Both the position numbers and the translations under genes were made by a program. A stretch of DNA of 64,000 bases from a virus: IMG/VR virus record IMGVR_UViG_3300043331_000441, positions 1-64,000 of that record; one strand, 5' to 3'. Below are positions 1-64,000 of the stretch, piece after piece; the first letter of the stretch is position 1; every line of letters starts with the position of its first letter. Below the pieces are notes generated by a model, which did not search any database, had not been told where the DNA came from, and saw nothing but the letters and a program-made list of their open reading frames with translations.

Positions 1-19
1 CCTTAGGCGGCGGCTGCAC

Positions 20-40
20 GGAACCGTATCCCGCGGTTCC
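20..40 (+). terminator. Hairpin before the first complete gene
   Basis: A 7-bp perfect stem (GGAACCG/CGGTTCC) with a 7-nt loop follows a TAG at 4-6 that may end an upstream gene. There is no U-tract, so it could be a terminator or an RNA processing/stability hairpin. Confidence 0.45.
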
Positions 41-56
41 AGAAAGGAGATAGGCG

Positions 57-407
57 ATGCGGTACGGGTATTTCACCCATCATCCGCAGGAAGGGATCGG
101 CGTCGCGAAGCGCCACGATCGTGTGCACGCGTCGCAGGGTCTCGACATGGAAGCCCTTTGCGGCTGGGAGTTTGTCGGCCAGGCCGACCCCAAGCTGACA
201 AAGACCCCCAAGAAGCTCGGGGAGCTGCTCGCGGAGGTCACGTGCGTGCGCTGCGTCCGCGAGATCCTCGGCTTCGAAACCGGGCCGTCCCCGTTTGGCG
301 GCAGCGGCTGTCGCAACTGCGGGGCGCCCGAGGGAGAGCCGTGTCGTCACGACGCTGGCTGCGTCGACTCCGACCGCTCGTCAGGAGGCGTGTCATGGGC
401 TACGTGA
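57..407 (+). CDS. Small zinc-ribbon protein
   Basis: This 116-aa protein carries a four-Cys ribbon: Cys63/Cys66 (CVRC) and Cys85/Cys88 (CRNC), with Cys96 nearby, so zinc binding is likely. The ATG follows AGAAAGGAG. The second Cys pair is encoded across a GGGGCGCCC motif. It overlaps the next gene by 13 bp, suggesting coupling. Specific function is not recognised. Confidence 0.75.
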   Translation: MRYGYFTHHPQEGIGVAKRHDRVHASQGLDMEALCGWEFVGQADPKLTKTPKKLGELLAEVTCVRCVREILGFETGPSPFGGSGCRNCGAPEGEPCRHDAGCVDSDRSSGGVSWAT

Positions 408-748
408 CGCTCCTCCTACACGAAGCAGAGCTGATCGAGGGTGGCATGTACGTCGATCAGGGAACCGAGCAATGCCGTGACATGACGGCTGCGATGCCGG
501 TCACGTTGCACCAGGAAGACCTCAAGCGCGGCACGTTCGTGGTCGCGCTGCACACGCTACAAGGGCACATGGTGCCGTTCACGTGGACGTATGACGGCGG
601 CGACCATCGCGCCGTCATCACCAGCGGCTGTCAGGCCGGAGGCACGCTGGAGCAGTTCCTCTACAAGCGTGCCGAGCACGCAGCGAAGGCCATCCACAAC
701 GGCTGGGCGCCCGAGGTCGTCGAACACACGCCCCGCCAAGACGACTGA
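395..748 (+). CDS. Hypothetical protein
   Basis: 117 aa. Starting at ATG 395 gives an AGGAGG site six bases upstream; the open frame extends further upstream, but that part overlaps the preceding gene and lacks a site. The protein is soluble, with mixed beta-type sequence in the first 75 residues and a helical, Ala-rich tail. No family is recognised. Confidence 0.72.
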   Translation: MGYVTLLLHEAELIEGGMYVDQGTEQCRDMTAAMPVTLHQEDLKRGTFVVALHTLQGHMVPFTWTYDGGDHRAVITSGCQAGGTLEQFLYKRAEHAAKAIHNGWAPEVVEHTPRQDD

Positions 749-756
749 GAACTGCC

Positions 757-1002
757 ATGTTTCGGACACAAGCCGAACGTGAACAGTTCTGGGCACGAAT
801 CGACCGCAAGGACTGTGTTGCGCATCCCGGTTTCATTCCGGAGCAACACGGGCCGATGCGCCACTTCGATCGTGAAATGCGCTGCGCAAGCCCAGGCTGC
901 GGCTCGCCCACGCATTTCAAGCTGGAGGGAATCCCGCGCTGCATGGTGCATTGCCTGCGCGAGATGAACGAAATGCTGATCGGCATGGGAATCAACGTCT
1001 AG
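757..1002 (+). CDS. Small Cys/His zinc-finger-like protein
   Basis: 81 aa. A basic N-terminal helix precedes a Cys cluster in the second half (MRCASPGC then RCMVHC), which looks like a C4 or C3H knuckle. It starts at ATG 757, eight bases after the previous stop. Function unknown; DNA or RNA binding is possible. Confidence 0.7.
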   Translation: MFRTQAEREQFWARIDRKDCVAHPGFIPEQHGPMRHFDREMRCASPGCGSPTHFKLEGIPRCMVHCLREMNEMLIGMGINV

Positions 1003-1017
1003 GCCGGGCACCCCGGC
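1003..1017 (+). terminator. Short GC hairpin containing GGGCACCCC
   Basis: A 6-bp stem GCCGGG/CCCGGC with a 3-nt loop lies directly after the stop codon of the preceding gene and contains a CpA variant of the dispersed palindrome. Confidence 0.5.
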
Positions 1018-1026
1018 AGGAGGAAC

Positions 1027-1266
1027 ATGGACAAACAGGACAACCCGGTAACACTCGCCCGCAACAGCTTCGGATCCGCGATGGCGAGAAGGCAGATCGG
1101 ACACGAACTGAGAGACGCGGCCTCGCACCTGTATGGGGCTGTGGACAGGCTCAGGAAGGTCGGCCTGCTAGCAGACGCCGAGCAGATCGAGAACATCGCT
1201 GACTCGGTGCGCAACAGGTTCGAAATCGACGAGGACGGCGACGCGCTCGCCTACCTCGACGTCTAG
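1027..1266 (+). CDS. Hypothetical helical protein
   Basis: 79 aa, start ATG behind GGAGGAAC. Largely alpha-helical with an acidic C terminus (EDGDALAYLDV). No Cys and no membrane segment. No family recognised. The stop is followed at once by a strong terminator hairpin, so this gene likely ends a transcription unit. Confidence 0.72.
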   Translation: MDKQDNPVTLARNSFGSAMARRQIGHELRDAASHLYGAVDRLRKVGLLADAEQIENIADSVRNRFEIDEDGDALAYLDV

Positions 1267-1276
1267 AACGCTGCCT

Positions 1277-1307
1277 GAAGCCGCCGTGATCTAGAGACGG
1301 CGGCTTC
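1277..1307 (+). terminator. Terminator-like hairpin
   Basis: An 11-bp perfect stem (GAAGCCGCCGT/ACGGCGGCTTC) with a 9-nt loop stands 10 bp after a stop codon. It is followed at 1311-1326 by a perfect 16-bp palindrome, GAGCGTCCGGACGCTC. Confidence 0.65.
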
Positions 1308-1358
1308 GCGGAGCGTCCGGACGCTCCCGTCCGCACAAAGAGAAGGGCCGCACAGCAG

Positions 1359-1399
1359 CACCCTGGTTGGCGCGTGGTGAGTGGCACACGCGCCGGGTG
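1359..1399 (+). ncRNA. Structured intergenic hairpin
   Basis: The gap 1308-1467 has no convincing gene. It holds a two-part helix, CACCC/GGGTG outside an 8-bp GGCGCGTG/CACGCGCC stem with a 5-nt bulge, then a GGGCGCCCG motif at 1438. It could be a leader or processing structure for the downstream small genes. Confidence 0.4.
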
Positions 1400-1467
1400 G
1401 CTCCAGGATCAGGTGGCAACAGGCGGCTCTTCTCTGCGGGCGCCCGGCACCAACAAGGAGGCAGCCC

Positions 1468-1521
1468 ATGAGGCTGATCCAACATCTGCCCCTCGTCGCA
1501 GCACTTGCGGAGGGCAGCTGA
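1468..1521 (+). CDS. 17-residue leader-like peptide
   Basis: A 17-codon frame (MRLIQHLPLVAALAEGS) starts six bases after a strong AAGGAGG site, and its TGA shares the A of the next gene's ATG. The tight stop-start overlap suggests translational coupling: a leader peptide or a very small protein. Confidence 0.5.
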   Translation: MRLIQHLPLVAALAEGS

Positions 1522-1721
1522 TGATCGCGTACTGGGTAATCGAAGCCACAAAGGACGGCGTCGAAATCGACGAGCACCCGCTCACGCTCGCGCAAGGCTC
1601 GCGCCGCACGGCAGAGGACCTGGCCAACTGGGTCAGAGAGCACACGCCGTATGGCTGGTACGCGGACATCACGCCGCGACCCCTCGCGCGTGGTGACCTC
1701 GCCGAACTGATTCTCGCCTGA
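1521..1721 (+). CDS. Hypothetical protein
   Basis: 66 aa. The start at ATG 1521 overlaps the stop of the preceding small frame (TGATG). A compact alpha/beta protein with several aromatic residues (AYWVIE, YGWYAD). No family recognised. An in-frame upstream extension from 1374 is rejected because it runs through a structured non-coding segment. Confidence 0.7.
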   Translation: MIAYWVIEATKDGVEIDEHPLTLAQGSRRTAEDLANWVREHTPYGWYADITPRPLARGDLAELILA

Positions 1722-1722
1722 G

Positions 1723-1770
1723 GTTGTTCGCGGGCGACCCCGACCAAGCGCGGGGCGCCCCGGGAACAAC
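1723..1770 (+). ncRNA. Stem-closed structured element
   Basis: A perfect 7-bp outer stem, GTTGTTC/GAACAAC, encloses GC-rich sequence including one GGGGCGCCCC copy that extends the pairing. It lies just after a stop codon, so it may act as a terminator or a processing hairpin. Confidence 0.45.
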
Positions 1771-1786
1771 GGAAGGAGGTAGGCGT

Positions 1787-1813
1787 ATGACGTGGCCGAC
1801 GAAGGCTCGCTGA
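1787..1813 (+). CDS. 8-codon mini-ORF with strong RBS
   Basis: ATG 1787 follows GGAAGGAGG at normal spacing and encodes MTWPTKAR before TGA. It is too short for a folded protein; a leader or attenuator peptide is possible, or the gene body may have been deleted, leaving its start region. Confidence 0.3.
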   Translation: MTWPTKAR

Positions 1814-1846
1814 TTTTTTGCCAACGATCTCGGCGTCGCTGCTGAG

Positions 1847-1882
1847 CGTTCCCCAGAGTCCCTACGGGGCCTGGGGGGAACG
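1847..1882 (+). ncRNA. Hairpin between mini-ORFs
   Basis: CGTTCCCC (1847-1854) pairs with GGGGAACG (1875-1882), extended inward by CAG/CTG-type pairs and a CCC/GGG inner stem. Together with 1723-1770 and 1941-1967 it makes 1722-2019 a structured intergenic stretch. Confidence 0.4.
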
Positions 1883-1895
1883 AAAGGAGCAAACC

Positions 1896-1907
1896 ATGAG
1901 GCGCTAG
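1896..1907 (+). CDS. 3-codon mini-ORF (M-R-R-stop) with RBS
   Basis: AAAGGAGC is followed five bases later by ATG AGG CGC TAG. The site matches the consensus used by real genes here, so ribosomes may initiate, but the product is three residues. It may serve regulation or be a relic. Confidence 0.25.
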   Translation: MRR

Positions 1908-1940
1908 CCAAACAACCCCACATAGGACGTGGGCGTGGTC

Positions 1941-1967
1941 AAGGCCCCGGCTTCGAGCCGGGGCCTT
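1941..1967 (+). terminator. 12-bp terminator-like hairpin
   Basis: A perfect 12-bp stem, AAGGCCCCGGCT/AGCCGGGGCCTT, with a TCG loop ends in TT and is followed by a GGGGCGCCC motif. It separates the structured mini-ORF region from the next operon. Confidence 0.7.
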
Positions 1968-2019
1968 GGGGCGCCCGCCCCAACCGGCCGAGCGGTTTCT
2001 CGGCAAGCAAGGAGGCGAC

Positions 2020-2238
2020 ATGATCCGCAGGATCATCAACCGCCTGCGGCGGACAGAGCCGTCGCAGAAGCACGGGAAGGACTTCACGCCCGACCCGTGG
2101 GAGTCCGTCAGGGCACCCCTCGTCGCGTGCGGCGAGTCCCGGCGACGGGGCATGACCAGGCTGCCGATGCCGCACGCGAAGGCGCGGAGGCGGGCAGCCA
2201 ACAAGCGGGCACGCGCTGCGCGGCGCGTGAACCGCTGA
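2020..2238 (+). CDS. Small strongly basic protein
   Basis: 72 aa. ATG 2020 stands behind AAGGAGGCGAC. Arg/Lys-rich throughout, with a C-terminal run of basic residues (KARRRAANKRARAARRVNR), so nucleic-acid or ribosome binding is plausible. The stop overlaps the next start. Confidence 0.68.
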   Translation: MIRRIINRLRRTEPSQKHGKDFTPDPWESVRAPLVACGESRRRGMTRLPMPHAKARRRAANKRARAARRVNR

Positions 2239-2435
2239 TGGACGAGTCGACACGCTTCTACAGCGTGCGACTCGACGGCGACCCGAACACCTTTCTCATC
2301 CACGCGACTTCGATGATGGAAGCGATGGACAAGGTGTTCGCGCACTCACATCCGAGGCGCGTCGAGATCTTCGAAATGATCGATGCCAGCGAACCGTCGA
2401 TCATCGATCTCGTCAACGACACCGGGCGACACTGA
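2238..2435 (+). CDS. Hypothetical protein
   Basis: 65 aa. It starts inside the previous stop (TGATG), so it is probably translationally coupled. The sequence resembles a small beta-alpha-beta domain (YSVRLDG, FLIHATSMMEAMDKVF). No family identified. Confidence 0.7.
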   Translation: MDESTRFYSVRLDGDPNTFLIHATSMMEAMDKVFAHSHPRRVEIFEMIDASEPSIIDLVNDTGRH

Positions 2436-2439
2436 GCGC

Positions 2440-2481
2440 TGAACGGGGCGCCCCTCACGGGGCGTCCTACTTGAGCGTTCA
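2440..2481 (+). terminator. Double-stem terminator-like element with GGGGCGCCCC
   Basis: An outer 6-bp helix TGAACG/CGTTCA encloses a 9-bp hairpin (2446-2454 with 2459-2467, one G-U pair). The inner stem is built from a copy of the dispersed palindrome. Confidence 0.6.
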
Positions 2482-2499
2482 ACGAGAGGAGTGGGGAAA

Positions 2500-2727
2500 A
2501 TGGTCGATGAGCGTATTACGCAGGCCGAAGATCTTGCGCGTACCTCGCATGATTACGCGAAGGCGTTTCGTATCTCGGCTCACATCTGCCGCAGCCGGTT
2601 CCCGGAAGCAGCGGCAGGACAGACGCTTGCGCGGATCTTCGAGGAGAAGGCGCACCTCGAAGACGATTTGTGCAAGCGCCTCTCAGACGATCCGATCGGC
2701 ACGTTGCGCGCCGAAGGACTCGCCTGA
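2500..2727 (+). CDS. Hypothetical helical protein
   Basis: 75 aa. ATG 2500 is preferred over GTG 2491 because the latter overlaps the GAGGAG site. Helical throughout with two Cys (HICRSRF, DLCKRL). No family recognised. Confidence 0.65.
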   Translation: MVDERITQAEDLARTSHDYAKAFRISAHICRSRFPEAAAGQTLARIFEEKAHLEDDLCKRLSDDPIGTLRAEGLA

Positions 2728-2774
2728 ACGTGTGACGGCGCGGGGCGCCCGACGCCCCGACGCCGTGTGCGTTC
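2726..2774 (+). terminator. Nested terminator-like hairpin with GGGGCGCCC
   Basis: An outer GAACG/CGTTC helix overlaps the stop codon. Inside, ACGGCG (2735-2740) pairs with CGCCGT (2761-2766) and GGGGCG (2742-2747) with CGCCCC (2753-2758). This repeats the plan seen at 2440-2481. Confidence 0.65.
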
Positions 2775-2792
2775 AAGCGAAAAGGAGGAAAT

Positions 2793-3074
2793 ATGGACAG
2801 CACAGATACCACCCGTACGCCATACACGAAGCCGCTCACTAGCTTCGAGATGCGCGAAATCCAGCGTCGGATCAGCGAAGTCGTGCGCGCACGAACCAAC
2901 CCCCCCGCAGGCAAGCGCATCGGCTCCTTCGTCCCACTCTCCACGCACGAGGAGCGCGTCAAGGAAGTCGAGGACGCAATCGCGTTCGCGGCTCGCGGGA
3001 AGCTGAGGCGAGACGCGTGGCCGCCCGTGTGTCACGTGCGCCCAGCGGCGCTGAGTGCGCTCGTCACACCATGA
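2793..3074 (+). CDS. Hypothetical protein
   Basis: 93 aa behind AAAAGGAGGAAAT. A helical first half with EMREIQRRISEVVRAR, then a conserved-looking HEERVKEVEDAI helix. No recognisable domain. It lies alone between two terminator-like hairpins and so may be a single-gene transcription unit. Confidence 0.72.
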   Translation: MDSTDTTRTPYTKPLTSFEMREIQRRISEVVRARTNPPAGKRIGSFVPLSTHEERVKEVEDAIAFAARGKLRRDAWPPVCHVRPAALSALVTP

Positions 3075-3093
3075 CGCCGCGCACGGTTAGGCA

Positions 3094-3126
3094 GCACCGG
3101 GCGCCCAGCAAAAGGGCGCCCGGTGC
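3094..3126 (+). terminator. 13-bp terminator built from two GGGCGCCC copies
   Basis: A perfect 13-bp stem (3094-3106 with 3114-3126) and a loop AGCAAAA, followed by TCTATTCT. Each arm contains one full dispersed palindrome, so the motif has been used to make a hairpin. Confidence 0.75.
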
Positions 3127-3152
3127 GTCTATTCTGGCGGAAAGGAACTTGC

Positions 3153-3290
3153 ATGATTGCTGGTATCGCATCAACCATTTTCACGATCTGCGTTGCGCTT
3201 CTTTCTTTGGCTGCGCTGGTCATGGCGGGCCTCATCCACGTTCGTTTTCGTAACGGCAGCCCGCTCGCACGCCTGAACGACAAACGCTAG
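3153..3290 (+). CDS. Small single-pass membrane protein
   Basis: 45 aa. ATG 3153 follows AAAGGAAC. Residues about 5-27 form a hydrophobic transmembrane helix (ICVALLSLAALVMAGLI), followed by a basic tail (RFRNG, NDKR). Function unknown; such phage mini-membrane proteins are often early or lysis-modulating, which is inference only. Confidence 0.6.
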   Translation: MIAGIASTIFTICVALLSLAALVMAGLIHVRFRNGSPLARLNDKR

Positions 3291-3379
3291 GCAGCACTGA
3301 GCGCAACGTGCGTTGAGTGGTGCCTATCCCGGGCACCGCGGCTAACCACCGCACATACGACACGAAGGAGGGCCCACAC

Positions 3380-3700
3380 GTGGTCTCTTTCACTGTCATC
3401 GGCGGCCCGCACAACGGGGCGCCCTTCGAGCCGGTCGCAGCGGCGGCTGCGCGCATCAAGCAGGTGCGCAAGGAGTTCGTCGAGGCCGCTGCGCAACGCA
3501 AGGAGCAGCACGAGCAGGAGCTGCGTGCGCTCGACAGGAAGCGCAAGGACGAGGAGCGCGAGGCGCGTCGTGCTGCGCGGCAGCAGTACCGCGAAGAGGT
3601 CGCGGACGCATACCGCGAGCGCTACGAGATCGCGCGGCGTGAACGCGAGGAGTTCATGCAGCGCATCGGCAAGCGCAGCCGCGTCCGCGTCTACGCGTAG
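3380..3700 (+). CDS. Charged coiled-coil protein
   Basis: 106 aa. GTG 3380 is preferred to GTG 3317 because AAGGAGG lies eight bases upstream of it. After an N-terminal beta segment (SFTVIGGPHNGAPFE) the rest is one long, very charged helix rich in Arg, Lys and Glu, probably a coiled coil. No family name. Confidence 0.68.
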   Translation: MVSFTVIGGPHNGAPFEPVAAAAARIKQVRKEFVEAAAQRKEQHEQELRALDRKRKDEEREARRAARQQYREEVADAYRERYEIARREREEFMQRIGKRSRVRVYA

Positions 3701-3715
3701 CACACACCCCCAGCT

Positions 3716-3738
3716 CAGGGCCTCCAGCGGAGGCCCTG
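3716..3738 (+). terminator. 10-bp terminator-like hairpin
   Basis: CAGGGCCTCC/GGAGGCCCTG with an AGC triloop, 15 bp after a stop codon. Confidence 0.65.
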
Positions 3739-3767
3739 GGCGTCAGCATGTCCGGAGGGAGTCCGAA

Positions 3768-4013
3768 ATGCTTCGCTTGCAGTGGGATGGTTCCTTCTTC
3801 AAGATCAGGCGCGACGCTCGCCGCTATGGGGGCGCCCGACGCTGGGATGGCAAGCGCATTCCCTGGATCATCCGTTTGCGTGTGTTCGGGCCTGGTATCG
3901 CGGTTGGCCCGATCGTTGTGCGCCGGATGATGATTCACAGTTTCATCCCGCACGTTCCTCACGGTCTTTACTGTCGCAAGTGCGATCATATTCGCGACCT
4001 GCATTACAGGTAA
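3768..4013 (+). CDS. Small basic protein with C-terminal Cys/His
   Basis: 81 aa. ATG 3768 follows CGGAGGGAG. A basic N terminus, a central hydrophobic stretch (IAVGPIVVRRMMI) too short for a certain membrane helix, and a C-terminal YCRKCDHIRDLHY that could hold zinc. Function unknown. Confidence 0.6.
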   Translation: MLRLQWDGSFFKIRRDARRYGGARRWDGKRIPWIIRLRVFGPGIAVGPIVVRRMMIHSFIPHVPHGLYCRKCDHIRDLHYR

Positions 4014-4055
4014 GCGCGTTTCGCACAGCCACAGCGTCCTGATCCCCACCACGGG

Positions 4056-4072
4056 AGTCGGGCGCCCTTTTT
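4056..4072 (+). terminator. GGGCGCCC followed by a T-run
   Basis: The dispersed palindrome is followed directly by TTTTT, a minimal intrinsic-terminator layout just upstream of the next gene. The stem is only 4 bp per side, so activity is uncertain. Confidence 0.3.
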
Positions 4073-4094
4073 ACCTTAGAAAGGAGAACGCCCC

Positions 4095-4442
4095 ATGCGG
4101 CGTGGTCCACGCATAACCGAACTAGACATCACGCGCTTCACAGAAGGTGACTGCCATATCCTCGCCAAAGTGCTGCATTTGCGCACGCTGTGGCCTCTGT
4201 GCACGTTCCACAGAGGCGACTGCGAGCCGGACCTGCACGCATTCGTCTGTGATGGTGACACCGCAATCGACGTGCGGGGCGCCCGGCCGATCGACGACCT
4301 GCTCTGCGAGTGGGAAGATGCCGCAGGGTTCATAGAAATTTCTGAACTAAACTGGGGGAAGGAAATATTCCCCGGCTCGCGACGGAGAGCGCACACGATC
4401 GCACCCTTGCTGATCCCCGCCGGTGCTATGCGCGTTCCGTAG
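4095..4442 (+). CDS. Hypothetical protein flanked by short direct repeats
   Basis: 115 aa behind AGAAAGGAGAACGCCCC. Contains a few Cys/His but no clear zinc motif. The gene lies between copies of GCCACAGCGTCCTG-type sequence (near 4025 and 4443, with a further GCCACAGCG at about 4464), as though a cassette had been inserted or duplicated. No family recognised. Confidence 0.68.
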   Translation: MRRGPRITELDITRFTEGDCHILAKVLHLRTLWPLCTFHRGDCEPDLHAFVCDGDTAIDVRGARPIDDLLCEWEDAAGFIEISELNWGKEIFPGSRRRAHTIAPLLIPAGAMRVP

Positions 4443-4479
4443 AGCCACAGCGCGTCCTGCAGAGCCACAGCGTTTTGTC

Positions 4480-4550
4480 GAGGGAGTAGCTCGAAGGTCG
4501 AGCCTCGGGTTGTGATCCCGACGGTGTGGGTTCGATTCCCACCTCCCTCT
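4480..4550 (+). tRNA. tRNA-His (GTG)
   Basis: Full cloverleaf: acceptor GAGGGAG/CTCCCTC, D stem GCTC/GAGC, anticodon stem TCGGG/CCCGA with loop TTGTGAT (anticodon GTG at 4512-4514), 4-nt variable loop, T stem GTGGG/CCCAC with loop TTCGATT. CCA is not encoded. The encoded -1 base is C and base 73 is T, not the G-1:C73 pair that bacterial HisRS uses. Confidence 0.9.
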
Positions 4551-4646
4551 TGGCGTCAGAGAGAATCCGACATGGCGGCTAGTGACCCGTTCGAGCCGGG
4601 CGCGGGCTGCGGGAGTGTTCACCGCAGGGACACCTCTCTGACGCCA
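4551..4646 (+). ncRNA. Stem-closed structured element next to tRNA-His
   Basis: A perfect 13-bp outer helix (4551-4563 with 4634-4646) begins at the first base after the tRNA. Inside are a CCCG/CGGG hairpin with loop TTCGAGC (4586-4600) and a CTGCGG/CCGCAG hairpin (4607-4627), giving a three-way junction of 96 nt. The TTCGAGC loop resembles a tRNA T loop, but no cloverleaf can be drawn. Function unknown. Confidence 0.6.
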
Positions 4647-4693
4647 CAAGAATCCCCCGCATTTGTACGGGAGCGCCCCGGAAAGGGGGCAAC

Positions 4694-5206
4694 ATGAAGG
4701 GTCTCTACGGAGCAATCATTGCTCTTGGACGGTCGATCAGCGAGATCGATCTGCACGGCTGGACGCTCGGCACATTCGGTAACGAGCACCACAAGAAGTG
4801 CGCGGTCGGGCTGCTCTCGTACTCGTTCGTGCAGACTCCCGACCATCTCTCGCTCTGCGGCCTGACAGACGACGAGACAGAGGCAGCGATCCTCGCTGCC
4901 TACGCGCTCTACGACGTACTCAGCCCTGAACAGGTGGAGCGATTGGAAGCTGCTCTTCGCCGCCTCGACGAGGACAACAACGACTCGCACTTCGACCGTG
5001 TGTACGCGTCGTTCCGCGACCGAAACAACGCGTCGCTTACGGAAATCGAGGACATCACCATCATCACGAACGACCAGGTGATGACCGAGCAGGCTGAGGC
5101 GCGCAGGTGGTTCTCGGATGCGCTCGACCTGCTCGCAGAGCAGCTGCCGATCCCGGCAGAGGCGGTCGTCCCCGAGCACGAGGGGCGCCCAGTCACATTC
5201 GTCTAG
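4694..5206 (+). CDS. Hypothetical protein, first of a tandem duplicated pair
   Basis: 170 aa. It shares an N-terminal block (LYxA...GRSIxEID..GWT.G..G, then CAxxLLS) and a C-terminal block (ARxWFxxAxDxLAExLPxPIPA) with the next gene, so the pair arose by duplication. The middle has diverged. Function unknown. It ends in a palindrome-encoded EGRPVTFV. Confidence 0.78.
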   Translation: MKGLYGAIIALGRSISEIDLHGWTLGTFGNEHHKKCAVGLLSYSFVQTPDHLSLCGLTDDETEAAILAAYALYDVLSPEQVERLEAALRRLDEDNNDSHFDRVYASFRDRNNASLTEIEDITIITNDQVMTEQAEARRWFSDALDLLAEQLPIPAEAVVPEHEGRPVTFV

Positions 5207-5221
5207 GAAAGGAGAACGTCC

Positions 5222-5767
5222 ATGAACAACCTCTACGAGGCCGTCATGATCGTCGGCCGCTCGATCGAGGAGATCGACCGCACGGGCTGGACGTGCGGCG
5301 CACTCGGCGTGAAGAACACTCCCAGGTGCGCCAACGCGCTGCTCAGCGTGTCAAGCGAGCGGCGGATGCCGGAGTACATCTACGACGCTGCTCGGCGTGC
5401 ACCCGAAACCGCGATGCCGCTGCGTCTCGCCGCGAAGGCGCTGTTCGAAACAGCGCCCGAGGAGGCGATGAAGGTCGTACGCAAGGCGTGGGACGAGGAT
5501 CCCGACGGGTACTGGGAGTTCGAGAAGGCGTTCAATGATCCACTGAACGGCGACCTCGGATACATCGGCGATGGGCTCGCGCAAATCAACGACGCCGACC
5601 ACATCGACAGCGGCTCGGAGGTTCCCATCCTCACGACCAAGACCGCCCGCGCGTGGTTCCAGCGGGCGTTCGACAAGCTCGCCGAGGAGTTGCCGGAGCC
5701 GATCCCGGCCGATCCGCCGCTCTACGTGAGCGACATCGCCTCGTCGCGCACGCCGGAGCACGTCTAG
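5222..5767 (+). CDS. Hypothetical protein, second of a tandem duplicated pair
   Basis: 181 aa behind GGAAAGGAGAACGTCC. Paralogue of the gene just upstream, with the same GRSIEEIDRTGWT start and ARAWFQRAFDKLAEELP end. Acidic and soluble. The retained ends and diverged centre suggest a conserved scaffold with differing specificity. Confidence 0.78.
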   Translation: MNNLYEAVMIVGRSIEEIDRTGWTCGALGVKNTPRCANALLSVSSERRMPEYIYDAARRAPETAMPLRLAAKALFETAPEEAMKVVRKAWDEDPDGYWEFEKAFNDPLNGDLGYIGDGLAQINDADHIDSGSEVPILTTKTARAWFQRAFDKLAEELPEPIPADPPLYVSDIASSRTPEHV

Positions 5768-5779
5768 AAGGAGGCGACC

Positions 5780-5881
5780 ATGTCCAGCCCCTGGAACATC
5801 GAGGTGCAGGTGGCGATTGTCACCTTCGCCGTGGTTGCGCTCGTCGTCTTGCTCATTTTCTGGGCGCTTGGGTGGACGTAG
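5780..5881 (+). CDS. 33-residue membrane peptide
   Basis: ATG 5780 follows AAGGAGGCGACC. One transmembrane helix (about residues 9-31, VQVAIVTFAVVALVVLLIFW). Small membrane peptide of unknown role. Confidence 0.6.
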   Translation: MSSPWNIEVQVAIVTFAVVALVVLLIFWALGWT

Positions 5882-5899
5882 CGCGCTTCCCTCCTGGAT

Positions 5900-5917
5900 G
5901 GACGCCTACGGGCGTCC
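5900..5917 (+). terminator. Hairpin after the membrane peptide gene
   Basis: Seven-bp stem GGACGCC/GGCGTCC with tetraloop TACG. The gap 5882-6087 otherwise holds a start-stop codon pair (ATGTAA at 5982-5987 behind GGAAGG) and a second hairpin. Confidence 0.5.
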
Positions 5918-6032
5918 GTCCTGGGGGATGACCGCCGTCGTTTTGGAGTCCCGCATACGCGGCGAAGGGAAGGTGACCACGATGTAACGCCAGCGTGAGA
6001 CAACACACATCTCTTGTTGCGCGACGTTGCCT

Positions 6033-6057
6033 GAGGGGCGCCCTCCGGACGCCCCTC
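6033..6057 (+). terminator. Terminator-like hairpin with GGGGCGCCC
   Basis: Eight-bp stem GAGGGGCG/CGCCCCTC, loop of 9 nt, one dispersed palindrome in the 5' arm. Stands 30 bp before the next ribosome binding site. Confidence 0.6.
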
Positions 6058-6087
6058 GCGAAACGCCGACAAAGGAGGTGAAAAATC

Positions 6088-6390
6088 ATGCGTTTCTGTG
6101 ACAAGTGTGGGAAGCCAGTCGATCCCACCAACGACGCCGTGGAGCTTGACATTGAGCTGCACCGAGCAGAGGGCGATTTGTTCCCGATCGGACTCGTCAT
6201 TGCACAGGCACGGCATCTGCTGCCGGTTGCCGGGTGCCCCGGCTCGCCAAGCCGGGCGCAGTACCTCGAAGGACAACCGCGTGACCCACGGGGCATCTAC
6301 GGCTACGACCCGGAGCACGAGGAGCCGATCCGGAAGGCGTACGCCTCGATGCGGGACGCGGCTCGGGAAGGAGTGGCATATGAAGCGTGA
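6088..6390 (+). CDS. Zinc-ribbon-start protein
   Basis: 100 aa behind AAAGGAGGTGAAAAATC, the longest match to the anti-SD in the area. It opens with CDKCGK, half a zinc ribbon, with Cys50 as a possible partner. Function unknown. Overlaps the next gene by 11 bp. Confidence 0.72.
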   Translation: MRFCDKCGKPVDPTNDAVELDIELHRAEGDLFPIGLVIAQARHLLPVAGCPGSPSRAQYLEGQPRDPRGIYGYDPEHEEPIRKAYASMRDAAREGVAYEA

Positions 6391-6670
6391 CCTTTACATG
6401 ACGCTGCACTACATTCCGCATTACCGCACGCGCATGGCGGTCGTCGACTTCTACAGCCGCTGGAGCAGGTTCTTTTCTGTCATGGCGGATGAGTGGTGGG
6501 AGCTGCGCTTCGCAAAACGCCACAGGCCTTCGCGCGGGAAATCCACAAACGAGGATCGCTTCTGCAGTTGCGGCGTGCAGTACGGGCATGGGGAGTACTA
6601 CGACGAGGACGCCTGGTATCACCACAAGCAGGCGGCACGCGACGAGGAGTACGGGAGGAGGTGGAAGTGA
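6380..6670 (+). CDS. Hypothetical aromatic-rich protein
   Basis: 96 aa from ATG 6380 (AAGGAG nine bases upstream). Rich in Tyr, Trp and His, with FCSCGVQYGHGEYYDEDAW near the end, suggesting metal binding. Unknown function. Confidence 0.68.
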   Translation: MKRDLYMTLHYIPHYRTRMAVVDFYSRWSRFFSVMADEWWELRFAKRHRPSRGKSTNEDRFCSCGVQYGHGEYYDEDAWYHHKQAARDEEYGRRWK

Positions 6671-6837
6671 GCGGCCATCACAAGTGGAGCGAGATCAAGC
6701 ACAAGACAACACCGGAGCAGCGCGAACAGGCGCGCCAGAAACTTCAACGTCAGCTTCGGTTTGCAAAGCTCAAGCCGTGGAACTGGGCGTGGGTTGTGCG
6801 CCTGGAGGCGCGGTTCTACCGCTGGCGTTACCGGTAA
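6667..6837 (+). CDS. Small basic protein
   Basis: 56 aa, GTG start overlapping the previous TGA (GTGA). Lys/Arg/Gln-rich helix followed by a Trp-rich end. No family. A GGGGGCGCCCCC palindrome follows the stop. Confidence 0.62.
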   Translation: MSGHHKWSEIKHKTTPEQREQARQKLQRQLRFAKLKPWNWAWVVRLEARFYRWRYR

Positions 6838-6864
6838 CGGGGGCGCCCCCGAAAGGAGAACAAA

Positions 6865-7191
6865 GTGGGCATTACCGTGGCCTTCGAGTCGAAGGTTCCA
6901 CATACGACGCCATGGCTCTCGATTGAGTGGGAGATCGACAAGGACGACCCCCAGGAGCTAATCGAGGCGCTCGCCGAGATCGGATGGGCAGAAGACCCGC
7001 GTTACCGACGCGTCCCACCGATCCACAACATGCAAGAACTCAACCTCAACCCACCGAGCGGCTCGGGCCTGTTTGGTGAATGGACAGACGAAGAACGCAG
7101 ACAGCGGATGCCCGTTGTTCGCCGCGTTCTTCGCGACAAGGGTTTCAAAGACGTGCCCTGGAACCAGCTCACCCTGGCTGACCTGCTCTAG
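6865..7191 (+). CDS. Hypothetical protein
   Basis: 108 aa, GTG start behind GAAAGGAGAACAAA. N-terminal beta strands (VAFESKVP, LSIEWEID) then helices with DEERRQRMPVVRRVL. Soluble. No recognised family. Confidence 0.72.
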   Translation: MGITVAFESKVPHTTPWLSIEWEIDKDDPQELIEALAEIGWAEDPRYRRVPPIHNMQELNLNPPSGSGLFGEWTDEERRQRMPVVRRVLRDKGFKDVPWNQLTLADLL

Positions 7192-7216
7192 GGGTGCCCC
7201 CAGAAAGGAGAACACC

Positions 7217-7672
7217 ATGAGCAACATGTACGGCACGCCACGCCGCACCATCGTCCAGGAAACATGGTTCTGGGTGGCGATGGCAGGCGTGCTGCTGATC
7301 GCGATTCTCGCCGTGATCTTCGTCATCCGTTGGACGTCAGCGGACGCACGCGGACAGCTGCAGGCGCGTGAGCAGATCCTGTCGGGGAAGGCACGGATAG
7401 CTGCGTACAACCACTTCTTCGACCTCTGCGCCGCTGTCCAATCGGATGAGGCCTCGATCGTTTCGCTCAACCAGGAGCTGACGACAGGCCCGTCCGAGTC
7501 ACGACGAGAGCAGATCCAAGCGTCACTGACGGCGCTGCGCGCAGCCCGCGTCGAAAAGATCAACTCCTACAACGCGGATGCGCGCAAGGACTACACGATC
7601 GGGCAGTTCCGCGACCTGCAACTCCCATACACCATCAACAAGGCAGAAAGGGAAACGTCATGTATCGGGTAA
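7217..7672 (+). CDS. Membrane-anchored coiled-coil protein
   Basis: 151 aa. One transmembrane helix near residues 17-42 (WFWVAMAGVLLIAILAVIFV), then a helical extracytoplasmic or periplasm-side domain. It overlaps the lipoprotein gene downstream by 13 bp, so the two probably act together at the membrane. Function unknown. Confidence 0.72.
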   Translation: MSNMYGTPRRTIVQETWFWVAMAGVLLIAILAVIFVIRWTSADARGQLQAREQILSGKARIAAYNHFFDLCAAVQSDEASIVSLNQELTTGPSESRREQIQASLTALRAARVEKINSYNADARKDYTIGQFRDLQLPYTINKAERETSCIG

Positions 7673-8235
7673 CACGTGTACTAAAGGACTGGTCGCTCAT
7701 CCTCGGTTGGCTCGCGATCATGGGGCTGCTCGTGCTGCTCGGCACGGCCTGCACCAGTGAGAACGACACCGCCAAGACCGAACGCAACGTGCGCGCCAGC
7801 GGCTACGCAAGGCTCGCCGCGCAACAGCCCGCGCACACGATGGACTACTCGCCCTCGCGTGACACGATCAACTTCTGGATCGATACCTGGGGCAAGCCGA
7901 ACAAGCTTTCGTACGTCTATCTGCTCGCCTCGAACGGCCAGATGATCGGCTACTACGTGTTCAAGGGGCTGCCCGTGTCGTACTGCGCAGCGCTGACACC
8001 CACTTACGACATCTATCGGCGCAACGATGCGCTGCTTTCGCTGCCCGCACCGGGCGTCGATGGCGTCTACTACTCGGGCGGCCAGTGCACGGCCTACTAC
8101 GGCAAGGACGCAACAACGAATAGCTACATCGAATATACGACCGGCCAGGGGATCAGCGCGCTCGTCTATGAGCGACCGTTGCCTCGCCAGGACGTCGAGC
8201 CGCTCGGTTTCACCGTGATCAAGGGGAAGAAGTGA
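7660..8235 (+). CDS. Putative lipoprotein
   Basis: 191 aa. The N terminus has a basic start, a hydrophobic run and a lipobox LLGTAC (Cys about 31), typical of type II signal peptides, so the mature protein would be lipid-anchored outside the membrane. The remaining domain has three further Cys and many Tyr. Its partner may be the preceding membrane protein. A phage lipoprotein made from the early arm could block superinfection; this is inference. Confidence 0.75.
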   Translation: MYRVTRVLKDWSLILGWLAIMGLLVLLGTACTSENDTAKTERNVRASGYARLAAQQPAHTMDYSPSRDTINFWIDTWGKPNKLSYVYLLASNGQMIGYYVFKGLPVSYCAALTPTYDIYRRNDALLSLPAPGVDGVYYSGGQCTAYYGKDATTNSYIEYTTGQGISALVYERPLPRQDVEPLGFTVIKGKK

Positions 8236-8351
8236 TGTGGACCGTTGTTCCCCTCATCATCGGATTCTTGGTCGGCGCTCTGCTCTGGGCGATCTTCGTC
8301 AAACCGCGGCAGGACCGTGGGTTCGCCGAACGTCGGCGACGCAGCCGATGA
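8235..8351 (+). CDS. 38-residue membrane peptide
   Basis: ATG 8235 overlaps the preceding TGA. One transmembrane helix (VVPLIIGFLVGALLWAIFV) and a basic cytoplasmic tail (ERRRRSR). Couples to the next gene through ATGA. Confidence 0.62.
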   Translation: MWTVVPLIIGFLVGALLWAIFVKPRQDRGFAERRRRSR

Positions 8352-8539
8352 AAATCGAAGCCAACAAGACCTATCTCGTATGGGAGCTACCGCTGCTTGC
8401 GGTTGTTCTCTTCGCGCTGCTGCTGACAGGCAACGAAATCTTGCTGATCTGGGCGCTCGTTTTGGCGTGGTTCACGGGCGGTGACATTCGCTTTGTGCCA
8501 CGGGGCGCCCCGGAAGAACCGAGAGAGGAGGAGGAGTGA
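8348..8539 (+). CDS. Small two-helix membrane protein
   Basis: 63 aa. Two hydrophobic segments (LLAVVLFALLL and ILLIWALVLAWF) with an acidic tail ending in EEPREEEE. Third membrane gene in a row, so 7.2-8.5 kb looks like a small envelope operon. Confidence 0.65.
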   Translation: MKIEANKTYLVWELPLLAVVLFALLLTGNEILLIWALVLAWFTGGDIRFVPRGAPEEPREEEE

Positions 8540-9120
8540 TGTATCGGGATAGAGCACTCCCGAAGCTCAGCACGGAAAAATTCAAGAAAGAAGTCACAAC
8601 GCTTGTTGAACAGGAACTCGCTAAGACGCTGGTGAGCATCGAGGACATCGTTCACGCAGAAGTGACGCGGCTAGTTCCAAAGATGATCCCAGCCATGCTG
8701 GGACTCAAGACAAGCAGCTGGCACGACGGAGGGTTCGAAATCGCCTCTGGACGTGACGCGCATCCCGTTGGCCTGGAACTTGCCAACGCAATGCGTGACA
8801 AGGCGCAAGAAGTCGTTTCGGAGGCGCTGAAAGACTGGACGCCACCGAAGGGCGTAATCGCCGCCGCCCGCACGGAGTACAACCGGCGCATGGACTACGC
8901 GGTTGGCGAGGCCGCGTCAGTACAGGCTGCCAGGGATGCGGAGGAGTGGGCTGTGACCTTCGTCAACGACGTGCTGGATGGCAAGTTCGACACGCCTGGG
9001 CGCCCCACATCTTCAAGCGAGAAGGCGCAGAATGTCCTGCGCGATATCGCAGAGGGAAGGCTTAAGGGCGCGAAGGCGGTCAAGGCAGCCGCCGAAGTGC
9101 TTGGGGAGGAGGCGTCATGA
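8539..9120 (+). CDS. Hypothetical protein
   Basis: 193 aa. ATG 8539 lies behind GAGGAGGAG. Helical, with a C-terminal region rich in Ala and Lys. A GGGCGCCCC site falls in its PGRPTSS linker near residue 155. No family recognised. Confidence 0.75.
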   Translation: MYRDRALPKLSTEKFKKEVTTLVEQELAKTLVSIEDIVHAEVTRLVPKMIPAMLGLKTSSWHDGGFEIASGRDAHPVGLELANAMRDKAQEVVSEALKDWTPPKGVIAAARTEYNRRMDYAVGEAASVQAARDAEEWAVTFVNDVLDGKFDTPGRPTSSSEKAQNVLRDIAEGRLKGAKAVKAAAEVLGEEAS

Positions 9121-9518
9121 GTAAGCACGCTCTGCCATGCATAAAATGCGGAAAGCCGCTCGTCAACGTGGACGCCGAGACGGACGAAAACCAGCCCTAT
9201 TGCGGCACCGAGTTCGTCGCCTATGGGCACTACGGGTCAACGATCCACGATCCGATCGGTGAGCCAGAACGATTGGTCCTCGTCGCCAACATCTGCGACA
9301 CGTGCATCATGCGCGCGATCGAGAAGGACGTAATCCAGTCACGCGGCGCAGAAGGGGCGCCCCGCTTGGCGCATCACCATCTCGAACCGAAAGAGCGCGC
9401 CTGGGTGCTTGCGCAGAACGAGAAACAGTATGGCTGCGCTTGGGGCGACGACCAGCCGGTCGATTACCGCGAGCAAATGCTCAAGGCGGGATGGCCGGAA
9501 GAGATGCTGGACAGGTGA
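9117..9518 (+). CDS. Zinc-ribbon protein
   Basis: 133 aa. CIKCGK at residues 8-13 and CDTC near residue 59 make a split C4 ribbon. ATGA overlap with the gene before. Function unknown. Confidence 0.74.
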   Translation: MSKHALPCIKCGKPLVNVDAETDENQPYCGTEFVAYGHYGSTIHDPIGEPERLVLVANICDTCIMRAIEKDVIQSRGAEGAPRLAHHHLEPKERAWVLAQNEKQYGCAWGDDQPVDYREQMLKAGWPEEMLDR

Positions 9519-9521
9519 TCC

Positions 9522-9935
9522 ATGTCCACCATCTCAACTTTCTTCCACGTCCTCGACGGGGTAATCACCTATACATGGCCGATCATCTTCTCTCTCAGTC
9601 TGTACCTACACCATGTCGAGCGGCACAGACGACGCTTGGAAAGAGGCAAGTTCAGTAAGTGGAAGTACCGCACGTTCGGTGGCCCATACGCGGACTGGCA
9701 CTTCTTCCTCTACTGCGAATTTCCCGCGCTTGTCGTCCTGCTTGGCTCGGCCCTGACGATCAACAGTCGGTGGCCAGCGCATCTGTGGTGGATCTACATC
9801 GGTGTGCGCGACGCGGTGGACTGGATCACCGGCTCGGACGATCCGCCGTACCGGCGTTGGCTGGCCAGCCTTTCTGATGCGGTCAAGAAGCTCAAGATCG
9901 AGCCGCCGCCAAGGCCGGTGATCGAGCGAGCATGA
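9522..9935 (+). CDS. Membrane protein
   Basis: 137 aa. Predicted helices near residues 10-29 and 62-80, with amphipathic Trp-rich sequence after. The basic loop HHVERHRRRLERGK suggests its cytoplasmic face. Unknown function. Confidence 0.72.
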   Translation: MSTISTFFHVLDGVITYTWPIIFSLSLYLHHVERHRRRLERGKFSKWKYRTFGGPYADWHFFLYCEFPALVVLLGSALTINSRWPAHLWWIYIGVRDAVDWITGSDDPPYRRWLASLSDAVKKLKIEPPPRPVIERA

Positions 9936-10330
9936 ACGCTGAACAGATCCAAAAAGCAGGTGAGATCGCCAACCGGGCGCCCGATCTACACCCATGGCAT
10001 GTTGCCCTGCAGGCGTGCAACGCCAGCGATGACTTCGACGGATATGTCGTCGGCCTCTTGCACGACTCGCTCGAAGACGCCTACGCGATGGTGGATGACC
10101 TCAGATCATTTCCCGAACACGTTCTTGCCGCCGTATTAACCCTCACTCGCAGAGAAGGAGAGACGTACTGGGACTACATCGAGCGCGTCCGGCAAAGCTC
10201 TGCGCTTGCGCGCAGGGTGAAGCTCGCGGACGCACGCATCAACCTCTCGCGCTGCGTCGCATCCGGTGATACATCGCGGGGCAAGCGATACCTACGCGTC
10301 ATCGACATCCTCACAAAGGAGGAAGCATGA
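9932..10330 (+). CDS. HD-domain hydrolase, MESH1/SpoT-hydrolase-like
   Basis: 132 aa. Motifs match the HD superfamily as used by small (p)ppGpp hydrolases: an N-terminal HPWH, LLHDSLED (His44-Asp45 and Glu48-Asp49) and VKLADARINL (Asp100, Asn104). SpoT and MESH1 use the same H, HD, ED and late D residues with Mn. The protein is shorter than MESH1 (about 180 aa). It may degrade alarmones or other nucleotides; other HD phosphohydrolases remain possible. ATGA overlaps on both sides. Confidence 0.65.
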   Translation: MNAEQIQKAGEIANRAPDLHPWHVALQACNASDDFDGYVVGLLHDSLEDAYAMVDDLRSFPEHVLAAVLTLTRREGETYWDYIERVRQSSALARRVKLADARINLSRCVASGDTSRGKRYLRVIDILTKEEA

Positions 10331-10551
10331 GCAGGATCGAAACACCAGAAGATCTGCAGGAGTTTTTCGAGACATGCGCCAAAGAGATCGACGTTGGCGA
10401 GTACTGGGATGCGCTAGGCATGTCGAGAGAGGCCCTGTACTGCATCGTGATGAACCTCTCCCATAACGTGGCCGAAGGGTTTCCACTTCCGGCTGCGCTG
10501 GAGATGGCGATGACATTCGGTGCGCAGCTCGCGCTGAGGCTCGCGCCATGA
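10327..10551 (+). CDS. Hypothetical helical protein
   Basis: 74 aa. Helical, acidic. Starts in the ATGA of the HD-domain gene and overlaps the next one, so it is likely co-translated. No family. Confidence 0.68.
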   Translation: MSRIETPEDLQEFFETCAKEIDVGEYWDALGMSREALYCIVMNLSHNVAEGFPLPAALEMAMTFGAQLALRLAP

Positions 10552-10811
10552 GGGACATACGCATCACCTTCTCGCTTGACGCCTACGAATGGTGGGAGCG
10601 CACGATCGACTTGATCGCCGACGTAGGCGTTTTCTTCGTACGCATCTCGCCACCAGCAGGGGGCGCCCCGTTCGATGCGATGCTCTACGGCCGCGACCCG
10701 AACGGAGAGGTCGCCAACACCGTGATCGTGAGGCGCACAGACGCCGATGGGCTGGCATTGCCTGGCGCAGAGCGTGAGAGCATCGTCGCCGACAAGATCC
10801 ACATCTACTGA
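10548..10811 (+). CDS. Hypothetical protein
   Basis: 87 aa. Beta-rich with ITFSLDAYEWWERTIDLI at the start. The dispersed palindrome encodes its GGAPFDA turn. No family recognised. Confidence 0.68.
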   Translation: MRDIRITFSLDAYEWWERTIDLIADVGVFFVRISPPAGGAPFDAMLYGRDPNGEVANTVIVRRTDADGLALPGAERESIVADKIHIY

Positions 10812-10821
10812 GGGAGCTGCC

Positions 10822-11079
10822 ATGGGGGTCAATTTGGTCTGGGTGTGCCAACGACATCGGCGCTATCACCACTCCATGCGAGGAGAGGAGGGGATCGATT
10901 TCCAAGCGTTGATCAGCACTCCATCGGAGAACAGCAATGAATGTCCGGCGTACTGCTTCAGGACAGGGAATATCAGCGTTCATCGTGACGCTGATTTCGA
11001 CACAGCAGGGCTAACTGAATGGTGGCCTGTCTGGGAACAGCGGCCCGCAGAACTAAGGAGGCGACATGGCGCGCAATGA
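10822..11079 (+). CDS. Cys/His-containing small protein
   Basis: 85 aa. ATG 10822 behind GAGGGAGCTGCC. Contains CQRHRRYHH and CPAYC, a possible C2HC-type site. Overlaps the next gene by 14 bp. Confidence 0.64.
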   Translation: MGVNLVWVCQRHRRYHHSMRGEEGIDFQALISTPSENSNECPAYCFRTGNISVHRDADFDTAGLTEWWPVWEQRPAELRRRHGAQ

Positions 11080-11356
11080 GACCCACGAGTACGTGCGGCG
11101 ACCAATCAGCAGCTACCGGTCCGTCGCCGATCACATCACCGACGTACAAAAGGCGGCAGAAGACCTGGAAAACGCCACAGTCGATTGCGAAATCGACTAC
11201 GACAGCGTCGTCATGTACGTCGAGGGCTACAGGTTACTGAGCGACGAAGAGCAGGCAGCGAAACGCGCTGCGCTGAACGAGGAGCTGGCCGCCGCGGACG
11301 AGCGCGACCGCGCGGAGTACGAACGGCTCAAGGCGAAGTTCGGAGGTGAGTCATGA
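11066..11356 (+). CDS. Hypothetical helical protein
   Basis: 96 aa behind AAGGAGGCGAC. Acidic, with a C-terminal charged helix (ALNEELAAADERDRAEYERL). ATGA overlap with the next gene. Confidence 0.7.
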   Translation: MARNETHEYVRRPISSYRSVADHITDVQKAAEDLENATVDCEIDYDSVVMYVEGYRLLSDEEQAAKRAALNEELAAADERDRAEYERLKAKFGGES

Positions 11357-11610
11357 CCGATATACGCGACGCCGAAGGGATGGCTCTCGCAGTGGGAACG
11401 AGGGTGCGCACCGGCACCGAAGAAGGGACCGTGGTTCGGATCACTGAGCCGGACGCCGACGTCAACGAGCACGGGGCGCCCGAATCGCTCGGCCCGCAGG
11501 TGATCGTCGAGTACGACAACGGCGACACGGAACATTGGGTCGCGCAGAATTGGGATGCTGGAGGTGAACTCGGATTCTTTCGTTGCGACGACGTCGATGT
11601 AGTCACATAG
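11353..11610 (+). CDS. Small beta-barrel-like protein
   Basis: 85 aa. The pattern GTRVRTGTEEGTVVRI ... QVIVEYDNGDTEHW resembles SH3-like or DUF-type small barrels that bind nucleic acid or protein. Last gene before the promoter region, so it probably ends the upstream operon. Confidence 0.68.
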   Translation: MTDIRDAEGMALAVGTRVRTGTEEGTVVRITEPDADVNEHGAPESLGPQVIVEYDNGDTEHWVAQNWDAGGELGFFRCDDVDVVT

Positions 11611-11682
11611 GACCTCTGCGCGCCCGGGCGACCCACATCTGGGCGCTCACCTCGCGTGGGCGCCCGGAAAACATCCGAGTCA

Positions 11683-11711
11683 GGGGTGTTTTTCAAAAAG
11701 TATGATATAAT
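11683..11711 (+). promoter_or_regulatory. Sigma70-type promoter with extended -10
   Basis: TATAAT at 11706-11711 is preceded by TG one base upstream (TGATATAAT), an extended -10. A clear -35 hexamer is absent (GGGGTG is at the right spacing), which fits extended -10 promoters. It sits in the most AT-rich stretch of the window. The leader contains AATTGGG (11714-11720) and its complement CCCAATT (11778-11784), a possible RNA stem or operator pair. A GGGCGCCC copy lies 45 bp upstream. Confidence 0.7.
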
Positions 11712-11812
11712 GTAATTGGGAATACCCGTCCCTTTGCTCCTTCGTGGAGACCCGTGTGTGTGGGGGACAAGAGGTAACCCAATTCCTTAACCGGATGAAG
11801 GAGAGTGTGCCG

Positions 11813-12268
11813 ATGGCAACGCTGTCCGTCATTCGAGCACGCGCTGACGAGCTGCGGCATTTGCCGCATCTCACGCCTCTGCGTCTATTCAGGATTCTCT
11901 CTAGAGAGTTTCCTCATGCGGAGCGTGACTTTCTCGTCAGGGCGGCTCGGCTCGAAGGACACCCGCGCGGGGTGACGCCCGGTTGGGGGCGGCTTCACCC
12001 AGTGGTGGCCCGTTGGCAACCCAAGGGGCGCCCGGAAGAACCCGTGATCAAGACAGAAAGGAAGGTGGTTGCTGTGAACTACCCGGAGATAACCATCGAG
12101 GCGCGGGAGTTGCGCGCCACAGACTGGCTCGTAGGGCATGGCCTGATGAAGAAGCTCGGTAACTACGGCACGATGATCATGATCTGGCTCTACGACGGCA
12201 CAGTGATTCACTTCAGCCCACGCGAGCATGTGCGTGTACGACTCGAAGATCGCGGCGAAACCAGCTAA
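11813..12268 (+). CDS. Promoter-proximal hypothetical protein
   Basis: 151 aa from ATG 11813, with AAGGAG nine bases upstream; an in-frame ATG at 11795 is possible but overlaps that site. The N-terminal 50 residues look like a small helical DNA-binding domain (LRLFRILSREFPHAERDFLVRAARLEG). A second ribosome-binding-like AGAAAGGAAGG inside (near 12055) with GTG 12075 could give a shorter C-terminal product. First gene after the promoter, so expected to be expressed early. Confidence 0.65.
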   Translation: MATLSVIRARADELRHLPHLTPLRLFRILSREFPHAERDFLVRAARLEGHPRGVTPGWGRLHPVVARWQPKGRPEEPVIKTERKVVAVNYPEITIEARELRATDWLVGHGLMKKLGNYGTMIMIWLYDGTVIHFSPREHVRVRLEDRGETS

Positions 12269-12280
12269 GGAAGGAGACAA

Positions 12281-12496
12281 ATGGCAGAACCTGTTGCGCA
12301 GACCAGCATTTACCTGAACACCGAAGATCGGCAGATCCTGGAACAGCTCCAGGCGAGCACGGGTCTAGGTCGCTCGGCGGTAGTCAGGCTTGCGCTGCAC
12401 CGCGTGGCACAAGAGGACGCGGGCATGGAGCAGATGAATCGGCTGGCCAAGATAAAGGCGGCGGCCGAAGAGATCATTTCTCTTACTCAGGCATAG
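12281..12496 (+). CDS. Ribbon-helix-helix DNA-binding protein
   Basis: 71 aa behind AAGGAAGGAGACAA. The pattern TSIYLNTEDRQILEQLQ, then a turn, then GRSAVVRLALHRVA matches the RHH (CopG/Arc) fold: one strand and two helices; such proteins bind palindromes as dimers of dimers. The tail is helical. Its position two genes after the promoter suggests autoregulation. It is a candidate binder of the dispersed GGGGCGCCCC motif, which is inference. Confidence 0.75.
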   Translation: MAEPVAQTSIYLNTEDRQILEQLQASTGLGRSAVVRLALHRVAQEDAGMEQMNRLAKIKAAAEEIISLTQA

Positions 12497-12505
12497 GATA
12501 GATCT

Positions 12506-12700
12506 ATGCCTGAGTCTCCATGTCAGGGCTGTGGACAACTAACACTGCACACAGACGATGACAGTACTCCCACATGCGAATTGTGTGCGGAGAAGCTGAT
12601 GTGGTGGAAGATCATCATCGATATCGCTGAGGGCCGCATCAAAGTCAAATACGACGATGACGGGCGCCCCATCGTTCCCGGTGTTCCACCATCAGGGTGA
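12506..12700 (+). CDS. Small zinc-ribbon protein
   Basis: 64 aa. CQGC (residues 6-9) and CELC (about 24-27) give a C4 ribbon, followed by a Trp-rich helix. The ribosome binding site is weak (GGATAGATCT). Stop is followed immediately by a strong terminator. Confidence 0.68.
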   Translation: MPESPCQGCGQLTLHTDDDSTPTCELCAEKLMWWKIIIDIAEGRIKVKYDDDGRPIVPGVPPSG

Positions 12701-12732
12701 TCATGTGGGGCGGCATGTCCGCCCCACATGAT
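12700..12732 (+). terminator. 14-bp terminator hairpin
   Basis: Perfect stem 12700-12713 with 12719-12732, loop CATGT, starting at the stop codon. It closes the short operon that begins at the 11.7 kb promoter. Confidence 0.78.
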
Positions 12733-12775
12733 ATTGAAAACGTCGATCCATATGGGAGCGAGGTGAAATGGAATC

Positions 12776-12973
12776 GTGTTTTCCCGCAACGACATTATCC
12801 GGGAATATTTTCGTCTCTGTGATCTCGTGAATGAGGTGGAGGAGACGACCGATCTGCTCGACGCAGAAGAAGCACAAGCGATGCGTGAACGCTATAGCGC
12901 CCGTGCTGAAGCGGTACTCGACTTCTACAGAGAGGAGAGGCGCCGGGCAGAACGCGTGGGCACCCGGCAGTAG
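12776..12973 (+). CDS. Hypothetical helical protein
   Basis: 65 aa from GTG 12776. The GAGG site is 12 bases upstream, rather far; a competing 20-codon frame starts at ATG 12768 with better spacing and could be a leader. Helical and charged (VEETTDLLDAEEAQAMRERY). Unknown. Confidence 0.55.
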   Translation: MFSRNDIIREYFRLCDLVNEVEETTDLLDAEEAQAMRERYSARAEAVLDFYREERRRAERVGTRQ

Positions 12974-12998
12974 CCTCAAGAACTGAAAGGAGAACATT

Positions 12999-13961
12999 TT
13001 GGATAGGGACAAGCTGAACGCTTGCATCGAACAGCTCGATGAGGTGGTCGATTGGAAGCGCGGTAGTGTCGTCGAACTGGCGGTAAAGCTCGAAGACGAC
13101 GAGTACTACGTCGATCTTGGCGCGTTCGGCGAGCAGACGATGTACGTCTGCCAGGAGAGCGACTACTACCCGATCGACGTCGATCAGGTGATGGATCATG
13201 CGCCGCGGGACGTCGAGGAGATCAGAGACACGCTACGCGAAATCCTCGAAGCAGAGGATGAGAAGGAACCATCCTCGCTCGATGATGTACTCGCGCAGAT
13301 GGCGGCAACTGGAACATCAGACGAGAAAAAGCTCGCGCTCGTGCTCATGGCCGTCGCCGACGCCGTCCGTCACTTCCCAACGACCGGTGCCGTGGGGGCG
13401 CCCCCAGCGCTGCCTGCGACACCGGCCCCGTGGCCCGGAGCGCTACGGGACAACATCGACTACACGGCGGATGACTTCCCTCTGCGCTACCAGCCGCCGC
13501 CCGGCTATGTGTGGACGAAGGCAAAAGGAACTACGCCGGTCCCGTATACCGAGGCAGAAAAGCTCGACTGCGAAGCGTTGCGCAGCGGCTCCGGCGTGGG
13601 CGAGATGATCCTGGACGCCAATGGGTGCATCTCATGGATCAAGCGCGACGGGGACGAGCTTGCTGACGACAACGGCCGCTGGGCACTCTGGTTGCACGAG
13701 CGGGACGGCATTCCCGCGGGCAACGGCAATCACAACCACAACACGCTGCCCCTGCCAATCGCCGAGCGTGGTGCACGGATGAACGGCTGGGTCGATAGCA
13801 GCGGGCGTTCGTCGGCGTGGCGGACCACAAGCGACTGGGATACGGCCAGGAGACGGATCGAGCAGATGCGGGCGGAGTACACGAACACGTCTGTGGTCGA
13901 GACGCCCGCAGAAGAGAAGCCGAAGGAAGAGTTCGCGCCGCCTGAGCCAGTCACGCTCTAA
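12999..13961 (+). CDS. Large hypothetical protein opening the AAA/VWA module
   Basis: 320 aa, TTG start five bases after GAAAGGAGAACA. Residues 1-70 form a small beta-alpha domain, 75-125 are helical, then a Pro-rich linker with a GGGGGCGCCCCC-encoded GAPPALPATPAP, then a C-terminal domain with many Trp and His (about 170-290) and an acidic tail. No family recognised. Its place directly upstream of the MoxR-like ATPase suggests it is a substrate or adaptor of that complex. Confidence 0.72.
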   Translation: MDRDKLNACIEQLDEVVDWKRGSVVELAVKLEDDEYYVDLGAFGEQTMYVCQESDYYPIDVDQVMDHAPRDVEEIRDTLREILEAEDEKEPSSLDDVLAQMAATGTSDEKKLALVLMAVADAVRHFPTTGAVGAPPALPATPAPWPGALRDNIDYTADDFPLRYQPPPGYVWTKAKGTTPVPYTEAEKLDCEALRSGSGVGEMILDANGCISWIKRDGDELADDNGRWALWLHERDGIPAGNGNHNHNTLPLPIAERGARMNGWVDSSGRSSAWRTTSDWDTARRRIEQMRAEYTNTSVVETPAEEKPKEEFAPPEPVTL

Positions 13962-13988
13962 GCCTCTCGCAAAGAAAAGGAGAACGAA

Positions 13989-14738
13989 TTGGCAAGCATT
14001 GCTGTGCCGGATGACGGCGGCTGGACCATCGCCAAAGCAGTGATTGGGCACGTCCCCAACCTTCTTCTCTGGGGTGTGCCCGGAACAGGCAAGAGCACGT
14101 TCGCGTGCGTCGAAGGCGCGTATGAGTGGTATCGCATCTACTGCCACGAAGAGATGTCCGACATGGACATCGTGGGCGGTGCGTCGCTCCGTAACGAGGG
14201 CGGCGCAACCGTTAGCGGCCACTCAGATGGAGTCGGTTTGCGTGCGTGGCGGGAAGGCAAGCGCCTGGTGATTGACGAGATTGACAAAGCGGGCGGCTCC
14301 GCGCTGACCGCCCTCCTCGCGATCACCGAAGATCACTCGACGGCCGCATACACGATCCCGCTCACGGGCGAGACCGTGCGGCCGAACGAGAAATTCCACT
14401 GCATCGCAACGATGAACGGATCTCCCGACGAGCTGCCCGAAGCGTTGCGCGACCGGTTCACGGTCAAGATCGAGATCAGCCAGCCGCATGAGAAGGCGAT
14501 TTCGGCCCTGACCGAGGACCTGAAGCTGGCAGCGAAGGCGTCCGCCAGTCTCGAAGATGACCGGCGCGTCTCGATTCGTGGCTGGCGTGCGTTCGCGACG
14601 TTGCGTCACGCGATTGGGGACGAGCAAATGGCCGCGCTGGCTGTGTTCGGAATGCCGCGCGCGCAGGAGATCTGCGACGCATTGCAGATCGTGCGCAACG
14701 GTGCCGACCCGGAGGCGCTCGCGGCCCTTTACCAGTAA
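13989..14738 (+). CDS. MoxR-like AAA+ ATPase
   Basis: 249 aa, TTG start behind AAAAGGAGAACGAA. Walker A GVPGTGKST (residues 29-37), Walker B LVIDEID (93-99), sensor-1 Asn in ATMNGSPDE (about 143), and the ALRDRF arginine region (154-156). The order and the ATMN motif fit the MoxR/CobS group of AAA+ chaperone ATPases, which typically work with a VWA partner, here the next gene. Shorter than usual MoxR (about 320 aa). Likely role: ATP-driven remodelling of a target through the VWA partner. Confidence 0.88.
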   Translation: MASIAVPDDGGWTIAKAVIGHVPNLLLWGVPGTGKSTFACVEGAYEWYRIYCHEEMSDMDIVGGASLRNEGGATVSGHSDGVGLRAWREGKRLVIDEIDKAGGSALTALLAITEDHSTAAYTIPLTGETVRPNEKFHCIATMNGSPDELPEALRDRFTVKIEISQPHEKAISALTEDLKLAAKASASLEDDRRVSIRGWRAFATLRHAIGDEQMAALAVFGMPRAQEICDALQIVRNGADPEALAALYQ

Positions 14739-14747
14739 GGAGCGGAC

Positions 14748-16046
14748 ATGGCGCGCAAGAAGAAGCAGGTGAAGGCGAAGCCGTTCCCGGAAGCGATCGA
14801 CGGGCGCCCTTGGACGATCAGAGAGTCCCCCACCCCCCGCAATGCGGGGGTGGGGGAAAGCATGATGCTCGTACCGCTCGGTACGGATACAAGGGAACGA
14901 GCCGTGCGTCTGCACGAAATGATGCACGTGAAGATCACGCCAACGTGGGCATTGCCGCAGGCTGCGCAAGAGCACAATCTCCCAGAGGACATCTTGCAGA
15001 ACTGCGAGGACGCACGCGTGCATGGGCACCTGAGGCGACTCGGGTTCGCGGAAGAGATGAAGGAGATGTCTGGTGTGATCTCCGATTTCGAGATCAATCA
15101 GATTGCCAAGCACGGCTCGCTGACGCAGGTGGCTGCGATGAGTGCGGCCATGAGCGGAACAGGCGAATGGCCTCGTCTGCGAGCCGCGATCAACAACCAT
15201 GCCAGGGAAGGTTCGCCGAAATATTGGGCGTTCCACACCGGAAGCAAGCTCGCGATAAAGGCGATGCGGGACCCGGTTGAGCTTCCAGAGCTGGAGCGTT
15301 CGATCGAGCTGTGCCAGCAGATCGTCGAGTTGTTCGGCGACCCAGGACGCCCCGAGGACCCGCCTGCGGTCGAGGTGATGCCTGCCGAACACATCTACGA
15401 GATGGCCAACACGGGACAGCTAAACAACAAACAGGGCGGCGCGCCACAAACGTTCAAGAATCGAACGTTCGAAGAGCATGAGGACATGGAGGGCTGGCAC
15501 GAGATGGAGATCGTGGAGCCGCCGCTCACGGTGCGACTGCCGAAAGAGATGCGGGTAAAGCCGCGCAAGATTCCGGAGGCGTACGGCAGACGGCTCCGGC
15601 GTGTGGGGCGACTCCACCACGACGGGCGTGTGTTTGCACGCAAGCTACGCAAGCCCGGTGGCGGGGCGGTGCTGATCGACGTGTCCGGCAGCATGCAGCT
15701 CACGAGCGAGGACGTGCTCCGACTCGTCGAAAAATATCCCGGCGGCGTGATCGCCACCTACTGCGGCGAAGGCGACGGCCGTCATGGGAAGGGCTGGCTG
15801 ACGGTGATCGCGCGCAACGGGATGCGTTGCGAGGATGCGGAGATGGCACCACGCGCAGGATGGAACGCAATCGATGGCCCCGCGCTTGACTGGATCGCAA
15901 AGCATCCTGGCCCTCGCTTCTGGATCTCTGACGCAAAGGTGCACGGAGGTGCGATCGGGCGTACCTACTGCCTCGGTGTCTGTTTGCGCCACAACATCAA
16001 GCGCGTGGACAACGCCAATGAGATCCTGGGGCGCCCTAGCGAGTAG
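14748..16046 (+). CDS. Putative metallopeptidase with VWA domain (MoxR partner)
   Basis: 432 aa. An N-terminal HEMMH (residues 56-60) with downstream CEDARVHGH resembles zinc metallopeptidase-type domains that precede VWA domains in MoxR partners (DUF2201/CobT-like). The C-terminal VWA domain has a MIDAS DVSGSM (Asp311, Ser313, Ser315). Starts ten bases after the ATPase stop behind TAAGGAG. The pair is a classical AAA+/VWA two-component chaperone; peptidase activity is unproven. A stretch of CCCCCACCCCCCGC and its complement near 14829-14857 could form a hairpin inside the gene. Confidence 0.82.
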   Translation: MARKKKQVKAKPFPEAIDGRPWTIRESPTPRNAGVGESMMLVPLGTDTRERAVRLHEMMHVKITPTWALPQAAQEHNLPEDILQNCEDARVHGHLRRLGFAEEMKEMSGVISDFEINQIAKHGSLTQVAAMSAAMSGTGEWPRLRAAINNHAREGSPKYWAFHTGSKLAIKAMRDPVELPELERSIELCQQIVELFGDPGRPEDPPAVEVMPAEHIYEMANTGQLNNKQGGAPQTFKNRTFEEHEDMEGWHEMEIVEPPLTVRLPKEMRVKPRKIPEAYGRRLRRVGRLHHDGRVFARKLRKPGGGAVLIDVSGSMQLTSEDVLRLVEKYPGGVIATYCGEGDGRHGKGWLTVIARNGMRCEDAEMAPRAGWNAIDGPALDWIAKHPGPRFWISDAKVHGGAIGRTYCLGVCLRHNIKRVDNANEILGRPSE

Positions 16047-16065
16047 AGTGCGCATCAGAGAAAGG

Positions 16066-16096
16066 GCGAGGGAGAGGCTGGACACCCCTCCCTCGC
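16066..16096 (+). terminator. Terminator-like hairpin after the VWA gene
   Basis: Perfect 9-bp stem GCGAGGGAG/CTCCCTCGC with a 13-nt loop. Probably attenuates transcription between the ATPase/VWA genes and the ParB-like genes. Confidence 0.65.
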
Positions 16097-16097
16097 A

Positions 16098-16130
16098 GAC
16101 CCGGAGAAAGGAGAACGCAAACGCCGGGTC
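16098..16130 (+). promoter_or_regulatory. Hairpin with a ribosome binding site in its loop
   Basis: GACCCGG (16098-16104) pairs with CCGGGTC (16124-16130); the loop carries GAAAGGAGAACG, the standard ribosome binding site, but no start codon follows at usable distance. It may be a decoy or regulatory ribosome-loading site, or the relic of a deleted gene. Confidence 0.4.
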
Positions 16131-16159
16131 GTTGCGAGTCTAACCAGAAAGGAGGACAA

Positions 16160-16189
16160 GTGACGGACGGTGTGTTGGGATGCAGTTGA
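16160..16189 (+). CDS. Leader peptide overlapping the first ParB-like gene
   Basis: GTG 16160 follows GAAAGGAGGACAA and encodes nine residues (MTDGVLGCS) ending at 16189, ten bases inside the next gene, whose own start lacks a good site. This suggests translational coupling through a leader. Confidence 0.45.
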   Translation: MTDGVLGCS

Positions 16190-16953
16190 AGGAACCGCAT
16201 CCCCTGACCAAGCTGATTCCGGAAACGGCCGATCAGGACGCACTCGCAATAGAGATTGCGCAGGACGGCCTACGCGACCCAGTGATCTTGTATGAGGGCA
16301 AGATCATCGAAGGTCGGGTGCGCTATCGCGCATGGTTCCAGATAGCGCCAATCGTCAACCTCGGACGAGGTCGATCAGGCCAACATGGGCCACCTACGCG
16401 TGATTGGGTGCTCGATCACGACGGAGACGTCCTCGATTGGATGGTGCGACGTTATGTCGAGCAATACGCACCAACTGGCCTCGACGCAATCAAACTCGCG
16501 GCCGCCGTGTTGCCTCACTACCGCGCTATGCGCGGCCAGACCGAAAAGCGTCTCTACGAGGCGCTAGGTGGCGTGATTTCTTGGAACAAAATCCGCGCTC
16601 TCAATGGGCTAGAAGAGGCGGGTGCCCTCGATCGTGTGCTCAGTGGGGAACAGGATATTTACGAAGCTGCTCGCACGATCGGTCTCGCCTCAGATAAGCG
16701 CGGCATCGCGCTTGGCAAAAGCTACGGGGCAGGTGACAAGTTTGATCAAGCCATCTTGCCGCTGAAGCGATATCTCGCTGCCTGGAAACGAAAGAACTAC
16801 GAGTTTCGCCACGTCCCACCCAAGGAGGCATCACGAAGACTCTTATTGATCGACTCGGCAATCGAAGAACTCCAGGCAATGCGCCTGGACATCGCAAGGC
16901 GAGCGGTGGAGGCACGTCTGTCGGCCCCGCCAGAAAGGAAGGTGAGAGAGTGA
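16180..16953 (+). CDS. ParB/Srx-like protein, first of three
   Basis: 257 aa. The N-terminal 60 residues match the ParB-like fold (LTKLIPETADQDALAIEIAQDGLRDPV, then ILYEGKIIEGRVRYRAW with the GxxR-like EGRVRYRA box). A central helical region (about 105-165) could be the helix-turn-helix. The C-terminal 65 residues share GDKF...AI.PL.RY...W..+.Y.F.HVPP with the next protein. ParB-like phage proteins bind DNA or act as nucleases; which applies here is unknown. Confidence 0.75.
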   Translation: MQLKEPHPLTKLIPETADQDALAIEIAQDGLRDPVILYEGKIIEGRVRYRAWFQIAPIVNLGRGRSGQHGPPTRDWVLDHDGDVLDWMVRRYVEQYAPTGLDAIKLAAAVLPHYRAMRGQTEKRLYEALGGVISWNKIRALNGLEEAGALDRVLSGEQDIYEAARTIGLASDKRGIALGKSYGAGDKFDQAILPLKRYLAAWKRKNYEFRHVPPKEASRRLLLIDSAIEELQAMRLDIARRAVEARLSAPPERKVRE

Positions 16954-17609
16954 GCGGACTGCCGCCGCAGGCTCTACGACGCCCTGACGACGGTAGTTTC
17001 GTGGTCTCCAACGTTGATCTCACACAACTCAGTCAACTGCAGCGACTTGCTGTTGGCGTCCAGATCTGGGATCAGGTGCGAGCGTTGAAAACGGCGAACG
17101 GCGAATACCGTCCGCGTGATCCACATCAGAGTCGCGTCAAATCAGGCATCGGTTCAATGGAGGACATTGACCGTGCCGTTGCCGTCGCGGTGAACGTCCC
17201 ACATACCGCGCTCAGCCGAGTGCGCCCGTGCTTGCTGCAGCGGCCTGATCTTCTCAGGCGGTTGCAGGCAGGCGAGTTCGAAACGCTGAACGCGTTTCTC
17301 CGTGAGGCGGGCTTCTTGGTGAAAGGCACTCTCGCTGAGGGGCGCCCCTCCATGGCCAAACACAAAAGAGCATTCTTTGGCCATGGGGATAAGTTCGAGG
17401 GTGCCATCGAACCACTCAATCGCTATTTCCATACGTGGGAAAAGCGTGACTACAAATTCACGCATGTCCCGCCGCGATTGGCGAAGAAAAGAGTTGCGAA
17501 GATTGATAGGCTGATCGAGCAACTTGAACGTGCAAAAGCGGATCTCGAACAGCGGTCGCACGTTGCGACTCTGAGCGCTCCGCGAGAAGAAAGGAGAACA
17601 CGTAAGTGA
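16950..17609 (+). CDS. ParB-module protein sharing the C-terminal domain of its neighbour
   Basis: 219 aa, GTG start overlapping the previous stop. Lacks the N-terminal ParB catalytic box but has a helical central part and the same C-terminal domain (GDKFEGAIEPLNRYFHTW, KFTHVPP, a final coiled helix). The shared domain probably makes the two proteins interact. The dispersed palindrome encodes its EGRPSMAKH linker. Confidence 0.7.
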   Translation: MSGLPPQALRRPDDGSFVVSNVDLTQLSQLQRLAVGVQIWDQVRALKTANGEYRPRDPHQSRVKSGIGSMEDIDRAVAVAVNVPHTALSRVRPCLLQRPDLLRRLQAGEFETLNAFLREAGFLVKGTLAEGRPSMAKHKRAFFGHGDKFEGAIEPLNRYFHTWEKRDYKFTHVPPRLAKKRVAKIDRLIEQLERAKADLEQRSHVATLSAPREERRTRK

Positions 17610-18394
17610 ATGGCTACAACGGCCACTTCGAGTTGGTCAACCCGAAGGAAATCGTGGTCGACCACCGGTATCAGCGTCCGCTCAAGAGCACGCTGGTGTC
17701 TCTGATCGCGCAGAACCCGTCTTGGGAACTGTTCGGCGTGCCGACGTGCTTCAAGCGCAAGAACGGCATGACCTACGTGGCAGACGGCCAGCAGCGGATC
17801 GCCGGAATCTTGCAGTCGGAGAAGCCTCCGGCGAAGATCCCGATCGTCTGGTTCGAGCTGGAAGACCTCGAAGACGAGGCGGCGGTGTTCGTGGCGATCA
17901 ATGAGTACCGCAAGGCATTGCAGCCGATCGAGAAGCACAAGGGCAAGATCATTGCCCGTGACGAGTCGACGTTGGCGATCGAACGGGCCGTTGCGAAGGC
18001 CGGATTCACGATCGACAACTATGTCGGCACCGGTGCGGCCGGTGCGCGCACGATCCAGGCGGTCGCAGCCGTCAACTGGATCTACAACCGGATCGGCGAG
18101 GAGGGCGTCTTGCAGGCGCTGACCTGCATCCGGGAGGCGTGGCCGGACGATCGTGATGGGATCACGGCTCACATGCTGCGCGCAGTGGGCGGGCTGATCG
18201 AAGAGCAGGGTGACAACTACAACCGCACTCGGATGATCACGGCGTTGAAGAAGACGCAGCCGCATCTCGTGATGCGCGAAGCGTCGCGGCTGGAGCTGGT
18301 GACCGGCGGCTCGAAGGGAACGCGTGTGCGCTTCGCATTCGCGAACCTGGCTGGCCTGAAGATGCCGAAGGACGCGGTAGCGCGCAAGCGCTAG
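17606..18394 (+). CDS. ParB-like protein (DUF6551-like)
   Basis: 262 aa, GTG start in a GTGA overlap. N-terminal motifs VVDHRYQRPL, VADGQQRIAGIL and FVAINEYRKALQPIEKHK are those of the ParB-like DUF6551-type family. A paralogue with the same three boxes lies at 39.3 kb. Known relatives are phage and mobile-element proteins of unsettled function. Third in a tight run with the two preceding genes. Confidence 0.78.
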   Translation: MNGYNGHFELVNPKEIVVDHRYQRPLKSTLVSLIAQNPSWELFGVPTCFKRKNGMTYVADGQQRIAGILQSEKPPAKIPIVWFELEDLEDEAAVFVAINEYRKALQPIEKHKGKIIARDESTLAIERAVAKAGFTIDNYVGTGAAGARTIQAVAAVNWIYNRIGEEGVLQALTCIREAWPDDRDGITAHMLRAVGGLIEEQGDNYNRTRMITALKKTQPHLVMREASRLELVTGGSKGTRVRFAFANLAGLKMPKDAVARKR

Positions 18395-18428
18395 AGAGGC
18401 ACGACCCCGGAGAACGGCGGGGCGCCCC

Positions 18429-18459
18429 TCGCTTCGGCCTTCGAGCAGTCCCGAAGCGA
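18429..18459 (+). terminator. Intrinsic terminator after the ParB-like genes
   Basis: Nine-bp stem TCGCTTCGG/CCGAAGCGA with a 13-nt loop, followed by TTTCCTTT. A GGGGCGCCCC copy lies just upstream at 18420. Confidence 0.72.
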
Positions 18460-18494
18460 TTTCCTTTCCAAGCTTGGCAGCGCAGAACGCTCCA

Positions 18495-18535
18495 CGCGTT
18501 GTGCGGTGCCTAGCACCCTGCGTGCGCATAACGCG
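18495..18535 (+). ncRNA. Stem-closed intergenic element
   Basis: CGCGTT (18495-18500) pairs with AACGCG (18530-18535) around an inner GGTGC/GCACC hairpin. Same design as other closed elements in this window. Lies upstream of the second AAA+ gene and may be a leader. Confidence 0.4.
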
Positions 18536-18562
18536 CCGCAGCAGAGGAAAGGAGAAGCCCAA

Positions 18563-20035
18563 ATGGCTTCACCGAAGGAGGCTGCCCTCAAGCGGGCAGA
18601 CAAGAAGGCGGAGAAGGAGCTTCTGCGCACACTCGCCGAACTCGGCGGGCGCAAGAACGACGACGACGACATCGTCTTCGCCGGAACGAAGCTCACGATC
18701 CCGACGTCGATGGGGACGATCCGCCGTGCGATCGACTTCCTGGAGCGGAAGGAAGAGGAGATGGAGACCGAGACGGACTTCGTCAAGGTCTTCAACTACC
18801 GCCCCTGGGACGGCGCGTACTGCATGTGGAACGCCTTCAAGCGCGTGTTCGGTGCAGTCGCGCACAAGGGGACGCCGGGGTTCTTCTTCTTCCCTGGTGA
18901 CCCGCCGCGGATGATCACCGTCCCGGTCGACGTGAACAAGACCGCGCAGGTCCCGTGGGGCAACTTCGAGCTGCCCGCGCTGCCCGGCGTCTCGTTCTCG
19001 ACGTTCCAGAGCGACCACGTCGAACTCGGGCCGCTGTTCGGGATCACCGCCACGGGGCCGAAGAAGTTCGCGGCCGAGATCGAGGGCGTCTGGAAGCTGA
19101 TCGACGACGAGCTGAAGACGAACTCGATGTATCGCGGCAAGGCCTTCGACGGCCAGCCGATGCCGGAGTTCGTCGACCTGAGCGGCGTCGATCCCTCCAA
19201 GGTCGTCTACTCGGAAGAGACGATGACCGAGCTGGAGGCCCACATCTGGGCGCAGCTGCGTCACACGGGCGCGTTCGAGAAGGCGGGCTTCTCGCTCAAG
19301 CGGGCGGTCCTGCTGCACGGCACGTACGGCACCGGCAAGACGCTCGCGGCGATGCTGACCGCGAAGGAGGCGGTCGCCAACGGCTGGACGTTCATCAAGG
19401 GGCGCCCCGCCAGGGACGACCTCGGCTTCGTGATGCAGACGGCCAAGCTGTACCAGCCCGCCGTCGTCTTCTACGAGGACGTCGATCAGCTCGCCGACGC
19501 CGAGACCACGTCGGAGGAGTCGCTCGCACGTCTGCTCGACGACTTCGATGGGATCGATGCGAAGGGCACGCGGATGCTGGTCGTGCTGACCACGAACCAT
19601 CCGGAGCGGATCCAGCAGGGCATGGCCCGGCCGGGACGGCTCGACGCGTTGATCCCGATCGGCAAGCTCGACCTGCCTGGTCTGCGCAAGCTGGTCGAGG
19701 CGCACGTCGGCGATCAGCTCGCCGACGACATCGACTGGGAGCAGGTGATGGAGGCTGCCGACGGTTACACCCCCGCGTTCGTGACCGAGTTCGCCGGGCG
19801 CGTGTGGCGCTACGCGGCGGTCCGCACGGAGGGTGACACCGAGCACGTCACCTTCGTCACCGACGACCTCGTCAAGGCGGCGCTCGGGCTGCGTCCGCAG
19901 TACGAGCTGATGACCGGAGCGAAGGCACGGCACGAGAAGCCGCGGCTGGAGCAGGCGCTCGGCCGGGTCGTCAAGGACGTCGTGCAGGACACGCTCGACC
20001 CGCGCGTGCTGGTCGAGGCCAACGGCGACAACTAG
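18563..20035 (+). CDS. AAA+ ATPase with long N-terminal domain
   Basis: 490 aa behind GGAAAGGAGAAGCCCAA. Residues 1-225 are a unique N-terminal region with an unusual GFFFFPGDPPRM stretch. The ATPase core has Walker A GTYGTGKT (253-260), Walker B VVFYEDVD (301-308), sensor-1 TTNHPE (Asn345) and RPGRLD (356-361), the classical AAA (FtsH/Bcs1/Cdc48-like) signature rather than MoxR. Likely a protein-remodelling ATPase acting with the coiled-coil partner downstream. Codon use is more GC3-rich than its neighbours. Confidence 0.87.
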   Translation: MASPKEAALKRADKKAEKELLRTLAELGGRKNDDDDIVFAGTKLTIPTSMGTIRRAIDFLERKEEEMETETDFVKVFNYRPWDGAYCMWNAFKRVFGAVAHKGTPGFFFFPGDPPRMITVPVDVNKTAQVPWGNFELPALPGVSFSTFQSDHVELGPLFGITATGPKKFAAEIEGVWKLIDDELKTNSMYRGKAFDGQPMPEFVDLSGVDPSKVVYSEETMTELEAHIWAQLRHTGAFEKAGFSLKRAVLLHGTYGTGKTLAAMLTAKEAVANGWTFIKGRPARDDLGFVMQTAKLYQPAVVFYEDVDQLADAETTSEESLARLLDDFDGIDAKGTRMLVVLTTNHPERIQQGMARPGRLDALIPIGKLDLPGLRKLVEAHVGDQLADDIDWEQVMEAADGYTPAFVTEFAGRVWRYAAVRTEGDTEHVTFVTDDLVKAALGLRPQYELMTGAKARHEKPRLEQALGRVVKDVVQDTLDPRVLVEANGDN

Positions 20036-20047
20036 AAAGGAGGAACC

Positions 20048-20380
20048 GTGCTGAACGAGAGAGAGAACGAGGAGCAGGTCGACCGCGTCGATGACGTGAT
20101 GTCCGGCGTGCGCATGTACTCGCAGATGATCGCGACCTTCTTCCACCTGTCAGAGGGAAACCCGGTCGTCCCTCTGATCGGTGCGAACTTCATGGCGCAG
20201 TTCATCTCGAAGCTCGTCGAGTGGGGGGTGCTCACCGACGCGCAGCACGCGCAGGTGATGTTCCGCATGGCCGAGGAGGCGGCCGAACGCCGCGCGGCGC
20301 TGGAGGAGGCCGCGGGCGGCGACAACAAGAGCGGCCTGACCGATCCGACCAAGGATCTGATCAAGCAGCTCGGTATCTGA
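20048..20380 (+). CDS. Helical partner of the AAA+ ATPase
   Basis: 110 aa, GTG start behind AAAGGAGGAACC, 12 bases after the ATPase stop. Entirely helical with EEAAERRAALEEAAGG near the end. Likely a small adaptor of the upstream ATPase, by position only. Confidence 0.68.
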   Translation: MLNERENEEQVDRVDDVMSGVRMYSQMIATFFHLSEGNPVVPLIGANFMAQFISKLVEWGVLTDAQHAQVMFRMAEEAAERRAALEEAAGGDNKSGLTDPTKDLIKQLGI

Positions 20381-20389
20381 GAGGCTTGC

Positions 20390-20417
20390 AGCCCGGCCCC
20401 CGTATGGGGGCCGGGCT
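20390..20417 (+). terminator. 12-bp terminator ending the AAA/VWA/ParB region
   Basis: AGCCCGGCCCCC/GGGGGCCGGGCT with tetraloop GTAT, nine bases after the last stop of the module. Confidence 0.8.
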
Positions 20418-20440
20418 GGCCTCGTTGAAGGGAGAATGTC

Positions 20441-20686
20441 ATGGCAGACGGGCTGTTCGTTGTTCGCTTCTATGACGGCTTCGATAACGAATGGATCGAT
20501 GTCAGCGACCCAGTCGGCCGCGTTGAAGCTGATCGCATCTGGAACGAAAAAACCGAAGACGGCACGAAGAACACAAGCTTCAATGACATTGACTACTACC
20601 GCGTCTTCCCCGCTGACACGACGATGGTCTTTTCTGAGAAAGGGAAGCGTGAAGTGTTCGGCATCGAGGCTGAGGGACGCCCTTGA
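20441..20686 (+). CDS. Hypothetical protein
   Basis: 81 aa behind GAAGGGAGAATGTC. Acidic, aromatic-rich small beta protein (LFVVRFYDGFDNEWIDVS). No family. Ends in a palindrome-related EGRP. Confidence 0.7.
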   Translation: MADGLFVVRFYDGFDNEWIDVSDPVGRVEADRIWNEKTEDGTKNTSFNDIDYYRVFPADTTMVFSEKGKREVFGIEAEGRP

Positions 20687-20895
20687 ACATCGAACATCTC
20701 CTAAGGCTCTATCCCGAGGAGGCAGACTTCACACGTTCGCTAGCCGCTCACGCTGACAGAGAACGAGATGGCGCGCAGTACCTGTTGGGATACGCGGTCT
20801 TGCAATATCGAGAGAACAAGCGCCTCTATCGCATGTGGCGAGATGCCACGCAAGGAAAGGAGAAAGAGTGCCCGTCTGCAACAAGTGCGGAGTGA
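20683..20895 (+). CDS. Hypothetical helical protein
   Basis: 70 aa, TTG start in a TTGA overlap with the previous stop. Helical with HLLRLYPEEADFTRSLAAHA. No family. Confidence 0.58.
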   Translation: MNIEHLLRLYPEEADFTRSLAAHADRERDGAQYLLGYAVLQYRENKRLYRMWRDATQGKEKECPSATSAE

Positions 20896-21011
20896 CGCAA
20901 GCCTCGGCAGAGATGCGGCGTTCTACCAAGGCGGGCCAGTGGCTATGCAAGGATTCCACGAAGTGCAAGACGCGTCGTCTTGCGCTCAAGAAAGGGTCAA
21001 GGCAGAGATGA
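20868..21011 (+). CDS. 47-residue zinc-finger protein
   Basis: GTG 20868 follows AAAGGAGAAAGA. CNKCG at residues 4-8 and CKDSTKC at about 27-33 form a C4 finger, followed by a basic tail (KTRRLALKKGSRQR). Probably nucleic-acid binding. Overlaps the genes on both sides. Confidence 0.62.
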   Translation: MPVCNKCGVTQASAEMRRSTKAGQWLCKDSTKCKTRRLALKKGSRQR

Positions 21012-21685
21012 GCGACGAGCTTTCTCTCGATGCACGGGCTGTTCTGCGTGATCTGACGAGCCTGCTCAAGTCGCAGGAACGTGCGATGACAGCCCTCTCT
21101 GCTCAAAAGAAGTCGTTGCGAGACGACATCCAGACGATGGAGCGTCGTGCTGTCTTGGCGGAGGCGAACGCGGCTTCGCTTGAAACTGAACGGCAGCGTC
21201 TTGTCGAACGCGAGTCTGCGCTACGAGGTGAGGTTGAGAGACTCACACAAGAACTGGCCGTCAAGATCGACAGGCTTGAAGCGGAGCTGTCTGCCAGCAC
21301 AGAGCGGTTGACGCAGCAAGCCAACGTGGCGGAAGAACGCGCGCGCGCTCTCAAGCAACGCTGTGACGAGCTGCGGGAAAAGGCTGAGTACGGCGAGCGG
21401 ATGAAGCTCGTAGACGAGAAGCGTGAAGCCGCTGAAGAGCGCGCAGCGATGTTCGAGGAACGTTGTGACGCATTGCAGGCAAAGGCCGACCGTCACGATC
21501 GCCTCGACACGGCTGCGACCAAGCTGCTGGAGGAACTCGATCGGTTGCCACAGTCGATGAACGACGCTGCGATCGTTCCTGGCGTTTCTCGGCCAGAAAT
21601 TCCGCTGTACGGCACCTATGACTGGCAGAACGTCGTGAAGGCACGGCTCGCGTTGGTGAAAGAGATGCGAAAGGAGAGATCGTGA
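21008..21685 (+). CDS. Long coiled-coil protein
   Basis: 225 aa from ATG 21008. Residues about 10-180 are one continuous heptad-rich coiled coil (for example ERQRLVERESALRGEVERLT). The last 45 residues form a small globular end. Structural or adaptor role; no family. Confidence 0.72.
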   Translation: MSDELSLDARAVLRDLTSLLKSQERAMTALSAQKKSLRDDIQTMERRAVLAEANAASLETERQRLVERESALRGEVERLTQELAVKIDRLEAELSASTERLTQQANVAEERARALKQRCDELREKAEYGERMKLVDEKREAAEERAAMFEERCDALQAKADRHDRLDTAATKLLEELDRLPQSMNDAAIVPGVSRPEIPLYGTYDWQNVVKARLALVKEMRKERS

Positions 21686-21999
21686 GCACCCAGGAACACG
21701 AGTTCACACTCGATGGCGAGCAGGTCTGGCCACGCTCGATCAAGGAGCGCTACGGGATCTTCCGCGTCAAAGATGGGGGGCGCCCCGAGTTGCTGGCAAC
21801 GTGCCGCAACAAGAGTGCGGTTGGTACTGCGATCTGCAAGCTCGGTGAGGAGGGCGAATTCCTCGACTATTGCGTCGGTGTGATGGACGGAAGAGACCAC
21901 AAGAACCAGAAAGGAGAATGGGTTGGCACATGGTTGGTGCTGCCGTGGTTTTCGAAGGCAGCCGCCAGGAAGCTGAGGGGTAAGGGACGTACGTCCTAA
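21682..21999 (+). CDS. Hypothetical protein
   Basis: 105 aa, GTG start in GTGA overlap behind AAAGGAGAT. Beta-rich (EFTLDGEQVWPRS, YGIFRVKDGGRPELLATC). The palindrome encodes GGRPE. Unknown function. Confidence 0.7.
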   Translation: MSTQEHEFTLDGEQVWPRSIKERYGIFRVKDGGRPELLATCRNKSAVGTAICKLGEEGEFLDYCVGVMDGRDHKNQKGEWVGTWLVLPWFSKAAARKLRGKGRTS

Positions 22000-22012
22000 G
22001 AAAGGAGAACAG

Positions 22013-22468
22013 ATGGATACGACAATCCAGAGGCCGCTGGAAACTCCAGCGCCTGAGATCAGCGTTGCGACGGAGGAACAGGAGTACCGCCGTGACGTGT
22101 TCCTGAGCGCGGCCGAAATCATGGAGCGTGACGGCTACGCGACCGGCACGAAGGCGATGGCAACGAGCGGCCCGGTCTGCCTGCTCGGCGCAGTCGGACG
22201 TGCGATCGGCGCACGCGCAGTCATAAATCAGCCGATCTACGACTTCGACCAAGGCGGATGCGAGATCATCGTCAGTCCAACGAGCTACGACTACCTGACC
22301 ACGGGAGCGTTCGTGTGCGAACGTCCTGCGATCGCGGATGAACTCGACCCGTTCATTATCCAGATCTGGCGATTCAGCGACGGCCGTGGCAAGGAGGCCG
22401 TGGTGCGCGCGCTGCGCGCTATGGCGAACGGCAAGACGTTCGAAGAGGCAACCAGTGGCAACGCCTAG
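22013..22468 (+). CDS. DUF6197-like protein
   Basis: 151 aa behind GAAAGGAGAACAG. The sequence AAEIMERDGYATGTKAM followed by GPVCLLGAVGRAIGA matches the pattern of DUF6197-type proteins, common in actinobacteria and their phages, of unknown function. The second half is divergent. Confidence 0.65.
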   Translation: MDTTIQRPLETPAPEISVATEEQEYRRDVFLSAAEIMERDGYATGTKAMATSGPVCLLGAVGRAIGARAVINQPIYDFDQGGCEIIVSPTSYDYLTTGAFVCERPAIADELDPFIIQIWRFSDGRGKEAVVRALRAMANGKTFEEATSGNA

Positions 22469-23630
22469 ATACCACCACGTCTTCGCGTGGTGGTGCGAAA
22501 AGGAACTCTCCCCAGACAAACGTCACTTCGGCACACTGCATCACTGGGGATACATCCAGCACGAAAAGATCGACGTCAAACCGGGGATGCTGCAGAGCAG
22601 ATCCGGGAGTCGAATGATCCTCGTGCAGACCCTGCGACACAGGGACGGCAGACTGCGCTGTTTCCTGATCAACGGCGACGAGGGAGACACCACGACCGAG
22701 CGTGGGCAACAGCAACAGGCGCGTCATTGGCTGCAGGAATCGGGCGCCCCGTGTCTCGTCGTTCCATTTCGGGCGCTACACACGGCTGGCATCGATCCAC
22801 TCACAATCGTTCCCATCGAAATCACTGCAGACAGAAACGAAGAGATCATTCATACCGCGCCCGGCTTTGACAAAGAAGACATCATCTGGAAGCCAGTCGG
22901 GCGTAGCTCGTATTTCTCGGTCGGTCGTCTTCCCGGTCGTACTGATCTCACGTTTCATCGGGCAGACAGACGTGCTGAGTGGATGGACGTCAATGGTCGT
23001 AGTAAATATGTGGCGGTAGATATTCCGCTCCACGAACGTGGAATGACCATCAGGCTGCGACGCTGGAGCGCAAGCATCCAGCCGGACGGCACGGTCTCAG
23101 CCACGGAGTTCCGACATCGGCTTGGGGACGCTGTGTTCAGCGCACAACTACGCGGAGAGAAAACTCGCCGCAAGTTCGTTTCCTCGTTCGACTACCAGGA
23201 GCGCTGGCCGCTGTATTTCCTTGCCGAACTGCCATCGAAGGCACGCGTCAAGACGGTGGACGATGCGATTCTTGCGCTTGCGCCACCGATCGTGCATGCC
23301 GCGCATGCACAGCAACGTGATGTGAAGCGACAGGGAGATATGTTCGCGATCCCGACCGAGCTGACAACGAAGGAAGTCAAGCTGTTGACGGGCGGAACGA
23401 TCCGCAGGATGCAGGGCATCTTCGGCACCGACCACATCGTCACGGAAAGCTTTGTCGGCCAGAACCGCGTGACATACGGACGGGGGGTCATCCACCATCG
23501 CCCCGAGGGGCGCCCCCCGGATCATCGCAACGTTCATCTCGATAAGGTCTGGCACCTGATGGTGCCGAACACCGTGCCGAGAAGGCGCGGAGCCACCGCG
23601 CAGGCGAATACGCAGACTCCTGCGTTCTAA
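22455..23630 (+). CDS. Large hypothetical protein
   Basis: 391 aa from GTG 22455, overlapping the previous gene by 14 bp, with GAAGAGG upstream. Basic and beta-rich, with many Arg/His and several HH pairs. No domain recognised. One of the larger unknowns and a fair candidate for structure prediction. Confidence 0.7.
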   Translation: MATPRYHHVFAWWCEKELSPDKRHFGTLHHWGYIQHEKIDVKPGMLQSRSGSRMILVQTLRHRDGRLRCFLINGDEGDTTTERGQQQQARHWLQESGAPCLVVPFRALHTAGIDPLTIVPIEITADRNEEIIHTAPGFDKEDIIWKPVGRSSYFSVGRLPGRTDLTFHRADRRAEWMDVNGRSKYVAVDIPLHERGMTIRLRRWSASIQPDGTVSATEFRHRLGDAVFSAQLRGEKTRRKFVSSFDYQERWPLYFLAELPSKARVKTVDDAILALAPPIVHAAHAQQRDVKRQGDMFAIPTELTTKEVKLLTGGTIRRMQGIFGTDHIVTESFVGQNRVTYGRGVIHHRPEGRPPDHRNVHLDKVWHLMVPNTVPRRRGATAQANTQTPAF

Positions 23631-23653
23631 GCTGCGCCAACGAAAGGAGAACA

Positions 23654-23857
23654 ATGCAGACGGAGACGTCTGTCCCGACGAGCGCACCCGCGCTCGAACA
23701 GATCGAGTGCATCGGCTGCGGCACCGTGACGCTCGACGGCAAGTGCACCACGCCCGAGTGCCCGGAAGCTGCGGCGCAGTCGGTGCCGAAGGGATCGCTG
23801 ACGCCGAACGGGATCGCGATGCCTTCGGCGTTCACGATTCGCGGTCGGGTCGACTGA
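23654..23857 (+). CDS. Small zinc-binding protein
   Basis: 67 aa behind GAAAGGAGAACA. CIGC (about residues 19-22) with two later Cys (KCTTPEC) gives a C4 site. Followed by a very strong terminator. Confidence 0.7.
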   Translation: MQTETSVPTSAPALEQIECIGCGTVTLDGKCTTPECPEAAAQSVPKGSLTPNGIAMPSAFTIRGRVD

Positions 23858-23864
23858 CAACTAG

Positions 23865-23901
23865 CTTTTGGCTGGGAGGGGCCGCCCCTCCCAGCCAAAA
23901 G
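23865..23901 (+). terminator. 17-bp bidirectional-type terminator
   Basis: Perfect 17-bp stem (23865-23881 with 23885-23901) with CCG loop, an A/T-rich base (CTTTTGG/CCAAAAG) and GC-rich top: the strongest terminator in the window. Confidence 0.85.
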
Positions 23902-23921
23902 TGAAAGGGAGAGAGGAGGCG

Positions 23922-24107
23922 ATGTTCAGGAAGAAGAAGCGGTGTCGTAACTTGTCACCCTCGCCGCATCCGTCGTATCACGGCAGACAGTGCGCGCGTG
24001 ACGCGGGTCATGACGGAATGTGCCTGATCAAAATCGGGCCATACCGCCATTATTGGCGGCAAGAGTTCTATGAGCGTCTTGGACAGGCGCTCACCAAAGA
24101 CAACTGA
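23922..24107 (+). CDS. Cys/His protein with C-x4-GHxGxC motif
   Basis: 61 aa behind GAGAGGAGGC. Very basic start (FRKKKRCRN) then QCARDAGHDGMC, related to the CxxxxGHxGxH knuckle in small phage proteins also present at 47.2 and 47.5 kb. Likely metal binding. Confidence 0.66.
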   Translation: MFRKKKRCRNLSPSPHPSYHGRQCARDAGHDGMCLIKIGPYRHYWRQEFYERLGQALTKDN

Positions 24108-24118
24108 AGGGAGAACAG

Positions 24119-24451
24119 ATGTATCGTCAGGGCGATGTTCTTCTCGTCCCGGTGGACGCGCTTCCCAAGGAGCGCACCTACGTAAAGCGCAAGAGGGGCG
24201 AGGGTGTGATCCTCGCCGCAGGTGAGGCCACTGGCCATCACCACCGTGTGCGTGAGCGGGGCGCCCGCGAGTACCGAGTGGATCGCGAGCGGTATCTGAC
24301 CGTCGGTAAGGCGGGCGGCACGGTCACGCACGAGGAGCACGATCCGATCACGCTGCCGCAGGGTGTGTTCAAGATCGTGCAGCAGCGTGAGTACGAGCCG
24401 GTGATCGTCGACAACACGGTTCGCGCGTCGAGCCGAGCGGTGTACGACTGA
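24119..24451 (+). CDS. Conserved phage/prophage protein of unknown function
   Basis: 110 aa. Pattern YRQGDVLLVPV, LAAGEATGHHH, HEEHDPITLPQGVFKIVQQREY, known to me as a recurring small family in phages and mobile elements without assigned function. His-rich centre suggests metal or nucleotide binding. Confidence 0.75.
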   Translation: MYRQGDVLLVPVDALPKERTYVKRKRGEGVILAAGEATGHHHRVRERGAREYRVDRERYLTVGKAGGTVTHEEHDPITLPQGVFKIVQQREYEPVIVDNTVRASSRAVYD

Positions 24452-24453
24452 TC

Positions 24454-25242
24454 ATGGCAAAGACAGTCGCTGCACGAGCGGCTGAGTTGGGCGTGGACCA
24501 GCAGGAGCTGGTCCGCGCCCTCAAAGCCCTCGCCTGGTACAAGACGCGCTACAAGAGAGGCCGCCTAATCAGATACGCCTACGGTCACTACTGGGCGCAA
24601 GAGAAGCAACCGCAGATGTCCAAAGAACAGGCATGTCTGCTGCTTGGCGTCGATCTCAAGGACGCGGAAAGGGCCGTCGATGCGACCTACCCGCCGTGGC
24701 GGGTTTGGTCGGCGCAGGAGATGCTCGATGCGATGTTCGCGTTCCACAAGGAACACGGACGCTTCCCGCGGCGGGCGGAGTACAAGCTCGCAAACAACCT
24801 GCCTCCGCGTGATCAGTGGCTGTGGCGGGGCCCCTCCACGCTTGGTGATTCGAGAATCCGTGCTTGGGATGCGTGGGAGCGATTGATCGCTCGCGACCGC
24901 CGTTGCACGCCACAGATCGCGATCACGCTTCGCAACGTGTTGGCGCGTAAGGAGGCGATCGATCGGATCGGTTTCCAGACATTCATCAAGCGCGGGCTGG
25001 CAACCGTGCGCGACGAGCATCCCGAGTACGGCACACTCTATGAGCTGCCGGGCGAAACCGAGTCGGAGCCGATGGTGCTGCTCAAGGTGGTCAACTCGAC
25101 GCCAGAGCCGGACGGAACGTTTGCGGACTACTACTTGCGGGTGCCCCCCGATCAGACAAACGTGCGGGAGGCGCTGACGTGGACGTTCAACGGCAACGAG
25201 GCATTGGGTAGTCAGCCGTACGAGCCGCTGGTGCAGACATGA
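24454..25242 (+). CDS. Hypothetical DNA-binding-like protein with HNH-repeat-like segment
   Basis: 262 aa, starting three bases after the previous stop. The N terminus resembles a helix-turn-helix (RAAELGVDQQELVRALKALAW). Residues about 90-140 (WSAQEMLDAMFAFHKEHGRF, then WDAWERLI) look like a homing-endonuclease-associated repeat. C-terminal 80 residues are beta-rich. Perhaps a transcriptional or mobility protein. Confidence 0.6.
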   Translation: MAKTVAARAAELGVDQQELVRALKALAWYKTRYKRGRLIRYAYGHYWAQEKQPQMSKEQACLLLGVDLKDAERAVDATYPPWRVWSAQEMLDAMFAFHKEHGRFPRRAEYKLANNLPPRDQWLWRGPSTLGDSRIRAWDAWERLIARDRRCTPQIAITLRNVLARKEAIDRIGFQTFIKRGLATVRDEHPEYGTLYELPGETESEPMVLLKVVNSTPEPDGTFADYYLRVPPDQTNVREALTWTFNGNEALGSQPYEPLVQT

Positions 25243-25439
25243 TCTGCGATCGCTGCGGCAAGCAGTCCATCTCAAGCACGATGTCGTACTTCAACACGGA
25301 CACGATATGCCCCGAGTGCGATGACCGCGAGCGGGCGCATCCACGCTTTCAGGAAGCGCGGGATGCCGAGTTGGAGGCCTGCAAGCGCGGCGACTACAAC
25401 TTCCACGGGATTGGCCTGCCTGCGGAACTCGCGAGATAG
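25239..25439 (+). CDS. Small C4 zinc-ribbon protein of a known phage type
   Basis: 66 aa. CDRCGK and CPEC about 22 residues apart, then a helix (HPRFQEARDAELEA) and NFHGIGLP. This arrangement is common in small phage proteins of unknown function. Confidence 0.74.
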   Translation: MICDRCGKQSISSTMSYFNTDTICPECDDRERAHPRFQEARDAELEACKRGDYNFHGIGLPAELAR

Positions 25440-25441
25440 TC

Positions 25442-26026
25442 GTGACGTATCCACCTGAGCTTCGTCAGCGCGCGAAAGAGCTTCGCAAACACGGTCTGCT
25501 CATCAGGGTGATCGCGGCCGAATTGGGTGTTCCCAAGCCGACGGTCACGCGATGGCTGAATCCGAAGCTGGAAGCACGTGGGCGGACAAGGGCTCGCAGG
25601 CTGAAGTACGCGAAGAAGCGACGCTGTCCTGCTTGTGGTGGCAAGAGGGCGGACACGGCGTCGCTCTGCAAGTCGTGTTCCCGTGCTGGTCAGCGCTATT
25701 GGACACGCGAGCGCATTGTCGAAGCGTTACGTACCTGGGCCGCAGAGCATGGACGTGTGCCTGTACACGAGGACTGGGAACGGTCAGGAAAGGGGCATCC
25801 TGCAATCAGCTCGATCCTGGCCGGTCCCAACCCACCGTTTGCCTCCTGGTCTGAGATGTTGCTTGCGGCGGGGTTTACGCCACGCAAGAAGCGTGGGCCA
25901 AAATGGACAACCGAGAAGCTGAATCGCAAAGAACGAGCCGCGTTGAGACGGGCGAACAGAGAGGACGTGCTCAAGCGTGCGATTGCAAAGGAGAACACTG
26001 ATGAACAACCGCAGGGGCGCCCTTGA
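25442..26026 (+). CDS. HTH + zinc ribbon + homing-endonuclease-associated repeat protein
   Basis: 194 aa from GTG 25442. Order: helix-turn-helix (IRVIAAELGVPKPTVTRWLN, 21-40), zinc ribbon CPACGG...CKSC (about 62-79), then an HNH-repeat (TRERIVEALRTWAAEHGRVP ... FASWSEMLLAAGFTP, 87-147) and a basic tail. Such repeats accompany homing endonucleases; no HNH core is visible here, so DNA binding rather than cleavage is likely. Related to the genes at 24.4 and 28.1 kb. Confidence 0.72.
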   Translation: MTYPPELRQRAKELRKHGLLIRVIAAELGVPKPTVTRWLNPKLEARGRTRARRLKYAKKRRCPACGGKRADTASLCKSCSRAGQRYWTRERIVEALRTWAAEHGRVPVHEDWERSGKGHPAISSILAGPNPPFASWSEMLLAAGFTPRKKRGPKWTTEKLNRKERAALRRANREDVLKRAIAKENTDEQPQGRP

Positions 26027-26038
26027 GAGGAGGGTCGT

Positions 26039-26326
26039 ATGAACGACCCTCCTATGCAGTATCTACACGACCGGCTGGAGGAAAACGCCAACTCTCAGCC
26101 GATGACTGTCTACTGCGTTCTCTGTCCGAAGTTCGAGTTCGAGGGGACCGCAGCCGAAGCCCGCGCCGCCTCTGAGGCGCATCGCGAACGAGAGCACCCG
26201 GAACTTCTCACGAGACGCAAGATCGTGCGGAAGAAGCGGATGTTCTCGCAGGCGATGACCGAGGAGCGGGAAGCGGAGATCGAGGAAGAGAGGAGGAAGC
26301 GCATGCGGGCGTTCGGGATTTCATGA
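26039..26326 (+). CDS. C2H2-type zinc-finger protein
   Basis: 95 aa behind GAGAGGAGGGTCGT. CVLC at about residues 26-29 followed by EAHREREH gives a C2H2 finger with a 15-20 residue spacer; the rest is a charged helix. Probably DNA or RNA binding. Confidence 0.68.
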   Translation: MNDPPMQYLHDRLEENANSQPMTVYCVLCPKFEFEGTAAEARAASEAHREREHPELLTRRKIVRKKRMFSQAMTEEREAEIEEERRKRMRAFGIS

Positions 26327-26532
26327 ACACCGAGCAGGAGCTTGTTCGCCTGATCGCCGACGGGCGCACGCGCAAACAGATCGCCACAGAACTCGGTCTC
26401 GGTGTAAGCACCGTGCGACGTCTGATCCGCCGTTTGTGCGAGCATTACGACTGCACGCAGAGGGAACTACCCGACGTGGCAGGAAAGGAGAACAATGGCG
26501 GACGAGGAAGTCATCGAATCGATCGAGGGTGA
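26323..26532 (+). CDS. LuxR/GerE-type helix-turn-helix protein
   Basis: 69 aa. LIADGRTRKQIATELGLGVS followed by TVRRLIRRLCEHYD fits a LuxR-type HTH (tetrahelical). It overlaps the next gene by 38 bp, so the two may be coupled. Likely small transcription factor. Confidence 0.72.
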   Translation: MNTEQELVRLIADGRTRKQIATELGLGVSTVRRLIRRLCEHYDCTQRELPDVAGKENNGGRGSHRIDRG

Positions 26533-27457
26533 GGCATGGGAAGAGGCAGAAGTTCTGCCTGCTGTCCGCCCACGCCAAGGGATGCTGTTGCGAGGCAGCG
26601 AGCCGACGGAGCAGCTGGCACATGCAATGGGAGTCGCCAAGGCGCTAGCTGATGTGATCGATCAGCAGGAGCTGTACAAGAACATCTCCGGCAAGAAGCA
26701 TGTGCTGGTCGAGGGCTGGGAGCTGCTCGGCTCACTTCTTGGTGTGTTCCCGGTTGTCGAGTGGACTCGACAGGTTGAGAATGGCTGGGAAGCGCGCGTT
26801 GTTGCAAAGACGCTCGATGGCTCTGAAGTCGGTTCCGCAGAGATGATGTGTACGCGGGCCGAGAACCGTTGGCGGACAGCCGATGACTACGCGATCCGTT
26901 CAATGGCACAGACACGCGCGATCTCGAAAGCACTGCGGGGGCCGCTCGGCTTCGTGATGAAGCTCGCTGGCTACGAGCCGACACCAGAAGGCGAGCTTCC
27001 CACCGAGAGCGGTAGCGGGGCGCCCCAGAGGCCATTCGATCCAGAGAGGGATCTGATGCAGGGAGCGATCACAGACCCGCATGAGATTCCGAAGGCGCTC
27101 GACGGATTTGATCCAACGGTTGACTGGCAGGAAACGCTCTCGGCGCTGACGATCGCTGTCTATCAGGAAACCTCGTGGCGAACGTTGGACGAGACACGTC
27201 GCAACGACTTCTGGCGACGACTTGCGAATGCGGTGCAATGGATCAGAGAGCACACGCCAGCGGGAGATTTTCCTCCGGTCGAAGAGAAGCAGATCACCCA
27301 GGGCCTGGCCTACGCGTTCAGCGGCACGATCGTGAAGCCTGTCTATAAGGAGATCCCGGTCCCGGAGGCTGTGTTGAGCGCCGAGGATCAGGCGCGTATC
27401 GAGGAGGCGCTTGCTGCGCCTGATGATATTCCGTTCGGTTACGAACGGGAGGAGTGA
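26495..27457 (+). CDS. Possible Rad52-like single-strand annealing protein
   Basis: 320 aa behind GGAAAGGAGAACA. The segment ELYKNISGKKHVLVEGWELL, then WEARVVAKTLDGSEVGSAEM, then AIRSMAQTRAISKALRGPLG resembles phage recombination proteins where a final Ala/Arg helix follows a beta sheet, as in Rad52/Sak. The assignment is by pattern only. A flexible, acidic C-terminal half follows. If correct, it would pair newly made phage DNA strands. A GGGGCGCCCC copy encodes GAPQRP. Confidence 0.45.
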   Translation: MADEEVIESIEGEAWEEAEVLPAVRPRQGMLLRGSEPTEQLAHAMGVAKALADVIDQQELYKNISGKKHVLVEGWELLGSLLGVFPVVEWTRQVENGWEARVVAKTLDGSEVGSAEMMCTRAENRWRTADDYAIRSMAQTRAISKALRGPLGFVMKLAGYEPTPEGELPTESGSGAPQRPFDPERDLMQGAITDPHEIPKALDGFDPTVDWQETLSALTIAVYQETSWRTLDETRRNDFWRRLANAVQWIREHTPAGDFPPVEEKQITQGLAYAFSGTIVKPVYKEIPVPEAVLSAEDQARIEEALAAPDDIPFGYEREE

Positions 27458-27693
27458 TGTCGGAGCTTGATCCGGAAGCGTTGGATCGCTGGATTACGGG
27501 CGGACGCTACAACAGCACGACGATCGAAGTGTGGTGCCAGAACCCCGAGTGCGAGACCTATGACGAAGAGCCGATCGAGGTGTTCGCACAATCTGAATAT
27601 GGCACGACGTGGTGGACGCCCGACGAATGTGTCTTTTGTGGGGGTGAATTGAGCGAACATCGTCCCCAACGGGAGGACGATGATGGCGTATGA
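27457..27693 (+). CDS. Small zinc-ribbon protein
   Basis: 78 aa, ATG 27457 inside GAGGAGTGATG. CQNPEC and CVFCGGE form a C4 ribbon with about 27 residues between. Acidic tail. Unknown function. Confidence 0.72.
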   Translation: MSELDPEALDRWITGGRYNSTTIEVWCQNPECETYDEEPIEVFAQSEYGTTWWTPDECVFCGGELSEHRPQREDDDGV

Positions 27694-28126
27694 CGCTGAG
27701 GCAGCCGTAGAGGCCAAGGCGTTTGTCGCCAAGATCCGCAGCGAAACAGTTTGCGCACGTTGTGGACGTCAGCCAATCGAATGGCATAGCGAGAAACACC
27801 ACACAACACCACATCACCGCGTCAGCAATCTGGCTATGAGGGGCTATCCAATTGACGTGATCGCTGCCGAAATCGCTCGTTGCGAACCACTCTGTCGCAG
27901 TTGCCATATGAAGATTGATGGGAGAGCTGCCGCGCGAAATGCAGCGCTTGCTGCTGCGGCGCGTCGCAGCATCGTTCCACAGCTTCCTTGTGTGGAATGC
28001 GGGAAGCTGTATAAGCCTCTTAGGCGCGGGTTATGCGGCACATGCTACGAACGCAAGCGGTGGCAGACACGCAAAACTCAACCTCACTGTGGAGGCGAGC
28101 TAGAGGAGCAGCGTCCCGAGGAATAA
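27680..28126 (+). CDS. HNH-type endonuclease with extra zinc ribbon
   Basis: 148 aa. CARCG (about 25), WHSEKHHTTPHH (the H of HNH), N at RVSNL and CRSCH (about 93) give the beta-beta-alpha-metal HNH core; DNA nicking or cleavage is expected. A second ribbon CVECG...CGTC follows at about 105-125. Probably a free-standing homing nuclease. Confidence 0.75.
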   Translation: MMAYDAEAAVEAKAFVAKIRSETVCARCGRQPIEWHSEKHHTTPHHRVSNLAMRGYPIDVIAAEIARCEPLCRSCHMKIDGRAAARNAALAAAARRSIVPQLPCVECGKLYKPLRRGLCGTCYERKRWQTRKTQPHCGGELEEQRPEE

Positions 28127-28140
28127 CGAAAGGAGAACCC

Positions 28141-28542
28141 ATGCGAAGGATGTGGTCGCAAGACGACATCCTCTACGCGATCATCGAGTGGGAGGAAGAG
28201 CGCGGAAAACCTCCCGTAGCTAACGACTGGCTGACCGCTGGCGAGAAAAATCCATCGGCGGTGACGGTCTACAAGAAATTCGGATCGTGGAACGAGGCAA
28301 TCAGGGCGGCTGGCTTTACTCCGTATGCATATCCACGCAAAGAGTTCGACGAGAAGCTGGCACGCCGTCTGCGCAAAGAAGGACTGTCTGAGAAGTCCAT
28401 TGCTAGCCGTCTAGAAATCAGCACCGATGTGCTCCGCAAGCGATTGGGCCCGCGGCCAAAGCTAGTCCCGGTTGGTAAGAAGCGCACACGCGAGCAGCGG
28501 ATCGCCGATTTGCAGAAGGCGATTGCGGATGAGCAGTCTTGA
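28141..28542 (+). CDS. Homing-endonuclease-associated repeat + HTH protein
   Basis: 133 aa behind CGAAAGGAGAACCC. Residues 5-57 (WSQDDILYAIIEWEEERGKP ... FGSWNEAIRAAGFTP) are an HNH-repeat; residues about 70-95 (LRKEGLSEKSIASRLEISTD) an HTH. No nuclease core. Same architecture as 25.4 kb but in reverse order. Confidence 0.7.
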   Translation: MRRMWSQDDILYAIIEWEEERGKPPVANDWLTAGEKNPSAVTVYKKFGSWNEAIRAAGFTPYAYPRKEFDEKLARRLRKEGLSEKSIASRLEISTDVLRKRLGPRPKLVPVGKKRTREQRIADLQKAIADEQS

Positions 28543-28558
28543 AACGAAGAGGTGAAGC

Positions 28559-28942
28559 ATGAGGCTCTGGCACGACGATGTTCGACCGCCGCCAGATACG
28601 ACGTGGACGTGGGTGCGTACCAACGATCAAGCAATCGAGATCCTGCAACGGTGGGAGCCGGTGGTTGAGGAAATCTCGATGGACCACGACCTTGGTGTCC
28701 ATGTGCTCGATCCAGCTGACTTAGAGGACATGGAGTGGGACGAGTTCATGGACAAGGTTGACTCCGGGGAAATCGAAACCACATCAGAGACAGGCCTTGA
28801 TCTTGTCGAATGGATGGTGGCGAACGATCGGGTGCCCACGAAGATCACGATCCACAGCCATAACCCGGACGGGGCACATCGGATGGCAATGCGGTTCGTG
28901 GACGCAGGCCACGAGTGCGTGCTAGCACCGTTCAGGCCCTGA
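28559..28942 (+). CDS. Cyclic-phosphate-processing receiver-domain (cREC) protein
   Basis: 127 aa. LWHDDVRPP (Asp6-Asp7) at the start, ISMDHDLG (Asp42-Asp44) and ITIHSHNPDGAHRM (98-110) match the cREC receiver family, which lacks the phospho-acceptor chemistry of response regulators and is predicted to process cyclic phosphate ends in RNA repair. In a phage it could mend tRNAs cut by host defence nucleases; this is inference. Confidence 0.75.
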   Translation: MRLWHDDVRPPPDTTWTWVRTNDQAIEILQRWEPVVEEISMDHDLGVHVLDPADLEDMEWDEFMDKVDSGEIETTSETGLDLVEWMVANDRVPTKITIHSHNPDGAHRMAMRFVDAGHECVLAPFRP

Positions 28943-28952
28943 AAGGAGAGCA

Positions 28953-29288
28953 ATGGCAAAGCGCGCGTTTTGGCCGGGCTTCGCCTGGCGTATCCTCGCG
29001 CATGAACGCGAGGAGATTAAGAAAGACTCGCCACACACTGGCAAATCCATCGACATCGACTCCGGCATAAGTCGTACGTCGAGCGGTTATCCAGGAATCC
29101 GAGCACAGTTCGCTGGTAACTGGGAGTTCGACGAACTCGTGATCGACCACTGGTTCCATCTGGAACAGATGAACGACCGCCACTGGTGGATCGGGATTGG
29201 CGACCCCGGTAACGGCGACTACTACCACGTTCACGTCACGATCGACGGCAACAAGAAGGTCACTGTCTCCGTCGAAAACGAGTCATGA
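28953..29288 (+). CDS. Hypothetical beta-rich protein
   Basis: 111 aa behind GAAAGGAGAGCA. Trp/His-rich beta protein with WFHLEQMNDRHWWIGIGDP and YYHVHVTIDG. No family recognised. ATGA overlap with the next gene. Confidence 0.7.
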   Translation: MAKRAFWPGFAWRILAHEREEIKKDSPHTGKSIDIDSGISRTSSGYPGIRAQFAGNWEFDELVIDHWFHLEQMNDRHWWIGIGDPGNGDYYHVHVTIDGNKKVTVSVENES

Positions 29289-29440
29289 ACAACCTGCGCT
29301 ATCAGTTGCGGCTGATCGCGCGTCATCGCCGCTACGGAGGCGGGCAACAGGCGCTGAGCTTCGCGCTTCGGCATTGGCGCTTCTGGCTTTGGGGTGCCCC
29401 TCCGCCGGATGAGCGGTACACACACATTGGGAAGGAGTGA
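29285..29440 (+). CDS. Small basic protein
   Basis: 51 aa from ATG 29285 (ATGA overlap). Basic helix (YQLRLIARHRRYG) and Trp/Phe-rich end. Contains GGGGTGCCCC encoding GAPPP. Unknown. Confidence 0.62.
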   Translation: MNNLRYQLRLIARHRRYGGGQQALSFALRHWRFWLWGAPPPDERYTHIGKE

Positions 29441-29441
29441 G

Positions 29442-29711
29442 ATGGAACGTATTGGGATTGGGATGCTTGCGGGCGAGGCGTCCGGGGCAATCAGGAATGG
29501 CCGAACAGTGATCAAACAGAACTCAGAGCCGGGGGATGCGCACCCGGACGGGACGTTGGGGACAGTGATGTCATCGATCCCGGTACCAATCGAAATTCGT
29601 GCCGGTGCAATCGCGGAAGGTTACGGCGACTGTGAGTACTTCTACTTCATCGACTGGGGTGGTGGTATTCCGGTTGGCACGATCGACTCGAAAGTAAAGG
29701 AGAACGTGTGA
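29442..29711 (+). CDS. Hypothetical protein
   Basis: 89 aa behind GGAAGGAGTGAG. Gly-rich with several beta strands. No family. GTGA overlap with the next gene. Confidence 0.68.
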   Translation: MERIGIGMLAGEASGAIRNGRTVIKQNSEPGDAHPDGTLGTVMSSIPVPIEIRAGAIAEGYGDCEYFYFIDWGGGIPVGTIDSKVKENV

Positions 29712-30205
29712 CAGCAGCAGAAAAACTCGCATCGTTTATCGCCGAGTCGCAGGCAAAGATCCGTCGTGTTGGCGAGGAATTCGAGGACCCGGACGACGAC
29801 TGGATGTCCGTCGCATTCCTTGAGGGTCAGAACGACGTCTACGTCGTTGGGATGGCGGCCGATATGTTCGCCAACGACGACACCAAGGACGTGCTCGCCC
29901 AGTGGCTCAAGTTCGCGATGCAGTCCCTCAAGGCCGAGCGGTATGCCGTGCTCTTCAACGTGCATGGGTTGGAAAACCCATCCGAGGAGGACTGGGAAGC
30001 GCATCGCAACGGCAAGCGAATCTCCGAGTTCCCCAACGCGTACGAGATGCTGATGCTGATCGCGGGCGATGCAGAGCAAGAGCTGTGTTGCCAGGCAAGG
30101 ATCAACCGCGATGGCAAGACTCCGCCGACACTCGCTGAGTGGGAGATCGTGTCACAGTTTGGGGGGCGGTTCGCCAACCTCAACGAACGGATGCGTGCCG
30201 CATGA
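29708..30205 (+). CDS. Hypothetical protein
   Basis: 165 aa, GTG start directly after AAAGGAGAAC. Acidic, alpha/beta, with NDVYVVGMAADMF and AVLFNVHGLENPSEEDWEAH. No domain recognised. Confidence 0.72.
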   Translation: MTAAEKLASFIAESQAKIRRVGEEFEDPDDDWMSVAFLEGQNDVYVVGMAADMFANDDTKDVLAQWLKFAMQSLKAERYAVLFNVHGLENPSEEDWEAHRNGKRISEFPNAYEMLMLIAGDAEQELCCQARINRDGKTPPTLAEWEIVSQFGGRFANLNERMRAA

Positions 30206-30381
30206 ATACCGACCCAAGTTTCTGGCATAAAGCTGGACTAGCCGACCGTGAAGCTGGCAACGACCAACCAGGGGTGACGTCCGAGGATTTCCATCGGGAG
30301 ATCACGGACTATGACCTCGCGCGTCGTTGCGCAGAGGCGTACAACGCGGGGTTCGAGGGGCGCCCCCGACCCCGACGCTGA
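30202..30381 (+). CDS. Small hypothetical protein
   Basis: 59 aa, ATGA overlap on the 5' side and TGATG on the 3' side. FWHKAGLADREAGN and ARRCAEAYNAGFEGR are helical repeats. A GGGGCGCCCCC copy encodes the end (EGRPRPRR). Confidence 0.66.
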   Translation: MNTDPSFWHKAGLADREAGNDQPGVTSEDFHREITDYDLARRCAEAYNAGFEGRPRPRR

Positions 30382-30833
30382 TGGAACGCTGGACGCAACG
30401 CTGTCAAGACGGACGTGCCTGCGCATGGTCAGGGGAACCCGCGTTCGTGCCAGACGGCATCACGATCTGCGACTCATGCCTCAAGTCGGCGCTTGATCTC
30501 AAATCAGCTTACGCGGTCGGATGCAATTGCTGCGAGCTGGAGGAGGATGCCGTCACAGAAGCGAGTGCGCTGGCAGCAATCCGTGGAGCGCTCGACGGGA
30601 CGCTTCGCTTCGAGCGCTACTACGTCACAGCCCGTACTCAGTACTACGACAAAGAAGGGAAACCGACCGACGACGTCTTGAAAGCATCAGTCACCAGGAC
30701 GAAATCGTTCTACTGCGTGATGGATGCGAGCGTCCCGTTCGCAGAACGGGAACCGATCGAAGAATTCGAGGGGCACCCCGGATGGGACAAAGCGAGGAAA
30801 CTCGTCAACAGACTGAACAAGGAGGTGACATGA
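30381..30833 (+). CDS. Cys-rich hypothetical protein
   Basis: 150 aa. CQDGRAC, CDSCLKS and GCNCCELEE in the first 60 residues form a likely multi-zinc region; the rest is mixed alpha/beta. Unknown function. Confidence 0.7.
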   Translation: MERWTQRCQDGRACAWSGEPAFVPDGITICDSCLKSALDLKSAYAVGCNCCELEEDAVTEASALAAIRGALDGTLRFERYYVTARTQYYDKEGKPTDDVLKASVTRTKSFYCVMDASVPFAEREPIEEFEGHPGWDKARKLVNRLNKEVT

Positions 30834-31045
30834 CAAAGAAGGCAGCATTCGTTGATCTGCCAGCAGCAGATTTCCCGTTCCGCATCCGAATCGTCGATGA
30901 CGAGCGTGGTGTGGTCTGGGAGGAAACAGTGGACGGTCCGGGCGCGCTAGCGGTGCCCGGATTTGGGCCAGAACGAGCCGATCACCGGCACGTCGAGGTT
31001 GTGTACCCAGACGGTTCGGTGGTTAGCACGAAGGAAGGAGACTGA
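30830..31045 (+). CDS. Small beta-rich protein
   Basis: 71 aa behind AAGGAGGTGAC. Immunoglobulin-like or small beta sandwich look (FPFRIRIVDDERGVVWEE). No family. Confidence 0.66.
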   Translation: MTKKAAFVDLPAADFPFRIRIVDDERGVVWEETVDGPGALAVPGFGPERADHRHVEVVYPDGSVVSTKEGD

Positions 31046-31046
31046 A

Positions 31047-31658
31047 ATGCCTACCGGATATACCTCGGATCTGTACGAAGGCAAGAACATCACATTCACG
31101 GAGTTCGCGCTCAAGTGTGCGCGGGGCATGGGGGCAGCGGTCATGCTGCGCGACCACGACTTCGCTGTGTTGCCGACGCCCGAGAACGTGCAGAGCACGA
31201 ACTACGCAGAGCAGCGTCTGCCTGAGGCGCAGGCAGCGCTCGCGCGTTGCGAGGCGCTCTCTCTCAATGATTGGAGGGTGGAAACAGAGCAATACAACAA
31301 AGACACGCGCAAGGCGCGCGACGAGGTGATCGAGAAGAACGAGCGGATGCGCACCGCCTATACGGAGATGATCGCGCAGGTCGAGGCGTGGGAACCGCCA
31401 AGCGAGGATCACGTCCCCTTCAAAGAGTTCATGCTGCAGCAACTCAACGACTCGTTGAAGCATGACGTCGACGACAACGTCGAACAGTGGTACAAGACCC
31501 GCACTGTCGAAGAGCACCGTGAAGCAACGCTTGCGCGCTTGCGGCGCGAGGTTGAGTACTACGCCGAAGAGGCGGAGAAGGATCGTAAGCGCAACGAGGG
31601 TCGCGCGAAGTGGGTGCAGCAGCTGTACGAGTCACTCGACGTAGGGGTGCCCTTGTGA
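31047..31658 (+). CDS. Long helical protein
   Basis: 203 aa behind AAGGAAGGAGACTGAA. Helical and acidic; central part coiled-coil (KARDEVIEKNERMRTAYTEM) and a charged C-terminal helix. Ends with GGGGTGCCC. No family. Confidence 0.74.
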   Translation: MPTGYTSDLYEGKNITFTEFALKCARGMGAAVMLRDHDFAVLPTPENVQSTNYAEQRLPEAQAALARCEALSLNDWRVETEQYNKDTRKARDEVIEKNERMRTAYTEMIAQVEAWEPPSEDHVPFKEFMLQQLNDSLKHDVDDNVEQWYKTRTVEEHREATLARLRREVEYYAEEAEKDRKRNEGRAKWVQQLYESLDVGVPL

Positions 31659-32005
31659 TCGAATACCGCGCCATCGTCCGCAAGAAGATGAAATTCGAAA
31701 GCGGCTTCGAACTCGACGGCGGCGCTCATATCTACGTGCGCGAGACGCCGGAGGGTTGGATCGGCTCGTACTACACGTCCAAAGCAAGCTGTTATAGCTT
31801 TGCGATCGAAGAGGATGCGTTCTCGATCCTCCGTCGTGGCGATATCGCTGAGATGTTCATTGTCGTGATGCCCGATGGAGAGCCAACCGTCGATGTGGAG
31901 AAGGAGAATGACCTCGCACGACGTCGTCTGAAAGCCAAGATCGCTGCACACGAGATACAAGCGCAGGAGCTGAAGAAACTACTCGATAAGGAGGTGGGGT
32001 CGTGA
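31655..32005 (+). CDS. Hypothetical protein with C-terminal coil
   Basis: 116 aa, GTG start in GTGA overlap. Beta-rich first 75 residues, then a coil (NDLARRRLKAKIAAHEIQAQ). Unknown. Confidence 0.7.
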   Translation: MIEYRAIVRKKMKFESGFELDGGAHIYVRETPEGWIGSYYTSKASCYSFAIEEDAFSILRRGDIAEMFIVVMPDGEPTVDVEKENDLARRRLKAKIAAHEIQAQELKKLLDKEVGS

Positions 32006-32043
32006 TCGTTCGGTACAACCTTCGCGTAGACTTCGCGTTGTAA
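32002..32043 (+). CDS. 13-residue peptide
   Basis: GTG 32002 behind AAGGAGGTGGG, overlapping the previous stop; encodes MIVRYNLRVDFAL. Perhaps a leader for the radical SAM gene, followed by a hairpin that hides a Shine-Dalgarno-like sequence. Confidence 0.35.
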   Translation: MIVRYNLRVDFAL

Positions 32044-32066
32044 GGAGGCGTTTCTGATCGGCCTCC
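32044..32066 (+). promoter_or_regulatory. Hairpin upstream of the radical SAM gene
   Basis: GGAGGC (32044-32049) pairs with GCCTCC (32061-32066), sequestering an AAGGAGG. The gene's own site, AGAGGAAGGACACATC, is 30 bp further on. Possible leader-controlled expression. Confidence 0.4.
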
Positions 32067-32110
32067 AGCCCTAGGCGGGCGAATCAAAACAACAAGAGGA
32101 AGGACACATC

Positions 32111-33061
32111 ATGAGCGGTATCTGGGAGTCCGTGGACATCATTCAGTCCACCGACGAGAACGTGGCCAAGTACGTCTTCAAGAAAGACGACGCGGTCGCG
32201 GAAGCTGTGCTGTACAAGTACCCAACTTACGACCAGCGCACGGTGATCTGTTGTTCCACGCAGTCGGGGTGCCCCGTGGGCTGCCGTTTCTGCGGTGCCG
32301 GGGACTACTTCGTCCGCAGCCTCACATCAAGTGAGATCGTCGCGCAGCCCGTGCGGCTACTCGACGACACAAACGTCGATCCGGCACGAATCGAGCGGCT
32401 GCAGATCATGTTCATGAGCATGGGCGAGCCGCTGCTCAACATGAAGGCGCTCATTCCCGCGCTCGCCGATCTGTACGACCGCTATCCCAACGCGGCGTTA
32501 CTGATCTCTACCTCTGCGCCAAAGATCAACTACGACGAAGTGATCGGCATCTCGCGGGTGATCCCAACGATCGGGCTGCAGTTCTCGATCCACGAATCAA
32601 CCGACGAGGCACGCGACAAGTTGATTCCCTTTAAGCAGAAGCTGTCGTTGGCATCGATCGCACTCGTTGGCCAACAGTGGTATCTCGCCACCGGACGCAG
32701 GCCGTTCTTCAACTACTGCGCTCACGAGGGGAACTCGTCCGACCTCGACGCCGATCGCTTGCTCGGTCTCTTCGATCCTGCGGTGTGGGAATGCACGATC
32801 TCGGTGATCTGTGAACGCGACGAGTCAGTCGCAGCGGCGAATGCGCGCCAGCGTGAGCTTGCGTTGGGTTTCGCCGGGAAGATGCTTGCGCGCGACTTCT
32901 CGACGAGAACGTTTGACCCTGCCGGTCAAGACGACATCGGCGGCGGCTGCGGGCAACTGTGGTTTGTGCAGGACTGGATGCGGGAGCATCCGGAGCAGGC
33001 GCGTCCGTCAATCGGCCATAGCCTGCCGATGATTCATACACCAGCGCTCACGCCAGCGTGA
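32111..33061 (+). CDS. RlmN/Cfr-like radical SAM RNA methyltransferase
   Basis: 316 aa. Residues Cys54-x3-Cys58-x2-Cys61 (SGCPVGCRFCG) bind the 4Fe-4S cluster; SMGEPLLN (103-110) matches the GMGEPL box; Cys280 in GGGCGQLW equals the catalytic methyl-cysteine region (ACGQL in E. coli RlmN). These are hallmarks of RlmN/Cfr, which methylate adenine 2503 of 23S rRNA (and RlmN also A37 of some tRNAs). It is shorter than E. coli RlmN (384 aa), lacking most of the N-terminal accessory domain. The substrate here is unknown. Confidence 0.86.
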   Translation: MSGIWESVDIIQSTDENVAKYVFKKDDAVAEAVLYKYPTYDQRTVICCSTQSGCPVGCRFCGAGDYFVRSLTSSEIVAQPVRLLDDTNVDPARIERLQIMFMSMGEPLLNMKALIPALADLYDRYPNAALLISTSAPKINYDEVIGISRVIPTIGLQFSIHESTDEARDKLIPFKQKLSLASIALVGQQWYLATGRRPFFNYCAHEGNSSDLDADRLLGLFDPAVWECTISVICERDESVAAANARQRELALGFAGKMLARDFSTRTFDPAGQDDIGGGCGQLWFVQDWMREHPEQARPSIGHSLPMIHTPALTPA

Positions 33062-33075
33062 GAAAGGAGAACACG

Positions 33076-33303
33076 ATGAGTGAACCTGTGTGGCAAAGCA
33101 GGTTGGACGACAAGTACGACGTCAGCGTCACGCAAAACGACGAGGACGCATATAAGGGCACGCTCCGCGTCGTGGAAAACGGTGACGTGCTTCTCGAAGA
33201 GCCGGTCGGCATCTCCTATGGGGCACCCTTTGGGCCAGACGTTGCTGACGTGGCGGAATGGCAGCAGCGCGCCGCCGAATTCATCGATGGAAGGGAGACG
33301 TAA
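33076..33303 (+). CDS. Hypothetical protein
   Basis: 75 aa behind GAAAGGAGAACACG. Acidic small beta protein; GGGGCACCC encodes GAPFG. ATG of the next gene overlaps its stop (TAATG). Confidence 0.7.
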   Translation: MSEPVWQSRLDDKYDVSVTQNDEDAYKGTLRVVENGDVLLEEPVGISYGAPFGPDVADVAEWQQRAAEFIDGRET

Positions 33304-33524
33304 TGGTTGTCCAGGTAGAACTGAGCGAAGAGGACTTCGCGCAGATCAAGACCGGCCTCAACCTGGCCGAGATGATGGCCGACGCGATCGCCGACGCAAC
33401 CGTGCCAGTCGCCGGGTTCAAGGCTGAGATTCTCGCAGGGATCGGCGTCGAGACAGGCAAGCAGCTGGTCAAACAGGCGTTGGAAGCGGCCGATCGCGCC
33501 AAGCTCGCGGTGCGCGGCAGATGA
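33303..33524 (+). CDS. Hypothetical helical protein
   Basis: 73 aa, TAATG coupling. Amphipathic helices with EEDFAQIKTGLNLAEMMADA. No family. Confidence 0.68.
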   Translation: MVVQVELSEEDFAQIKTGLNLAEMMADAIADATVPVAGFKAEILAGIGVETGKQLVKQALEAADRAKLAVRGR

Positions 33525-33838
33525 TGCGCGAACTAACTCAGCCAGAGCTAGACAAGCTGCTCGGCGACTTCTTCGTCTGTCCGTTCTGCGAATCGGAGGA
33601 GTGGTACGAAGGCCCATCGGGTGGGATGTCGCAGAACGTGTACTGCGCTAATGAGGAGTGCGGCGCAGGCTTCAACGTGATGGGGCCCAAGCCCGTCAAC
33701 GTCGGCGGACAGTTGATCCTTCCGCCGAAGGGAGGCGACCCAGGCCCGGTTCTTACCCTGGTACAGCCAACGGTGGACGAGCCGGAGGTTCGGCTGCCAT
33801 GGTGGAAGCGACTCTTTGCACACCGGCATGAGCCATGA
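33524..33838 (+). CDS. Zinc-ribbon protein, paralogue of the gene at 62.0 kb
   Basis: 104 aa from ATG 33524. An ATG at 33521 is alternative, but homology with the 62.0-kb copy starts at MREL. CPFC (about 18-21) and CANEEC (about 41-46) make a C4 ribbon, followed by GAGFNVMGPKPVN and a Pro-rich end LPWWKRLF. The two copies are near-identical over the middle. Function unknown; the WWKRLF tail may be membrane-associated. Confidence 0.75.
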   Translation: MRELTQPELDKLLGDFFVCPFCESEEWYEGPSGGMSQNVYCANEECGAGFNVMGPKPVNVGGQLILPPKGGDPGPVLTLVQPTVDEPEVRLPWWKRLFAHRHEP

Positions 33839-34086
33839 GTGGTTGTTCGATCACCATTCGCCACCGAAGAGACGGCCCACGCTATGTCGTGCGCTACCGC
33901 ATAGGCGGACGCGATACGCCGCTCACACACGCGGGATCGTTCAAAACACTCGGCGAAGCAACCCTTCGTCGCGGGCTGATCCTCGACGAGCTGGCAATGG
34001 GGCGCAATCCGGCGTTGATCCTGCGCTCGTTGCAGGACGCAATCGAGGGCAAGACGGTGCCAATGCCTTCTTTGGATCAGAAGTGA
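33835..34086 (+). CDS. Orphan integrase arm-binding domain
   Basis: 83 aa. ITIRHRRDGPRYVVRYRIGG, then THAGSFKTLGEATLRRGLIL and GRNPALIL match the N-terminal arm-type DNA-binding domain of tyrosine integrases, but the core-binding and catalytic domains are missing and do not follow in any frame. Either a degraded integrase or a stand-alone DNA-binding protein. Confidence 0.62.
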   Translation: MSGCSITIRHRRDGPRYVVRYRIGGRDTPLTHAGSFKTLGEATLRRGLILDELAMGRNPALILRSLQDAIEGKTVPMPSLDQK

Positions 34087-34238
34087 GGGGCGCCCTCGCA
34101 GAACTGTGGCGGGGCAACTGCACGTATCGGGAGCCGCAGGACGAGACGTGTCCGCGCTGTCGGCTGCGTCGCCGTACGGGCTGGCTCTGGATCCGCCGCC
34201 ATTTGACAAACTTGGCACTTCGCCGCGAAGTGCGTTAG
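34083..34238 (+). CDS. Small basic zinc-knuckle protein
   Basis: 51 aa, GTG start overlapping the previous TGA. CPRCRLRRRTGWLW and many Arg. A terminator hairpin overlaps its 3' end. Unknown. Confidence 0.58.
   Translation: MRGALAELWRGNCTYREPQDETCPRCRLRRRTGWLWIRRHLTNLALRREVR
34215..34233 (+). terminator. Hairpin at gene end
   Basis: GCACTTCG/CGAAGTGC, 8 bp with loop CCG, inside the last codons of the preceding gene. Could be an operator as well. Confidence 0.5.
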
Positions 34239-34248
34239 TCTCGTCGCG

Positions 34249-34264
34249 GCGTTCAAAAGAACGC
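34249..34264 (+). promoter_or_regulatory. Operator-like inverted repeat
   Basis: GCGTTC-AAAA-GAACGC, a perfect 6+6 dyad with 4-bp spacer, upstream of the winged-helix gene. Not the actinobacterial SOS box (GAAC-N4-GTTC orientation differs). Candidate binding site for the protein encoded next. Confidence 0.45.
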
Positions 34265-34304
34265 GAACGGCCCCAAGAAGCTCCCGTTTCCTGAGGCCGT
34301 CAAA

Positions 34305-34323
34305 TCTCCACTCCAATTGGAGA
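34305..34323 (+). promoter_or_regulatory. Stem that hides the ribosome binding site of the winged-helix gene
   Basis: TCTCC (34305-34309) pairs with GGAGA (34319-34323), the only Shine-Dalgarno-like sequence before the presumed CTG start at 34330. Suggests structure-limited translation. Confidence 0.35.
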
Positions 34324-34329
34324 GAAATC

Positions 34330-34641
34330 CTGAAAACCAGTCTACCCGATGGTACGGAAGTCAAACTGACGCGAGGCCAGTCGCGCGTCCTGATTCACAT
34401 CTTCATGTACCAACGGAGATTCATGCAATCTCCGTTTTGGCCAGAAATCGCACATGACACCGATATTCATCGGGGCGAGGTGGCCAAGATCCTCAGCAAG
34501 CTGAGGCGTCGCGGGTTTTTGACCTACGAAGAGAAGCCTCGCAGCATCCTGCTCACTGACGCAGGTATGCGCGTTGCCCTTGAGTGGTATCAGCAAAAGG
34601 GCGACACATGGCGAGCACCGCATCGCTGGAAGTACCTCTAG
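34330..34641 (+). CDS. Winged-helix DNA-binding protein, possible CTG start
   Basis: 103 aa if started at CTG 34330, 78 aa from ATG 34405. The longer form completes a winged helix: LTRGQSRVLIHIFMYQRRFM, then DIHRGEVAKILSKLRRRGFL and the wing EEKPRSILLTDAG. From ATG 34405 the first helix would be lost, so the upstream start is preferred; GGAG lies eight bases upstream. Likely MarR/PadR-like regulator. Overlaps the next gene by 34 bp. Confidence 0.6.
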   Translation: MKTSLPDGTEVKLTRGQSRVLIHIFMYQRRFMQSPFWPEIAHDTDIHRGEVAKILSKLRRRGFLTYEEKPRSILLTDAGMRVALEWYQQKGDTWRAPHRWKYL

Positions 34642-34799
34642 CGCGCTGGACATACTCCGCCAGCGTTGCGTCGGCTGTACGTGGAGGTGCTCTCGTGCGA
34701 CGACGAGGGTATGCGGTGACGGCGAATGGTCAGGTGGAGGCGTGGAAGGGTACGGGGCGTGCTGCGCCTTCGGCTTGCACGAGAAAGGAGAACAGATGA
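34608..34799 (+). CDS. Small winged-helix-like protein
   Basis: 63 aa in another frame, overlapping the previous gene. LARWTYSASVASAVRGGALV followed by RRRGYAVTANGQVEAW looks like the recognition helix and wing of a small HTH. Ends in the ribosome binding site of the next gene. Confidence 0.5.
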   Translation: MASTASLEVPLARWTYSASVASAVRGGALVRRRGYAVTANGQVEAWKGTGRAAPSACTRKENR

Positions 34800-35020
34800 C
34801 AACGATCGAACAACCAATCACCGACGTCTGGGTTGATGACAAGGTGCCGGAGAAGTTCACGCACCTGTACAGGTCGTACTCCGATACGGCGTATTGCGGG
34901 GCGCCCCGCCGACTGAGTGTCTGCGCTGGGCATCCAGCAGTCACCTGGAAGCCAGGGATGATGAACTGCCCCATCGACGGCACGCCGATTTGCACGGAAT
35001 GCCTACTGCTTGCGGGCTGA
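34796..35020 (+). CDS. Zinc-binding small protein
   Basis: 74 aa behind GAAAGGAGAACAG. YCG, C near 44, CPIDG and CTEC form a likely two-metal site. Similar in layout (FTHLYRS...LCG...CxxCLALA) to the gene at 37,951. Confidence 0.68.
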   Translation: MTTIEQPITDVWVDDKVPEKFTHLYRSYSDTAYCGAPRRLSVCAGHPAVTWKPGMMNCPIDGTPICTECLLLAG

Positions 35021-35030
35021 AAGGAGAACA

Positions 35031-35429
35031 ATGCACCGCGAAGGCAACGACGACTTCGCCTTCAGGCCTGTCCACCAAACACAGATAGTCCGCGACGGCG
35101 AGTTCCTCTACGAGGAGGCGATCACGCCAGCCTGCGACTTCTGCTTGGACAGTCGCGTGGTCTGGGAGTATCCCTGCGCAACCTTCGTGCTCGACGATGA
35201 CTTCGGCTCAGACGGTGCGTGGCTCGCGTGCGCGCGCTGCGCTGAGTTGATCGAAGAACGGTTGCTGCCTGCGCTGACATTGCGCAGCCTGAAATCGAAG
35301 GAGGCCCGCGGCGAGAAGATCACTGGCGACGCCATCGATCGCATCGGCCGCATCCAGCAGGGCTTCTTCGACCATCGCAACGGCGAGCGGTTCGTATGCA
35401 AGGAGGCCGCGAATGCGCAGCAACCTTGA
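35031..35429 (+). CDS. Zinc-ribbon hypothetical protein
   Basis: 132 aa behind GAAAGGAGAACA. CDFC (about 35-38) and CARC (about 67-70), then a helical C-terminal region. Typical small phage protein; unknown function. Confidence 0.72.
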   Translation: MHREGNDDFAFRPVHQTQIVRDGEFLYEEAITPACDFCLDSRVVWEYPCATFVLDDDFGSDGAWLACARCAELIEERLLPALTLRSLKSKEARGEKITGDAIDRIGRIQQGFFDHRNGERFVCKEAANAQQP

Positions 35430-35706
35430 CCTACTGATGGCAGAGATGGGGAAGCACACCATACGAGCGCATGCGCTTCAAGACGAAGCCCGTGCCCTCG
35501 CGCGCGACGCAGGCGAACTACAGGCGATGGCGATGGCCGTAAGTGAGGAGATTCGCCTCGATGGGACACCGAACGCCGCGTCGATCCCGGAGAAGCAATG
35601 CCCGAATCGGTACGCGCACAAGTCTCACCTTTGGCGAGACGAGGACTACGGCAAGGCCGTTTGGCCGACATGCCGCTGTTCGGGAAGGAGCACTGACGCG
35701 ACATGA
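35413..35706 (+). CDS. Hypothetical protein with Cys/His tail
   Basis: 97 aa, 17-bp overlap with the previous gene, AAGGAGG upstream. Helical first half (ALQDEARALARDAGELQAMA), then CPNRYAHKSHLWR and CRCSG. Unknown. Confidence 0.68.
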   Translation: MRSNLDLLMAEMGKHTIRAHALQDEARALARDAGELQAMAMAVSEEIRLDGTPNAASIPEKQCPNRYAHKSHLWRDEDYGKAVWPTCRCSGRSTDAT

Positions 35707-35909
35707 CGCGCACGAAAGAAAGGGAACTCGTCGAGGAACAGCTTCTCGCTGAGCTTGCGCCCGACGTCAGAGCGCATCTCGAACAAATGATCATCGACCT
35801 AGAGACGTACGAGACGAGGGCAGCACAGGCGTTTGTAGTCGGGCGCGGCGGGCCGATCAGACGCATACGCGACTGGTGGCTACTGCGAAAAATGAAAGGA
35901 GAAACATGA
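35703..35909 (+). CDS. Small helical protein
   Basis: 68 aa, ATGA overlap. Acidic helix then a basic RRIRDWWLLRKMKG tail suggesting membrane or nucleic-acid contact. Confidence 0.64.
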   Translation: MTRTKERELVEEQLLAELAPDVRAHLEQMIIDLETYETRAAQAFVVGRGGPIRRIRDWWLLRKMKGET

Positions 35910-36169
35910 AGCCAGTGACCGTCTCGCAGCAAAGAAAGAACGCTCGCGAGCGCGGGTTCGCGGTCGGATGCGGCTCAGGCCTACACATGGACATTGGGCG
36001 ATGCGACTGCCCGGAACCGATTCCTGATCCCTTCGATCCGGACTGGCGCGCATGGCCAAGCTGGCAGATGATCGTGCGCCACCCACTGCGCAGCATTTAC
36101 GTGCGGTTCTGGGGTGCGGGTACGCCGCGCTTCCAACTCCGCAAAGTCAAGGAAAGGAGAACAAAATGA
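35906..36169 (+). CDS. Small Cys-containing protein
   Basis: 87 aa behind AAAGGAGAAAC. GCGSGLH and RCDCPEP motifs, then a Trp-rich helix. Unknown. Confidence 0.66.
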   Translation: MKPVTVSQQRKNARERGFAVGCGSGLHMDIGRCDCPEPIPDPFDPDWRAWPSWQMIVRHPLRSIYVRFWGAGTPRFQLRKVKERRTK

Positions 36170-36531
36170 CGTACCCCATAGCATCAGTGATCTACGGCTG
36201 CCCATATCCACAAGGGCACCCGGATGGCGACACGTTCGAGGCGCTCATGGACGACCACTTCGGCGAGGACGCGATCTTCGGCTTGTCGCAGGACGAAGAG
36301 TCACTGTGGGAAAGCAATTACAGCGCCTCCCCCAGCGGGGATCCCGCCGGATACTTTGGCGAACTGCTACACGCAGCCGATGGCTACTGGGAACTGCAGC
36401 CAGAGTGGTTTCAGCAGCCGGTTCCTGCAGACGTAGTTGTCCGCGTTGATGCCGCCTGGGAGACATTGCCAGAGCCGGTGCGCGAAGCCTTAGGGCGCCC
36501 CCGGTTGGCAATCGCATGGAGCGACTCATGA
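36166..36531 (+). CDS. Hypothetical acidic protein
   Basis: 121 aa behind GGAAAGGAGAACAAA. Acidic and aromatic; pattern PHPDGDTFEALMDDHFGEDA. No family. Confidence 0.7.
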   Translation: MTYPIASVIYGCPYPQGHPDGDTFEALMDDHFGEDAIFGLSQDEESLWESNYSASPSGDPAGYFGELLHAADGYWELQPEWFQQPVPADVVVRVDAAWETLPEPVREALGRPRLAIAWSDS

Positions 36532-36698
36532 ACGAACTCCAGAACCCGACAATCGACGAAACGCCTGTAAGCGAAGACGAGGCCGAACCAGAACTCGCTC
36601 ATTGGATGCATCCCACAGACGTTCAGATGGAACTGATGAACGAGGGGCGCTTCCCACGGCTGGATGGACTGAGCTGGGTCTTCCCAGGAGGGCAGTGA
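36528..36698 (+). CDS. Small acidic peptide
   Basis: 56 aa from ATG 36528 (ATGA). An in-frame ATG at 36516 is alternative. Acidic start, Trp near the end. Unknown. Confidence 0.58.
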   Translation: MNELQNPTIDETPVSEDEAEPELAHWMHPTDVQMELMNEGRFPRLDGLSWVFPGGQ

Positions 36699-36702
36699 AA
36701 AA

Positions 36703-37482
36703 ATGAAGCGCGGACGACTGACCTTCCACAGCGAGACAGGCACGGAAGGTGGTTACTGGGCGTTCCAGGACGAGCAGTTCATCACGCTCGAACCGCCGAA
36801 GTGGGGTGTCTTCGCAGAGCGCGCCGTCTTCGATCCAGAGAATCCTGTACGCACGGGCGTCATGGCAAACGACGTCCACGTCCTCCACGACGGCGTATGG
36901 CTTCCGCTTCCTGATCCCATCCAGACAGACCCGGACTACTACATCTCATCTCTCTTCAACGGAGAGCACAAAGGGGACCGCGAGGCCGACGCGCGCCTGA
37001 TGGAACGCTACGGCTTCACAATGAAATACGCCGCCGACCGCATGAACGAGGCGGTCGGGGAGGGCAACTGGACGCTCGAAGAGCCAACCACTGCTGTCGC
37101 CAACGATGGCAAGCGCTACCACTATGGGGGCACCCCGCACGCCGAGCGTCCCTACGGCGTGCGACCGGGTGAGATCACACGTGGCACCGTCATCTGGGAG
37201 GACGGCGAAGAAGATGTCCGCACCTCCGCCGAGCTACTCGTCGAGCAGTGGAGCTATGAGGGGCTGCATTACCTCAAGGACGGCGACTACCTGCGCATCT
37301 TTGATCGGGAAGACCCATCCCAAGTTGTCTGGGAGGGAACGATCAGGCTCCGCCAGCACGAGCCGTTCGCAGAGTCAGCGTTCGGCTACTGGATTCACGC
37401 CGATCATGAAGGGGTGCCCCGCGAGGAATGGGCGAAGTTCTTCCTTGGGGACACGTACTCGGGAGAACTGGAGTCAGCATGA
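36703..37482 (+). CDS. Larger hypothetical protein
   Basis: 259 aa. Weak ribosome binding site (GGAGGGCAGTG upstream, spacing about 10). Beta-rich with many Trp and Asp; two domains, about 1-130 and 140-259. Two GGGGTGCCCC/GGGGCACCCC sites inside. Unknown. Confidence 0.72.
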   Translation: MKRGRLTFHSETGTEGGYWAFQDEQFITLEPPKWGVFAERAVFDPENPVRTGVMANDVHVLHDGVWLPLPDPIQTDPDYYISSLFNGEHKGDREADARLMERYGFTMKYAADRMNEAVGEGNWTLEEPTTAVANDGKRYHYGGTPHAERPYGVRPGEITRGTVIWEDGEEDVRTSAELLVEQWSYEGLHYLKDGDYLRIFDREDPSQVVWEGTIRLRQHEPFAESAFGYWIHADHEGVPREEWAKFFLGDTYSGELESA

Positions 37483-37940
37483 GCGCATTGGAATTCACCC
37501 AGGACGAAATCAAGAAGCGCGAGGCGGTGCTGACGCCGCTGGATCCATCCCAACGCTACGACGCAGAAGCGTGGCTCTGTAGTTACGAGACGGACGCATA
37601 CGAGGATCAACTAGGGATCAGGCACAACGCGTGGGTTGTCTGGGACCGCCAGATCATCCACGTCACCCACTCGTTTGAGCAATACGAGTACTACGGCAGG
37701 GAGTTTTTCAACTCTGGTCGTTTCGGACGCTCGGACGATGAGCGTGAGTGGCGTTACCACGCGAACCTCGTTGATTACACCGGTGGCGGAAGCTGGGAGG
37801 TGACGCGAGGAGACGATGGTCTAGGCAATGGCCGTATCTGGCGGAAGGCTCCCTACACCACGCCGGACCTTCCCGTGCGTGGGTACATGCTGCCGAACGG
37901 TATGCGCGCATCCAAACTGATTCCAGGCGGCAACAGGTGA
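37479..37940 (+). CDS. Hypothetical protein
   Basis: 153 aa, ATGA overlap. Aromatic-rich (FEQYEYYGREFFNSGRFG), acidic. Perhaps interacts with the previous protein. No family. Confidence 0.7.
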   Translation: MSALEFTQDEIKKREAVLTPLDPSQRYDAEAWLCSYETDAYEDQLGIRHNAWVVWDRQIIHVTHSFEQYEYYGREFFNSGRFGRSDDEREWRYHANLVDYTGGGSWEVTRGDDGLGNGRIWRKAPYTTPDLPVRGYMLPNGMRASKLIPGGNR

Positions 37941-37950
37941 AAGGAGAACA

Positions 37951-38226
37951 GTGACAACAGAGTTAGAACAAGCCCCGGTCGAAGAGATCGGCGAGACGAC
38001 CGACGAGATCGACGAGATCCCTGAGATGCACGCGCATCTCTACGACAGCATCGATTCTGGCCTGACCTTGTCTGATGTCGCTCTTTGCGGCATCCGTCGC
38101 GACAACGATCCACACGCCTGTTACCACGATTCGTTCGATGGCACAGAACCGACGCTTTGGACAGGTCAGACAGCCTGTCCGAAGTGCGGCGCAACCTGTT
38201 GCGCAACTTGCCTCGCGTTGGCGTGA
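37951..38226 (+). CDS. Zinc-binding small protein, relative of the 34.8-kb gene
   Basis: 91 aa, GTG start behind GAAAGGAGAACA. Acidic N-terminal 30 residues, then ALCG, ACYH, CPKCG and CCATCLALA. Shares the CxxCLALA end with the gene at 34,796, so the two belong to one family. Confidence 0.7.
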   Translation: MTTELEQAPVEEIGETTDEIDEIPEMHAHLYDSIDSGLTLSDVALCGIRRDNDPHACYHDSFDGTEPTLWTGQTACPKCGATCCATCLALA

Positions 38227-38241
38227 AAGGAGGACAACAAC

Positions 38242-38415
38242 GTGGAAGCAAGAACATGGCCCGATCACGCCAGCGTGACATTTGGTGATGTCCGCCGCGC
38301 GATCAAAGAGGCCCACCACCAAGCTTCGAAGCTCGCCGCCCAGACGGGCGCCCGCCGGGACAAGAAGCGCGAGGACAAACTGTGGCAGGTACTCAAAGAA
38401 ATGGAGTCCGGATGA
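38242..38415 (+). CDS. Small basic helical protein
   Basis: 57 aa, GTG start behind GAAAGGAGGACAACAAC. Basic, helical (RRAIKEAHHQASKLAAQTGA). GGGCGCCC inside. Unknown. Confidence 0.62.
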   Translation: MEARTWPDHASVTFGDVRRAIKEAHHQASKLAAQTGARRDKKREDKLWQVLKEMESG

Positions 38416-38606
38416 TTTGGAAATCGATCGAGCATGCGATCGATGAGGCGATCGAACACGAACTGCGAATGGCATATCGAGCTGGCTATCGAGAGGCAGC
38501 GGCTATCTACGGGCGCAACGTCCACGCGATACAGCATGCGTATCAGGAATCGGACGACAAGTCGTACGTGTATGTGGCAGAGAGAAAGGAGACCATGAAT
38601 GGCTGA
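38412..38606 (+). CDS. Small helical protein
   Basis: 64 aa, ATGA overlap. Amphipathic helices (KSIEHAIDEAIEHELRM). Its last codons hold the next gene's ribosome binding site. Confidence 0.64.
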   Translation: MIWKSIEHAIDEAIEHELRMAYRAGYREAAAIYGRNVHAIQHAYQESDDKSYVYVAERKETMNG

Positions 38607-38844
38607 TGTGAAGCGATCACTTCTCGTGCGAGTCAATTCTGTCGCGAGAGTTTGCGAAATCCTCACCGGATACGGCCGAATCATCGGGATCGATCACGAA
38701 GGAACGATCACCTACGAACTCGAAGAGAAGGATGACTACGAGCTAGGCCGCCGCTCGTACGAAATCGAACACGAACTGAACGCTGAATTCACTGGCGCGT
38801 GCATCGTCAGCGCCATCAAGAAGAAAGGAAAGGAGACTACCTAA
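38599..38844 (+). CDS. Small alpha/beta protein
   Basis: 81 aa behind AAAGGAGACC, overlapping the previous gene. Mixed strand-helix pattern (RIIGIDHEGTITYELEEK). Unknown. Confidence 0.66.
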   Translation: MADVKRSLLVRVNSVARVCEILTGYGRIIGIDHEGTITYELEEKDDYELGRRSYEIEHELNAEFTGACIVSAIKKKGKETT

Positions 38845-39261
38845 ATGCTCAGAATCGGGAAGAACTCATGGCACTACTGGCTGTGGAAGCTCGGGCGTGA
38901 CGAGAATTCCAGGCCGAAGAACCTATGCAAGTACTTCTGGCATATCGCGATCGTCAAGGTGCTCTTGCCCGCGATTCTCGCGAGCTTCGTGCTACTCGGC
39001 GTCGCCACGCTCGGATGGCTGATCTGGGGGCACCCCGTTGAGTTCGGCGTCGGTCTCATGTTGCTGGTCGGCGGAACCGCAGCGGTTGTGGGCGTCATCA
39101 AGCTGACCGAAACGTATGTCGAGCACCGACGCGAGGTTGCGATGACGCGTCCGCCGAAGCCGAAGAAGCCGAAGAAGGAGAAGAAGCCGAACATCTTCTT
39201 TGAGTTCCTCAAGGCACGCAAGCGCAAGATGTGCCCGCTAATCGAAGTCGTGGACGACTAA
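38845..39261 (+). CDS. Two-helix membrane protein with basic tail
   Basis: 138 aa, starting one base after the previous stop. Predicted helices about 35-60 (IAIVKVLLPAILASFVLLGV) and 68-88, then a very basic tail (KPKKPKKEKKPN). GGGGCACCCC encodes the GHPVE loop. Unknown envelope protein. Confidence 0.72.
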   Translation: MLRIGKNSWHYWLWKLGRDENSRPKNLCKYFWHIAIVKVLLPAILASFVLLGVATLGWLIWGHPVEFGVGLMLLVGGTAAVVGVIKLTETYVEHRREVAMTRPPKPKKPKKEKKPNIFFEFLKARKRKMCPLIEVVDD

Positions 39262-39275
39262 CAAAGGAGAACGAG

Positions 39276-40190
39276 ATGGCAACAACAACACGCAAAACAG
39301 CCACGAAGAAGATGGCTGCACCCACGGCATGGCCATTCTCCGTACAAGCAGTCAAGCTGAGCGACATGTTTATCGATTTTGGCTACCAACGCGAAACGCG
39401 AGGCCAGTTTGTTGTCACCAACGCATCCGACGACACATTCCGCCCTGACCTCGTCCACGTTCTCACGCTCTCCAAGCGAGCCGACGGAAGATACGCCATT
39501 GTCGATGGCGGGCATCGCTATCTGATGTTGATGGAGCGCGGCATCGCTGAGTGGACGGCGGTCGTCTACGAAAACCTCTCCTACGACGACGAGGCCGACC
39601 TATTCGTCGAGCTGAATTTCAGACGCAACTCCGTGCGCCCATACGAACGACACCGCGCAATGATCGAGGCGAAAGTCCCGATGGCACTCGCTCTCCGTGC
39701 CTGTGCAGAAGACGAAGGTTTTGTGATTGCGGCGAGTGCAAACGGGGAGAATGCGATCGGAGCCATCTCCTCGCTGGAAGAAGTCTTCCTCGTGGCAAAA
39801 CATGAGGCCGGGACGACCTTCCAGCGCCACGTAGAGGTCAGAAAGTGGATCACTACCTCCGAAACCGAAGGCCCTGATCTGCTGAGAAAGACCCTTGCGT
39901 CTCTGCGGGAGGCATGGTCCGACCGGGACTCATGGGCGCAAGGCAAGGCTGGGAACATGATCCGTGGCGTTGCGCGTTTTCTGGCCAAGCATCCTAACGT
40001 CACTGTGGAGGAGATGGCACTCGTACTTCGCCATTCCGACCCACTGAGCGTGCAGCAGGAAGCACGGCATCTGCAAAAGCCTGGCGCCGGGAGTGGCAAG
40101 GGGCGCCCCGTCGAGACAGTGGTAGAGCGTCTCTACAAGAAGCACGGGGACGCACGTTTACTCAAGAAGTCAGCAAAGGAGAACACATGA
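39276..40190 (+). CDS. ParB-like protein (DUF6551-like), paralogue of the 17.6-kb gene
   Basis: 304 aa behind CAAAGGAGAACGAG. Boxes FGYQRETR, IVDGGHRYLML and FVELNFRRNSVRPYERH correspond to those in the protein at 17,606. A Lys/Thr-rich N-terminal extension (TTTRKTATKKMA) is extra, as is a longer C-terminal helical region. GGGGCGCCCC encodes KGRPVE near the end. Probable DNA-binding protein. Confidence 0.76.
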   Translation: MATTTRKTATKKMAAPTAWPFSVQAVKLSDMFIDFGYQRETRGQFVVTNASDDTFRPDLVHVLTLSKRADGRYAIVDGGHRYLMLMERGIAEWTAVVYENLSYDDEADLFVELNFRRNSVRPYERHRAMIEAKVPMALALRACAEDEGFVIAASANGENAIGAISSLEEVFLVAKHEAGTTFQRHVEVRKWITTSETEGPDLLRKTLASLREAWSDRDSWAQGKAGNMIRGVARFLAKHPNVTVEEMALVLRHSDPLSVQQEARHLQKPGAGSGKGRPVETVVERLYKKHGDARLLKKSAKENT

Positions 40191-40423
40191 CCGTTTCGAC
40201 GATGGACATCAAAGTCGGTGATCGTGTTGGCCGTCAGATGGGCAACGACGGCCCGATCATGTGGCTGACCGTCACTGACGTGGACGAGGAAATCATCCAC
40301 TGCAACCTGTGGACGTTCGATCGTGAGACTGGCGCAGAAATCGACGACAAGCTGCAATGGGGGCCGAAGTACGGTCGCACCGGCAGCTTCATCGTGCGCG
40401 TGCAGCAGGGCGTGGCCGCGTGA
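40187..40423 (+). CDS. Hypothetical protein
   Basis: 78 aa, ATGA overlap. Beta-rich (MWLTVTDVDEEIIHCNLWTF). Unknown. Confidence 0.68.
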   Translation: MTVSTMDIKVGDRVGRQMGNDGPIMWLTVTDVDEEIIHCNLWTFDRETGAEIDDKLQWGPKYGRTGSFIVRVQQGVAA

Positions 40424-40653
40424 AGATCGAGACCAACCGCGAGCACAACGTCGGTTATCTCTCGCTGTGTGAGATTGGGCCTGGGGAGGTCGCGTGCACG
40501 ATGACCGTGACTCCCCAGGTCGGTCCCGAACCGAGAACGCCGAGCATCAACCTCGATTTCGACTCTAAGGGCGCCCTGCTGGGGATTGAGTTTCTCGATG
40601 CAGAGACAGGGATGGCGCGTCTGCGTAGCGATCTCACTGACAAGGAGATGTAA
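40420..40653 (+). CDS. DUF2283-like small protein
   Basis: 77 aa, GTG start in GTGA overlap. INLDFDSKGALLGIEFLDAE resembles DUF2283 proteins, short beta proteins of unknown function in bacteria and phages. Confidence 0.64.
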   Translation: MKIETNREHNVGYLSLCEIGPGEVACTMTVTPQVGPEPRTPSINLDFDSKGALLGIEFLDAETGMARLRSDLTDKEM

Positions 40654-40928
40654 TGGCATACATGCGCGGCACGTTCTATGTGTGGGGAGACGGCGAGAAC
40701 ATCCACATCAACGATGTGGTGATGCCGGACGACGTATTCGACCAGCTTGTCGCAATGCGCTGGGCACAGATGACCGAGGAGGAGAAGGAGGCCGCGAAGC
40801 GGGCAGCTGTTGAGAACTACTCAGGCAACTTCGGCTGCACCAAACTGTGCGAAGAGATGGGCGTACCGTCGGCCCTCGATTGGGTCAACGATCTGGCTGA
40901 GCGGATGCGAAAGGAGAACGGTGTCTGA
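40653..40928 (+). CDS. Hypothetical protein
   Basis: 91 aa, TAATG coupling. Beta-rich start (TFYVWGDGENIHIND) then helical with GCTKLCEEM. Unknown. Confidence 0.68.
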   Translation: MAYMRGTFYVWGDGENIHINDVVMPDDVFDQLVAMRWAQMTEEEKEAAKRAAVENYSGNFGCTKLCEEMGVPSALDWVNDLAERMRKENGV

Positions 40929-41121
40929 CGTCAGATGGGAAAAGACGCTCTATATCGAAGCACGGACATCAGACCAAGATCATCAGGTCGAAACGCTTCA
41001 GTTCACCAGAGGAGAAGAGGAGGACGATCTACTCGTCATGCGCACACGCACAACCACCTACTTCTTCAGCCGCGCCGCGATTGAAGCGATCTACGATCTC
41101 CACAACGAGGTGCCGCGATGA
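40921..41121 (+). CDS. Hypothetical protein
   Basis: 66 aa, GTG start behind GAAAGGAGAACG. Beta sheet-like with a C-terminal helix (AAIEAIYDLHNEV). ATGA overlap downstream. Unknown. Confidence 0.66.
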   Translation: MSDVRWEKTLYIEARTSDQDHQVETLQFTRGEEEDDLLVMRTRTTTYFFSRAAIEAIYDLHNEVPR

Positions 41122-41393
41122 GCTGGACGATCAAAGTCGAACCCAGTGGGCTCGATGGACTCAACAAGATCATGTTTCCGTTCGAACGCTGGAAGTGGAT
41201 GGTGTTCGAAGACGACCACATGCCGCTGTTTGCACGCACGGTCAACGGCTACGCGCGCACGAAGGAACAGGCGTTCGCCAGGGGGGAGGAGTGCATCGAA
41301 GAGATCGTGCGCGACCGTGCTCTCCCGCCCCAGATGCCCAATCTCGAAATCCGCAAATACGTGCCAAGGTCAGAGCGTGACACGCAAACGTGA
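41118..41393 (+). CDS. Hypothetical protein
   Basis: 91 aa, ATGA overlap. Pattern FPFERWKWMVFEDD, ARGEECIEEIVRDR. Unknown; overlaps the next gene by 17 bp. Confidence 0.66.
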   Translation: MSWTIKVEPSGLDGLNKIMFPFERWKWMVFEDDHMPLFARTVNGYARTKEQAFARGEECIEEIVRDRALPPQMPNLEIRKYVPRSERDTQT

Positions 41394-41694
41394 TCTGGAC
41401 TTCGAGACGCTCGTTGAGGTGACAAACACGAATATCGCGATCGGGCGCGGCAAGGTTAACGTTGCGCTCGCCGCGATCAAGGTTGCCTGGCAGTCCGAAG
41501 GGGGACGCCCCGAGGACCTGCATAAGGAGATTCGTCTGCGGGCTGCGGCGTACCGCGAAGTGTGGCCGACGCTGACGCTCACACCCACCGCGCTCGCCGT
41601 GCACTGGAAGCGCGTCGCGGCCGAGCGCACACAGAAGCGCGGATCCAAGGGGATCATCGACGAGATGCGAAGGGAGGAGAAACAAGATGAGTGA
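41377..41694 (+). CDS. Hypothetical basic helical protein
   Basis: 105 aa from GTG 41377. Helical, with a repeat-like AIGRGKVNVALAAIKVAWQS and WPTLTLTPTALAVHWKRVAA, reminiscent of DNA-binding helices in phage replication organisers, but no family is certain. Confidence 0.62.
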   Translation: MTRKRDLDFETLVEVTNTNIAIGRGKVNVALAAIKVAWQSEGGRPEDLHKEIRLRAAAYREVWPTLTLTPTALAVHWKRVAAERTQKRGSKGIIDEMRREEKQDE

Positions 41695-41902
41695 CATGGG
41701 AATCATCAACGTCGTCCAGATGACGGGAGAAGTGCGGATCGAACTTGAAGACGGCTTCTACATCTCCCTAAACCGAGGGGGAATGATCGTGGGCAAAGAA
41801 AGGGCACCCCAGGACGAGCACGCACATGTCAGCGCCCTTGGTGCTGATCAGATCGCACGGACGATCATGTCCTGGGAGTTTGTCAATGAAAATTCTCGTT
41901 AG
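41687..41902 (+). CDS. Small beta-rich protein
   Basis: 71 aa behind AGGAGAAACAAG. Beta hairpins (VRIELEDGFYISLNRGG). Overlaps the phosphoesterase gene by 17 bp, so likely coupled. Confidence 0.64.
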   Translation: MSDMGIINVVQMTGEVRIELEDGFYISLNRGGMIVGKERAPQDEHAHVSALGADQIARTIMSWEFVNENSR

Positions 41903-42473
41903 CGGCGACTGGCACGGTCATACGTCTGCCGCCAAGGCCGCCGCCAAGAAGGCCAACCAAACAGGGTGCGCGTTGATCTTCCAGGTCGGCGACTTCGGCT
42001 TCTGGCCGCACACCGACCCCGACTACGTCCGCTTCCTCGCGCTCGGCGGTGGCTACTCGATCGATAAACAGTGGCGGCTCTCGCAGGGACCGAGTGGTCA
42101 GTACTGGTGGCCGCAAGAGACGATCACGCAGCGTGAGGTCTACACAGCGATCGAGGGCGGCGAGACCGACGTGATGTTCACGCATGATGCGCCGGAGGGC
42201 ACTGACATCGGCAATCCCATGTTTACTGAGATGCTCAAGAACACGCCCGAGTGTCATCAGAACCGTATGGCCGTGCGCGCGGTCGTTGATGTCGCGAAGC
42301 CACTACGCCTTTACCATGGCCACTTCCACCATCGCGAGGACTACATGCTCATCCTCGAAGACGGCACGGAGGTCGAGGTGTTCGCGCTCGCGGACTGGCG
42401 TGGCCTGCCGTTCGACAGCACTTGGACGGTGCTTGACACGGCAGGCATCAAACTGCAACGTGCAGTGACCTGA
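41886..42473 (+). CDS. Calcineurin-like metallophosphoesterase
   Basis: 195 aa from ATG 41886. ILVSGDWHG (Asp8, His10), VGDFG (Asp36), FTHDAPEG (His near 97) and GHFHH (about 140) form the metal-binding set of the calcineurin-like family, although the usual GNH(D/E) box is replaced. Expected to hydrolyse phosphomono- or diesters, perhaps cyclic nucleotides or RNA ends. Substrate unknown. Confidence 0.82.
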   Translation: MKILVSGDWHGHTSAAKAAAKKANQTGCALIFQVGDFGFWPHTDPDYVRFLALGGGYSIDKQWRLSQGPSGQYWWPQETITQREVYTAIEGGETDVMFTHDAPEGTDIGNPMFTEMLKNTPECHQNRMAVRAVVDVAKPLRLYHGHFHHREDYMLILEDGTEVEVFALADWRGLPFDSTWTVLDTAGIKLQRAVT

Positions 42474-42483
42474 AGGAGAACGT

Positions 42484-42678
42484 ATGAGGTTTAGTTTCAA
42501 CCACCTCGTCTACGAGGTGCCCGACGACGCAGGCATCAGCATCGAGGTCGTTGTTGATGACGAGCACGCCGATTACAACTTCGTGAAGGACGGCGATCAC
42601 ATCCCCATGCTCGGGGGAATCGACGAGGAAGGAAACCCGGTCGAATCATGGGAGGACGTCGGGATTCGGCGGCTTTGA
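42484..42678 (+). CDS. Small acidic protein
   Basis: 64 aa behind TGAAGGAGAACGT. Acidic beta protein (ISIEVVVDDEHADY). Unknown. Confidence 0.66.
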   Translation: MRFSFNHLVYEVPDDAGISIEVVVDDEHADYNFVKDGDHIPMLGGIDEEGNPVESWEDVGIRRL

Positions 42679-42688
42679 AAGGAGAATA

Positions 42689-42985
42689 TTGGACTCAATG
42701 AGACTCGGTGCGGTGGCAGCAAGCGTTAAGCTCGGCCGCAGAGTCACCTTTCAGGCCTACGGCAATTCGATGAGGCCGCTTATCAAAAGTAACGAGATCG
42801 TGACTGTGCGTCCATTGCTCGTCCCACCGGAGCGGGGCGACGTCGTCCTCGCGCGCGTCAATGGGCACTGGTATCTCCACCTCGTCAGCGCGACGCGCCC
42901 AGGCCAGGTACAGATCTCCAACAACCATGGCCACGTGAATGGCTGGACATCGCTCAAGAATGTCGTTGGGATCCTCGAACGATGA
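42689..42985 (+). CDS. S24/S26 peptidase-like protein
   Basis: 98 aa. TTG 42689 is preferred over ATG 42698 because GGAG lies four bases upstream, as in other genes here. FQAYGNSMRPLI carries the catalytic-type Ser of the S24/S26 (LexA/signal peptidase) fold, and RGDVVLARVN matches the following strand; the Lys partner is not obvious. No DNA-binding or transmembrane part. May be a stand-alone domain, an inactive binder or a small processing peptidase. Confidence 0.65.
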   Translation: MDSMRLGAVAASVKLGRRVTFQAYGNSMRPLIKSNEIVTVRPLLVPPERGDVVLARVNGHWYLHLVSATRPGQVQISNNHGHVNGWTSLKNVVGILER

Positions 42986-43446
42986 CACGCGAGGAATCAC
43001 TCACGATCGTCGAAATGATCATCTCGGGCTGGCCTGATGCGAAGCCACTCGACCGCGACGAAATCGCAATGTACGCGCGTTCGATCCAGGACCTCGACGC
43101 GGAGCTGGCGACGCACGCGGTGCTCAAGGCACACAAGGAATCTCGGTTCCGCCCCGGGCCGCCTGAACTACGCGAGCGCGTACGCGCCGAACGCCGCAGC
43201 CTTGCCGCAGAGCTGCCGCCGATCGAGCCAACCACGGGGCGCCCCCTGCCGATGTGGGTCAAGCGCTGGATCTGTGCGCGCTTGCTCTACAAACGCTTCG
43301 GCAAGGAGCAGGACTTACGACGATTTCCCGAACAGGGGGACTTCGGCGATCTCACCCAGGAGGTGATGCCAGAGGGGGTATGGACGGAAGAGGCAGAAAG
43401 CGTCGGGGAGAAAGAATTCCACGACGCGTTCCGTAGAATGTTCTGA
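42982..43446 (+). CDS. Possible replisome-loader-like protein
   Basis: 154 aa, ATGA overlap. LTIVEMIISGWPDAKPLDRD ... DLDAELATHAVLKAHKESRF followed by RPGPPELRERV follows the pattern of the N-terminal domain of helicase loader/inhibitor-type proteins (G39P-like). The Arg/Trp-rich second half is unique. Assignment tentative. GGGGCGCCCC encodes GRPLPM. Confidence 0.5.
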   Translation: MTREESLTIVEMIISGWPDAKPLDRDEIAMYARSIQDLDAELATHAVLKAHKESRFRPGPPELRERVRAERRSLAAELPPIEPTTGRPLPMWVKRWICARLLYKRFGKEQDLRRFPEQGDFGDLTQEVMPEGVWTEEAESVGEKEFHDAFRRMF

Positions 43447-43465
43447 AAACTCAAAGGAGAACGAC

Positions 43466-44305
43466 ATGAAGAAGTTCCTCGTACTGCTCGCGCTAGCAGC
43501 GTGCGCAGTCATCGGCGTCGTCGCCGGAGTCGCATCCGGTGGCGGCAACCCGCACGGCGACAAGGTGACGATCTGTCACGCCGCCGGTCGGGAGGGCACG
43601 ACGCACTACGAGACACTGACGATCGGCTACCAGGCCGTGTACGGGCCAGCGGGCCACTTCTACGAGAACGGCACGCCGCGCGCCGGGCACGAGCAGGATT
43701 ACCTCGGACCGTGCAAGGGAGACACGACAGACACAACGCCGACAGACACAACCCCGACCGATACCACGCCAACGGATACGACCCCGACAACGCCCACTGA
43801 AACGACGCCCACGACACCGACTACCCCGACCACGCCGTCAAGTCCGACCGGCGCGGCCACGGTGATCTGTGACAACGGCGTCTACAAGGTGAGTGGCACT
43901 GTCGATGGACAGGCAGCAGACAGCGTGCAGCCCGCGACGATCCCCGGCTCGACGAAGGGTACGGTCGAAGTGATCGTCACGCGCGGTGACACGTCAGTAC
44001 GGACAAGCGTGACAGTCAATGGCGACTGTGGGGCGCCCCCAACGACGGCGACAACGCCGACGACAGCGGCAACCACGACCGCGACGACGCCCACGACAAC
44101 CACGACGCCGCCTACGGCAACGACGCCCGCCAAGCCGTCCACGCCGAAGACGGTCAAGCCACCGAAGCAGAAGACGACCTCGGTGAAGAAGGCGGTCAAG
44201 AAGCAGCCGAAGCTGACCGGTAACCCGAAGGTCGATAAGTGCAAGGACCTCGGGAACGGGACGATGCGCTGCAAGGGCGTCGTTGTCACCCAGGGCAGCG
44301 GTTGA
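43466..44305 (+). CDS. Secreted Thr/Pro-rich protein
   Basis: 279 aa. A signal peptide (about 1-24, KKFLVLLALAACAVIGVVAG) is followed by a small Cys-containing domain (KVTICHAAGR ... GPC, about 34-85), as found in many actinobacterial secreted proteins, then a DTTPT repeat, a second domain with two Cys (about 133-190), and a Thr/Pro then Lys-rich tail. Probably exported and possibly glycosylated. Its role in a phage is unclear: surface modification or a virion-attached protein. Confidence 0.75.
   Translation: MKKFLVLLALAACAVIGVVAGVASGGGNPHGDKVTICHAAGREGTTHYETLTIGYQAVYGPAGHFYENGTPRAGHEQDYLGPCKGDTTDTTPTDTTPTDTTPTDTTPTTPTETTPTTPTTPTTPSSPTGAATVICDNGVYKVSGTVDGQAADSVQPATIPGSTKGTVEVIVTRGDTSVRTSVTVNGDCGAPPTTATTPTTAATTTATTPTTTTTPPTATTPAKPSTPKTVKPPKQKTTSVKKAVKKQPKLTGNPKVDKCKDLGNGTMRCKGVVVTQGSG
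43726..43806 (+). repeat. Tandem 15-bp repeats encoding DTTPT
   Basis: Unit like GACACAACGCCGACA, four to five copies with silent changes, giving TDTTPTDTTPTDTTPTDTTP. Length variation by slippage is likely. Confidence 0.7.
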
Positions 44306-44496
44306 TGGTCGTACATGGAAAGGGGGCGGCGCAAGCCGCCCCCAACCAACGCCAACGCCTCGCCGTGTGGTGGTGGGGCCTGAGCGACGTTGAGCGCAAC
44401 CGCTACCGCAAACGATTCATGAGTGCGGTCAAGAAGAACCGACGCTTCCGCACTTCGGTGTATCGCCTACTCGCCAGAGAGGAGAACAAGCCGTGA
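44305..44496 (+). CDS. Small basic protein
   Basis: 63 aa, TGATG coupling to the secreted-protein gene. Basic, with WWWGLSDVERNRYRKRFMSA. Unknown. Last gene before the repeat-rich block. Confidence 0.64.
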   Translation: MVVHGKGAAQAAPNQRQRLAVWWWGLSDVERNRYRKRFMSAVKKNRRFRTSVYRLLAREENKP

Positions 44497-45248
44497 CGAA
44501 CACGAAATCATCAGATGAGATTGACCGCATTGCGCGATCATTCCACGAGGCCTACGAACGCCTCGCGCCCGAACACGGTTACGCAACGCGCCGCGAGTCA
44601 GCCGTGCCGTGGGATCAGGTACCGGAGAACAACAAGAAGCTGATGCGCGCTGTCGTAGCCGAGATAATTCCCGCCGAAGTGGTGGCTCTCCGCGCCGAAC
44701 TCGCAGAAGCCCACGAGACGCGAGAACTGGCGATCCAGAACGGGGCGCACAACGTGGACGTGCTGCATCAGCAACTCGTTCGCGAGCGTGCTGCGCGGGA
44801 AGCAGCCGAACGGGAACGAGACGAGTACCGCGAGGCCGCACAGAACTGGGAGCAGTCTGCACTCGTGGCCGCTGAGAAGCGGTGGGCTGCCGAACGGGAA
44901 CGAGAAGCGTGGCGCGACTGGATCGACAAGCCCCACAAGGACGACCGCTGGCGGGCCATCTTGCCCCTGCTCCCGCCCGAGTACCAAGGGATCGACAACC
45001 CCGTCGAGCGCCTGATCGAGCGTGCGGAGGCTGCCGAGGCCAGGGAGAAGCATCTAGGGACGCTGTTGCAGCGTGTGGCTGACTCCAAATGTCTCTGCGG
45101 CGGGGAATGGCACTGGACTGGCGTACAAACCCGCTGCACCGGATGCGACCGGGTAAAGGGTTACGGCACCGCTCCGAGGGATGCCGAGGTCATCCGTGCT
45201 GCTCTTGGTTCCGCCGCTGCCGCCGACACCACGGAGGACACGGCATGA
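44493..45248 (+). CDS. Coiled-coil protein with C-terminal zinc ribbon (repeat family)
   Basis: 251 aa, GTG start. An N-terminal domain (IDRIARSFHEAYERLAPEHG), a long coil containing VVALRAELAEA and RAAREAAERERDE, then a ribbon CLCGGEW...CTGC (about 205-225). The coil is built from DNA segments repeated in the next gene and at 60.9 kb. Possibly structural; a standard ribosome binding site precedes it. Confidence 0.75.
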   Translation: MTNTKSSDEIDRIARSFHEAYERLAPEHGYATRRESAVPWDQVPENNKKLMRAVVAEIIPAEVVALRAELAEAHETRELAIQNGAHNVDVLHQQLVRERAAREAAERERDEYREAAQNWEQSALVAAEKRWAAEREREAWRDWIDKPHKDDRWRAILPLLPPEYQGIDNPVERLIERAEAAEAREKHLGTLLQRVADSKCLCGGEWHWTGVQTRCTGCDRVKGYGTAPRDAEVIRAALGSAAAADTTEDTA

Positions 45249-47002
45249 GCAACCCCATCGACGTGCTGCGCGAGGAGCGCGACCGCGAGCGTGCCGCCAG
45301 GGAAGCAGCCGAGGAACGCGCCAGCGTTGCCGAACGGGAACGAGACGAGGGCGTCTCCTACTGGCGAGGCAAGGCTGCCTACTTCGAGCGGCGTGAGAAG
45401 CTGGTCCGCGAGGCTGCCGAGGCCGAGGTGGTGGCTCTCCGCGCCGAACTCGCAGAGGCCAAGACAAACCAGTTCCCGGAGATAGACGAGTCCCTGTTGC
45501 CTGATTCGGTGAGTGGCGCTTCGTGGGACCCTGCGACGCTAACCGCGCTCGCGGAGGCGCATTGCCGCCATGCATGGGATCACAACATGGAAGTCAAGGC
45601 GTGGGTGGTGCTAACGCTGCTTGGCGAGCGTGCCGCCAGGGAAGCAGCCGAACGGGAACGAGAGGAGATGTTGCTCAACGAGGCTGAGGCGCGGCGGGCG
45701 GCAACTCTGGATCGCGAGCGTGCGGAAGCGGCCGAGGCCGACGCGAAACAACTACGGGAGGCGCTGGAACATATCCCCCGGTGCGGCAACTGCATGTCGG
45801 GCCGGACATGGGCCTGCGAGACGTACCAGGGCGCTCTCGGTTCCGCCGCTGCCGCCGACAAGCTCGACTCGTGCCCGCATTGCGGACTCAAAGGCAAGCC
45901 CTTCTGCTGGTGCGGCGAACACGCGCCCGTTCGTGAGGCTGCCGCCCGCGCCGAACTCGCAGAAGCCAACGCGCGAGCTGACAAGTGGCTCGCACGCTAC
46001 GAGGCAGAGCGAGATGACCGCGCGCGCGAGCGTGCCGCCAGGGAAGCAGCCGAACGGGAACGCCGCGATCTGGAGCAGCGCATGGACGACGAGATCGTCG
46101 CGCACGGCAAGACGGAGGAGCGTGCGGAAGCAGCCGAACGGGAACGGGACGAGTTGCTGGACGAGCGGTGGCGGTACGTGCAGGCGGTGGAGGCTGCCGA
46201 GGCGGACAACCAGCGGCTCCGGGACGCGCTGGTGCGCAAAGAGTCGGATGACCGCGAGTTCTGCAAGGGCGGCACGGAGACGTGTGAGCGCTGCGTCGGC
46301 TCATGCGGCATCGAGGAATCGTGGGACGACATCAAGCCGACGGCGATCGTCCAGGCGGTCGGCGGCGTGATCGAGGACGCCTATAGCCGGGTGAACCGCC
46401 CCGGCCCTGGCTCGTTCTCCGTCGATGGCGCGAAGTACGTGCTCGCAGTTGAGGCCAGAGCGGAGGCTGCCGAACGGGAACGAGACGCACTACGCGGCGA
46501 ACTAGAGCAGGCGTATGACTGCTGTGCGAGACCTTCCGGTACCTGCTTTGACCCGTCTGTTCTCACAAAGGTTGGGAGCGCGGATCCGAGTGCCGCCGAC
46601 GTGGACGGGGCCGACAAGCCCGATGTGGCCTCTGGCGGTCATCACGAGTCGGTGGGAGAGCGCCAGGGTAGGCAACCCGCGCTCCCGACACAACTGCTTG
46701 TAGACGCTGCCGGATTCGTCTGGCGCGACTTCGGCGAGGGCTACCTCTCCGGTTGCCCGTTCAATCCTGACAACGAGCCGCTGCCTGAGCCGATCACAGC
46801 CTACGTGAGAGCGGAGGCTGCCGAGGCCAGGGAGCAACAGCTACGGGTCGACCGGCACGAAGCATGGGAGGCGCTCGAAGACATCCTCATGTGCGAGGGC
46901 GACTCGTTCACCGAGGTTGCAGAGCGGGCACGCCGAGGACTTGCCCGCAAGTGGGCCGCTCTCGCTTCCGGCCAGCCCGCCGACAGCCAGGAGGGGGCAT
47001 GA
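45245..47002 (+). CDS. Large repetitive coiled-coil protein with zinc-binding inserts
   Basis: 585 aa from ATG 45245, ATGA overlap. Alternates coil segments (RAAREAAERERxE, AEARAELAEAxA) with Cys clusters: CGNC...C (about 180), CPHCG...CWCGEH (about 205-225), CERCVGSC (about 350) and CC...C (about 420). Looks assembled from several smaller phage genes by fusion of modules similar to its neighbours. Largest gene in the window; scaffold or adaptor role is a guess. Confidence 0.76.
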   Translation: MSNPIDVLREERDRERAAREAAEERASVAERERDEGVSYWRGKAAYFERREKLVREAAEAEVVALRAELAEAKTNQFPEIDESLLPDSVSGASWDPATLTALAEAHCRHAWDHNMEVKAWVVLTLLGERAAREAAEREREEMLLNEAEARRAATLDRERAEAAEADAKQLREALEHIPRCGNCMSGRTWACETYQGALGSAAAADKLDSCPHCGLKGKPFCWCGEHAPVREAAARAELAEANARADKWLARYEAERDDRARERAAREAAERERRDLEQRMDDEIVAHGKTEERAEAAERERDELLDERWRYVQAVEAAEADNQRLRDALVRKESDDREFCKGGTETCERCVGSCGIEESWDDIKPTAIVQAVGGVIEDAYSRVNRPGPGSFSVDGAKYVLAVEARAEAAERERDALRGELEQAYDCCARPSGTCFDPSVLTKVGSADPSAADVDGADKPDVASGGHHESVGERQGRQPALPTQLLVDAAGFVWRDFGEGYLSGCPFNPDNEPLPEPITAYVRAEAAEAREQQLRVDRHEAWEALEDILMCEGDSFTEVAERARRGLARKWAALASGQPADSQEGA

Positions 47003-47202
47003 CGACGATCCGCGTGCGGGAACCAAGCAACGATGGGCGCCTAACCATCGAGTGGTACGCGGTCATGGGCGACGGCGCGTGGATGCTGCTCGACGGCGGA
47101 AACATCGTATCCATCCATGACTGGAAGTGGCAGGCACGACTCGCCCGACGACTGCTGCTCAGACAGCGCCAGCCCACCGACATCCAGGAGAACCCGGCAT
47201 GA
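46999..47202 (+). CDS. Small beta-alpha protein
   Basis: 67 aa, ATGA overlap. Beta strands (IEWYAVMGDGAWMLLDGG) and a basic helix (WQARLARRLLLRQRQ). Unknown. Confidence 0.64.
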   Translation: MTTIRVREPSNDGRLTIEWYAVMGDGAWMLLDGGNIVSIHDWKWQARLARRLLLRQRQPTDIQENPA

Positions 47203-47465
47203 CCTCGCCGCGGAATCGTTCCGCTGTTTGTACGCCGAGCGATGATCCGGTGTACGAGCGCTGCGGCACTTGTCTGGTCAGTTCACCGCTTGACGGTCAG
47301 TTGTACTGCGAGCGGCCAGCGGGTCACCGTGGCCCGCATCGTCTGAGCAAGGAAGACGAACGACGCTCCTCCCAGTTCTGGGCGAGGTGGATGCGCCGTG
47401 CGCTCGCCCGCGCGGAGGCCCGTGATGATGATCCCATCGGCACGGTCGAGGAGCGCCATGCCTGA
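47199..47465 (+). CDS. Cys/His knuckle protein
   Basis: 88 aa, ATGA overlap. CGTC (about 22-25) and CERPAGHRGPH (about 37-47) give a C3H-type knuckle like those at 23.9 and 47.5 kb. Unknown. Confidence 0.68.
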   Translation: MTSPRNRSAVCTPSDDPVYERCGTCLVSSPLDGQLYCERPAGHRGPHRLSKEDERRSSQFWARWMRRALARAEARDDDPIGTVEERHA

Positions 47466-47658
47466 CCGTTCTGCTGCCGAAACACTCGGCACCGAGCAGC
47501 GCTGCTCGCACGTCGCGCTAGGTGACATAGAGAGCCGCTGCGAGCGCGAACACGGACACGGCGGGGCGCATCACTGCGCGGTCGATTCGGACCCGCATTG
47601 GAGGTACGTCATCTCGTGGTGGCCCAAGGACGCCCGCGCGGAGGCCCGTGATGCCTAG
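47458..47658 (+). CDS. Cys/His knuckle protein
   Basis: 66 aa, overlapping both neighbours. RCSHVALGDIESRCEREHGH then GGAHHC; relative of the previous gene (CExxxGHxGxH). Probably metal-binding. Confidence 0.68.
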   Translation: MPDRSAAETLGTEQRCSHVALGDIESRCEREHGHGGAHHCAVDSDPHWRYVISWWPKDARAEARDA

Positions 47659-47890
47659 CGCGTGCCCGAAGTGCGGCACCCCCGGCGCTGAATCCTTAAC
47701 GCATGTCTGCGTCGTGCCTGACCGTCCTGCTGCCGGTGCGCCCGCCTGCCCCGATTGCGGGCTTAGTGGCCGCTTCCGCCCTTCTCGGCTCCGTCCTCCG
47801 CTCTGGCATTGCGACGGGTGTGCCCGTGACTTCCCGCCCCCTTCCGCTGCCGGTGCGCCAACCACCGAGCCGACGAGCGAGGCGCGATGA
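47651..47890 (+). CDS. Multi-zinc-ribbon small protein
   Basis: 79 aa from ATG 47651 in ATG/TAG overlap. CPKCG, CVVP..., CPDCG and CDGC, a Pro/Ala-rich two-ribbon protein. Unknown. Confidence 0.66.
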   Translation: MPSACPKCGTPGAESLTHVCVVPDRPAAGAPACPDCGLSGRFRPSRLRPPLWHCDGCARDFPPPSAAGAPTTEPTSEAR

Positions 47891-48054
47891 CGATCGAAGT
47901 GGTCGGCAGGCGCTCGGCGCTCCAGTACGCGGTGGACGCCAATGGCAACTGGTGGTGGAAGCACGATTTCAGCAAGCGGTGGCGTCCTGCCGTTTGCGTC
48001 AGGTCGATCCCGCACGAGATCCTCGCTCTCGCCGCTGCCGGGGTGTCGTCGTGA
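47887..48054 (+). CDS. Small Trp-rich protein
   Basis: 55 aa, ATGA overlap with the preceding gene and GTGA overlap with the next. Contains NGNWWWKHDFSKRWRPAVCV. Unknown; probably co-translated with the SLOG gene. Confidence 0.55.
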   Translation: MTIEVVGRRSALQYAVDANGNWWWKHDFSKRWRPAVCVRSIPHEILALAAAGVSS

Positions 48055-48419
48055 CCGGACGTCGGCTAAGAATCATCGTCTGCGGAAGTCGCAACTGGCA
48101 CGACCAACAACGAATCGCCGACCGCCTCGGCCACGTACCGGCCGACGCCACCATCGTCCACGGAGGCGCCCGCGGTGCCGACAGCATTGCTGGTGAAGAA
48201 GCGGCCAGACTCGGTCTTTTGGTCGAACCGCATTATGCCAACTGGGAGCGGTATGGACGCGCCGCGGGGCCGATTCGCAATCGCGAGATGGCCGACGCCG
48301 GTGCCGATCTTTGCATCGCCTTCCTTCAAGAAACACCTGACGCTCCGTCTCGCGGCACTCGTAATATGATCGACCAGGCGCGCGAACGAGGTATTCCAGT
48401 GGAGGTCATCGAGGCTTGA
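48051..48419 (+). CDS. SLOG-superfamily protein (DUF2493/YspA-like)
   Basis: 122 aa from GTG 48051. RIIVCGSRNW (Rossmann start), IVHGGARGADSIA (loop) and the C-terminal EVIE fit the SLOG nucleotide-binding fold of the DUF2493/YspA-type group, which is thought to bind nucleotides or nucleotide-derived signals. Some SLOG proteins act in anti-phage signalling; a phage copy could sponge such signals, which is inference. An upstream in-frame extension is rejected because it overlaps two genes. Confidence 0.78.
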   Translation: MTGRRLRIIVCGSRNWHDQQRIADRLGHVPADATIVHGGARGADSIAGEEAARLGLLVEPHYANWERYGRAAGPIRNREMADAGADLCIAFLQETPDAPSRGTRNMIDQARERGIPVEVIEA

Positions 48420-49678
48420 GGCAATGCCCGAAGTGCGGCGATCCTATGGTCCAGTGGGGTCACGGCAGGATGGAACGCTGGCGTTGCCCGGCATGCCACC
48501 GGAAGCGGCGCAAGCAGTATCACGGCAAAGTCGAAATCATCGAGCAACCGGGATCACATCCGATGCCTGACGCGTCGGTGTTTGTGGACGATCACGATTT
48601 CAAGCTCTATATGGGCAACTGCCTCGACGTATTAGGCACGTTGCCCAGCGAGTCCGTCGATTGCGTGGTTACCAGTCCGCCGTATTGGGGGCTTCGTGAT
48701 TACCGAGCCGAAGGCCAGCTCGGCATGGAATCCACGCCAGAAGAGTTCGTCCAAAACATGACGTCTGTCTTTAGCGAAGCCCGGCGCATCCTTACTCCAC
48801 ACGGCACTTGCTGGGTTAATCTCGGTGATTCGTATACAAGTGGTGGCCGCACCTGGCGAGCACCGGATGCCAAGGACGCCTCAGGCGCACCACGAACAAT
48901 TGGTTCCCGCCCCGAAACTCCGCCAGGACTAAAGCCAAAAGATTTAGTTGGTATCCCCTGGCGCGTTGCTTTCGCGCTGCAGAACGATGGTTGGTGGCTT
49001 CGTAGCGACATTATTTGGTCGAAGGCCAACCCTATGCCAGAATCTGTTCTCGATCGTCCAACACGCTCCCACGAGTACATCTTCCTTCTTACGAAGCAAG
49101 CCCACTACTGGTGGGATATTGAGGCTGTGCGTGAACCGCACAATCCGGATAACCGCAGAATCACAACAGTGCAGGCCGGAGAAGGATCAATCCAACACCG
49201 TGACGGCGAACGCTGGCCAAACAGCGGTCGCAACATACGCTCGGTCTGGTCAATTCCCGCGCAACCGTATCCAGGCGCACACTTCGCAACCTTCCCGGAA
49301 GAACTCGCGCGACGCGCGATTGTCGCCGGATGCCCGCTCAAGGTTTGTCGTGAGTGTGGGAAACCATCCGAACGAATCGTTGAGCGCGACCGTGAAGATG
49401 TAGAGGGGTGGGCGCCCGTGCGCAAGCTAGAACACTCACAAGGCGCGGCCGAACAAGGCAACGGGCGCTTCGGCAATCCGCTTGTCACAACACTCGGCTG
49501 GACCGACTGTGGGCATAACAACTGGAGAAGCGGCATAGTCCTTGATCCGTTCATGGGCAGCGGCACGGTTGCCAAGGTTGCGCGCGACCATCAGCGCCAT
49601 GCTGTCGGCATCGAGTTGAACCCAGAGTATTGCCGCATGATCGCAGAGCGCCTGCAGCAGCTTTCTCTACTTGCCTAA
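48416..49678 (+). CDS. DNA methyltransferase (beta-class, N4-cytosine/N6-adenine)
   Basis: 420 aa, TTG start in TTGA overlap with the SLOG gene. N-terminal zinc ribbon CPKCG...CPAC (4-27), catalytic TSPPYWGLRDY (SPPY at 87-90), then a target-recognition region, CRECGKPSERI (second Cys motif, about 305-315) and the SAM-binding DPFMGSGTV (about 377-385). The order SPPY before DPFMGSG defines the beta class. No restriction partner nearby, so a solitary methyltransferase protecting phage DNA is likely. The motif methylated is unknown; TTG start is the only in-frame start including the ribbon. Confidence 0.88.
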   Translation: MRQCPKCGDPMVQWGHGRMERWRCPACHRKRRKQYHGKVEIIEQPGSHPMPDASVFVDDHDFKLYMGNCLDVLGTLPSESVDCVVTSPPYWGLRDYRAEGQLGMESTPEEFVQNMTSVFSEARRILTPHGTCWVNLGDSYTSGGRTWRAPDAKDASGAPRTIGSRPETPPGLKPKDLVGIPWRVAFALQNDGWWLRSDIIWSKANPMPESVLDRPTRSHEYIFLLTKQAHYWWDIEAVREPHNPDNRRITTVQAGEGSIQHRDGERWPNSGRNIRSVWSIPAQPYPGAHFATFPEELARRAIVAGCPLKVCRECGKPSERIVERDREDVEGWAPVRKLEHSQGAAEQGNGRFGNPLVTTLGWTDCGHNNWRSGIVLDPFMGSGTVAKVARDHQRHAVGIELNPEYCRMIAERLQQLSLLA

Positions 49679-49712
49679 CAACATGGCCCAATGCGGCCTA
49701 GAAAGGAGAACG

Positions 49713-50075
49713 GTGAGCAATGTTGATGTAAACGAAGATTTTGTGGTTTCAGTCCATGCACTCGAACGCTTCGAAGAACGGTTCCCAGAGGAATGGTCTA
49801 ACGATGCAGGCGTTGGCCAGTTGATCCACCGCGAGACGATGGATGCCCTGGAGGCTGGTCGTGTGTCGAGCATTCCGCCGCTTGAGTTTGCTGACAACGA
49901 CATCTCCCGTTGGAACGCACGCAAGTCCAAGATCGTCTGGGTACCCGACAAGACCCGCGGCTACGTGATCGTGGACGGCTACGAGGGGATGACCGTCGCG
50001 ACGGTGCTCACTGGGCAGCCAGCAGAACAGGCGCGTAATAAACTGTACGGTGCGACAAAAAGACCACGACGATAG
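49713..50075 (+). CDS. Hypothetical protein of a phage-typical pattern
   Basis: 120 aa, GTG start behind GAAAGGAGAACG. VSVHALERFEERFPE, then a helix, then KSKIVWVPDKTRGYVIVDGY. Similar patterns occur in small phage and plasmid proteins (toxin-like BrnT folds share the look), but the assignment is not secure. Confidence 0.66.
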   Translation: MSNVDVNEDFVVSVHALERFEERFPEEWSNDAGVGQLIHRETMDALEAGRVSSIPPLEFADNDISRWNARKSKIVWVPDKTRGYVIVDGYEGMTVATVLTGQPAEQARNKLYGATKRPRR

Positions 50076-50104
50076 AAAGCCAACCGGTTCAAGCCCGGTA
50101 AAGG

Positions 50105-50281
50105 ATGGTGGCCAAACATGACAGAGCCAAGCGCGAGAAGGAGATAAGGAACCAGGCGTACGCAAATCGCTACCGCCAGCGTGAGTGCAAGAAGTGCAAG
50201 CACCGCAGTTCCCGCCCAGGACGTTGTGTGATCTGTGGCGGCGATATGAAGCAAGGAAAGGAGAACAGTGGATCTTCCTAG
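50105..50281 (+). CDS. Small basic zinc ribbon
   Basis: 58 aa from ATG 50105 (TAAAGG upstream). Lys-rich start, CKKCKHR and CVICGG, ending in the next gene's ribosome binding site. Probably nucleic-acid binding. Confidence 0.6.
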   Translation: MVAKHDRAKREKEIRNQAYANRYRQRECKKCKHRSSRPGRCVICGGDMKQGKENSGSS

Positions 50282-50477
50282 GACGACGGCGCTCCGTCCA
50301 CGCCCCGTGTGGATGCGCCACCTCAAGCGATCGTTGATGAACCTGGAGGATCCCGGGCCTCCAACAGAGGCAGAAAAACAGGACGCGATCAAGGTCCTGC
50401 GTGATCCAGACAACGCCGGGGTGCCCGGCCTTTGGATCGAAGCTCATCGCATTTTCGATGAAGCAGGAAGGGAGTAG
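50268..50477 (+). CDS. Hypothetical protein
   Basis: 69 aa, GTG start directly after GGAAAGGAGAACA, overlapping the previous gene by 14 bp. Helical (EAEKQDAIKVLRDPD). GGGGTGCCCGG encodes GVPGL. Unknown. Confidence 0.66.
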   Translation: MDLPRTTALRPRPVWMRHLKRSLMNLEDPGPPTEAEKQDAIKVLRDPDNAGVPGLWIEAHRIFDEAGRE

Positions 50478-50479
50478 GA

Positions 50480-51148
50480 GTGGCAAAGAAGAAGAAGCAG
50501 CTCAAGACAGTCCTGACGTTTGTGCAGGACGAGACTGGCTCGATGATGGGGATCGCCGACCGGACGATCTCGGCCTTCAACGAATACTTCGACACGCTGA
50601 AGAAAGAGAAGGACATCGGCGACGTCGAGACGATCATCTGGCAGTTCTCCGATACGCAGACGGAGGCGCGCGTGCGCAAGCTCCACGAGGGCCCGCTCGC
50701 CGATGTACCGACACTCGACGCCCAGAGCTACCGGCCACGCGGTGTCACCCCGCTACTCGATGCCGTTGGAACAGCAATTCAGCAGGCCGAGGGCAAGAAG
50801 GCCGACCGTCATCTGTTCATCGTGCAGACAGACGGACTGGAGAACGCGAGCGTGGACTTCACGCGCGAAGAGATCGCAAAGCTCGTCGCGAAGAAAGAGA
50901 AGGCCGAGAACTGGACGCTCGTCTTCCTCGGCGCAGGTATCGCGAACTGGGTCAGCGAAGCACGCGCGATGGGGGCCACTGGCCAGTCCGTCACAAGCTA
51001 CGACCCTGGCGATCAGACAGTCGCTTACGCCAGTCTGAGTTCCACCGCCGGTGCGTTCCTGCGCACAAACAGCGTCAAGGCACACAGCCTTGGCTCAGAC
51101 ACCGAGAAGGAGATCAAGAGACGGAAGAAGACCACGCCGAAGTCGTAA
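50480..51148 (+). CDS. VWA-domain protein
   Basis: 222 aa, GTG 50480. After a KKKKQ start, LTFVQDETGSMMG holds a MIDAS (Asp, Thr, Ser), with TPLLDAVGTA (about 95) and LFIVQTDGLENAS (about 115) as further MIDAS segments. A stand-alone VWA domain, different from the one at 14.7 kb. It may need a partner ATPase elsewhere or serve as a metal-dependent adhesion adaptor. Confidence 0.82.
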   Translation: MAKKKKQLKTVLTFVQDETGSMMGIADRTISAFNEYFDTLKKEKDIGDVETIIWQFSDTQTEARVRKLHEGPLADVPTLDAQSYRPRGVTPLLDAVGTAIQQAEGKKADRHLFIVQTDGLENASVDFTREEIAKLVAKKEKAENWTLVFLGAGIANWVSEARAMGATGQSVTSYDPGDQTVAYASLSSTAGAFLRTNSVKAHSLGSDTEKEIKRRKKTTPKS

Positions 51149-51176
51149 TTCACACACCGGAGAAAGGAGAACAGCA

Positions 51177-51557
51177 ATGAGGCAGGTCACAGTTCAGAAG
51201 GACGATCTGATGGAGATCGTCAAGGCAAACCGCGACGAGCACCGCACGATCTTCGAGAAGGCCGTCGAGGGTTACCGCAAACGAGCGATCGAGATCCTCG
51301 AAGAGCACATCGAACGAATCAAGCACGGCAAGGTCGAGCGTGTCGTGGTGCAGTTGCCGGTGCCGCAGGATCACACGGCCGACTACGACCGCGTGCTGAA
51401 GATGCTCGACATGAGCGTTGACGACGAGGTCACGCTCGACGAGCAGGCGTTCGCCGAGTACGTGATGGACGACTGGCACTGGCAGCGGCAGTTCCTGACC
51501 GACTCATCTTCGTTCACGGCGCTTGCCGCTGCAAAGCTCGACCGACTCAACAAGTAA
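51177..51557 (+). CDS. Helical hypothetical protein
   Basis: 126 aa behind GAAAGGAGAACAGCA. Helical, charged; central HIERIKHGKVERVVVQLPVP with strand. May partner the VWA protein upstream. Unknown. Confidence 0.72.
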   Translation: MRQVTVQKDDLMEIVKANRDEHRTIFEKAVEGYRKRAIEILEEHIERIKHGKVERVVVQLPVPQDHTADYDRVLKMLDMSVDDEVTLDEQAFAEYVMDDWHWQRQFLTDSSSFTALAAAKLDRLNK

Positions 51558-51567
51558 AGGAGAACAG

Positions 51568-51732
51568 ATGCACGGCAAATCGTTCGCGGCGGGTGTCGCG
51601 GCTGGCGTACTTGGGCTGCTGTTGCTCAAGTCGCTCACCCACCTTTTCCTGCCGCTCCTAGTGATCGTGGGGATCATCGTCGTCGCGTACGTCATATTCG
51701 GCGGAGGTCGCAATGAGCGTCCACCCGCTTGA
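51568..51732 (+). CDS. Small membrane protein of the PspA module
   Basis: 54 aa behind TAAAGGAGAACAG. Two short hydrophobic helices (GVAAGVLGLLLL and LLVIVGIIVVAYVIF). First of a membrane gene group (51.6-55.0 kb). Confidence 0.68.
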   Translation: MHGKSFAAGVAAGVLGLLLLKSLTHLFLPLLVIVGIIVVAYVIFGGGRNERPPA

Positions 51733-51910
51733 CGACGAAGAGGTTGTCTGCACCGTCACGCTCCTGCATACCCCGACCGGGGCAATTGCACAGCGGGCAG
51801 AGACGGCACCAGCAGACGGCCCTCCCGATGTAGATGGGGCTGTCGAGAAAGCAAAGAGGGGCGCCCTCGACAGCCTGCTCAGTCAACTCGAACAGATAGG
51901 TGGTGCATGA
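51713..51910 (+). CDS. Small acidic protein
   Basis: 65 aa, overlapping the membrane gene by 20 bp. Acidic, beta start (VVCTVTLLHTPTG) and helical end. Contains a GGGGCGCCC. Unknown. Confidence 0.62.
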   Translation: MSVHPLDDEEVVCTVTLLHTPTGAIAQRAETAPADGPPDVDGAVEKAKRGALDSLLSQLEQIGGA

Positions 51911-52983
51911 TGAGAAAGGCCCTGATCATCCTTGTGTTCTTGGCGCTGTTCGCCTTCCTGGCGACCGGTTGCAACGAGAACACGTCTGCCAAGTCCGACG
52001 AGACCGTTTGTGTGTTCGACGGCTCCGAACATGGCTCGCAAAAGTTGAAGTACCAGATCTTCCCTGGCCAGGAGCCGCGGAAGTCGGACAGCAACGACGA
52101 GGTTGTTCGCATTCCTACCTCGTTCCGTTTCTATGCCGCGTTCCGTGATCGCTCGCGCGCAGATGCGGGTGCACCAGAGTTCTATCTCGGCTACGCGAAG
52201 GACAACGTCCCTGTGCAAGTCGAGGGTCAGGACAAGTTCCGCTTCAACACCGACAACGCCTGTGAGTGGTATGCCCGCCACGGGCGGCGTAACGCCAACG
52301 ACGGAAACCTTGGCTTCAACGCTCGTTCGAACGAGTCAGCATCGGACTTCTCGCCGTGGGTGCGCTGGCTGAACGAGAACTTCGGCAGCGTGATGGCCGC
52401 AACGATCAAGGCCGAATCGAAGAACTTCACGTGGCCGGAGTTGGTGTACGGCGACGACCCGGAGGGGCCGCAGCGTTCCCAGGGCGTCGACATCGCCTAC
52501 GGCAAGTGGATCGGCTACAAGTTCACGCAGAGGCTGCAAGAGTCGATCGGTGGCTCGTTCTTCTGTGGCACCAACCCGGAAATCTGGGAGGGCTACGAGA
52601 TCGACAAGAACTGCCCGCCGATCTTCTTCGAGACCGGGCCAATCAAGACGCAAGACGACACCCTGATGACTCAGCACGCAGCCACGATTGCATTGCAGGC
52701 GAAGGCCAACAACGATGCGTTGGCGGCCAAGATCCGTGCCGATGCGCTGCGCAAGCAGCTTGCCGAAGAAGCGGTGGCGGCGAAGATCAGAGCACAGCGC
52801 GTTGGTTCTCAGCGGCGTGACGAGAAGACGAAGCAGCGCGTACTGCAGGAACAGGTGAAGACGGCGCGGTTGCAGACGCTTTCCGATCCGGACGTGCAGA
52901 AGTGCCTTGTCTACGCGAAGAGTGGGCTGGACTGCGACGGCAAGTGGCCGACCAAGGTGATTCTCGGACAGTCCGGGAGGTAA
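51907..52983 (+). CDS. Lipoprotein, possibly SPFH/band-7-like
   Basis: 358 aa; ATG 51907 or 51910. Hydrophobic start with lipobox FLATGC (Cys about 22). A beta-rich middle (about 60-120, VRIPTSFRFYAAF and VPVQVEGQDKFRF) resembles the start of SPFH domains, and a long coil follows (about 255-330). In bacteria, SPFH proteins gather at membranes with PspA; a phage PspA lies two genes later. SPFH assignment is by appearance only. Confidence 0.65.
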   Translation: MMRKALIILVFLALFAFLATGCNENTSAKSDETVCVFDGSEHGSQKLKYQIFPGQEPRKSDSNDEVVRIPTSFRFYAAFRDRSRADAGAPEFYLGYAKDNVPVQVEGQDKFRFNTDNACEWYARHGRRNANDGNLGFNARSNESASDFSPWVRWLNENFGSVMAATIKAESKNFTWPELVYGDDPEGPQRSQGVDIAYGKWIGYKFTQRLQESIGGSFFCGTNPEIWEGYEIDKNCPPIFFETGPIKTQDDTLMTQHAATIALQAKANNDALAAKIRADALRKQLAEEAVAAKIRAQRVGSQRRDEKTKQRVLQEQVKTARLQTLSDPDVQKCLVYAKSGLDCDGKWPTKVILGQSGR

Positions 52984-52987
52984 GGCG

Positions 52988-53773
52988 ATGGGACGCACCG
53001 AAACAAAGCTCACCGCCGGGTGGGTGGTCTGCGGTGCGATCTGGCTGGCATGGGCCGTGTTTGCGTTTGGTGCCAACCAAGCGAAGGACTCGAACTACCG
53101 CGACAAGCTCGACGCCGCAAAGACACAACAGGTGTTCTGGCGCGTCGTGGCAGGAAGAGAACAGGGCAACGAGAGCGGGGTGCTGAACAAGCTCGCGAAC
53201 GATTTACGAGCGACGCCCGCGTCGGAATTGGTCGACTTTCGTGGCGACTCCAACCGGTACGGCGGCATCACAGAGGCTCTCGGCTACGACCCGTTCAATG
53301 GCCCTAACTGCCAGGAATGCGGGCCGCTCGACGACGCAGTCGTAGCGGACGCAATCGAAATCAAGAAGGGTGGGTTGCAGGCGGTGGTGGCACGCCTGCA
53401 ACCTCCCAAGCCAGATCACGTCAGTGGACCACCGCTTGTCCTATGGCTCGTGTGGCTTGTATCGCTGCCGCTTGCGGTCTTCGGTTACAAGCGCTACGCA
53501 CAACACCGCCATGAAGTGAAGTACGGCGAGTACACACAGGAACTCGAACTCGCCGATTCGTTGTCAAGCGCAATGAAGGGCCTGCCCTCACCGCAGGCCG
53601 ACGAGCTGGGCGTCCTTCGCAGCAAGCTGCTGGAAGGAATCGATCAGCGCGTCAAGTACGGAGAAGATGAGGCGAAGCAGATGCGTCTGGCGGCGCTGAA
53701 GGAAGAAGCGCTCGCCACGCTCGAAGCCATTGATGAGGGCAACCGTGTCCTCGCGAAAGGAGAACACCAATGA
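52988..53773 (+). CDS. Two-pass membrane protein of the PspA module
   Basis: 261 aa behind GGTAAGGCG. Transmembrane helices at about 10-30 (WVVCGAIWLAWAVFAFG) and 146-165 (LVLWLVWLVSLPLAVF), with a roughly 115-residue domain between (two Cys, NCQECG) and a helical C-terminal domain (KQMRLAALKEEALATL) that could bind PspA. Overlaps the PspA gene start. Confidence 0.72.
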   Translation: MGRTETKLTAGWVVCGAIWLAWAVFAFGANQAKDSNYRDKLDAAKTQQVFWRVVAGREQGNESGVLNKLANDLRATPASELVDFRGDSNRYGGITEALGYDPFNGPNCQECGPLDDAVVADAIEIKKGGLQAVVARLQPPKPDHVSGPPLVLWLVWLVSLPLAVFGYKRYAQHRHEVKYGEYTQELELADSLSSAMKGLPSPQADELGVLRSKLLEGIDQRVKYGEDEAKQMRLAALKEEALATLEAIDEGNRVLAKGEHQ

Positions 53774-54498
53774 AGCGTCTCAAGTTCATCCTCGCCTCCA
53801 TCTGGAGCGCGTTCCTTGGCAAGAAGGAAGGGCAGTACCACCGGGAGATCCTCGACCTCACCTATGAACAGATGACAGACGGTCTGGTCGAGGTGAAGCG
53901 TGACCTCGCAAACGTCGCGACTGCGAAGCATCGCATCCTGCAGTTGGTCGAGAAGGCACGTACCGAAACGCTCACGTTGGAGAGCAACGCCGTCGGCTTC
54001 CTCAACGCTGGTGACGAGCAGAGCGCACGCGAGAGCCTGGAGCGGAAGGCTGCCGTGTCTCAGCAGCTAGTGCAGCTGGAAAGCCAGGCGGCAGGCATCT
54101 CGATTCGACAGAAGGCGCTGGAAGACAACCAGCGTGAGCTGGAAACGCGCATCTCGGCGTTCAAGGCGGAGAAGGAAGTCATCAAGGCCCGCTACTCGGC
54201 AGCGCAAGCCACGGCGCGGATCGGTGAGACCGTCACCGGGATCAGCAAGGACGCGCGTGAGGCAACGAAGGCCGTGGGTCGGATTACCGAGCAGACGGAG
54301 GAGCTGGAGGCACGTGGCGACGCGCTCTCCGAGCTGATCCAGGGCGGCAGCCTGGAAGACGTGTTCAACCCTGGGCAGTCACCGCTCGACAGGCGGGCGC
54401 TCGAAATGGCGCGCAACGAAGCGGTCGAGAACGATCTCGCGCGGCTGCGTAAGCAGATCGGCCAGGGCACCCCTGCGCCCACGGGTGGTGGCAGCTGA
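53770..54498 (+). CDS. PspA/IM30 (Vipp1) family protein
   Basis: 242 aa, ATGA overlap. Long coiled coil with the family pattern: FLGKKEGQYHREILDLTYEQ, LVEVKRDLANVATAKHRI, LEDNQRELETRISAFKAEKE, then KARYSAAQATARIGETVTGI. PspA proteins are ESCRT-III-like and repair or bend the cytoplasmic membrane. A phage copy with its own membrane and lipoprotein partners suggests membrane protection or remodelling during infection. Ends with a flexible Gly/Ser tail. Confidence 0.82.
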   Translation: MKRLKFILASIWSAFLGKKEGQYHREILDLTYEQMTDGLVEVKRDLANVATAKHRILQLVEKARTETLTLESNAVGFLNAGDEQSARESLERKAAVSQQLVQLESQAAGISIRQKALEDNQRELETRISAFKAEKEVIKARYSAAQATARIGETVTGISKDAREATKAVGRITEQTEELEARGDALSELIQGGSLEDVFNPGQSPLDRRALEMARNEAVENDLARLRKQIGQGTPAPTGGGS

Positions 54499-54716
54499 TG
54501 ACGCTCGCGGAGCTGCTCAAGGAACTCCCGAGCTACAACGAGGTTGCGGGGCACATGCTGCCGAGTGGTGAGCTATGCCTAATGCTGAACCACCGTGTCA
54601 CTCTCGATAACGCTGTCCTCGTCCGCGTACGTGCGGACGAGGACGTGCTCGCCTTCTACACAGAAGACGAAGCAGCGATCGAGGTGATCAACACAGGAGG
54701 CGACTGGCCATCATGA
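54498..54716 (+). CDS. Hypothetical protein
   Basis: 72 aa, TGATG coupling to pspA-like gene. Beta-rich (ELCLMLNHRVTLDNAVLV) and acidic. Unknown. Confidence 0.66.
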   Translation: MTLAELLKELPSYNEVAGHMLPSGELCLMLNHRVTLDNAVLVRVRADEDVLAFYTEDEAAIEVINTGGDWPS

Positions 54717-54829
54717 AAAGATGGAAGGAGAGATACGACCGTTACATGTTCGCGCTAGGCGAACGATGGTCGATTGCGCTCACCGACTGGCTGCGCAAGA
54801 AGTTCAACCTGCCAAGGAGAGATGCATGA
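54713..54829 (+). CDS. 38-residue basic peptide
   Basis: ATG 54713 in ATGA overlap. Basic amphipathic helix (KRWKERYDRYMFALGERW) that could lie on the membrane. Unknown. Confidence 0.5.
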   Translation: MKRWKERYDRYMFALGERWSIALTDWLRKKFNLPRRDA

Positions 54830-54981
54830 GTGACGTCGAAAAAACCGTCGAAGAGACGCCGGATCAGTCGATCATCGTGGTCCGCGAACGGCAGTACATG
54901 TGGGCGATCTACTTCGCCTTCATCGTCCTTGTCGCAGCGATCACGTTTGGTGTCATGGAACTCCTGTTCGGAGGACGCTGA
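54826..54981 (+). CDS. Small membrane protein
   Basis: 51 aa from ATG 54826 (CAAGGAGAGATGC). Acidic N terminus, one transmembrane helix (AIYFAFIVLVAAITFGVMEL). Member of the PspA-linked membrane group. Confidence 0.65.
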   Translation: MSDVEKTVEETPDQSIIVVRERQYMWAIYFAFIVLVAAITFGVMELLFGGR

Positions 54982-55223
54982 TGGTCGGCATCGTTGATCG
55001 CGTACTCCGGCGTCTAGGGCTAAGACCGCCCTACGAGACACGTGATCGAGAGGCGACGTACCGCATCAAGGGTGGCCGTGTTCTTACCGACGCCGACATC
55101 CAGGCACTAGCCGATGAGGCGGAGAGGGGATACGACGTCGACGCACTCCGCAATATCACTGCGATGCCCGATGATGGCTCGGACGATCCTGAGGCACGGA
55201 AACGTATGTTGGAAAACACGTAG
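54981..55223 (+). CDS. Hypothetical protein
   Basis: 80 aa, TGATG coupling. Basic start (VDRVLRRLGLR) then acidic helices (DADIQALADEAERGYD). Unknown. Confidence 0.68.
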   Translation: MVGIVDRVLRRLGLRPPYETRDREATYRIKGGRVLTDADIQALADEAERGYDVDALRNITAMPDDGSDDPEARKRMLENT

Positions 55224-55236
55224 AAAGGAGAACATC

Positions 55237-55506
55237 GTGAAGCGACAGCTTCCGGAAGGCGCGAAGGTCAAGTTCCAGCACGAGCGATTGTTCACGCAAG
55301 ACAGGCCGCTGAGCGCACAGCCGCGCGGCGGGAAGACCACCGCAATCGTCACGTTCGCTGATGGTGGACAGGTTCTGGGGGAAGCAATGTGCTCCTCCAA
55401 GGACAATTACTGCAAGCGCATCGGGCGCGACATTGCGCTTGGTCGCGCTTTGGCGAGCCTCGAAGCAACCGCAGACGCACAAAGCCCAGAAAGGAGAACG
55501 GCATGA
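55237..55506 (+). CDS. Hypothetical basic protein
   Basis: 89 aa, GTG start behind GAAAGGAGAACATC. Beta-rich, ending in a helix (KRIGRDIALGRALASLEA) and the next ribosome binding site. Two Cys. Unknown. Confidence 0.68.
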   Translation: MKRQLPEGAKVKFQHERLFTQDRPLSAQPRGGKTTAIVTFADGGQVLGEAMCSSKDNYCKRIGRDIALGRALASLEATADAQSPERRTA

Positions 55507-55895
55507 TCAAGCCCAACAGCGCCGCCGAGGCAGTCGCACAGGGAGCCCAGTTGCTCGACGAGAAAGAACCTGGCTGGTGGCGCGAAATCGACCTCGGCAC
55601 ACTCGAACTCTCAAGCTGCAAGCGTTGCATCTGCGGGCAGCTTGGCGAAAGAAAGCGGAAATCGTACGAGAGCTATGTGCACGGAACCCTCGACGTGCCC
55701 ATGTACTTCGATGACGCCTGCTACGAGCACGGCCCGTCGTATTACGGTTTCGACTGTCTCTATGAGACCGTCGAAACCGTCGAACCGCTCGCGACATGGG
55801 ATGAACTGGACGCCGAGTGGGAGAAGGTCATCCTTGCCCGACGCGAGGCCGACAAGCTTGTCCCCGCTGAGGAGAGAGAGATGGTGACTACGTGA
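55503..55895 (+). CDS. Hypothetical protein with CxxCxC motif
   Basis: 130 aa behind GAAAGGAGAACGGC. SCKRCICGQLGE (about 38-49) suggests a metal site; the region DDACYEHGPSYYGFDC adds Cys. Acidic C terminus. Unknown. Confidence 0.7.
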   Translation: MIKPNSAAEAVAQGAQLLDEKEPGWWREIDLGTLELSSCKRCICGQLGERKRKSYESYVHGTLDVPMYFDDACYEHGPSYYGFDCLYETVETVEPLATWDELDAEWEKVILARREADKLVPAEEREMVTT

Positions 55896-56146
55896 GCCGA
55901 ACCTACATTGTCTTCGGCTCCGACGACAAGCGGAACTGGAAGGACCTCGGCCCGTTCACCGCCGGGGGCGCCCCCCAGGCGATCAAACAGGCAATCGAGA
56001 AGACGCAACACGGACATTACTTCGCGGTTGCCGAAGGAAATATCACGGCGGTCACACCAGAGGTTCAACAGCGCGCACCGATTGTGCGGCTACGGCCGAT
56101 GGCGCGCGGGCAGCTCACAGTGGAAGACGCCCTCAAGGAGTCGTAG
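55892..56146 (+). CDS. Hypothetical protein
   Basis: 84 aa, GTGA overlap. RTYIVFGSDDKRNWKDLGPF then helix and strands. GGGGGCGCCCCC encodes GGAPQA. Unknown. Confidence 0.68.
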   Translation: MSRTYIVFGSDDKRNWKDLGPFTAGGAPQAIKQAIEKTQHGHYFAVAEGNITAVTPEVQQRAPIVRLRPMARGQLTVEDALKES

Positions 56147-56172
56147 GATCGGAGAAAACCTCCGGAGGGAAG

Positions 56173-56682
56173 ATGACCGAGATCGTCCCCGTCCCATCGC
56201 AAGGCATCCAGCTACTCGCCGAGTTAGAGAAGGCGGGGGCGATCACCAACACCGCACTCATCCTCCCACCAGACATACCGTACGAGCAGTGTGAATCACT
56301 CGCGACGATGCTCGGTCAGCTGCACCGCACGTCGCAGTGGCTGATCGGTGATTTGCTCAATCACATCGAACGGGTCTACGGTGAGACGTATGCACAGGCA
56401 GCGGAGGCAACAGGTCTCTCGAAAGGGGCGCTCATGAACTACACCTCTGTCTGCGCGCACATACCGCGCTCACGGCGGCGGCACAACGTGCCGTTCTCAA
56501 CCCACATGGAAGTTGCGTATCTCGAACCGACCGAGCAGGAACGCTGGTTGAGCCAGGCTGCCGCGAATCGGTGGACAAAGGAAGAACTGCGTGCTGCGAG
56601 AAAAGCAGAGGGCAATCACTCGCCAGCGGTAGTAGAATGCGTATGTGCAGCGTGTGGACATGTCCACACGCACACCGCATAA
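56173..56682 (+). CDS. HTH protein with C-terminal Cys/His tail
   Basis: 169 aa behind CCGGAGGGAAG. A central helix-turn-helix (YAQAAEATGLSKGALMNYTS, about 77-96) with helical flanks and a C-terminal CVCAACGHVHTH metal tail. Likely DNA-binding regulator. Last gene before the tRNA region. Confidence 0.68.
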   Translation: MTEIVPVPSQGIQLLAELEKAGAITNTALILPPDIPYEQCESLATMLGQLHRTSQWLIGDLLNHIERVYGETYAQAAEATGLSKGALMNYTSVCAHIPRSRRRHNVPFSTHMEVAYLEPTEQERWLSQAAANRWTKEELRAARKAEGNHSPAVVECVCAACGHVHTHTA

Positions 56683-56705
56683 AAGGAGAGCAACAGCAAT
56701 AATAT

Positions 56706-56810
56706 GCGCCCGTAGCTCATTGGTAGAGCACCGGTCTGATTGGCCGGAGGTAAGCGCGAAAGCATAGGTGGGTTCATCGCCACCGAAAGGTTCGATTCCT
56801 GCCGGGCGCT
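56706..56810 (+). tRNA. tRNA-Ile-like (GAT) with a 24-nt insert in the T stem
   Basis: Acceptor GCGCCCG/CGGGCGC, D stem GCTC/GAGC, anticodon stem CCGGT/GCCGG with loop CTGATTG (anticodon GAT at 56738-56740), then a long variable region. The T stem is split: GCA (56762-56764), insert 56765-56788 starting TAGG and ending CCGAAA, then GG (56789-56790) and loop TTCGATT. Removing the insert restores GCAGG/CCTGC. The insert folds GGTGG/CCACC. Base 37 is T, unusual. Confidence 0.6.
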
Positions 56811-56839
56811 TACGCAAGAGAGCAGCGCACTCTCTAGGG

Positions 56840-56922
56840 CTGGGAAACGGGAAGCCGAAGCGTGGCAGCGGGGGCGCCCCGCGCAGAAGCCAATCCGTGC
56901 GATGCGGAGCACCGTTTCCCAG
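56840..56922 (+). ncRNA. Stem-closed structured element between the tRNA-like genes
   Basis: A perfect 11-bp outer stem (56840-56850 with 56912-56922) encloses a GCGGGG/CCCCGC hairpin containing a GGGGCGCCCC copy and a TCCG/CGGA hairpin with 7-nt loop. 83 nt; a three-way junction as at 4551-4646. Not a tRNA cloverleaf. Confidence 0.6.
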
Positions 56923-56933
56923 TACCGACTTAT

Positions 56934-57086
56934 CGGGATGTAGCTCAGTGGTAGAGCACCGGTCTGATGTACCGGAGGACGCGTCTGAAAAGACATAGGC
57001 ATTCCAGAAGGGCGACGTATTCGCGCTTTTGAGAAGCCGGAGCGAAATACTCCGTAAGCCGAAAGGTTCGAATCCTGCCATCCCGA
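56934..57086 (+). tRNA. tRNA-Ile-like (GAT) with a 69-nt insert in the T stem
   Basis: Acceptor CGGGATG/CATCCCG, D stem GCTC/GAGC, anticodon stem CCGGT/ACCGG with loop CTGATGT (GAT at 56966-56968), a long variable region with a GTCT-GAAA-AGAC hairpin, then ACA, insert 56996-57064 (again starting TAGG and ending CCGAAA), GG, loop TTCGAAT, CCTGC. After removal the T stem has four of five pairs. The insert carries GGC/GCC, AAG..CTT and GGAG/CTCC stems. Confidence 0.55.
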
Positions 57087-57088
57087 CT

Positions 57089-57550
57089 ATGAAACGACCA
57101 ACACTCATATGGGCACAAGACCTCGGAGAACCCGAGTGCCCCTACGCACGACGCTGGGTTCTCAATCTTGGCTTCGCCAGTATTCGCGTCCACCACTGGG
57201 TCCGCAGCGACGACAAGCGCGCGCCGCATGATCATCCATGGTGGTTTCTGACACTGGTGCTGTCAGGCTCCTACGAGGATTGGGGCTATCCGGAACGCAC
57301 CGCCAAGGGCGCCCCGCGCCTGGATCACAAAACAGTCGATCCGCTCAAACGTGGCAGCGTGCGTTACCGGCCAGCCCATCACATTCACTCGGTGAGCGTC
57401 CCGCCGGGCGGATGCTGGACAGTCCTCCTCACGGGAAGGGAGCGCAAACAGTGGGGATTCTGGACGCGCCGGAAGGATGGCGCTGCGCGTTTTCTGCGTT
57501 CTGCGCGATACTTCTATAAGCACGGGCACCATCCGTGCGATCAGGAATGA
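57089..57550 (+). CDS. Cupin-like protein
   Basis: 153 aa from ATG 57089, three bases after the tRNA-like gene. VHHWVRSDDKRAPHDHPWWF (HxH metal site), then LVLSGSYEDWGY, RYRPAHHIHSV and WTVLLTGRERKQWGF fit a single-domain cupin often found in phages. Metal-binding beta barrel; enzymatic role unknown. A GGGCGCCCC copy encodes KGAPRL. Confidence 0.72.
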   Translation: MKRPTLIWAQDLGEPECPYARRWVLNLGFASIRVHHWVRSDDKRAPHDHPWWFLTLVLSGSYEDWGYPERTAKGAPRLDHKTVDPLKRGSVRYRPAHHIHSVSVPPGGCWTVLLTGRERKQWGFWTRRKDGAARFLRSARYFYKHGHHPCDQE

Positions 57551-57561
57551 AAGGAGAACAA

Positions 57562-57618
57562 GTGAGCGAGAGGCGAGCATTCCCTCACTCGCGCCAGCCG
57601 GTGTGCCCCACTGAATAA
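57562..57618 (+). CDS. 18-residue peptide
   Basis: GTG 57562 behind GAAAGGAGAACAA; encodes MSERRAFPHSRQPVCPTE. A good ribosome binding site but short. Possibly a leader or a true micro-protein. Confidence 0.4.
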   Translation: MSERRAFPHSRQPVCPTE

Positions 57619-57622
57619 AGCC

Positions 57623-57700
57623 ATGGAAGAATGCGACCACGACTGGGATGACGACTTCATGGGCGGTTCAATCTGCCGAAAGTGTCGTACGCATGTCTAA
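57623..57700 (+). CDS. 25-residue zinc-knuckle peptide
   Basis: ATG 57623 with no strong site. CDHDWDDDF and CRKCRTH could hold a zinc; a minimal metal-binding peptide common in phages. Coupled to the next gene. Confidence 0.45.
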   Translation: MEECDHDWDDDFMGGSICRKCRTHV

Positions 57701-57878
57701 AAACGTCTTCTGGGAGGGCGTGTCTGCCAAGGATGACCCGCGTCGGTTCAGACGTCCAGTACGGGTGGATGGAAAGAATTGCCGTGACCGTCAACCCTGG
57801 GGAGGATTCACCGACCAGGAGCGATGTGAATGCGTCGGAGAATGCGAGTACGATCGCCGACAGAATGAGGCTTCGTGA
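57693..57878 (+). CDS. Small Cys-rich protein
   Basis: 61 aa from ATG 57693. Basic start, then CECVGECEYD near the end, a likely metal site. Unknown. Overlaps the HNH gene by 14 bp. Confidence 0.58.
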   Translation: MSKNVFWEGVSAKDDPRRFRRPVRVDGKNCRDRQPWGGFTDQERCECVGECEYDRRQNEAS

Positions 57879-58167
57879 CCCAGGACTCCTCGCGCTTCTT
57901 TCGCATACGTATGACGAATGCGCATTGTGTGGCACCACACAAAATCTGCACCTGCACCACGTGCTCTACCGCTCGCAAGGAGGTGATGATGTCCGTGGGA
58001 ATATCGTTTGCCTCTGCCGCTCGTGCCATGAAGCAGTTCACCGAGGCGATAAAGCTGCTCTCCACGCACACATCCGCCTCTTCCGGCCAGACGTCGTGGA
58101 ATATCTGCAAGGACGACTAGGTGTAGATGCAGCGAATGCACGTTTAGCGTCCGATGCCTGTGGATAA
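57865..58167 (+). CDS. HNH endonuclease
   Basis: 100 aa from ATG 57865; the longer open frame upstream overlaps two small genes. CALCG, LHLHHVLYRSQGG (H), GNIVCLCRSCHEAVH (N and C pair, H) form the complete HNH core (about 18-65). A free-standing nicking or homing nuclease next to tRNA-like genes. Its stop lies within a perfect DnaA box. Confidence 0.78.
   Translation: MRLRDPGLLALLSHTYDECALCGTTQNLHLHHVLYRSQGGDDVRGNIVCLCRSCHEAVHRGDKAALHAHIRLFRPDVVEYLQGRLGVDAANARLASDACG
58159..58167 (-). other. Consensus DnaA box
   Basis: TGTGGATAA is the complement of TTATCCACA, the consensus DnaA binding site. Only one copy with a nearby weak TGTGGAT (58185), so replication use is doubtful. Confidence 0.3.
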
Positions 58168-58188
58168 CATATCCCCAGGTGATTGTGG

Positions 58189-58509
58189 ATGGCAACAAAG
58201 CTGTACGACAGCCAGCGCTGGCGCGACTACCGTTCGCGCGTTCTCGCAGACGACGCTGAGTGCGCCTTCGCGCGCCTGGCGGGCGACTGCAGCGGCGCGC
58301 TGCAAGTTCATCACGTTGAGCCACTCGCTGACGGTGGGCCACCGTTTCCCGCCAGAGATGGCGTGGTTGTGTTGTGTGTCGCGCACCACAGCTGGCTCCA
58401 CGGCTGGAAGCGACGTAAGAAGCAGACCTGGAAAAGGTGTCCTCATCACCATGTGACGCCCGAAGGGCGTCGCCTGTGTGAACGTAGGCTGAACCGAGTC
58501 GCCGCCTAG
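58189..58509 (+). CDS. HNH endonuclease
   Basis: 106 aa. ATG 58189 (TTG 58183 alternative). LYDSQRWRDYRSRVL, CSGALQVHHVEPLADGG (HH), VVLCVAHHSWLHG; typical HNH nuclease with a basic, His-rich C terminus. Second of two HNH genes in tandem. Confidence 0.76.
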   Translation: MATKLYDSQRWRDYRSRVLADDAECAFARLAGDCSGALQVHHVEPLADGGPPFPARDGVVVLCVAHHSWLHGWKRRKKQTWKRCPHHHVTPEGRRLCERRLNRVAA

Positions 58510-58539
58510 TACGTCCGATCGCAAAATTACTGTTTCCCC

Positions 58540-58935
58540 GTGGAAGTTTCCCCGGAGGAAAGGGCATGGGCTGCTGGTCTCTTCGAGGGCGAGGGTTGTC
58601 TTGCATACAGCAACGGACGCCCGCGTCTACAACTCAAGATGATCCATGAGGAAAGCGTTCGACGTGTTCATGCAGCGATTGGGCTTGGCAAGGTGTACGG
58701 GCCGTACGGCCCGTACACCAGCCAATTCGGTAGTAAGCCTGTGTTCATGTGGGTCGTCGACCAAGACGAGGTTGCGGAGGCAATCGAACTCTTGCGTCCC
58801 CATCTGTCAGAGTGGGCCGCCAAACGGCTTGATCGAACTGCGGACGAACGCATCAATGATGTTCCTCGTGCGGTGCGTAAGCCCAAGCGTCGCCGCCCGC
58901 CAGAGAACACAGATGCCGACGACTGGTTGTCATGA
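58540..58935 (+). CDS. LAGLIDADG-type homing endonuclease
   Basis: 131 aa, GTG start with AAATTACTG upstream (no clear RBS). WAAGLFEGEGCLAY matches the LAGLIDADG motif and its acidic residue, followed by LQLKMIHEESVRRVHAAIGL and a C-terminal basic helix. One motif, so it would act as a dimer. It contains the 28-bp perfect palindrome at 58692-58719. No group I intron could be drawn around it, so it is probably free-standing. Confidence 0.75.
   Translation: MEVSPEERAWAAGLFEGEGCLAYSNGRPRLQLKMIHEESVRRVHAAIGLGKVYGPYGPYTSQFGSKPVFMWVVDQDEVAEAIELLRPHLSEWAAKRLDRTADERINDVPRAVRKPKRRRPPENTDADDWLS
58692..58719. repeat. 28-bp perfect palindrome within the homing endonuclease gene
   Basis: The two 14-bp arms, 58692-58705 and 58706-58719, are exact reverse complements with no spacer. 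It encodes GKVYGPYGPYT. Could be the enzyme's own recognition site or an operator; chance is unlikely for this length. Confidence 0.8.
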
Positions 58936-58965
58936 CACGTGGATTAGTAGACTGTCATGACGCAT

Positions 58966-59034
58966 GGGCGGAGCATGGTGCGCAGCGAGAGGCTGTGACG
59001 AGGGTCGGCACACCCTGGTTGAAACACTCCGCCC
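58966..59034 (+). ncRNA. Stem-closed structured element
   Basis: GGGCGGAG/CTCCGCCC outer stem (8 bp, 69 nt overall) with a CAGC/GCTG hairpin (loop GAGAG) and an AGGGT/ACCCT hairpin. Size and acceptor-like stem recall a tRNA, but there is no T arm and no 7-nt anticodon loop. Confidence 0.5.
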
Positions 59035-59057
59035 TTGCACTAAGTAGTCTGTTCAGA

Positions 59058-59115
59058 TCTGCGGCCCCAACCCGTCGAGCACGAAGGGCATCTTCACAGG
59101 CGGGAGGGCCGCAGA
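59058..59115 (+). ncRNA. Stem-closed structured element
   Basis: TCTGCGGCCC/GGGCCGCAGA outer stem (10 bp), a CCCG/CGGG helix inside, and a GAAG-GGCAT-CTTC top hairpin: 58 nt, a rod-like nested fold. Confidence 0.5.
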
Positions 59116-59246
59116 AAATCAGTGGGCCTCAGGTCTGTAGTAGCGAGTTGATCGCCGTGAACTGGCCTCGTGCAGCCTTTGTGAGCCGTAGTTGACGACA
59201 CGCTGCGGTGAGCAGGGGAAAGACCCGGCTAAGCGGGCGCCCACAA
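59116..59246 (+). other. Non-coding stretch between structured elements
   Basis: No gene is seen. A loose outer pair, GTGGGC (59122-59127) with GCCCAC (59239-59244), encloses GCAGC/GCTGC and AGCCG/CGGCT pairings and ends in a GGGCGCCC copy. Possibly another structured element, weaker than the others. Confidence 0.3.
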
Positions 59247-59314
59247 ATCCCGGCACGCCTGACAGGGAAGTGTTCTCAGTGGATAGGGTCAGTACATCCG
59301 AGAACCGCCGGGAT
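59247..59314 (+). ncRNA. Stem-closed structured element with possible pseudoknot
   Basis: ATCCCGGC/GCCGGGAT outer stem (8 bp, 68 nt), inner GTTCTC/GAGAAC and GGAT/ATCC hairpins, and CTGAC (59260-59264) able to pair with GTCAG (59288-59292), which would make a pseudoknot. Confidence 0.5.
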
Positions 59315-59327
59315 CATGATCTGCGCA

Positions 59328-59405
59328 GAGGGAGACGGGCGCGCGGCCATGCGTCGGAATCAGGGGCGGCGACCTTCCCCCCGACGTATTCGTACGGACT
59401 CCCTC
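59328..59405 (+). ncRNA. Structured element upstream of tRNA-Asp (copy 1 of a homologous pair)
   Basis: GAGGGAG/CTCCCTC outer stem (78 nt), inner CGTCGG/CCGACG with a GGGG/CCCC top, and CGTA-TTCG-TACG. Preceded by CTGCGCA. It shares CTGCGCAGAGGG, AGACGG and a GGACTCCC end with the element at 59490-59572. Confidence 0.55.
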
Positions 59406-59409
59406 ATTT

Positions 59410-59481
59410 GCCCCGGTCGTTCAGCGGCCAGGATGCCGCCCTGTCGAGGCGGAGACACGGGTTCGATTCCCGTCCGGGGCG
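59410..59481 (+). tRNA. tRNA-Asp (GTC)
   Basis: Canonical cloverleaf: acceptor GCCCCGG/CCGGGGC, D stem GTTC/GGAT, anticodon stem CCGCC/GGCGG with loop CTGTCGA (anticodon GTC at 59443-59445), T stem ACGGG/CCCGT with loop TTCGATT, discriminator G73 as required for Asp. CCA not encoded. Lies four bases after the preceding structured element and eight before the next. Confidence 0.93.
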
Positions 59482-59489
59482 TCTGCGCA

Positions 59490-59572
59490 GAGGGGAGACG
59501 GCGCGCGCAGCGCGGAGTCGATGAAGGAACAGAACCTCCTCCCTTCATCGCCTGCGGGATCGGACTCCCCTC
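59490..59572 (+). ncRNA. Structured element downstream of tRNA-Asp (copy 2 of the pair)
   Basis: GAGGGGAG/CTCCCCTC outer stem (83 nt), inner CGATGAAGG/CCTTCATCG hairpin. 5' and 3' flanks match the copy at 59328-59405 (CTGCGCAGAGGG, AGACGG, CGGACTCCC), so the two arose by duplication around the tRNA. Confidence 0.55.
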
Positions 59573-59590
59573 AGATGAAAGGAGAACACA

Positions 59591-59719
59591 GTGAAACTGC
59601 CGTTTCGACGTGCTGCGAAATATCGGACGCGCCGCCGGTGGGGCCGATGTCTGCTGTGCGGGCGCTTCGGGCGTCTCTACGATTGCGTGGGCGATTGGCT
59701 TTGTAGACGATGTGGATAG
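59591..59719 (+). CDS. 42-residue zinc-ribbon protein
   Basis: GTG 59591 behind GAAAGGAGAACACA. Very basic start (KLPFRRAAKYRTRRRWGR), then CLLCGR and CRRCG: a C4 ribbon. Probably RNA or DNA binding. Confidence 0.6.
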   Translation: MKLPFRRAAKYRTRRRWGRCLLCGRFGRLYDCVGDWLCRRCG

Positions 59720-59732
59720 AGGTGATCAAAAA

Positions 59733-59825
59733 CGCCAGACACGAACTTCCTGAGTAAGACTCCGGGCCCGACGTCCGTAGTCGGATGGTGGATGCTCTAC
59801 CCTCGTCGGAGGCCCCATCCTGGCG
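59733..59825 (+). ncRNA. Structured non-coding element
   Basis: CGCCAG (59733-59738) pairs with CTGGCG (59820-59825); inside are CTCCG/CGGAG and CCGAC/GTCGG stems. 93 nt. Downstream, to the next gene at 59913, GTTGGG/CCCAAC and AACGC/GCGTT hairpins follow; no gene is seen in 59720-59912. Confidence 0.45.
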
Positions 59826-59912
59826 GCGTCTAGTTGGGAGTGATGCCCCAACACGCACCTGCACCTGGGAACAGAACGCAGGGCGTTTCATCACAACAGA
59901 AGGGAGAACACG

Positions 59913-60392
59913 ATGGGTTTACGAGAGATCATCACTGGCAGCGACGCCGAGGATAAGAAGCTCAGCGCGTCCGTCGGTCTACGGCCTTACAAGCGCTGGT
60001 ACTTCTTTGGCTGGAAGTCCCCGCAGATTCTCTACCGGCGGCTACGCAACAAGTACTACCCACTCAAGCGTCTGCGTTGGGCTTCACAACGCGCACGACG
60101 CGGCTACGACGACCCCGCGATCTGGAACCTCAATTCCACACTTGCGGAACTCACAGTGATCGGCTGCCGCAAGCATCGCGAGTACGGAAACGGGTACCCC
60201 GCAGAGTTCACCGAGGAGTACGGCAGCGGCGGCGGGTGGGAGAAATGGGAGGACATCCTGCGCCGCATCGAAGAGGGCTTCCAGGCCTGGCTTGATGAGG
60301 ACGGCTTCTTCCACGAGAAGCCAGAGCAGGAAGCGAAGTTCAAGGACGGAATGGCCCTCTATGGCGAATGGTTCGGTTCGCTCTGGGACTAA
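59913..60392 (+). CDS. Conserved phage-type protein of unknown function
   Basis: 159 aa behind GAAGGGAGAACACG. Pattern RWASQRARRGYDDPAIWNLN ... YPAEFTEEYGSGGGWEKWED with a long C-terminal helix is a recurring phage/prophage protein pattern without assigned role. Soluble, basic then acidic. Confidence 0.75.
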   Translation: MGLREIITGSDAEDKKLSASVGLRPYKRWYFFGWKSPQILYRRLRNKYYPLKRLRWASQRARRGYDDPAIWNLNSTLAELTVIGCRKHREYGNGYPAEFTEEYGSGGGWEKWEDILRRIEEGFQAWLDEDGFFHEKPEQEAKFKDGMALYGEWFGSLWD

Positions 60393-60404
60393 AGGGAGAA
60401 CACA

Positions 60405-60641
60405 ATGGTTGAGTGGACAGCAGCCGAGAAAGGCTTCTCGCTCTCCGACGATGAGCAGAACGGCGTCGTGATCGCCGTCAACACGATCCTGCGCGGCGCA
60501 TGGACACCCGCAGGAGTAGAGAAGTGGTGGGACCGCCCGCGACACGAGCTGCGCGGGGCCACACCCAGAGAGGCCCTGCCGTATATCCCAACGGACGTCG
60601 TGGAACTGGCGATTGCCGGGATGATGCAGGGCGGATCATGA
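60405..60641 (+). CDS. Possible MbcA/Xre toxin-binding-domain (DUF2384-like) protein
   Basis: 78 aa behind AAAGGGAGAACACA. WWDRPRHELRGATPREALPY, then VELAIAGMMQGG resembles the toxin-binding domain of MbcA/Xre antitoxins; no toxin gene of the RES type is adjacent. Could be a free antitoxin that blocks a host system. Tentative. Confidence 0.5.
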   Translation: MVEWTAAEKGFSLSDDEQNGVVIAVNTILRGAWTPAGVEKWWDRPRHELRGATPREALPYIPTDVVELAIAGMMQGGS

Positions 60642-60651
60642 AAGGAGAACA

Positions 60652-60828
60652 ATGAGTGCTTCAACAACACCACAGGGGCACCCCAACAGGCGCGACGAGA
60701 TCATCCTTGCGCTCGCGATCTTCATGTGGATGGCTGTCGCGGCTGTCGCGTGGCTGGCGTACTCGTACTGGCACGGATTCGACCCAGAGCTGTGCCGCTC
60801 CTACGGGGGCTGCCAATGGACCGCGTGA
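60652..60828 (+). CDS. Small membrane protein
   Basis: 58 aa behind GAAAGGAGAACA. One transmembrane helix (IILALAIFMWMAVAAVAWLAY), Cys-containing C terminus (CRSYGGC). GGGGCACCCC encodes GHPN at the start. Confidence 0.66.
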   Translation: MSASTTPQGHPNRRDEIILALAIFMWMAVAAVAWLAYSYWHGFDPELCRSYGGCQWTA

Positions 60829-60950
60829 CCCGCCGCATCGGATGGTGGCTCATGGGATGGCCGACCGGCGTTCGACGAGTAAACCAGTGGCTAATCCGCT
60901 ACGGCCCGTACCGCCTCGGTGCGTGGCTAGTCAACCGGAGGTCAGCGTGA
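60816..60950 (+). CDS. Small basic membrane-associated peptide
   Basis: 44 aa overlapping the previous gene by 13 bp. Trp/Arg-rich (RRIGWWLMGWPTGVRR). Unknown. Confidence 0.5.
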   Translation: MDRVTRRIGWWLMGWPTGVRRVNQWLIRYGPYRLGAWLVNRRSA

Positions 60951-61408
60951 CCCGCCCGGACCCCGCCGACATCGACCACGCCCTCGCTGCGCGGAAGAAA
61001 GGGCTTGGCCTCACCAGGGCCGAGGCCTGGAGGCTTGCTGACGAGGTGGTGGCCCTCCGCGCCGAACTCGCAGAAGCCATCGAGCAGCGCAACGAATGGG
61101 CCGAGCGCGTCGAGGTCGTGCGTGCCGCCAGGGAAGCAGCCGAACGGGAACGAGACGGCTACAAGCAGACGGCCAACAGCAACCACTGGCGTGCGGAGGC
61201 TGCCGAAACCGAGCTGCGCGAGCTGCGTCTCGTAGTCGCTCGGCAGTTGACGCCACTCGATGTTGCCGTGACACACATCGACATCCTGCGCCGAAAAAGC
61301 GATGACTACACCCCACGGGAACGGGACAACGTCGCGATCATCGTCGAGTCGCACGCCGAGGAAGCACGGAAGGCGTTGTTCGATGCGCTTCGTGCGGAAG
61401 AGACGTGA
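60947..61408 (+). CDS. Coiled-coil protein of the dispersed-repeat family
   Basis: 153 aa, GTGA overlap. Has VVALRAELAEA and VRAAREAAERERDGY, the same DNA blocks as in the 44.5-47.0 kb genes, then a unique C-terminal region (TPLDVAVTHIDILRRKSDDY). Recently exchanged sequence between the two loci. Confidence 0.72.
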   Translation: MTRPDPADIDHALAARKKGLGLTRAEAWRLADEVVALRAELAEAIEQRNEWAERVEVVRAAREAAERERDGYKQTANSNHWRAEAAETELRELRLVVARQLTPLDVAVTHIDILRRKSDDYTPRERDNVAIIVESHAEEARKALFDALRAEET

Positions 61409-61845
61409 GCTGGTGGTACGTCTCGTCGCCACGGATGACCGGCGGGATCGAACTCGACGAGAACAACGTCATCGTCGGGGGCGCCCCTATCTTCCGCCGC
61501 TTCTTCGGCCAGCCCGCCAAGAACCTGGGCAACTGGCTGCGCAAGCACGGTGATGTCGAGTTTCAGAGACTGACAGAGGGGAGGGCCGGTACCAGCCCGC
61601 CACGTCAGAGAGCCTCAGGGTCGCATTCCCCTCTCCCTGAGGCCACGCACACCTACACGTGGGGCAACAACCCCAAGCGCGCGACCCTCAAGGGCCGTGC
61701 CTGTCGCATCCTGTTGAAGGGGAGGATGCGATCGGTTATGGTCGAATTCGAGAACGGGCAGCGTGAGATCGTCTCGATACGCGCGCTGCGAGAAAGGAGA
61801 ACAGATGGCCGAAGAGACGAAGATGACCAAGCTGTGGACGCGTGA
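61405..61845 (+). CDS. Hypothetical protein, possible fusion
   Basis: 146 aa, GTGA overlap. Two parts: an N-terminal region (VSSPRMTGGIELDENNVIVG ... FFGQPAKNLGNWLRKH, about 1-55) and a C-terminal domain (TYTWGNNPKRATLKGRACRI ... VEFENGQREIVSIRALR, about 83-130) like small stand-alone phage proteins. The joining segment carries GCCTCAGGG/CCCTGAGGC and AGAGGGG/CCCCTCT inverted repeats, suggesting a fused former intergenic region. Overlaps the next gene by 41 bp. Confidence 0.62.
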   Translation: MSWWYVSSPRMTGGIELDENNVIVGGAPIFRRFFGQPAKNLGNWLRKHGDVEFQRLTEGRAGTSPPRQRASGSHSPLPEATHTYTWGNNPKRATLKGRACRILLKGRMRSVMVEFENGQREIVSIRALRERRTDGRRDEDDQAVDA

Positions 61846-62017
61846 CGGCCGCGTCTGGAACGTCCTCGGCGACCCCGAAGACATCTGGAAACGGGTTATC
61901 CAGATACCGACCAACGGGTCAACGACCCACTGGGTCGAGTTGACGACGCTCGACGGCTATGTCGTCCGCATCCGCAAGGATCATGTCACTACAGTGGCGG
62001 ATGTTGGTGCGGCATGA
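61805..62017 (+). CDS. Hypothetical protein
   Basis: 70 aa behind GAAAGGAGAACAG. Beta-rich with Trp (KLWTRDGRVWNVLGD). ATGA overlap with the next gene. Unknown. Confidence 0.68.
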   Translation: MAEETKMTKLWTRDGRVWNVLGDPEDIWKRVIQIPTNGSTTHWVELTTLDGYVVRIRKDHVTTVADVGAA

Positions 62018-62310
62018 GGGAACTAAGTCAGTATGAACTGGACAGCCTGCTTGGTGCCTACTTCATCTGCCCGTTCTGCAAGTCAGAGGAGTGGTATAAG
62101 GGCGGCGAAGGTGGCATGTCGCAGAACGTCTTCTGCGCTAACGAGGAGTGCGGCGCTGGCTTCAACGTGATGGGCCCCAAGCCGGTCAACCTCGGCGGCC
62201 AACTGATCCAGCCACCCAAGGGTGGCGACCCTGGCCCGCTGGAACCAGCACCTGTCAAACTGGACGCCCCGCCCACGCAGCTTCCCTGGTGGAAAAGGTT
62301 GTTCACATGA
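62014..62310 (+). CDS. Zinc-ribbon protein, paralogue of the gene at 33.5 kb
   Basis: 98 aa. CPFC, CANEEC, GAGFNVMGPKPVNLGGQ and LPWWKRLF as in the 33,524 copy. Near-identical centre at DNA level, indicating duplication or gene conversion. Function unknown. Confidence 0.75.
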   Translation: MRELSQYELDSLLGAYFICPFCKSEEWYKGGEGGMSQNVFCANEECGAGFNVMGPKPVNLGGQLIQPPKGGDPGPLEPAPVKLDAPPTQLPWWKRLFT

Positions 62311-62510
62311 CGTGTGCGCAATGCGGTCGCAAGATGGACGAGCGGATCGAGACGATCTGGCAGCACGTCACCGGCTGGACGAAGAAGCGCGATCAGGGCG
62401 GCACAAATCACATCGCGCTCCGCGAAGAGCTGCCGGAAGTGATGTGCAACGGCTGCATGACATTACTGCTTGATGGCCTTAACCCGGGCCAGCAGTCGCT
62501 GGGCGTCTGA
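62307..62510 (+). CDS. Small zinc-ribbon protein
   Basis: 67 aa, ATGA overlap. CAQCGR (3-8) and CNGC (about 47-50) as a C4 ribbon. Unknown. Confidence 0.68.
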   Translation: MTCAQCGRKMDERIETIWQHVTGWTKKRDQGGTNHIALREELPEVMCNGCMTLLLDGLNPGQQSLGV

Positions 62511-62788
62511 TGCCGCGCGTCAAGATGGTTTACCAAGAGCACGGCGAGTGGGCGCCCGCAAGCGCGCAGCCTGGCACCTGTAAGCATCCGCGCGACAGGC
62601 TGCGCTACGACAGCAACTTCGCCATGCCGATCCACATGTACTGCCGTGATTGCGGCACGCGTTATCTCAGCCCCTACCACGGCATGACGCAGGAAGAGAT
62701 GGACGAAGTGCGTGAACGCGCCAAGCAGCGGGCGATCGAATACGGATTCATGGACGAAAACGGCAACTGGCTCGACGACGATGACTGA
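62510..62788 (+). CDS. Zinc-binding protein
   Basis: 92 aa, TGATG coupling. CKHPRDRLRY and CRDCGTRY give a Cys/His site; the C-terminal half is helical, acidic. Unknown. Confidence 0.7.
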   Translation: MPRVKMVYQEHGEWAPASAQPGTCKHPRDRLRYDSNFAMPIHMYCRDCGTRYLSPYHGMTQEEMDEVRERAKQRAIEYGFMDENGNWLDDDD

Positions 62789-62954
62789 TTACGGCATTAC
62801 GTGGACGCCAGAAGAACCCGATCTCTACAAGATCGAGTTTGAGGAAGCGATCGTTATGAGCGAGTCGGGGGATCTACGTATCGAGTTGCCACTTCCGCGC
62901 GGTACATTCCGCGTGCGCGTCATCGTCGAGACCGACGAAGAACCACAGGATTGA
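62781..62954 (+). CDS. Small acidic beta protein
   Basis: 57 aa, 8-bp overlap. Acidic, beta (DLRIELPLPRGTFRVRVIVE). Unknown. Confidence 0.62.
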   Translation: MTDYGITWTPEEPDLYKIEFEEAIVMSESGDLRIELPLPRGTFRVRVIVETDEEPQD

Positions 62955-63376
62955 GCCAAGAACTCGTCTACCCACTGACCGGCGAGGTCGTCTCCTACGA
63001 CGATCCGGCTGGCTGCGTGAGGCTGCTCGGCGAGATCCGTGAGCTGGAGCAGAAACTTAAGTCGCTCAAGTCAGAACTCACGCTCGCGTTAGAGCAGGAG
63101 TTCTCACGGCAGGGGCGAAAGACGATCGAGGTGAATGGCGTCAAGGCGGAGCTGCGTGGCGGCAGCGGCATCGTGTGGGACATCGAAGTCTTAGAAGAAC
63201 TGCGGCAGCTCGGGTTACCGGAAGAAAGGATGGACGAGCTGATGCAGGCTGAGATCACATACAAGGTCAACGGCAGCGTGGCGAAGCAGATTGCGGCAGC
63301 CAACCCTGAGTACGCTGATGTGATCGAACGCGCGAAACAGCGCGTCCCGAAAGCGACCTACGTCGCGCTTGGCTAA
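62951..63376 (+). CDS. Coiled-coil hypothetical protein
   Basis: 141 aa, TTG start in TTGA overlap. YPLTGEVVSYDDPAGCVRLL then a coil (IRELEQKLKSLKSELTLALE) and a C-terminal domain. Pattern recurs in actinophages; function unknown. Confidence 0.7.
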   Translation: MSQELVYPLTGEVVSYDDPAGCVRLLGEIRELEQKLKSLKSELTLALEQEFSRQGRKTIEVNGVKAELRGGSGIVWDIEVLEELRQLGLPEERMDELMQAEITYKVNGSVAKQIAAANPEYADVIERAKQRVPKATYVALG

Positions 63377-63581
63377 GGGCTCAGAGCAGCCGAGATGGGA
63401 ATGGTCGCGGGGGGTGAGGGAGTGTGCCGGTTGTGAGCGCACGCTCCGGATCGCAGACGTCCGCTGTTGGCACGCGGGCGCGGACGGCATCCCGGTCATC
63501 TTCTGCCACGAGTGCTTCCCCGGACGTTGGCGAGAGTGGCTTACATCTGCGCGCACGTCTGCGCAGGGCGATCACGACTGA
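63369..63581 (+). CDS. Zinc-binding small protein
   Basis: 70 aa, TTG start overlapping the previous stop. CAGCERT, CWH and CHEC make a C4-type site. Unknown. Confidence 0.62.
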   Translation: MAKGSEQPRWEWSRGVRECAGCERTLRIADVRCWHAGADGIPVIFCHECFPGRWREWLTSARTSAQGDHD

Positions 63582-63669
63582 CGGCAGCATTGATCCAGAA
63601 GAAATTGTAGAGTTGATCGCCCGACAAATAGAACGAGCGAAAGGAGCAGCGATGCGTAGGACAATCTAG
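63424..63669 (+). CDS. Uncertain gene, real start probably downstream
   Basis: The frame is open from GTG 63424 but overlaps the previous gene by 158 bp. The end (TTDGSIDPEEIVELIARQIE) looks coding, so a shorter gene starting near CTG 63545 or a rare start may exist. Low confidence. Confidence 0.35.
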   Translation: MPVVSARSGSQTSAVGTRARTASRSSSATSASPDVGESGLHLRARLRRAITTDGSIDPEEIVELIARQIERAKGAAMRRTI

Positions 63670-63709
63670 CCCTGCTGCGGATCAGCGGGGCGCCCCCAAG
63701 GAGGCGCTT

Positions 63710-63985
63710 ATGAAGCGCTGGCATGAGGAGCATGCGCTCATGTTCCGCCGTTGGAAGTTCGAGATGCGGCTGCATGGTTACGACTGGCGGAACCCTCCCG
63801 ATCCGAAGTGCGACCGCAAGGCGTGTCACTGCGCTGCCGGGATCGGTTCGATGCGGAAGAAGACACCGCTTGACTGTGGTCGCGCCCGCTGTGGTGTATG
63901 CCACGGCGATAAGTTCTATTCACCGAAGGCGCGCGCGAATAAGAAGCGCGCAGCGATCCAGTTTGAGCTGGACGCCATGGCATAA
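63710..63985 (+). CDS. Small Cys/His-rich protein
   Basis: 91 aa behind CAAGGAGGCGCTT. KCDRKACHC and CGRARCGVCHG give two metal sites (about 33-73); basic tail (KARANKKRAAIQ). A GGGGCGCCCCC copy lies just upstream. Unknown. Confidence 0.72.
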   Translation: MKRWHEEHALMFRRWKFEMRLHGYDWRNPPDPKCDRKACHCAAGIGSMRKKTPLDCGRARCGVCHGDKFYSPKARANKKRAAIQFELDAMA

Positions 63986-64000
63986 CCCCCAAAAAGGGTT
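63984..64000 (+). terminator. Hairpin at the window end
   Basis: AACCC (63984-63988) pairs with GGGTT (63996-64000) around CCAAAAA, starting at the last stop. The structure may continue beyond the window. Confidence 0.5.

Follow-up and report, generated by a model that had tools for sequence, protein, structure and literature searches.

Two neighbouring tRNA-like genes of a tailed phage are best explained, in our view and with moderate confidence, as genes for tRNA-derived RNAs that are not spliced, carry an expanded variable region with several hairpins and would probably not serve in ordinary decoding. The window in which they lie, i.e., the whole stretch of 64,000 nucleotides analysed, covers the first 64 kb of a phage record of 130,556 bases (130.6 kb). 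According to this model, the tRNA ends, the D and anticodon arms and the T loop would be kept, and a variable region of 41 or 89 nt would fold into two to three hairpins, the first of them GAAA-capped, leaving a T stem of about three pairs (AGG/CCU). In the literature consulted for comparison, no description of such an unspliced extra-arm tRNA architecture was found for bacteria or their phages. If stable unspliced RNAs arise here, phages build tRNA-shaped RNAs with new arms for non-decoding jobs.

Anatomy of the two tRNA-like genes

The first-pass annotation had reported two tRNA-like genes with intact acceptor, D and anticodon arms, and both statements held. The Rfam tRNA family RF00005 matched both genes above its gathering score (Table 1), and constrained folds gave 7/7 acceptor, 4/4 D and 5/5 anticodon stem pairs in each copy. 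The only other Rfam tRNA matches in the window are an ordinary tRNA-His (4480) and an ordinary tRNA-Asp (59410). Besides the 7-bp acceptor and the D arm, both copies possess the canonical 5-bp anticodon stem with a 7-nt loop and a T loop of the form UUCRANU. Absent from both are the canonical 5-bp T stem, which has about three pairs (AGG/CCU) when nothing is excised, and a variable loop of either 4–5 nt or class II type. ARAGORN missed both genes at default settings; when introns were allowed, both were called with wrong anticodons. In copy 1, GTAAGCGC (56750-56757, variable region) is perfectly complementary to GCGCTTAC (56807-56814, 3′ end and trailer), a pairing alternative to the acceptor stem of which no counterpart was seen in copy 2.

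Table 1. Features of the tRNA-like locus and of related elements; L064 is a second viral contig, L004 corresponds to positions 104001-124000 of the phage record.
Feature	Position	Strand	Evidence or remark
tRNA-like gene 1	56706-56810	+	Rfam RF00005, 41.8 bits, E 1.8e-5; constrained folds
Copy 1 acceptor, GCGCCCG/CGGGCGC	56706-56712/56803-56809	+	
Copy 1 D stem	56715-56718/56726-56729	+	
Copy 1 anticodon arm, loop CTGATTG (GAT, T37)	56731-56747	+	
Copy 1 expanded variable region, 41 nt	56748-56788	+	sequence; folds
Copy 1 hairpin GC-GAAA-GC	56756-56763	+	folds
Copy 1 insert of first-pass annotation, 24 nt	56765-56788		within 41-nt region
Copy 1 hairpin GGTGG/CCACC	56767-56771/56780-56784	+	folds
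Copy 1 T loop TTCGATT	56791-56797	+	
Copy 1 discriminator U (U73)	56810	+	
Structured RNA, closing helix GGGCTGGGAAACGG.../...CCGTTTCCCAG.CC	56837-56926	+	fold, z = −2.9
tRNA-like gene 2	56934-57086	+	Rfam RF00005, 46.5 bits, E 8.9e-7
Copy 2 acceptor, CGGGATG/CATCCCG, Pro-type	56934-56940/57079-57085	+	
Copy 2 anticodon arm, loop CTGATGT (GAT, G37)	56959-56975	+	
Copy 2 expanded variable region, 89 nt	56976-57064	+	folds
Copy 2 hairpin GTCT-GAAA-AGAC	56983-56994	+	folds
Copy 2 insert of first-pass annotation, 69 nt	56996-57064		within 89-nt region
Copy 2 T loop TTCGAAT	57067-57073	+	
Copy 2 discriminator A (A73)	57086	+	
Cupin gene, PHROG 4786 ‘cysteine dioxygenase’	57089-57550	+	PHROG match; sequence
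tRNA-like of L064	L064 11895-11790	−	pattern match
About 7 tandem Y-RNA (YrlA)-like units	L004 12430-11390	−	upstream of TROVE/Ro60 gene (L004 9707-11335)

Extra sequence before the T arm and the question of splicing

Normally, about 8 nt separate the anticodon arm from the T arm. Inserts of 24 and 69 nt, splitting the 5′ T strand behind GCA/ACA and sharing TAGG and CCGAAA at their ends, had been proposed for the two copies. The common ends were confirmed (CATAGG at the start; CCGAAA, 6/6, at the end, abutting the T arm), but the real excess is larger, namely 41 and 89 nt: since variable loops of 14 (copy 1) and 17 nt (copy 2) instead of the normal 5 remain after the proposed excision, the anomaly exceeds the quoted inserts. 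In the Rfam alignment all extra sequence falls in the variable region, and GAA(A)GG, with one mismatch, serves as 5′ T strand. With the tRNA core imposed, the best folds combine a 3-bp T stem with free variable hairpins at −44.3 (copy 1) and −57.2 kcal/mol (copy 2); forcing the split T stem yields −39.2 and −47.9 kcal/mol, at a cost of 5.1 and 9.3 kcal/mol, respectively, in RNAfold energies, which leave out tertiary contacts. When folded without constraints, both RNAs lose the T tip at their energy minimum.

The variable region of copy 2 contains two more predicted hairpins beyond GTCT-GAAA-AGAC, and its stretch 56978-57064 is more stable than shuffled sequences (z = −3.1). A GAAA hairpin framed by GC..ATAGG is present in both copies, and at its two inner pairs both partners have changed between the copies with pairing kept (C-G to U-A and G-C to C-G). 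The GCA/ACA triplets, previously taken as 5′ T strand, overlap the 3′ side of this hairpin, so that the compensatory change speaks weakly for the GAAA hairpin over a split T stem. Covariation support is thin as there are only two copies, and the T-stem alternatives are inseparable by covariation because the 3′ strand TGC is identical in both. The suggestion of an extra arm in the T stem survives in modified form: an extra-arm architecture fits best, but an expanded variable region describes it better than a T-stem insert. The score of a global alignment of both variable regions was reached by 287 of 3000 shuffles, and the insert interiors are not demonstrably related to judge from their sequences. 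Insertion of a repeat element was rejected because no second copy of the insert occurs elsewhere in the phage record. Both inserts as originally delimited are multiples of three (24, 69) and each starts with an in-frame TAG; the frame is open from insert 1 to insert 2 (ORF 56768-56998) and continues into the cupin gene, which is probably a coincidence.

That the 24 and 69 nt are mini-introns whose removal from the T stem yields functional tRNAs, as had also been considered, appears very improbable. Their excision does produce T stems of 5/5 and 4/5 pairs, upon which ARAGORN calls tRNA-Ile(gat) for both copies, and GCAGG/CCTGC is the T stem of a phage tRNA-Pro that agrees in its 3′ half. However, restoring a tRNA does not locate the junctions, because excision of the whole variable region (with GAAAGG kept) is called tRNA-Ile equally well. 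The supposed 5′ T-strand triplet sits in the hairpin with the compensatory change, the split stem costs 5–9 kcal/mol, and the leftover loops together with a missing A37 would still give odd tRNAs. No match to Rfam intron or ribozyme families was obtained over 56600-57200, even at E ≤ 10. Profiles of the splicing and ligation families RtcB, RNA_ligase and tRNA_int_endo found no match in the 130.6-kb record, and their controls worked (for tRNA_int_endo, 4/14 control genomes were positive, all archaea); an enzyme supplied by the host would be conceivable. The proposed junctions do not form a bulge-helix-bulge, as GCA/ACA is by inspection not complementary to the GAAA of the other junction. The earlier remark that known bacterial tRNA introns belong to group I or II agrees with a 2014 review, according to which bacterial tRNA genes lack structural diversity with one significant exception, namely such introns at positions 37/38 (PMC4033280). 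They likewise interrupt a tRNA gene, but neither the position 37/38 nor a catalytic core of about 100 nt is found in the phage copies.

Identity of the tRNA-like RNAs and competing explanations

The assignment to tRNA-Ile could not be upheld beyond the GAU triplet (both loops read CT-GAT-NN). A37 is missing in both copies, copy 1 carries U73 and only copy 2 the A73 of tRNA-Ile, both have G29-C41 rather than C29-G41, and the ends of copy 2 are of Pro type; Ile identity depends strongly on t6A37 and A73 and to a minor degree on C29-G41 (PMC9976931). Of 100 Pseudomonadota genomes, 35 contain the normal CTGATA pattern, with 52 matches in total, every one CTGATAA; when position 37 had to be T or G, 596 genomes yielded four matches, and inspection showed a proper anticodon stem in none of them. 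Without A37 and with a weak T stem, service as ordinary tRNA-Ile would be unlikely. Over its last 23 nt, copy 2 is identical to a tRNA-Pro of Stenotrophomonas phage Jojan60 with the T stem GCAGG/CCTGC, and it shares its acceptor with a tRNA-Pro of Streptomyces phage Faust; by this resemblance, copy 2 carries proline-type ends. Both tRNA-Pro agree with copy 2 in acceptor and T half but differ in their proline anticodon (TGG annotated in Faust), normal variable loop and 5-bp T stem. Since each copy may owe its acceptor stem to a different ancestral tRNA, the contrast between these stems does not by itself prove selection.

Degradation, which had been named as a further option, is retained as the main and a serious rival of the preferred unspliced architecture, and we hold degradation to be the less probable of the two. 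Former phage tRNAs would have gained sequence before the T arm and would now be drifting, with damaged anticodon loop and T stem; copy 2 would derive from a tRNA-Pro-like gene with the T stem GCAGG/CCTGC, and intact tRNA-Pro relatives with GCAGG T stems do exist in other phages. The loss of A37, the weakened T stem, the insert interiors without demonstrable likeness and a tRNA-like element without T loop in another phage (see below) agree with decay, as does the fact that no second family member with such inserts was found in the viral contigs or bacterial genomes searched. On the other hand, all acceptor, D and anticodon pairs are intact and the T loops canonical in two copies, the GAAA hairpin varies with compensation, and the variable region of copy 2 beats shuffles in stability. 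After a recent insertion, however, the intact stems may be plain inheritance.

Class II tRNAs (Ser, Leu, bacterial Tyr) and nev-tRNAs likewise combine a cloverleaf with extra structure between the anticodon and T arms, and nev-tRNAs join a long arm to a class I anticodon, Ile included. In the same way, SerRS or LeuRS could charge the phage RNAs, which would then be functional tRNAs with an oversized variable arm that misread AUC; we regard this as improbable, if less so than mini-introns. The long arm recognised by SerRS/LeuRS has a predicted counterpart in the phage copies, which also have the GAU anticodon and a cloverleaf core. Nematodes possess a nev-tRNA-Ile(UAU), and their nev-tRNA-Gly leads to insertion of leucine (PMC4033280). 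Yet the phage copies differ in having two to three hairpins in 41 or 89 nt, far exceeding class II arms in length, a T stem of about three pairs without a 9-bp acceptor, T or G at 37 beside U36, and U73 or A73 instead of G73. Moreover, E. coli tRNAs with an aptamer inserted in the V loop had no more than marginal activity (PMC7590224). The 9/3 allo-tRNAs from metagenomes (PMC7590224), with a 9-bp acceptor, are similarly non-canonical, with a long V arm and a 3-bp T stem. This type was rejected by inspection: the phage acceptor has 7 bp, and bases 8-9 (UA) cannot pair with 64-65 (GC).

The adjacent cupin gene and further elements of the record

The cupin gene starts directly behind tRNA-like gene 2, its ATG (57089) lying 3 nt past the discriminator base without a Shine-Dalgarno sequence. 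Among 2.9 million viral contigs, only L064 matched a relaxed pattern of the anticodon arm with T or G at position 37. Its tRNA-like has a 7-bp acceptor and a D arm, CCA is encoded, and the anticodon loop reads CTGATTG as in copy 1; a T loop is absent. It, too, lies directly upstream of a cupin gene, a homologue of that in the window (E 2e-35), and no other convincing genes are common to both phages in the 12-kb stretch compared. The only in-frame ATG/GTG/TTG start found for the L064 cupin is an ATG within the tRNA-like (T-arm region), nine bases past GGAGG, a Shine-Dalgarno sequence which forms the end of the anticodon arm and which the search pattern itself demanded.

The arrangement suggests a tRNA-like/cupin cassette and possibly a processing or leader element. 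We propose the latter because enzymes of tRNA maturation could still see the intact acceptor stems and T loops. A cut at the 3′ end of tRNA-like 2 would release a cupin mRNA with a two-base leader (CU-AUG), and in the L064 phage, with the cupin start inside the tRNA-like, folding and translation would compete. Taken alone, a processing or leader role for the cupin mRNA is perhaps conceivable but doubtful. Equally tentative is a phage class of tRNA-derived RNAs with multi-hairpin variable regions that would process or gate cupin mRNA. The L064 element, its T loop altogether missing, may be a degraded remnant and not a relative built on the same plan. As the two phage stretches are otherwise unlike, their common pairing of tRNA-like and cupin would point to a function open to testing. 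It is rare, since eight cultured phages with cupin homologues have no annotated tRNA upstream.

Searches for further relatives gave no comparable gene. The T block with the insert end has no exact match elsewhere in the 2.9 million viral contigs; CCGAAAGGTTCRANTCC occurs in 25 of them, none with a comparable insert. In 84,980 bacterial genomes the T block with the insert end gave nine matches, either unrelated or tRNA-Arg fragments. In blast searches against cultured phages, the variable region with spacer matched only a tail-fibre sequence by chance, and the 3′ part of copy 2 only the tRNA-Pro 3′ end. Terminase relatives (88–61% identical) are fragments, and those compared match the structural half of the record, without the tRNA/cupin stretch. 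In Colwellia tRNA-Arg arrays (L066, L067, L070, L072), a detached tRNA-Arg 3′ fragment (CGAAAGGTTCGACTCCTGC..) lies downstream of the intact gene.

The structured RNA between the two tRNA-likes belongs to no Rfam family and has no relative among cultured phages. Theta ribozymes associated with phage tRNAs (PMC10879173) are likewise structured RNAs beside such genes, but an HDV-like or theta ribozyme was rejected here, as there is no family match and the locus had two hits in a crude topology scan against 0–4 in shuffles, no better than chance. A perfect 22-nt palindrome, GCGTGTGGACATGTCCACACGC, lies at 56650-56671, at the end of the gene 56173-56682. Behind the cupin gene, three HNH-endonuclease-like genes follow in series (57682-58935), which suggests an insertion hot spot. 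The Y-RNA-like units elsewhere in the record consist of GGGCCGGAG..GGTTATC, then T arm, acceptor and D arm in permuted order, and ..ACACCACGCCC. Two related phage records (L052, L053) contain seven and eight unit starts in the same place, and some of these units are called as tRNAs.
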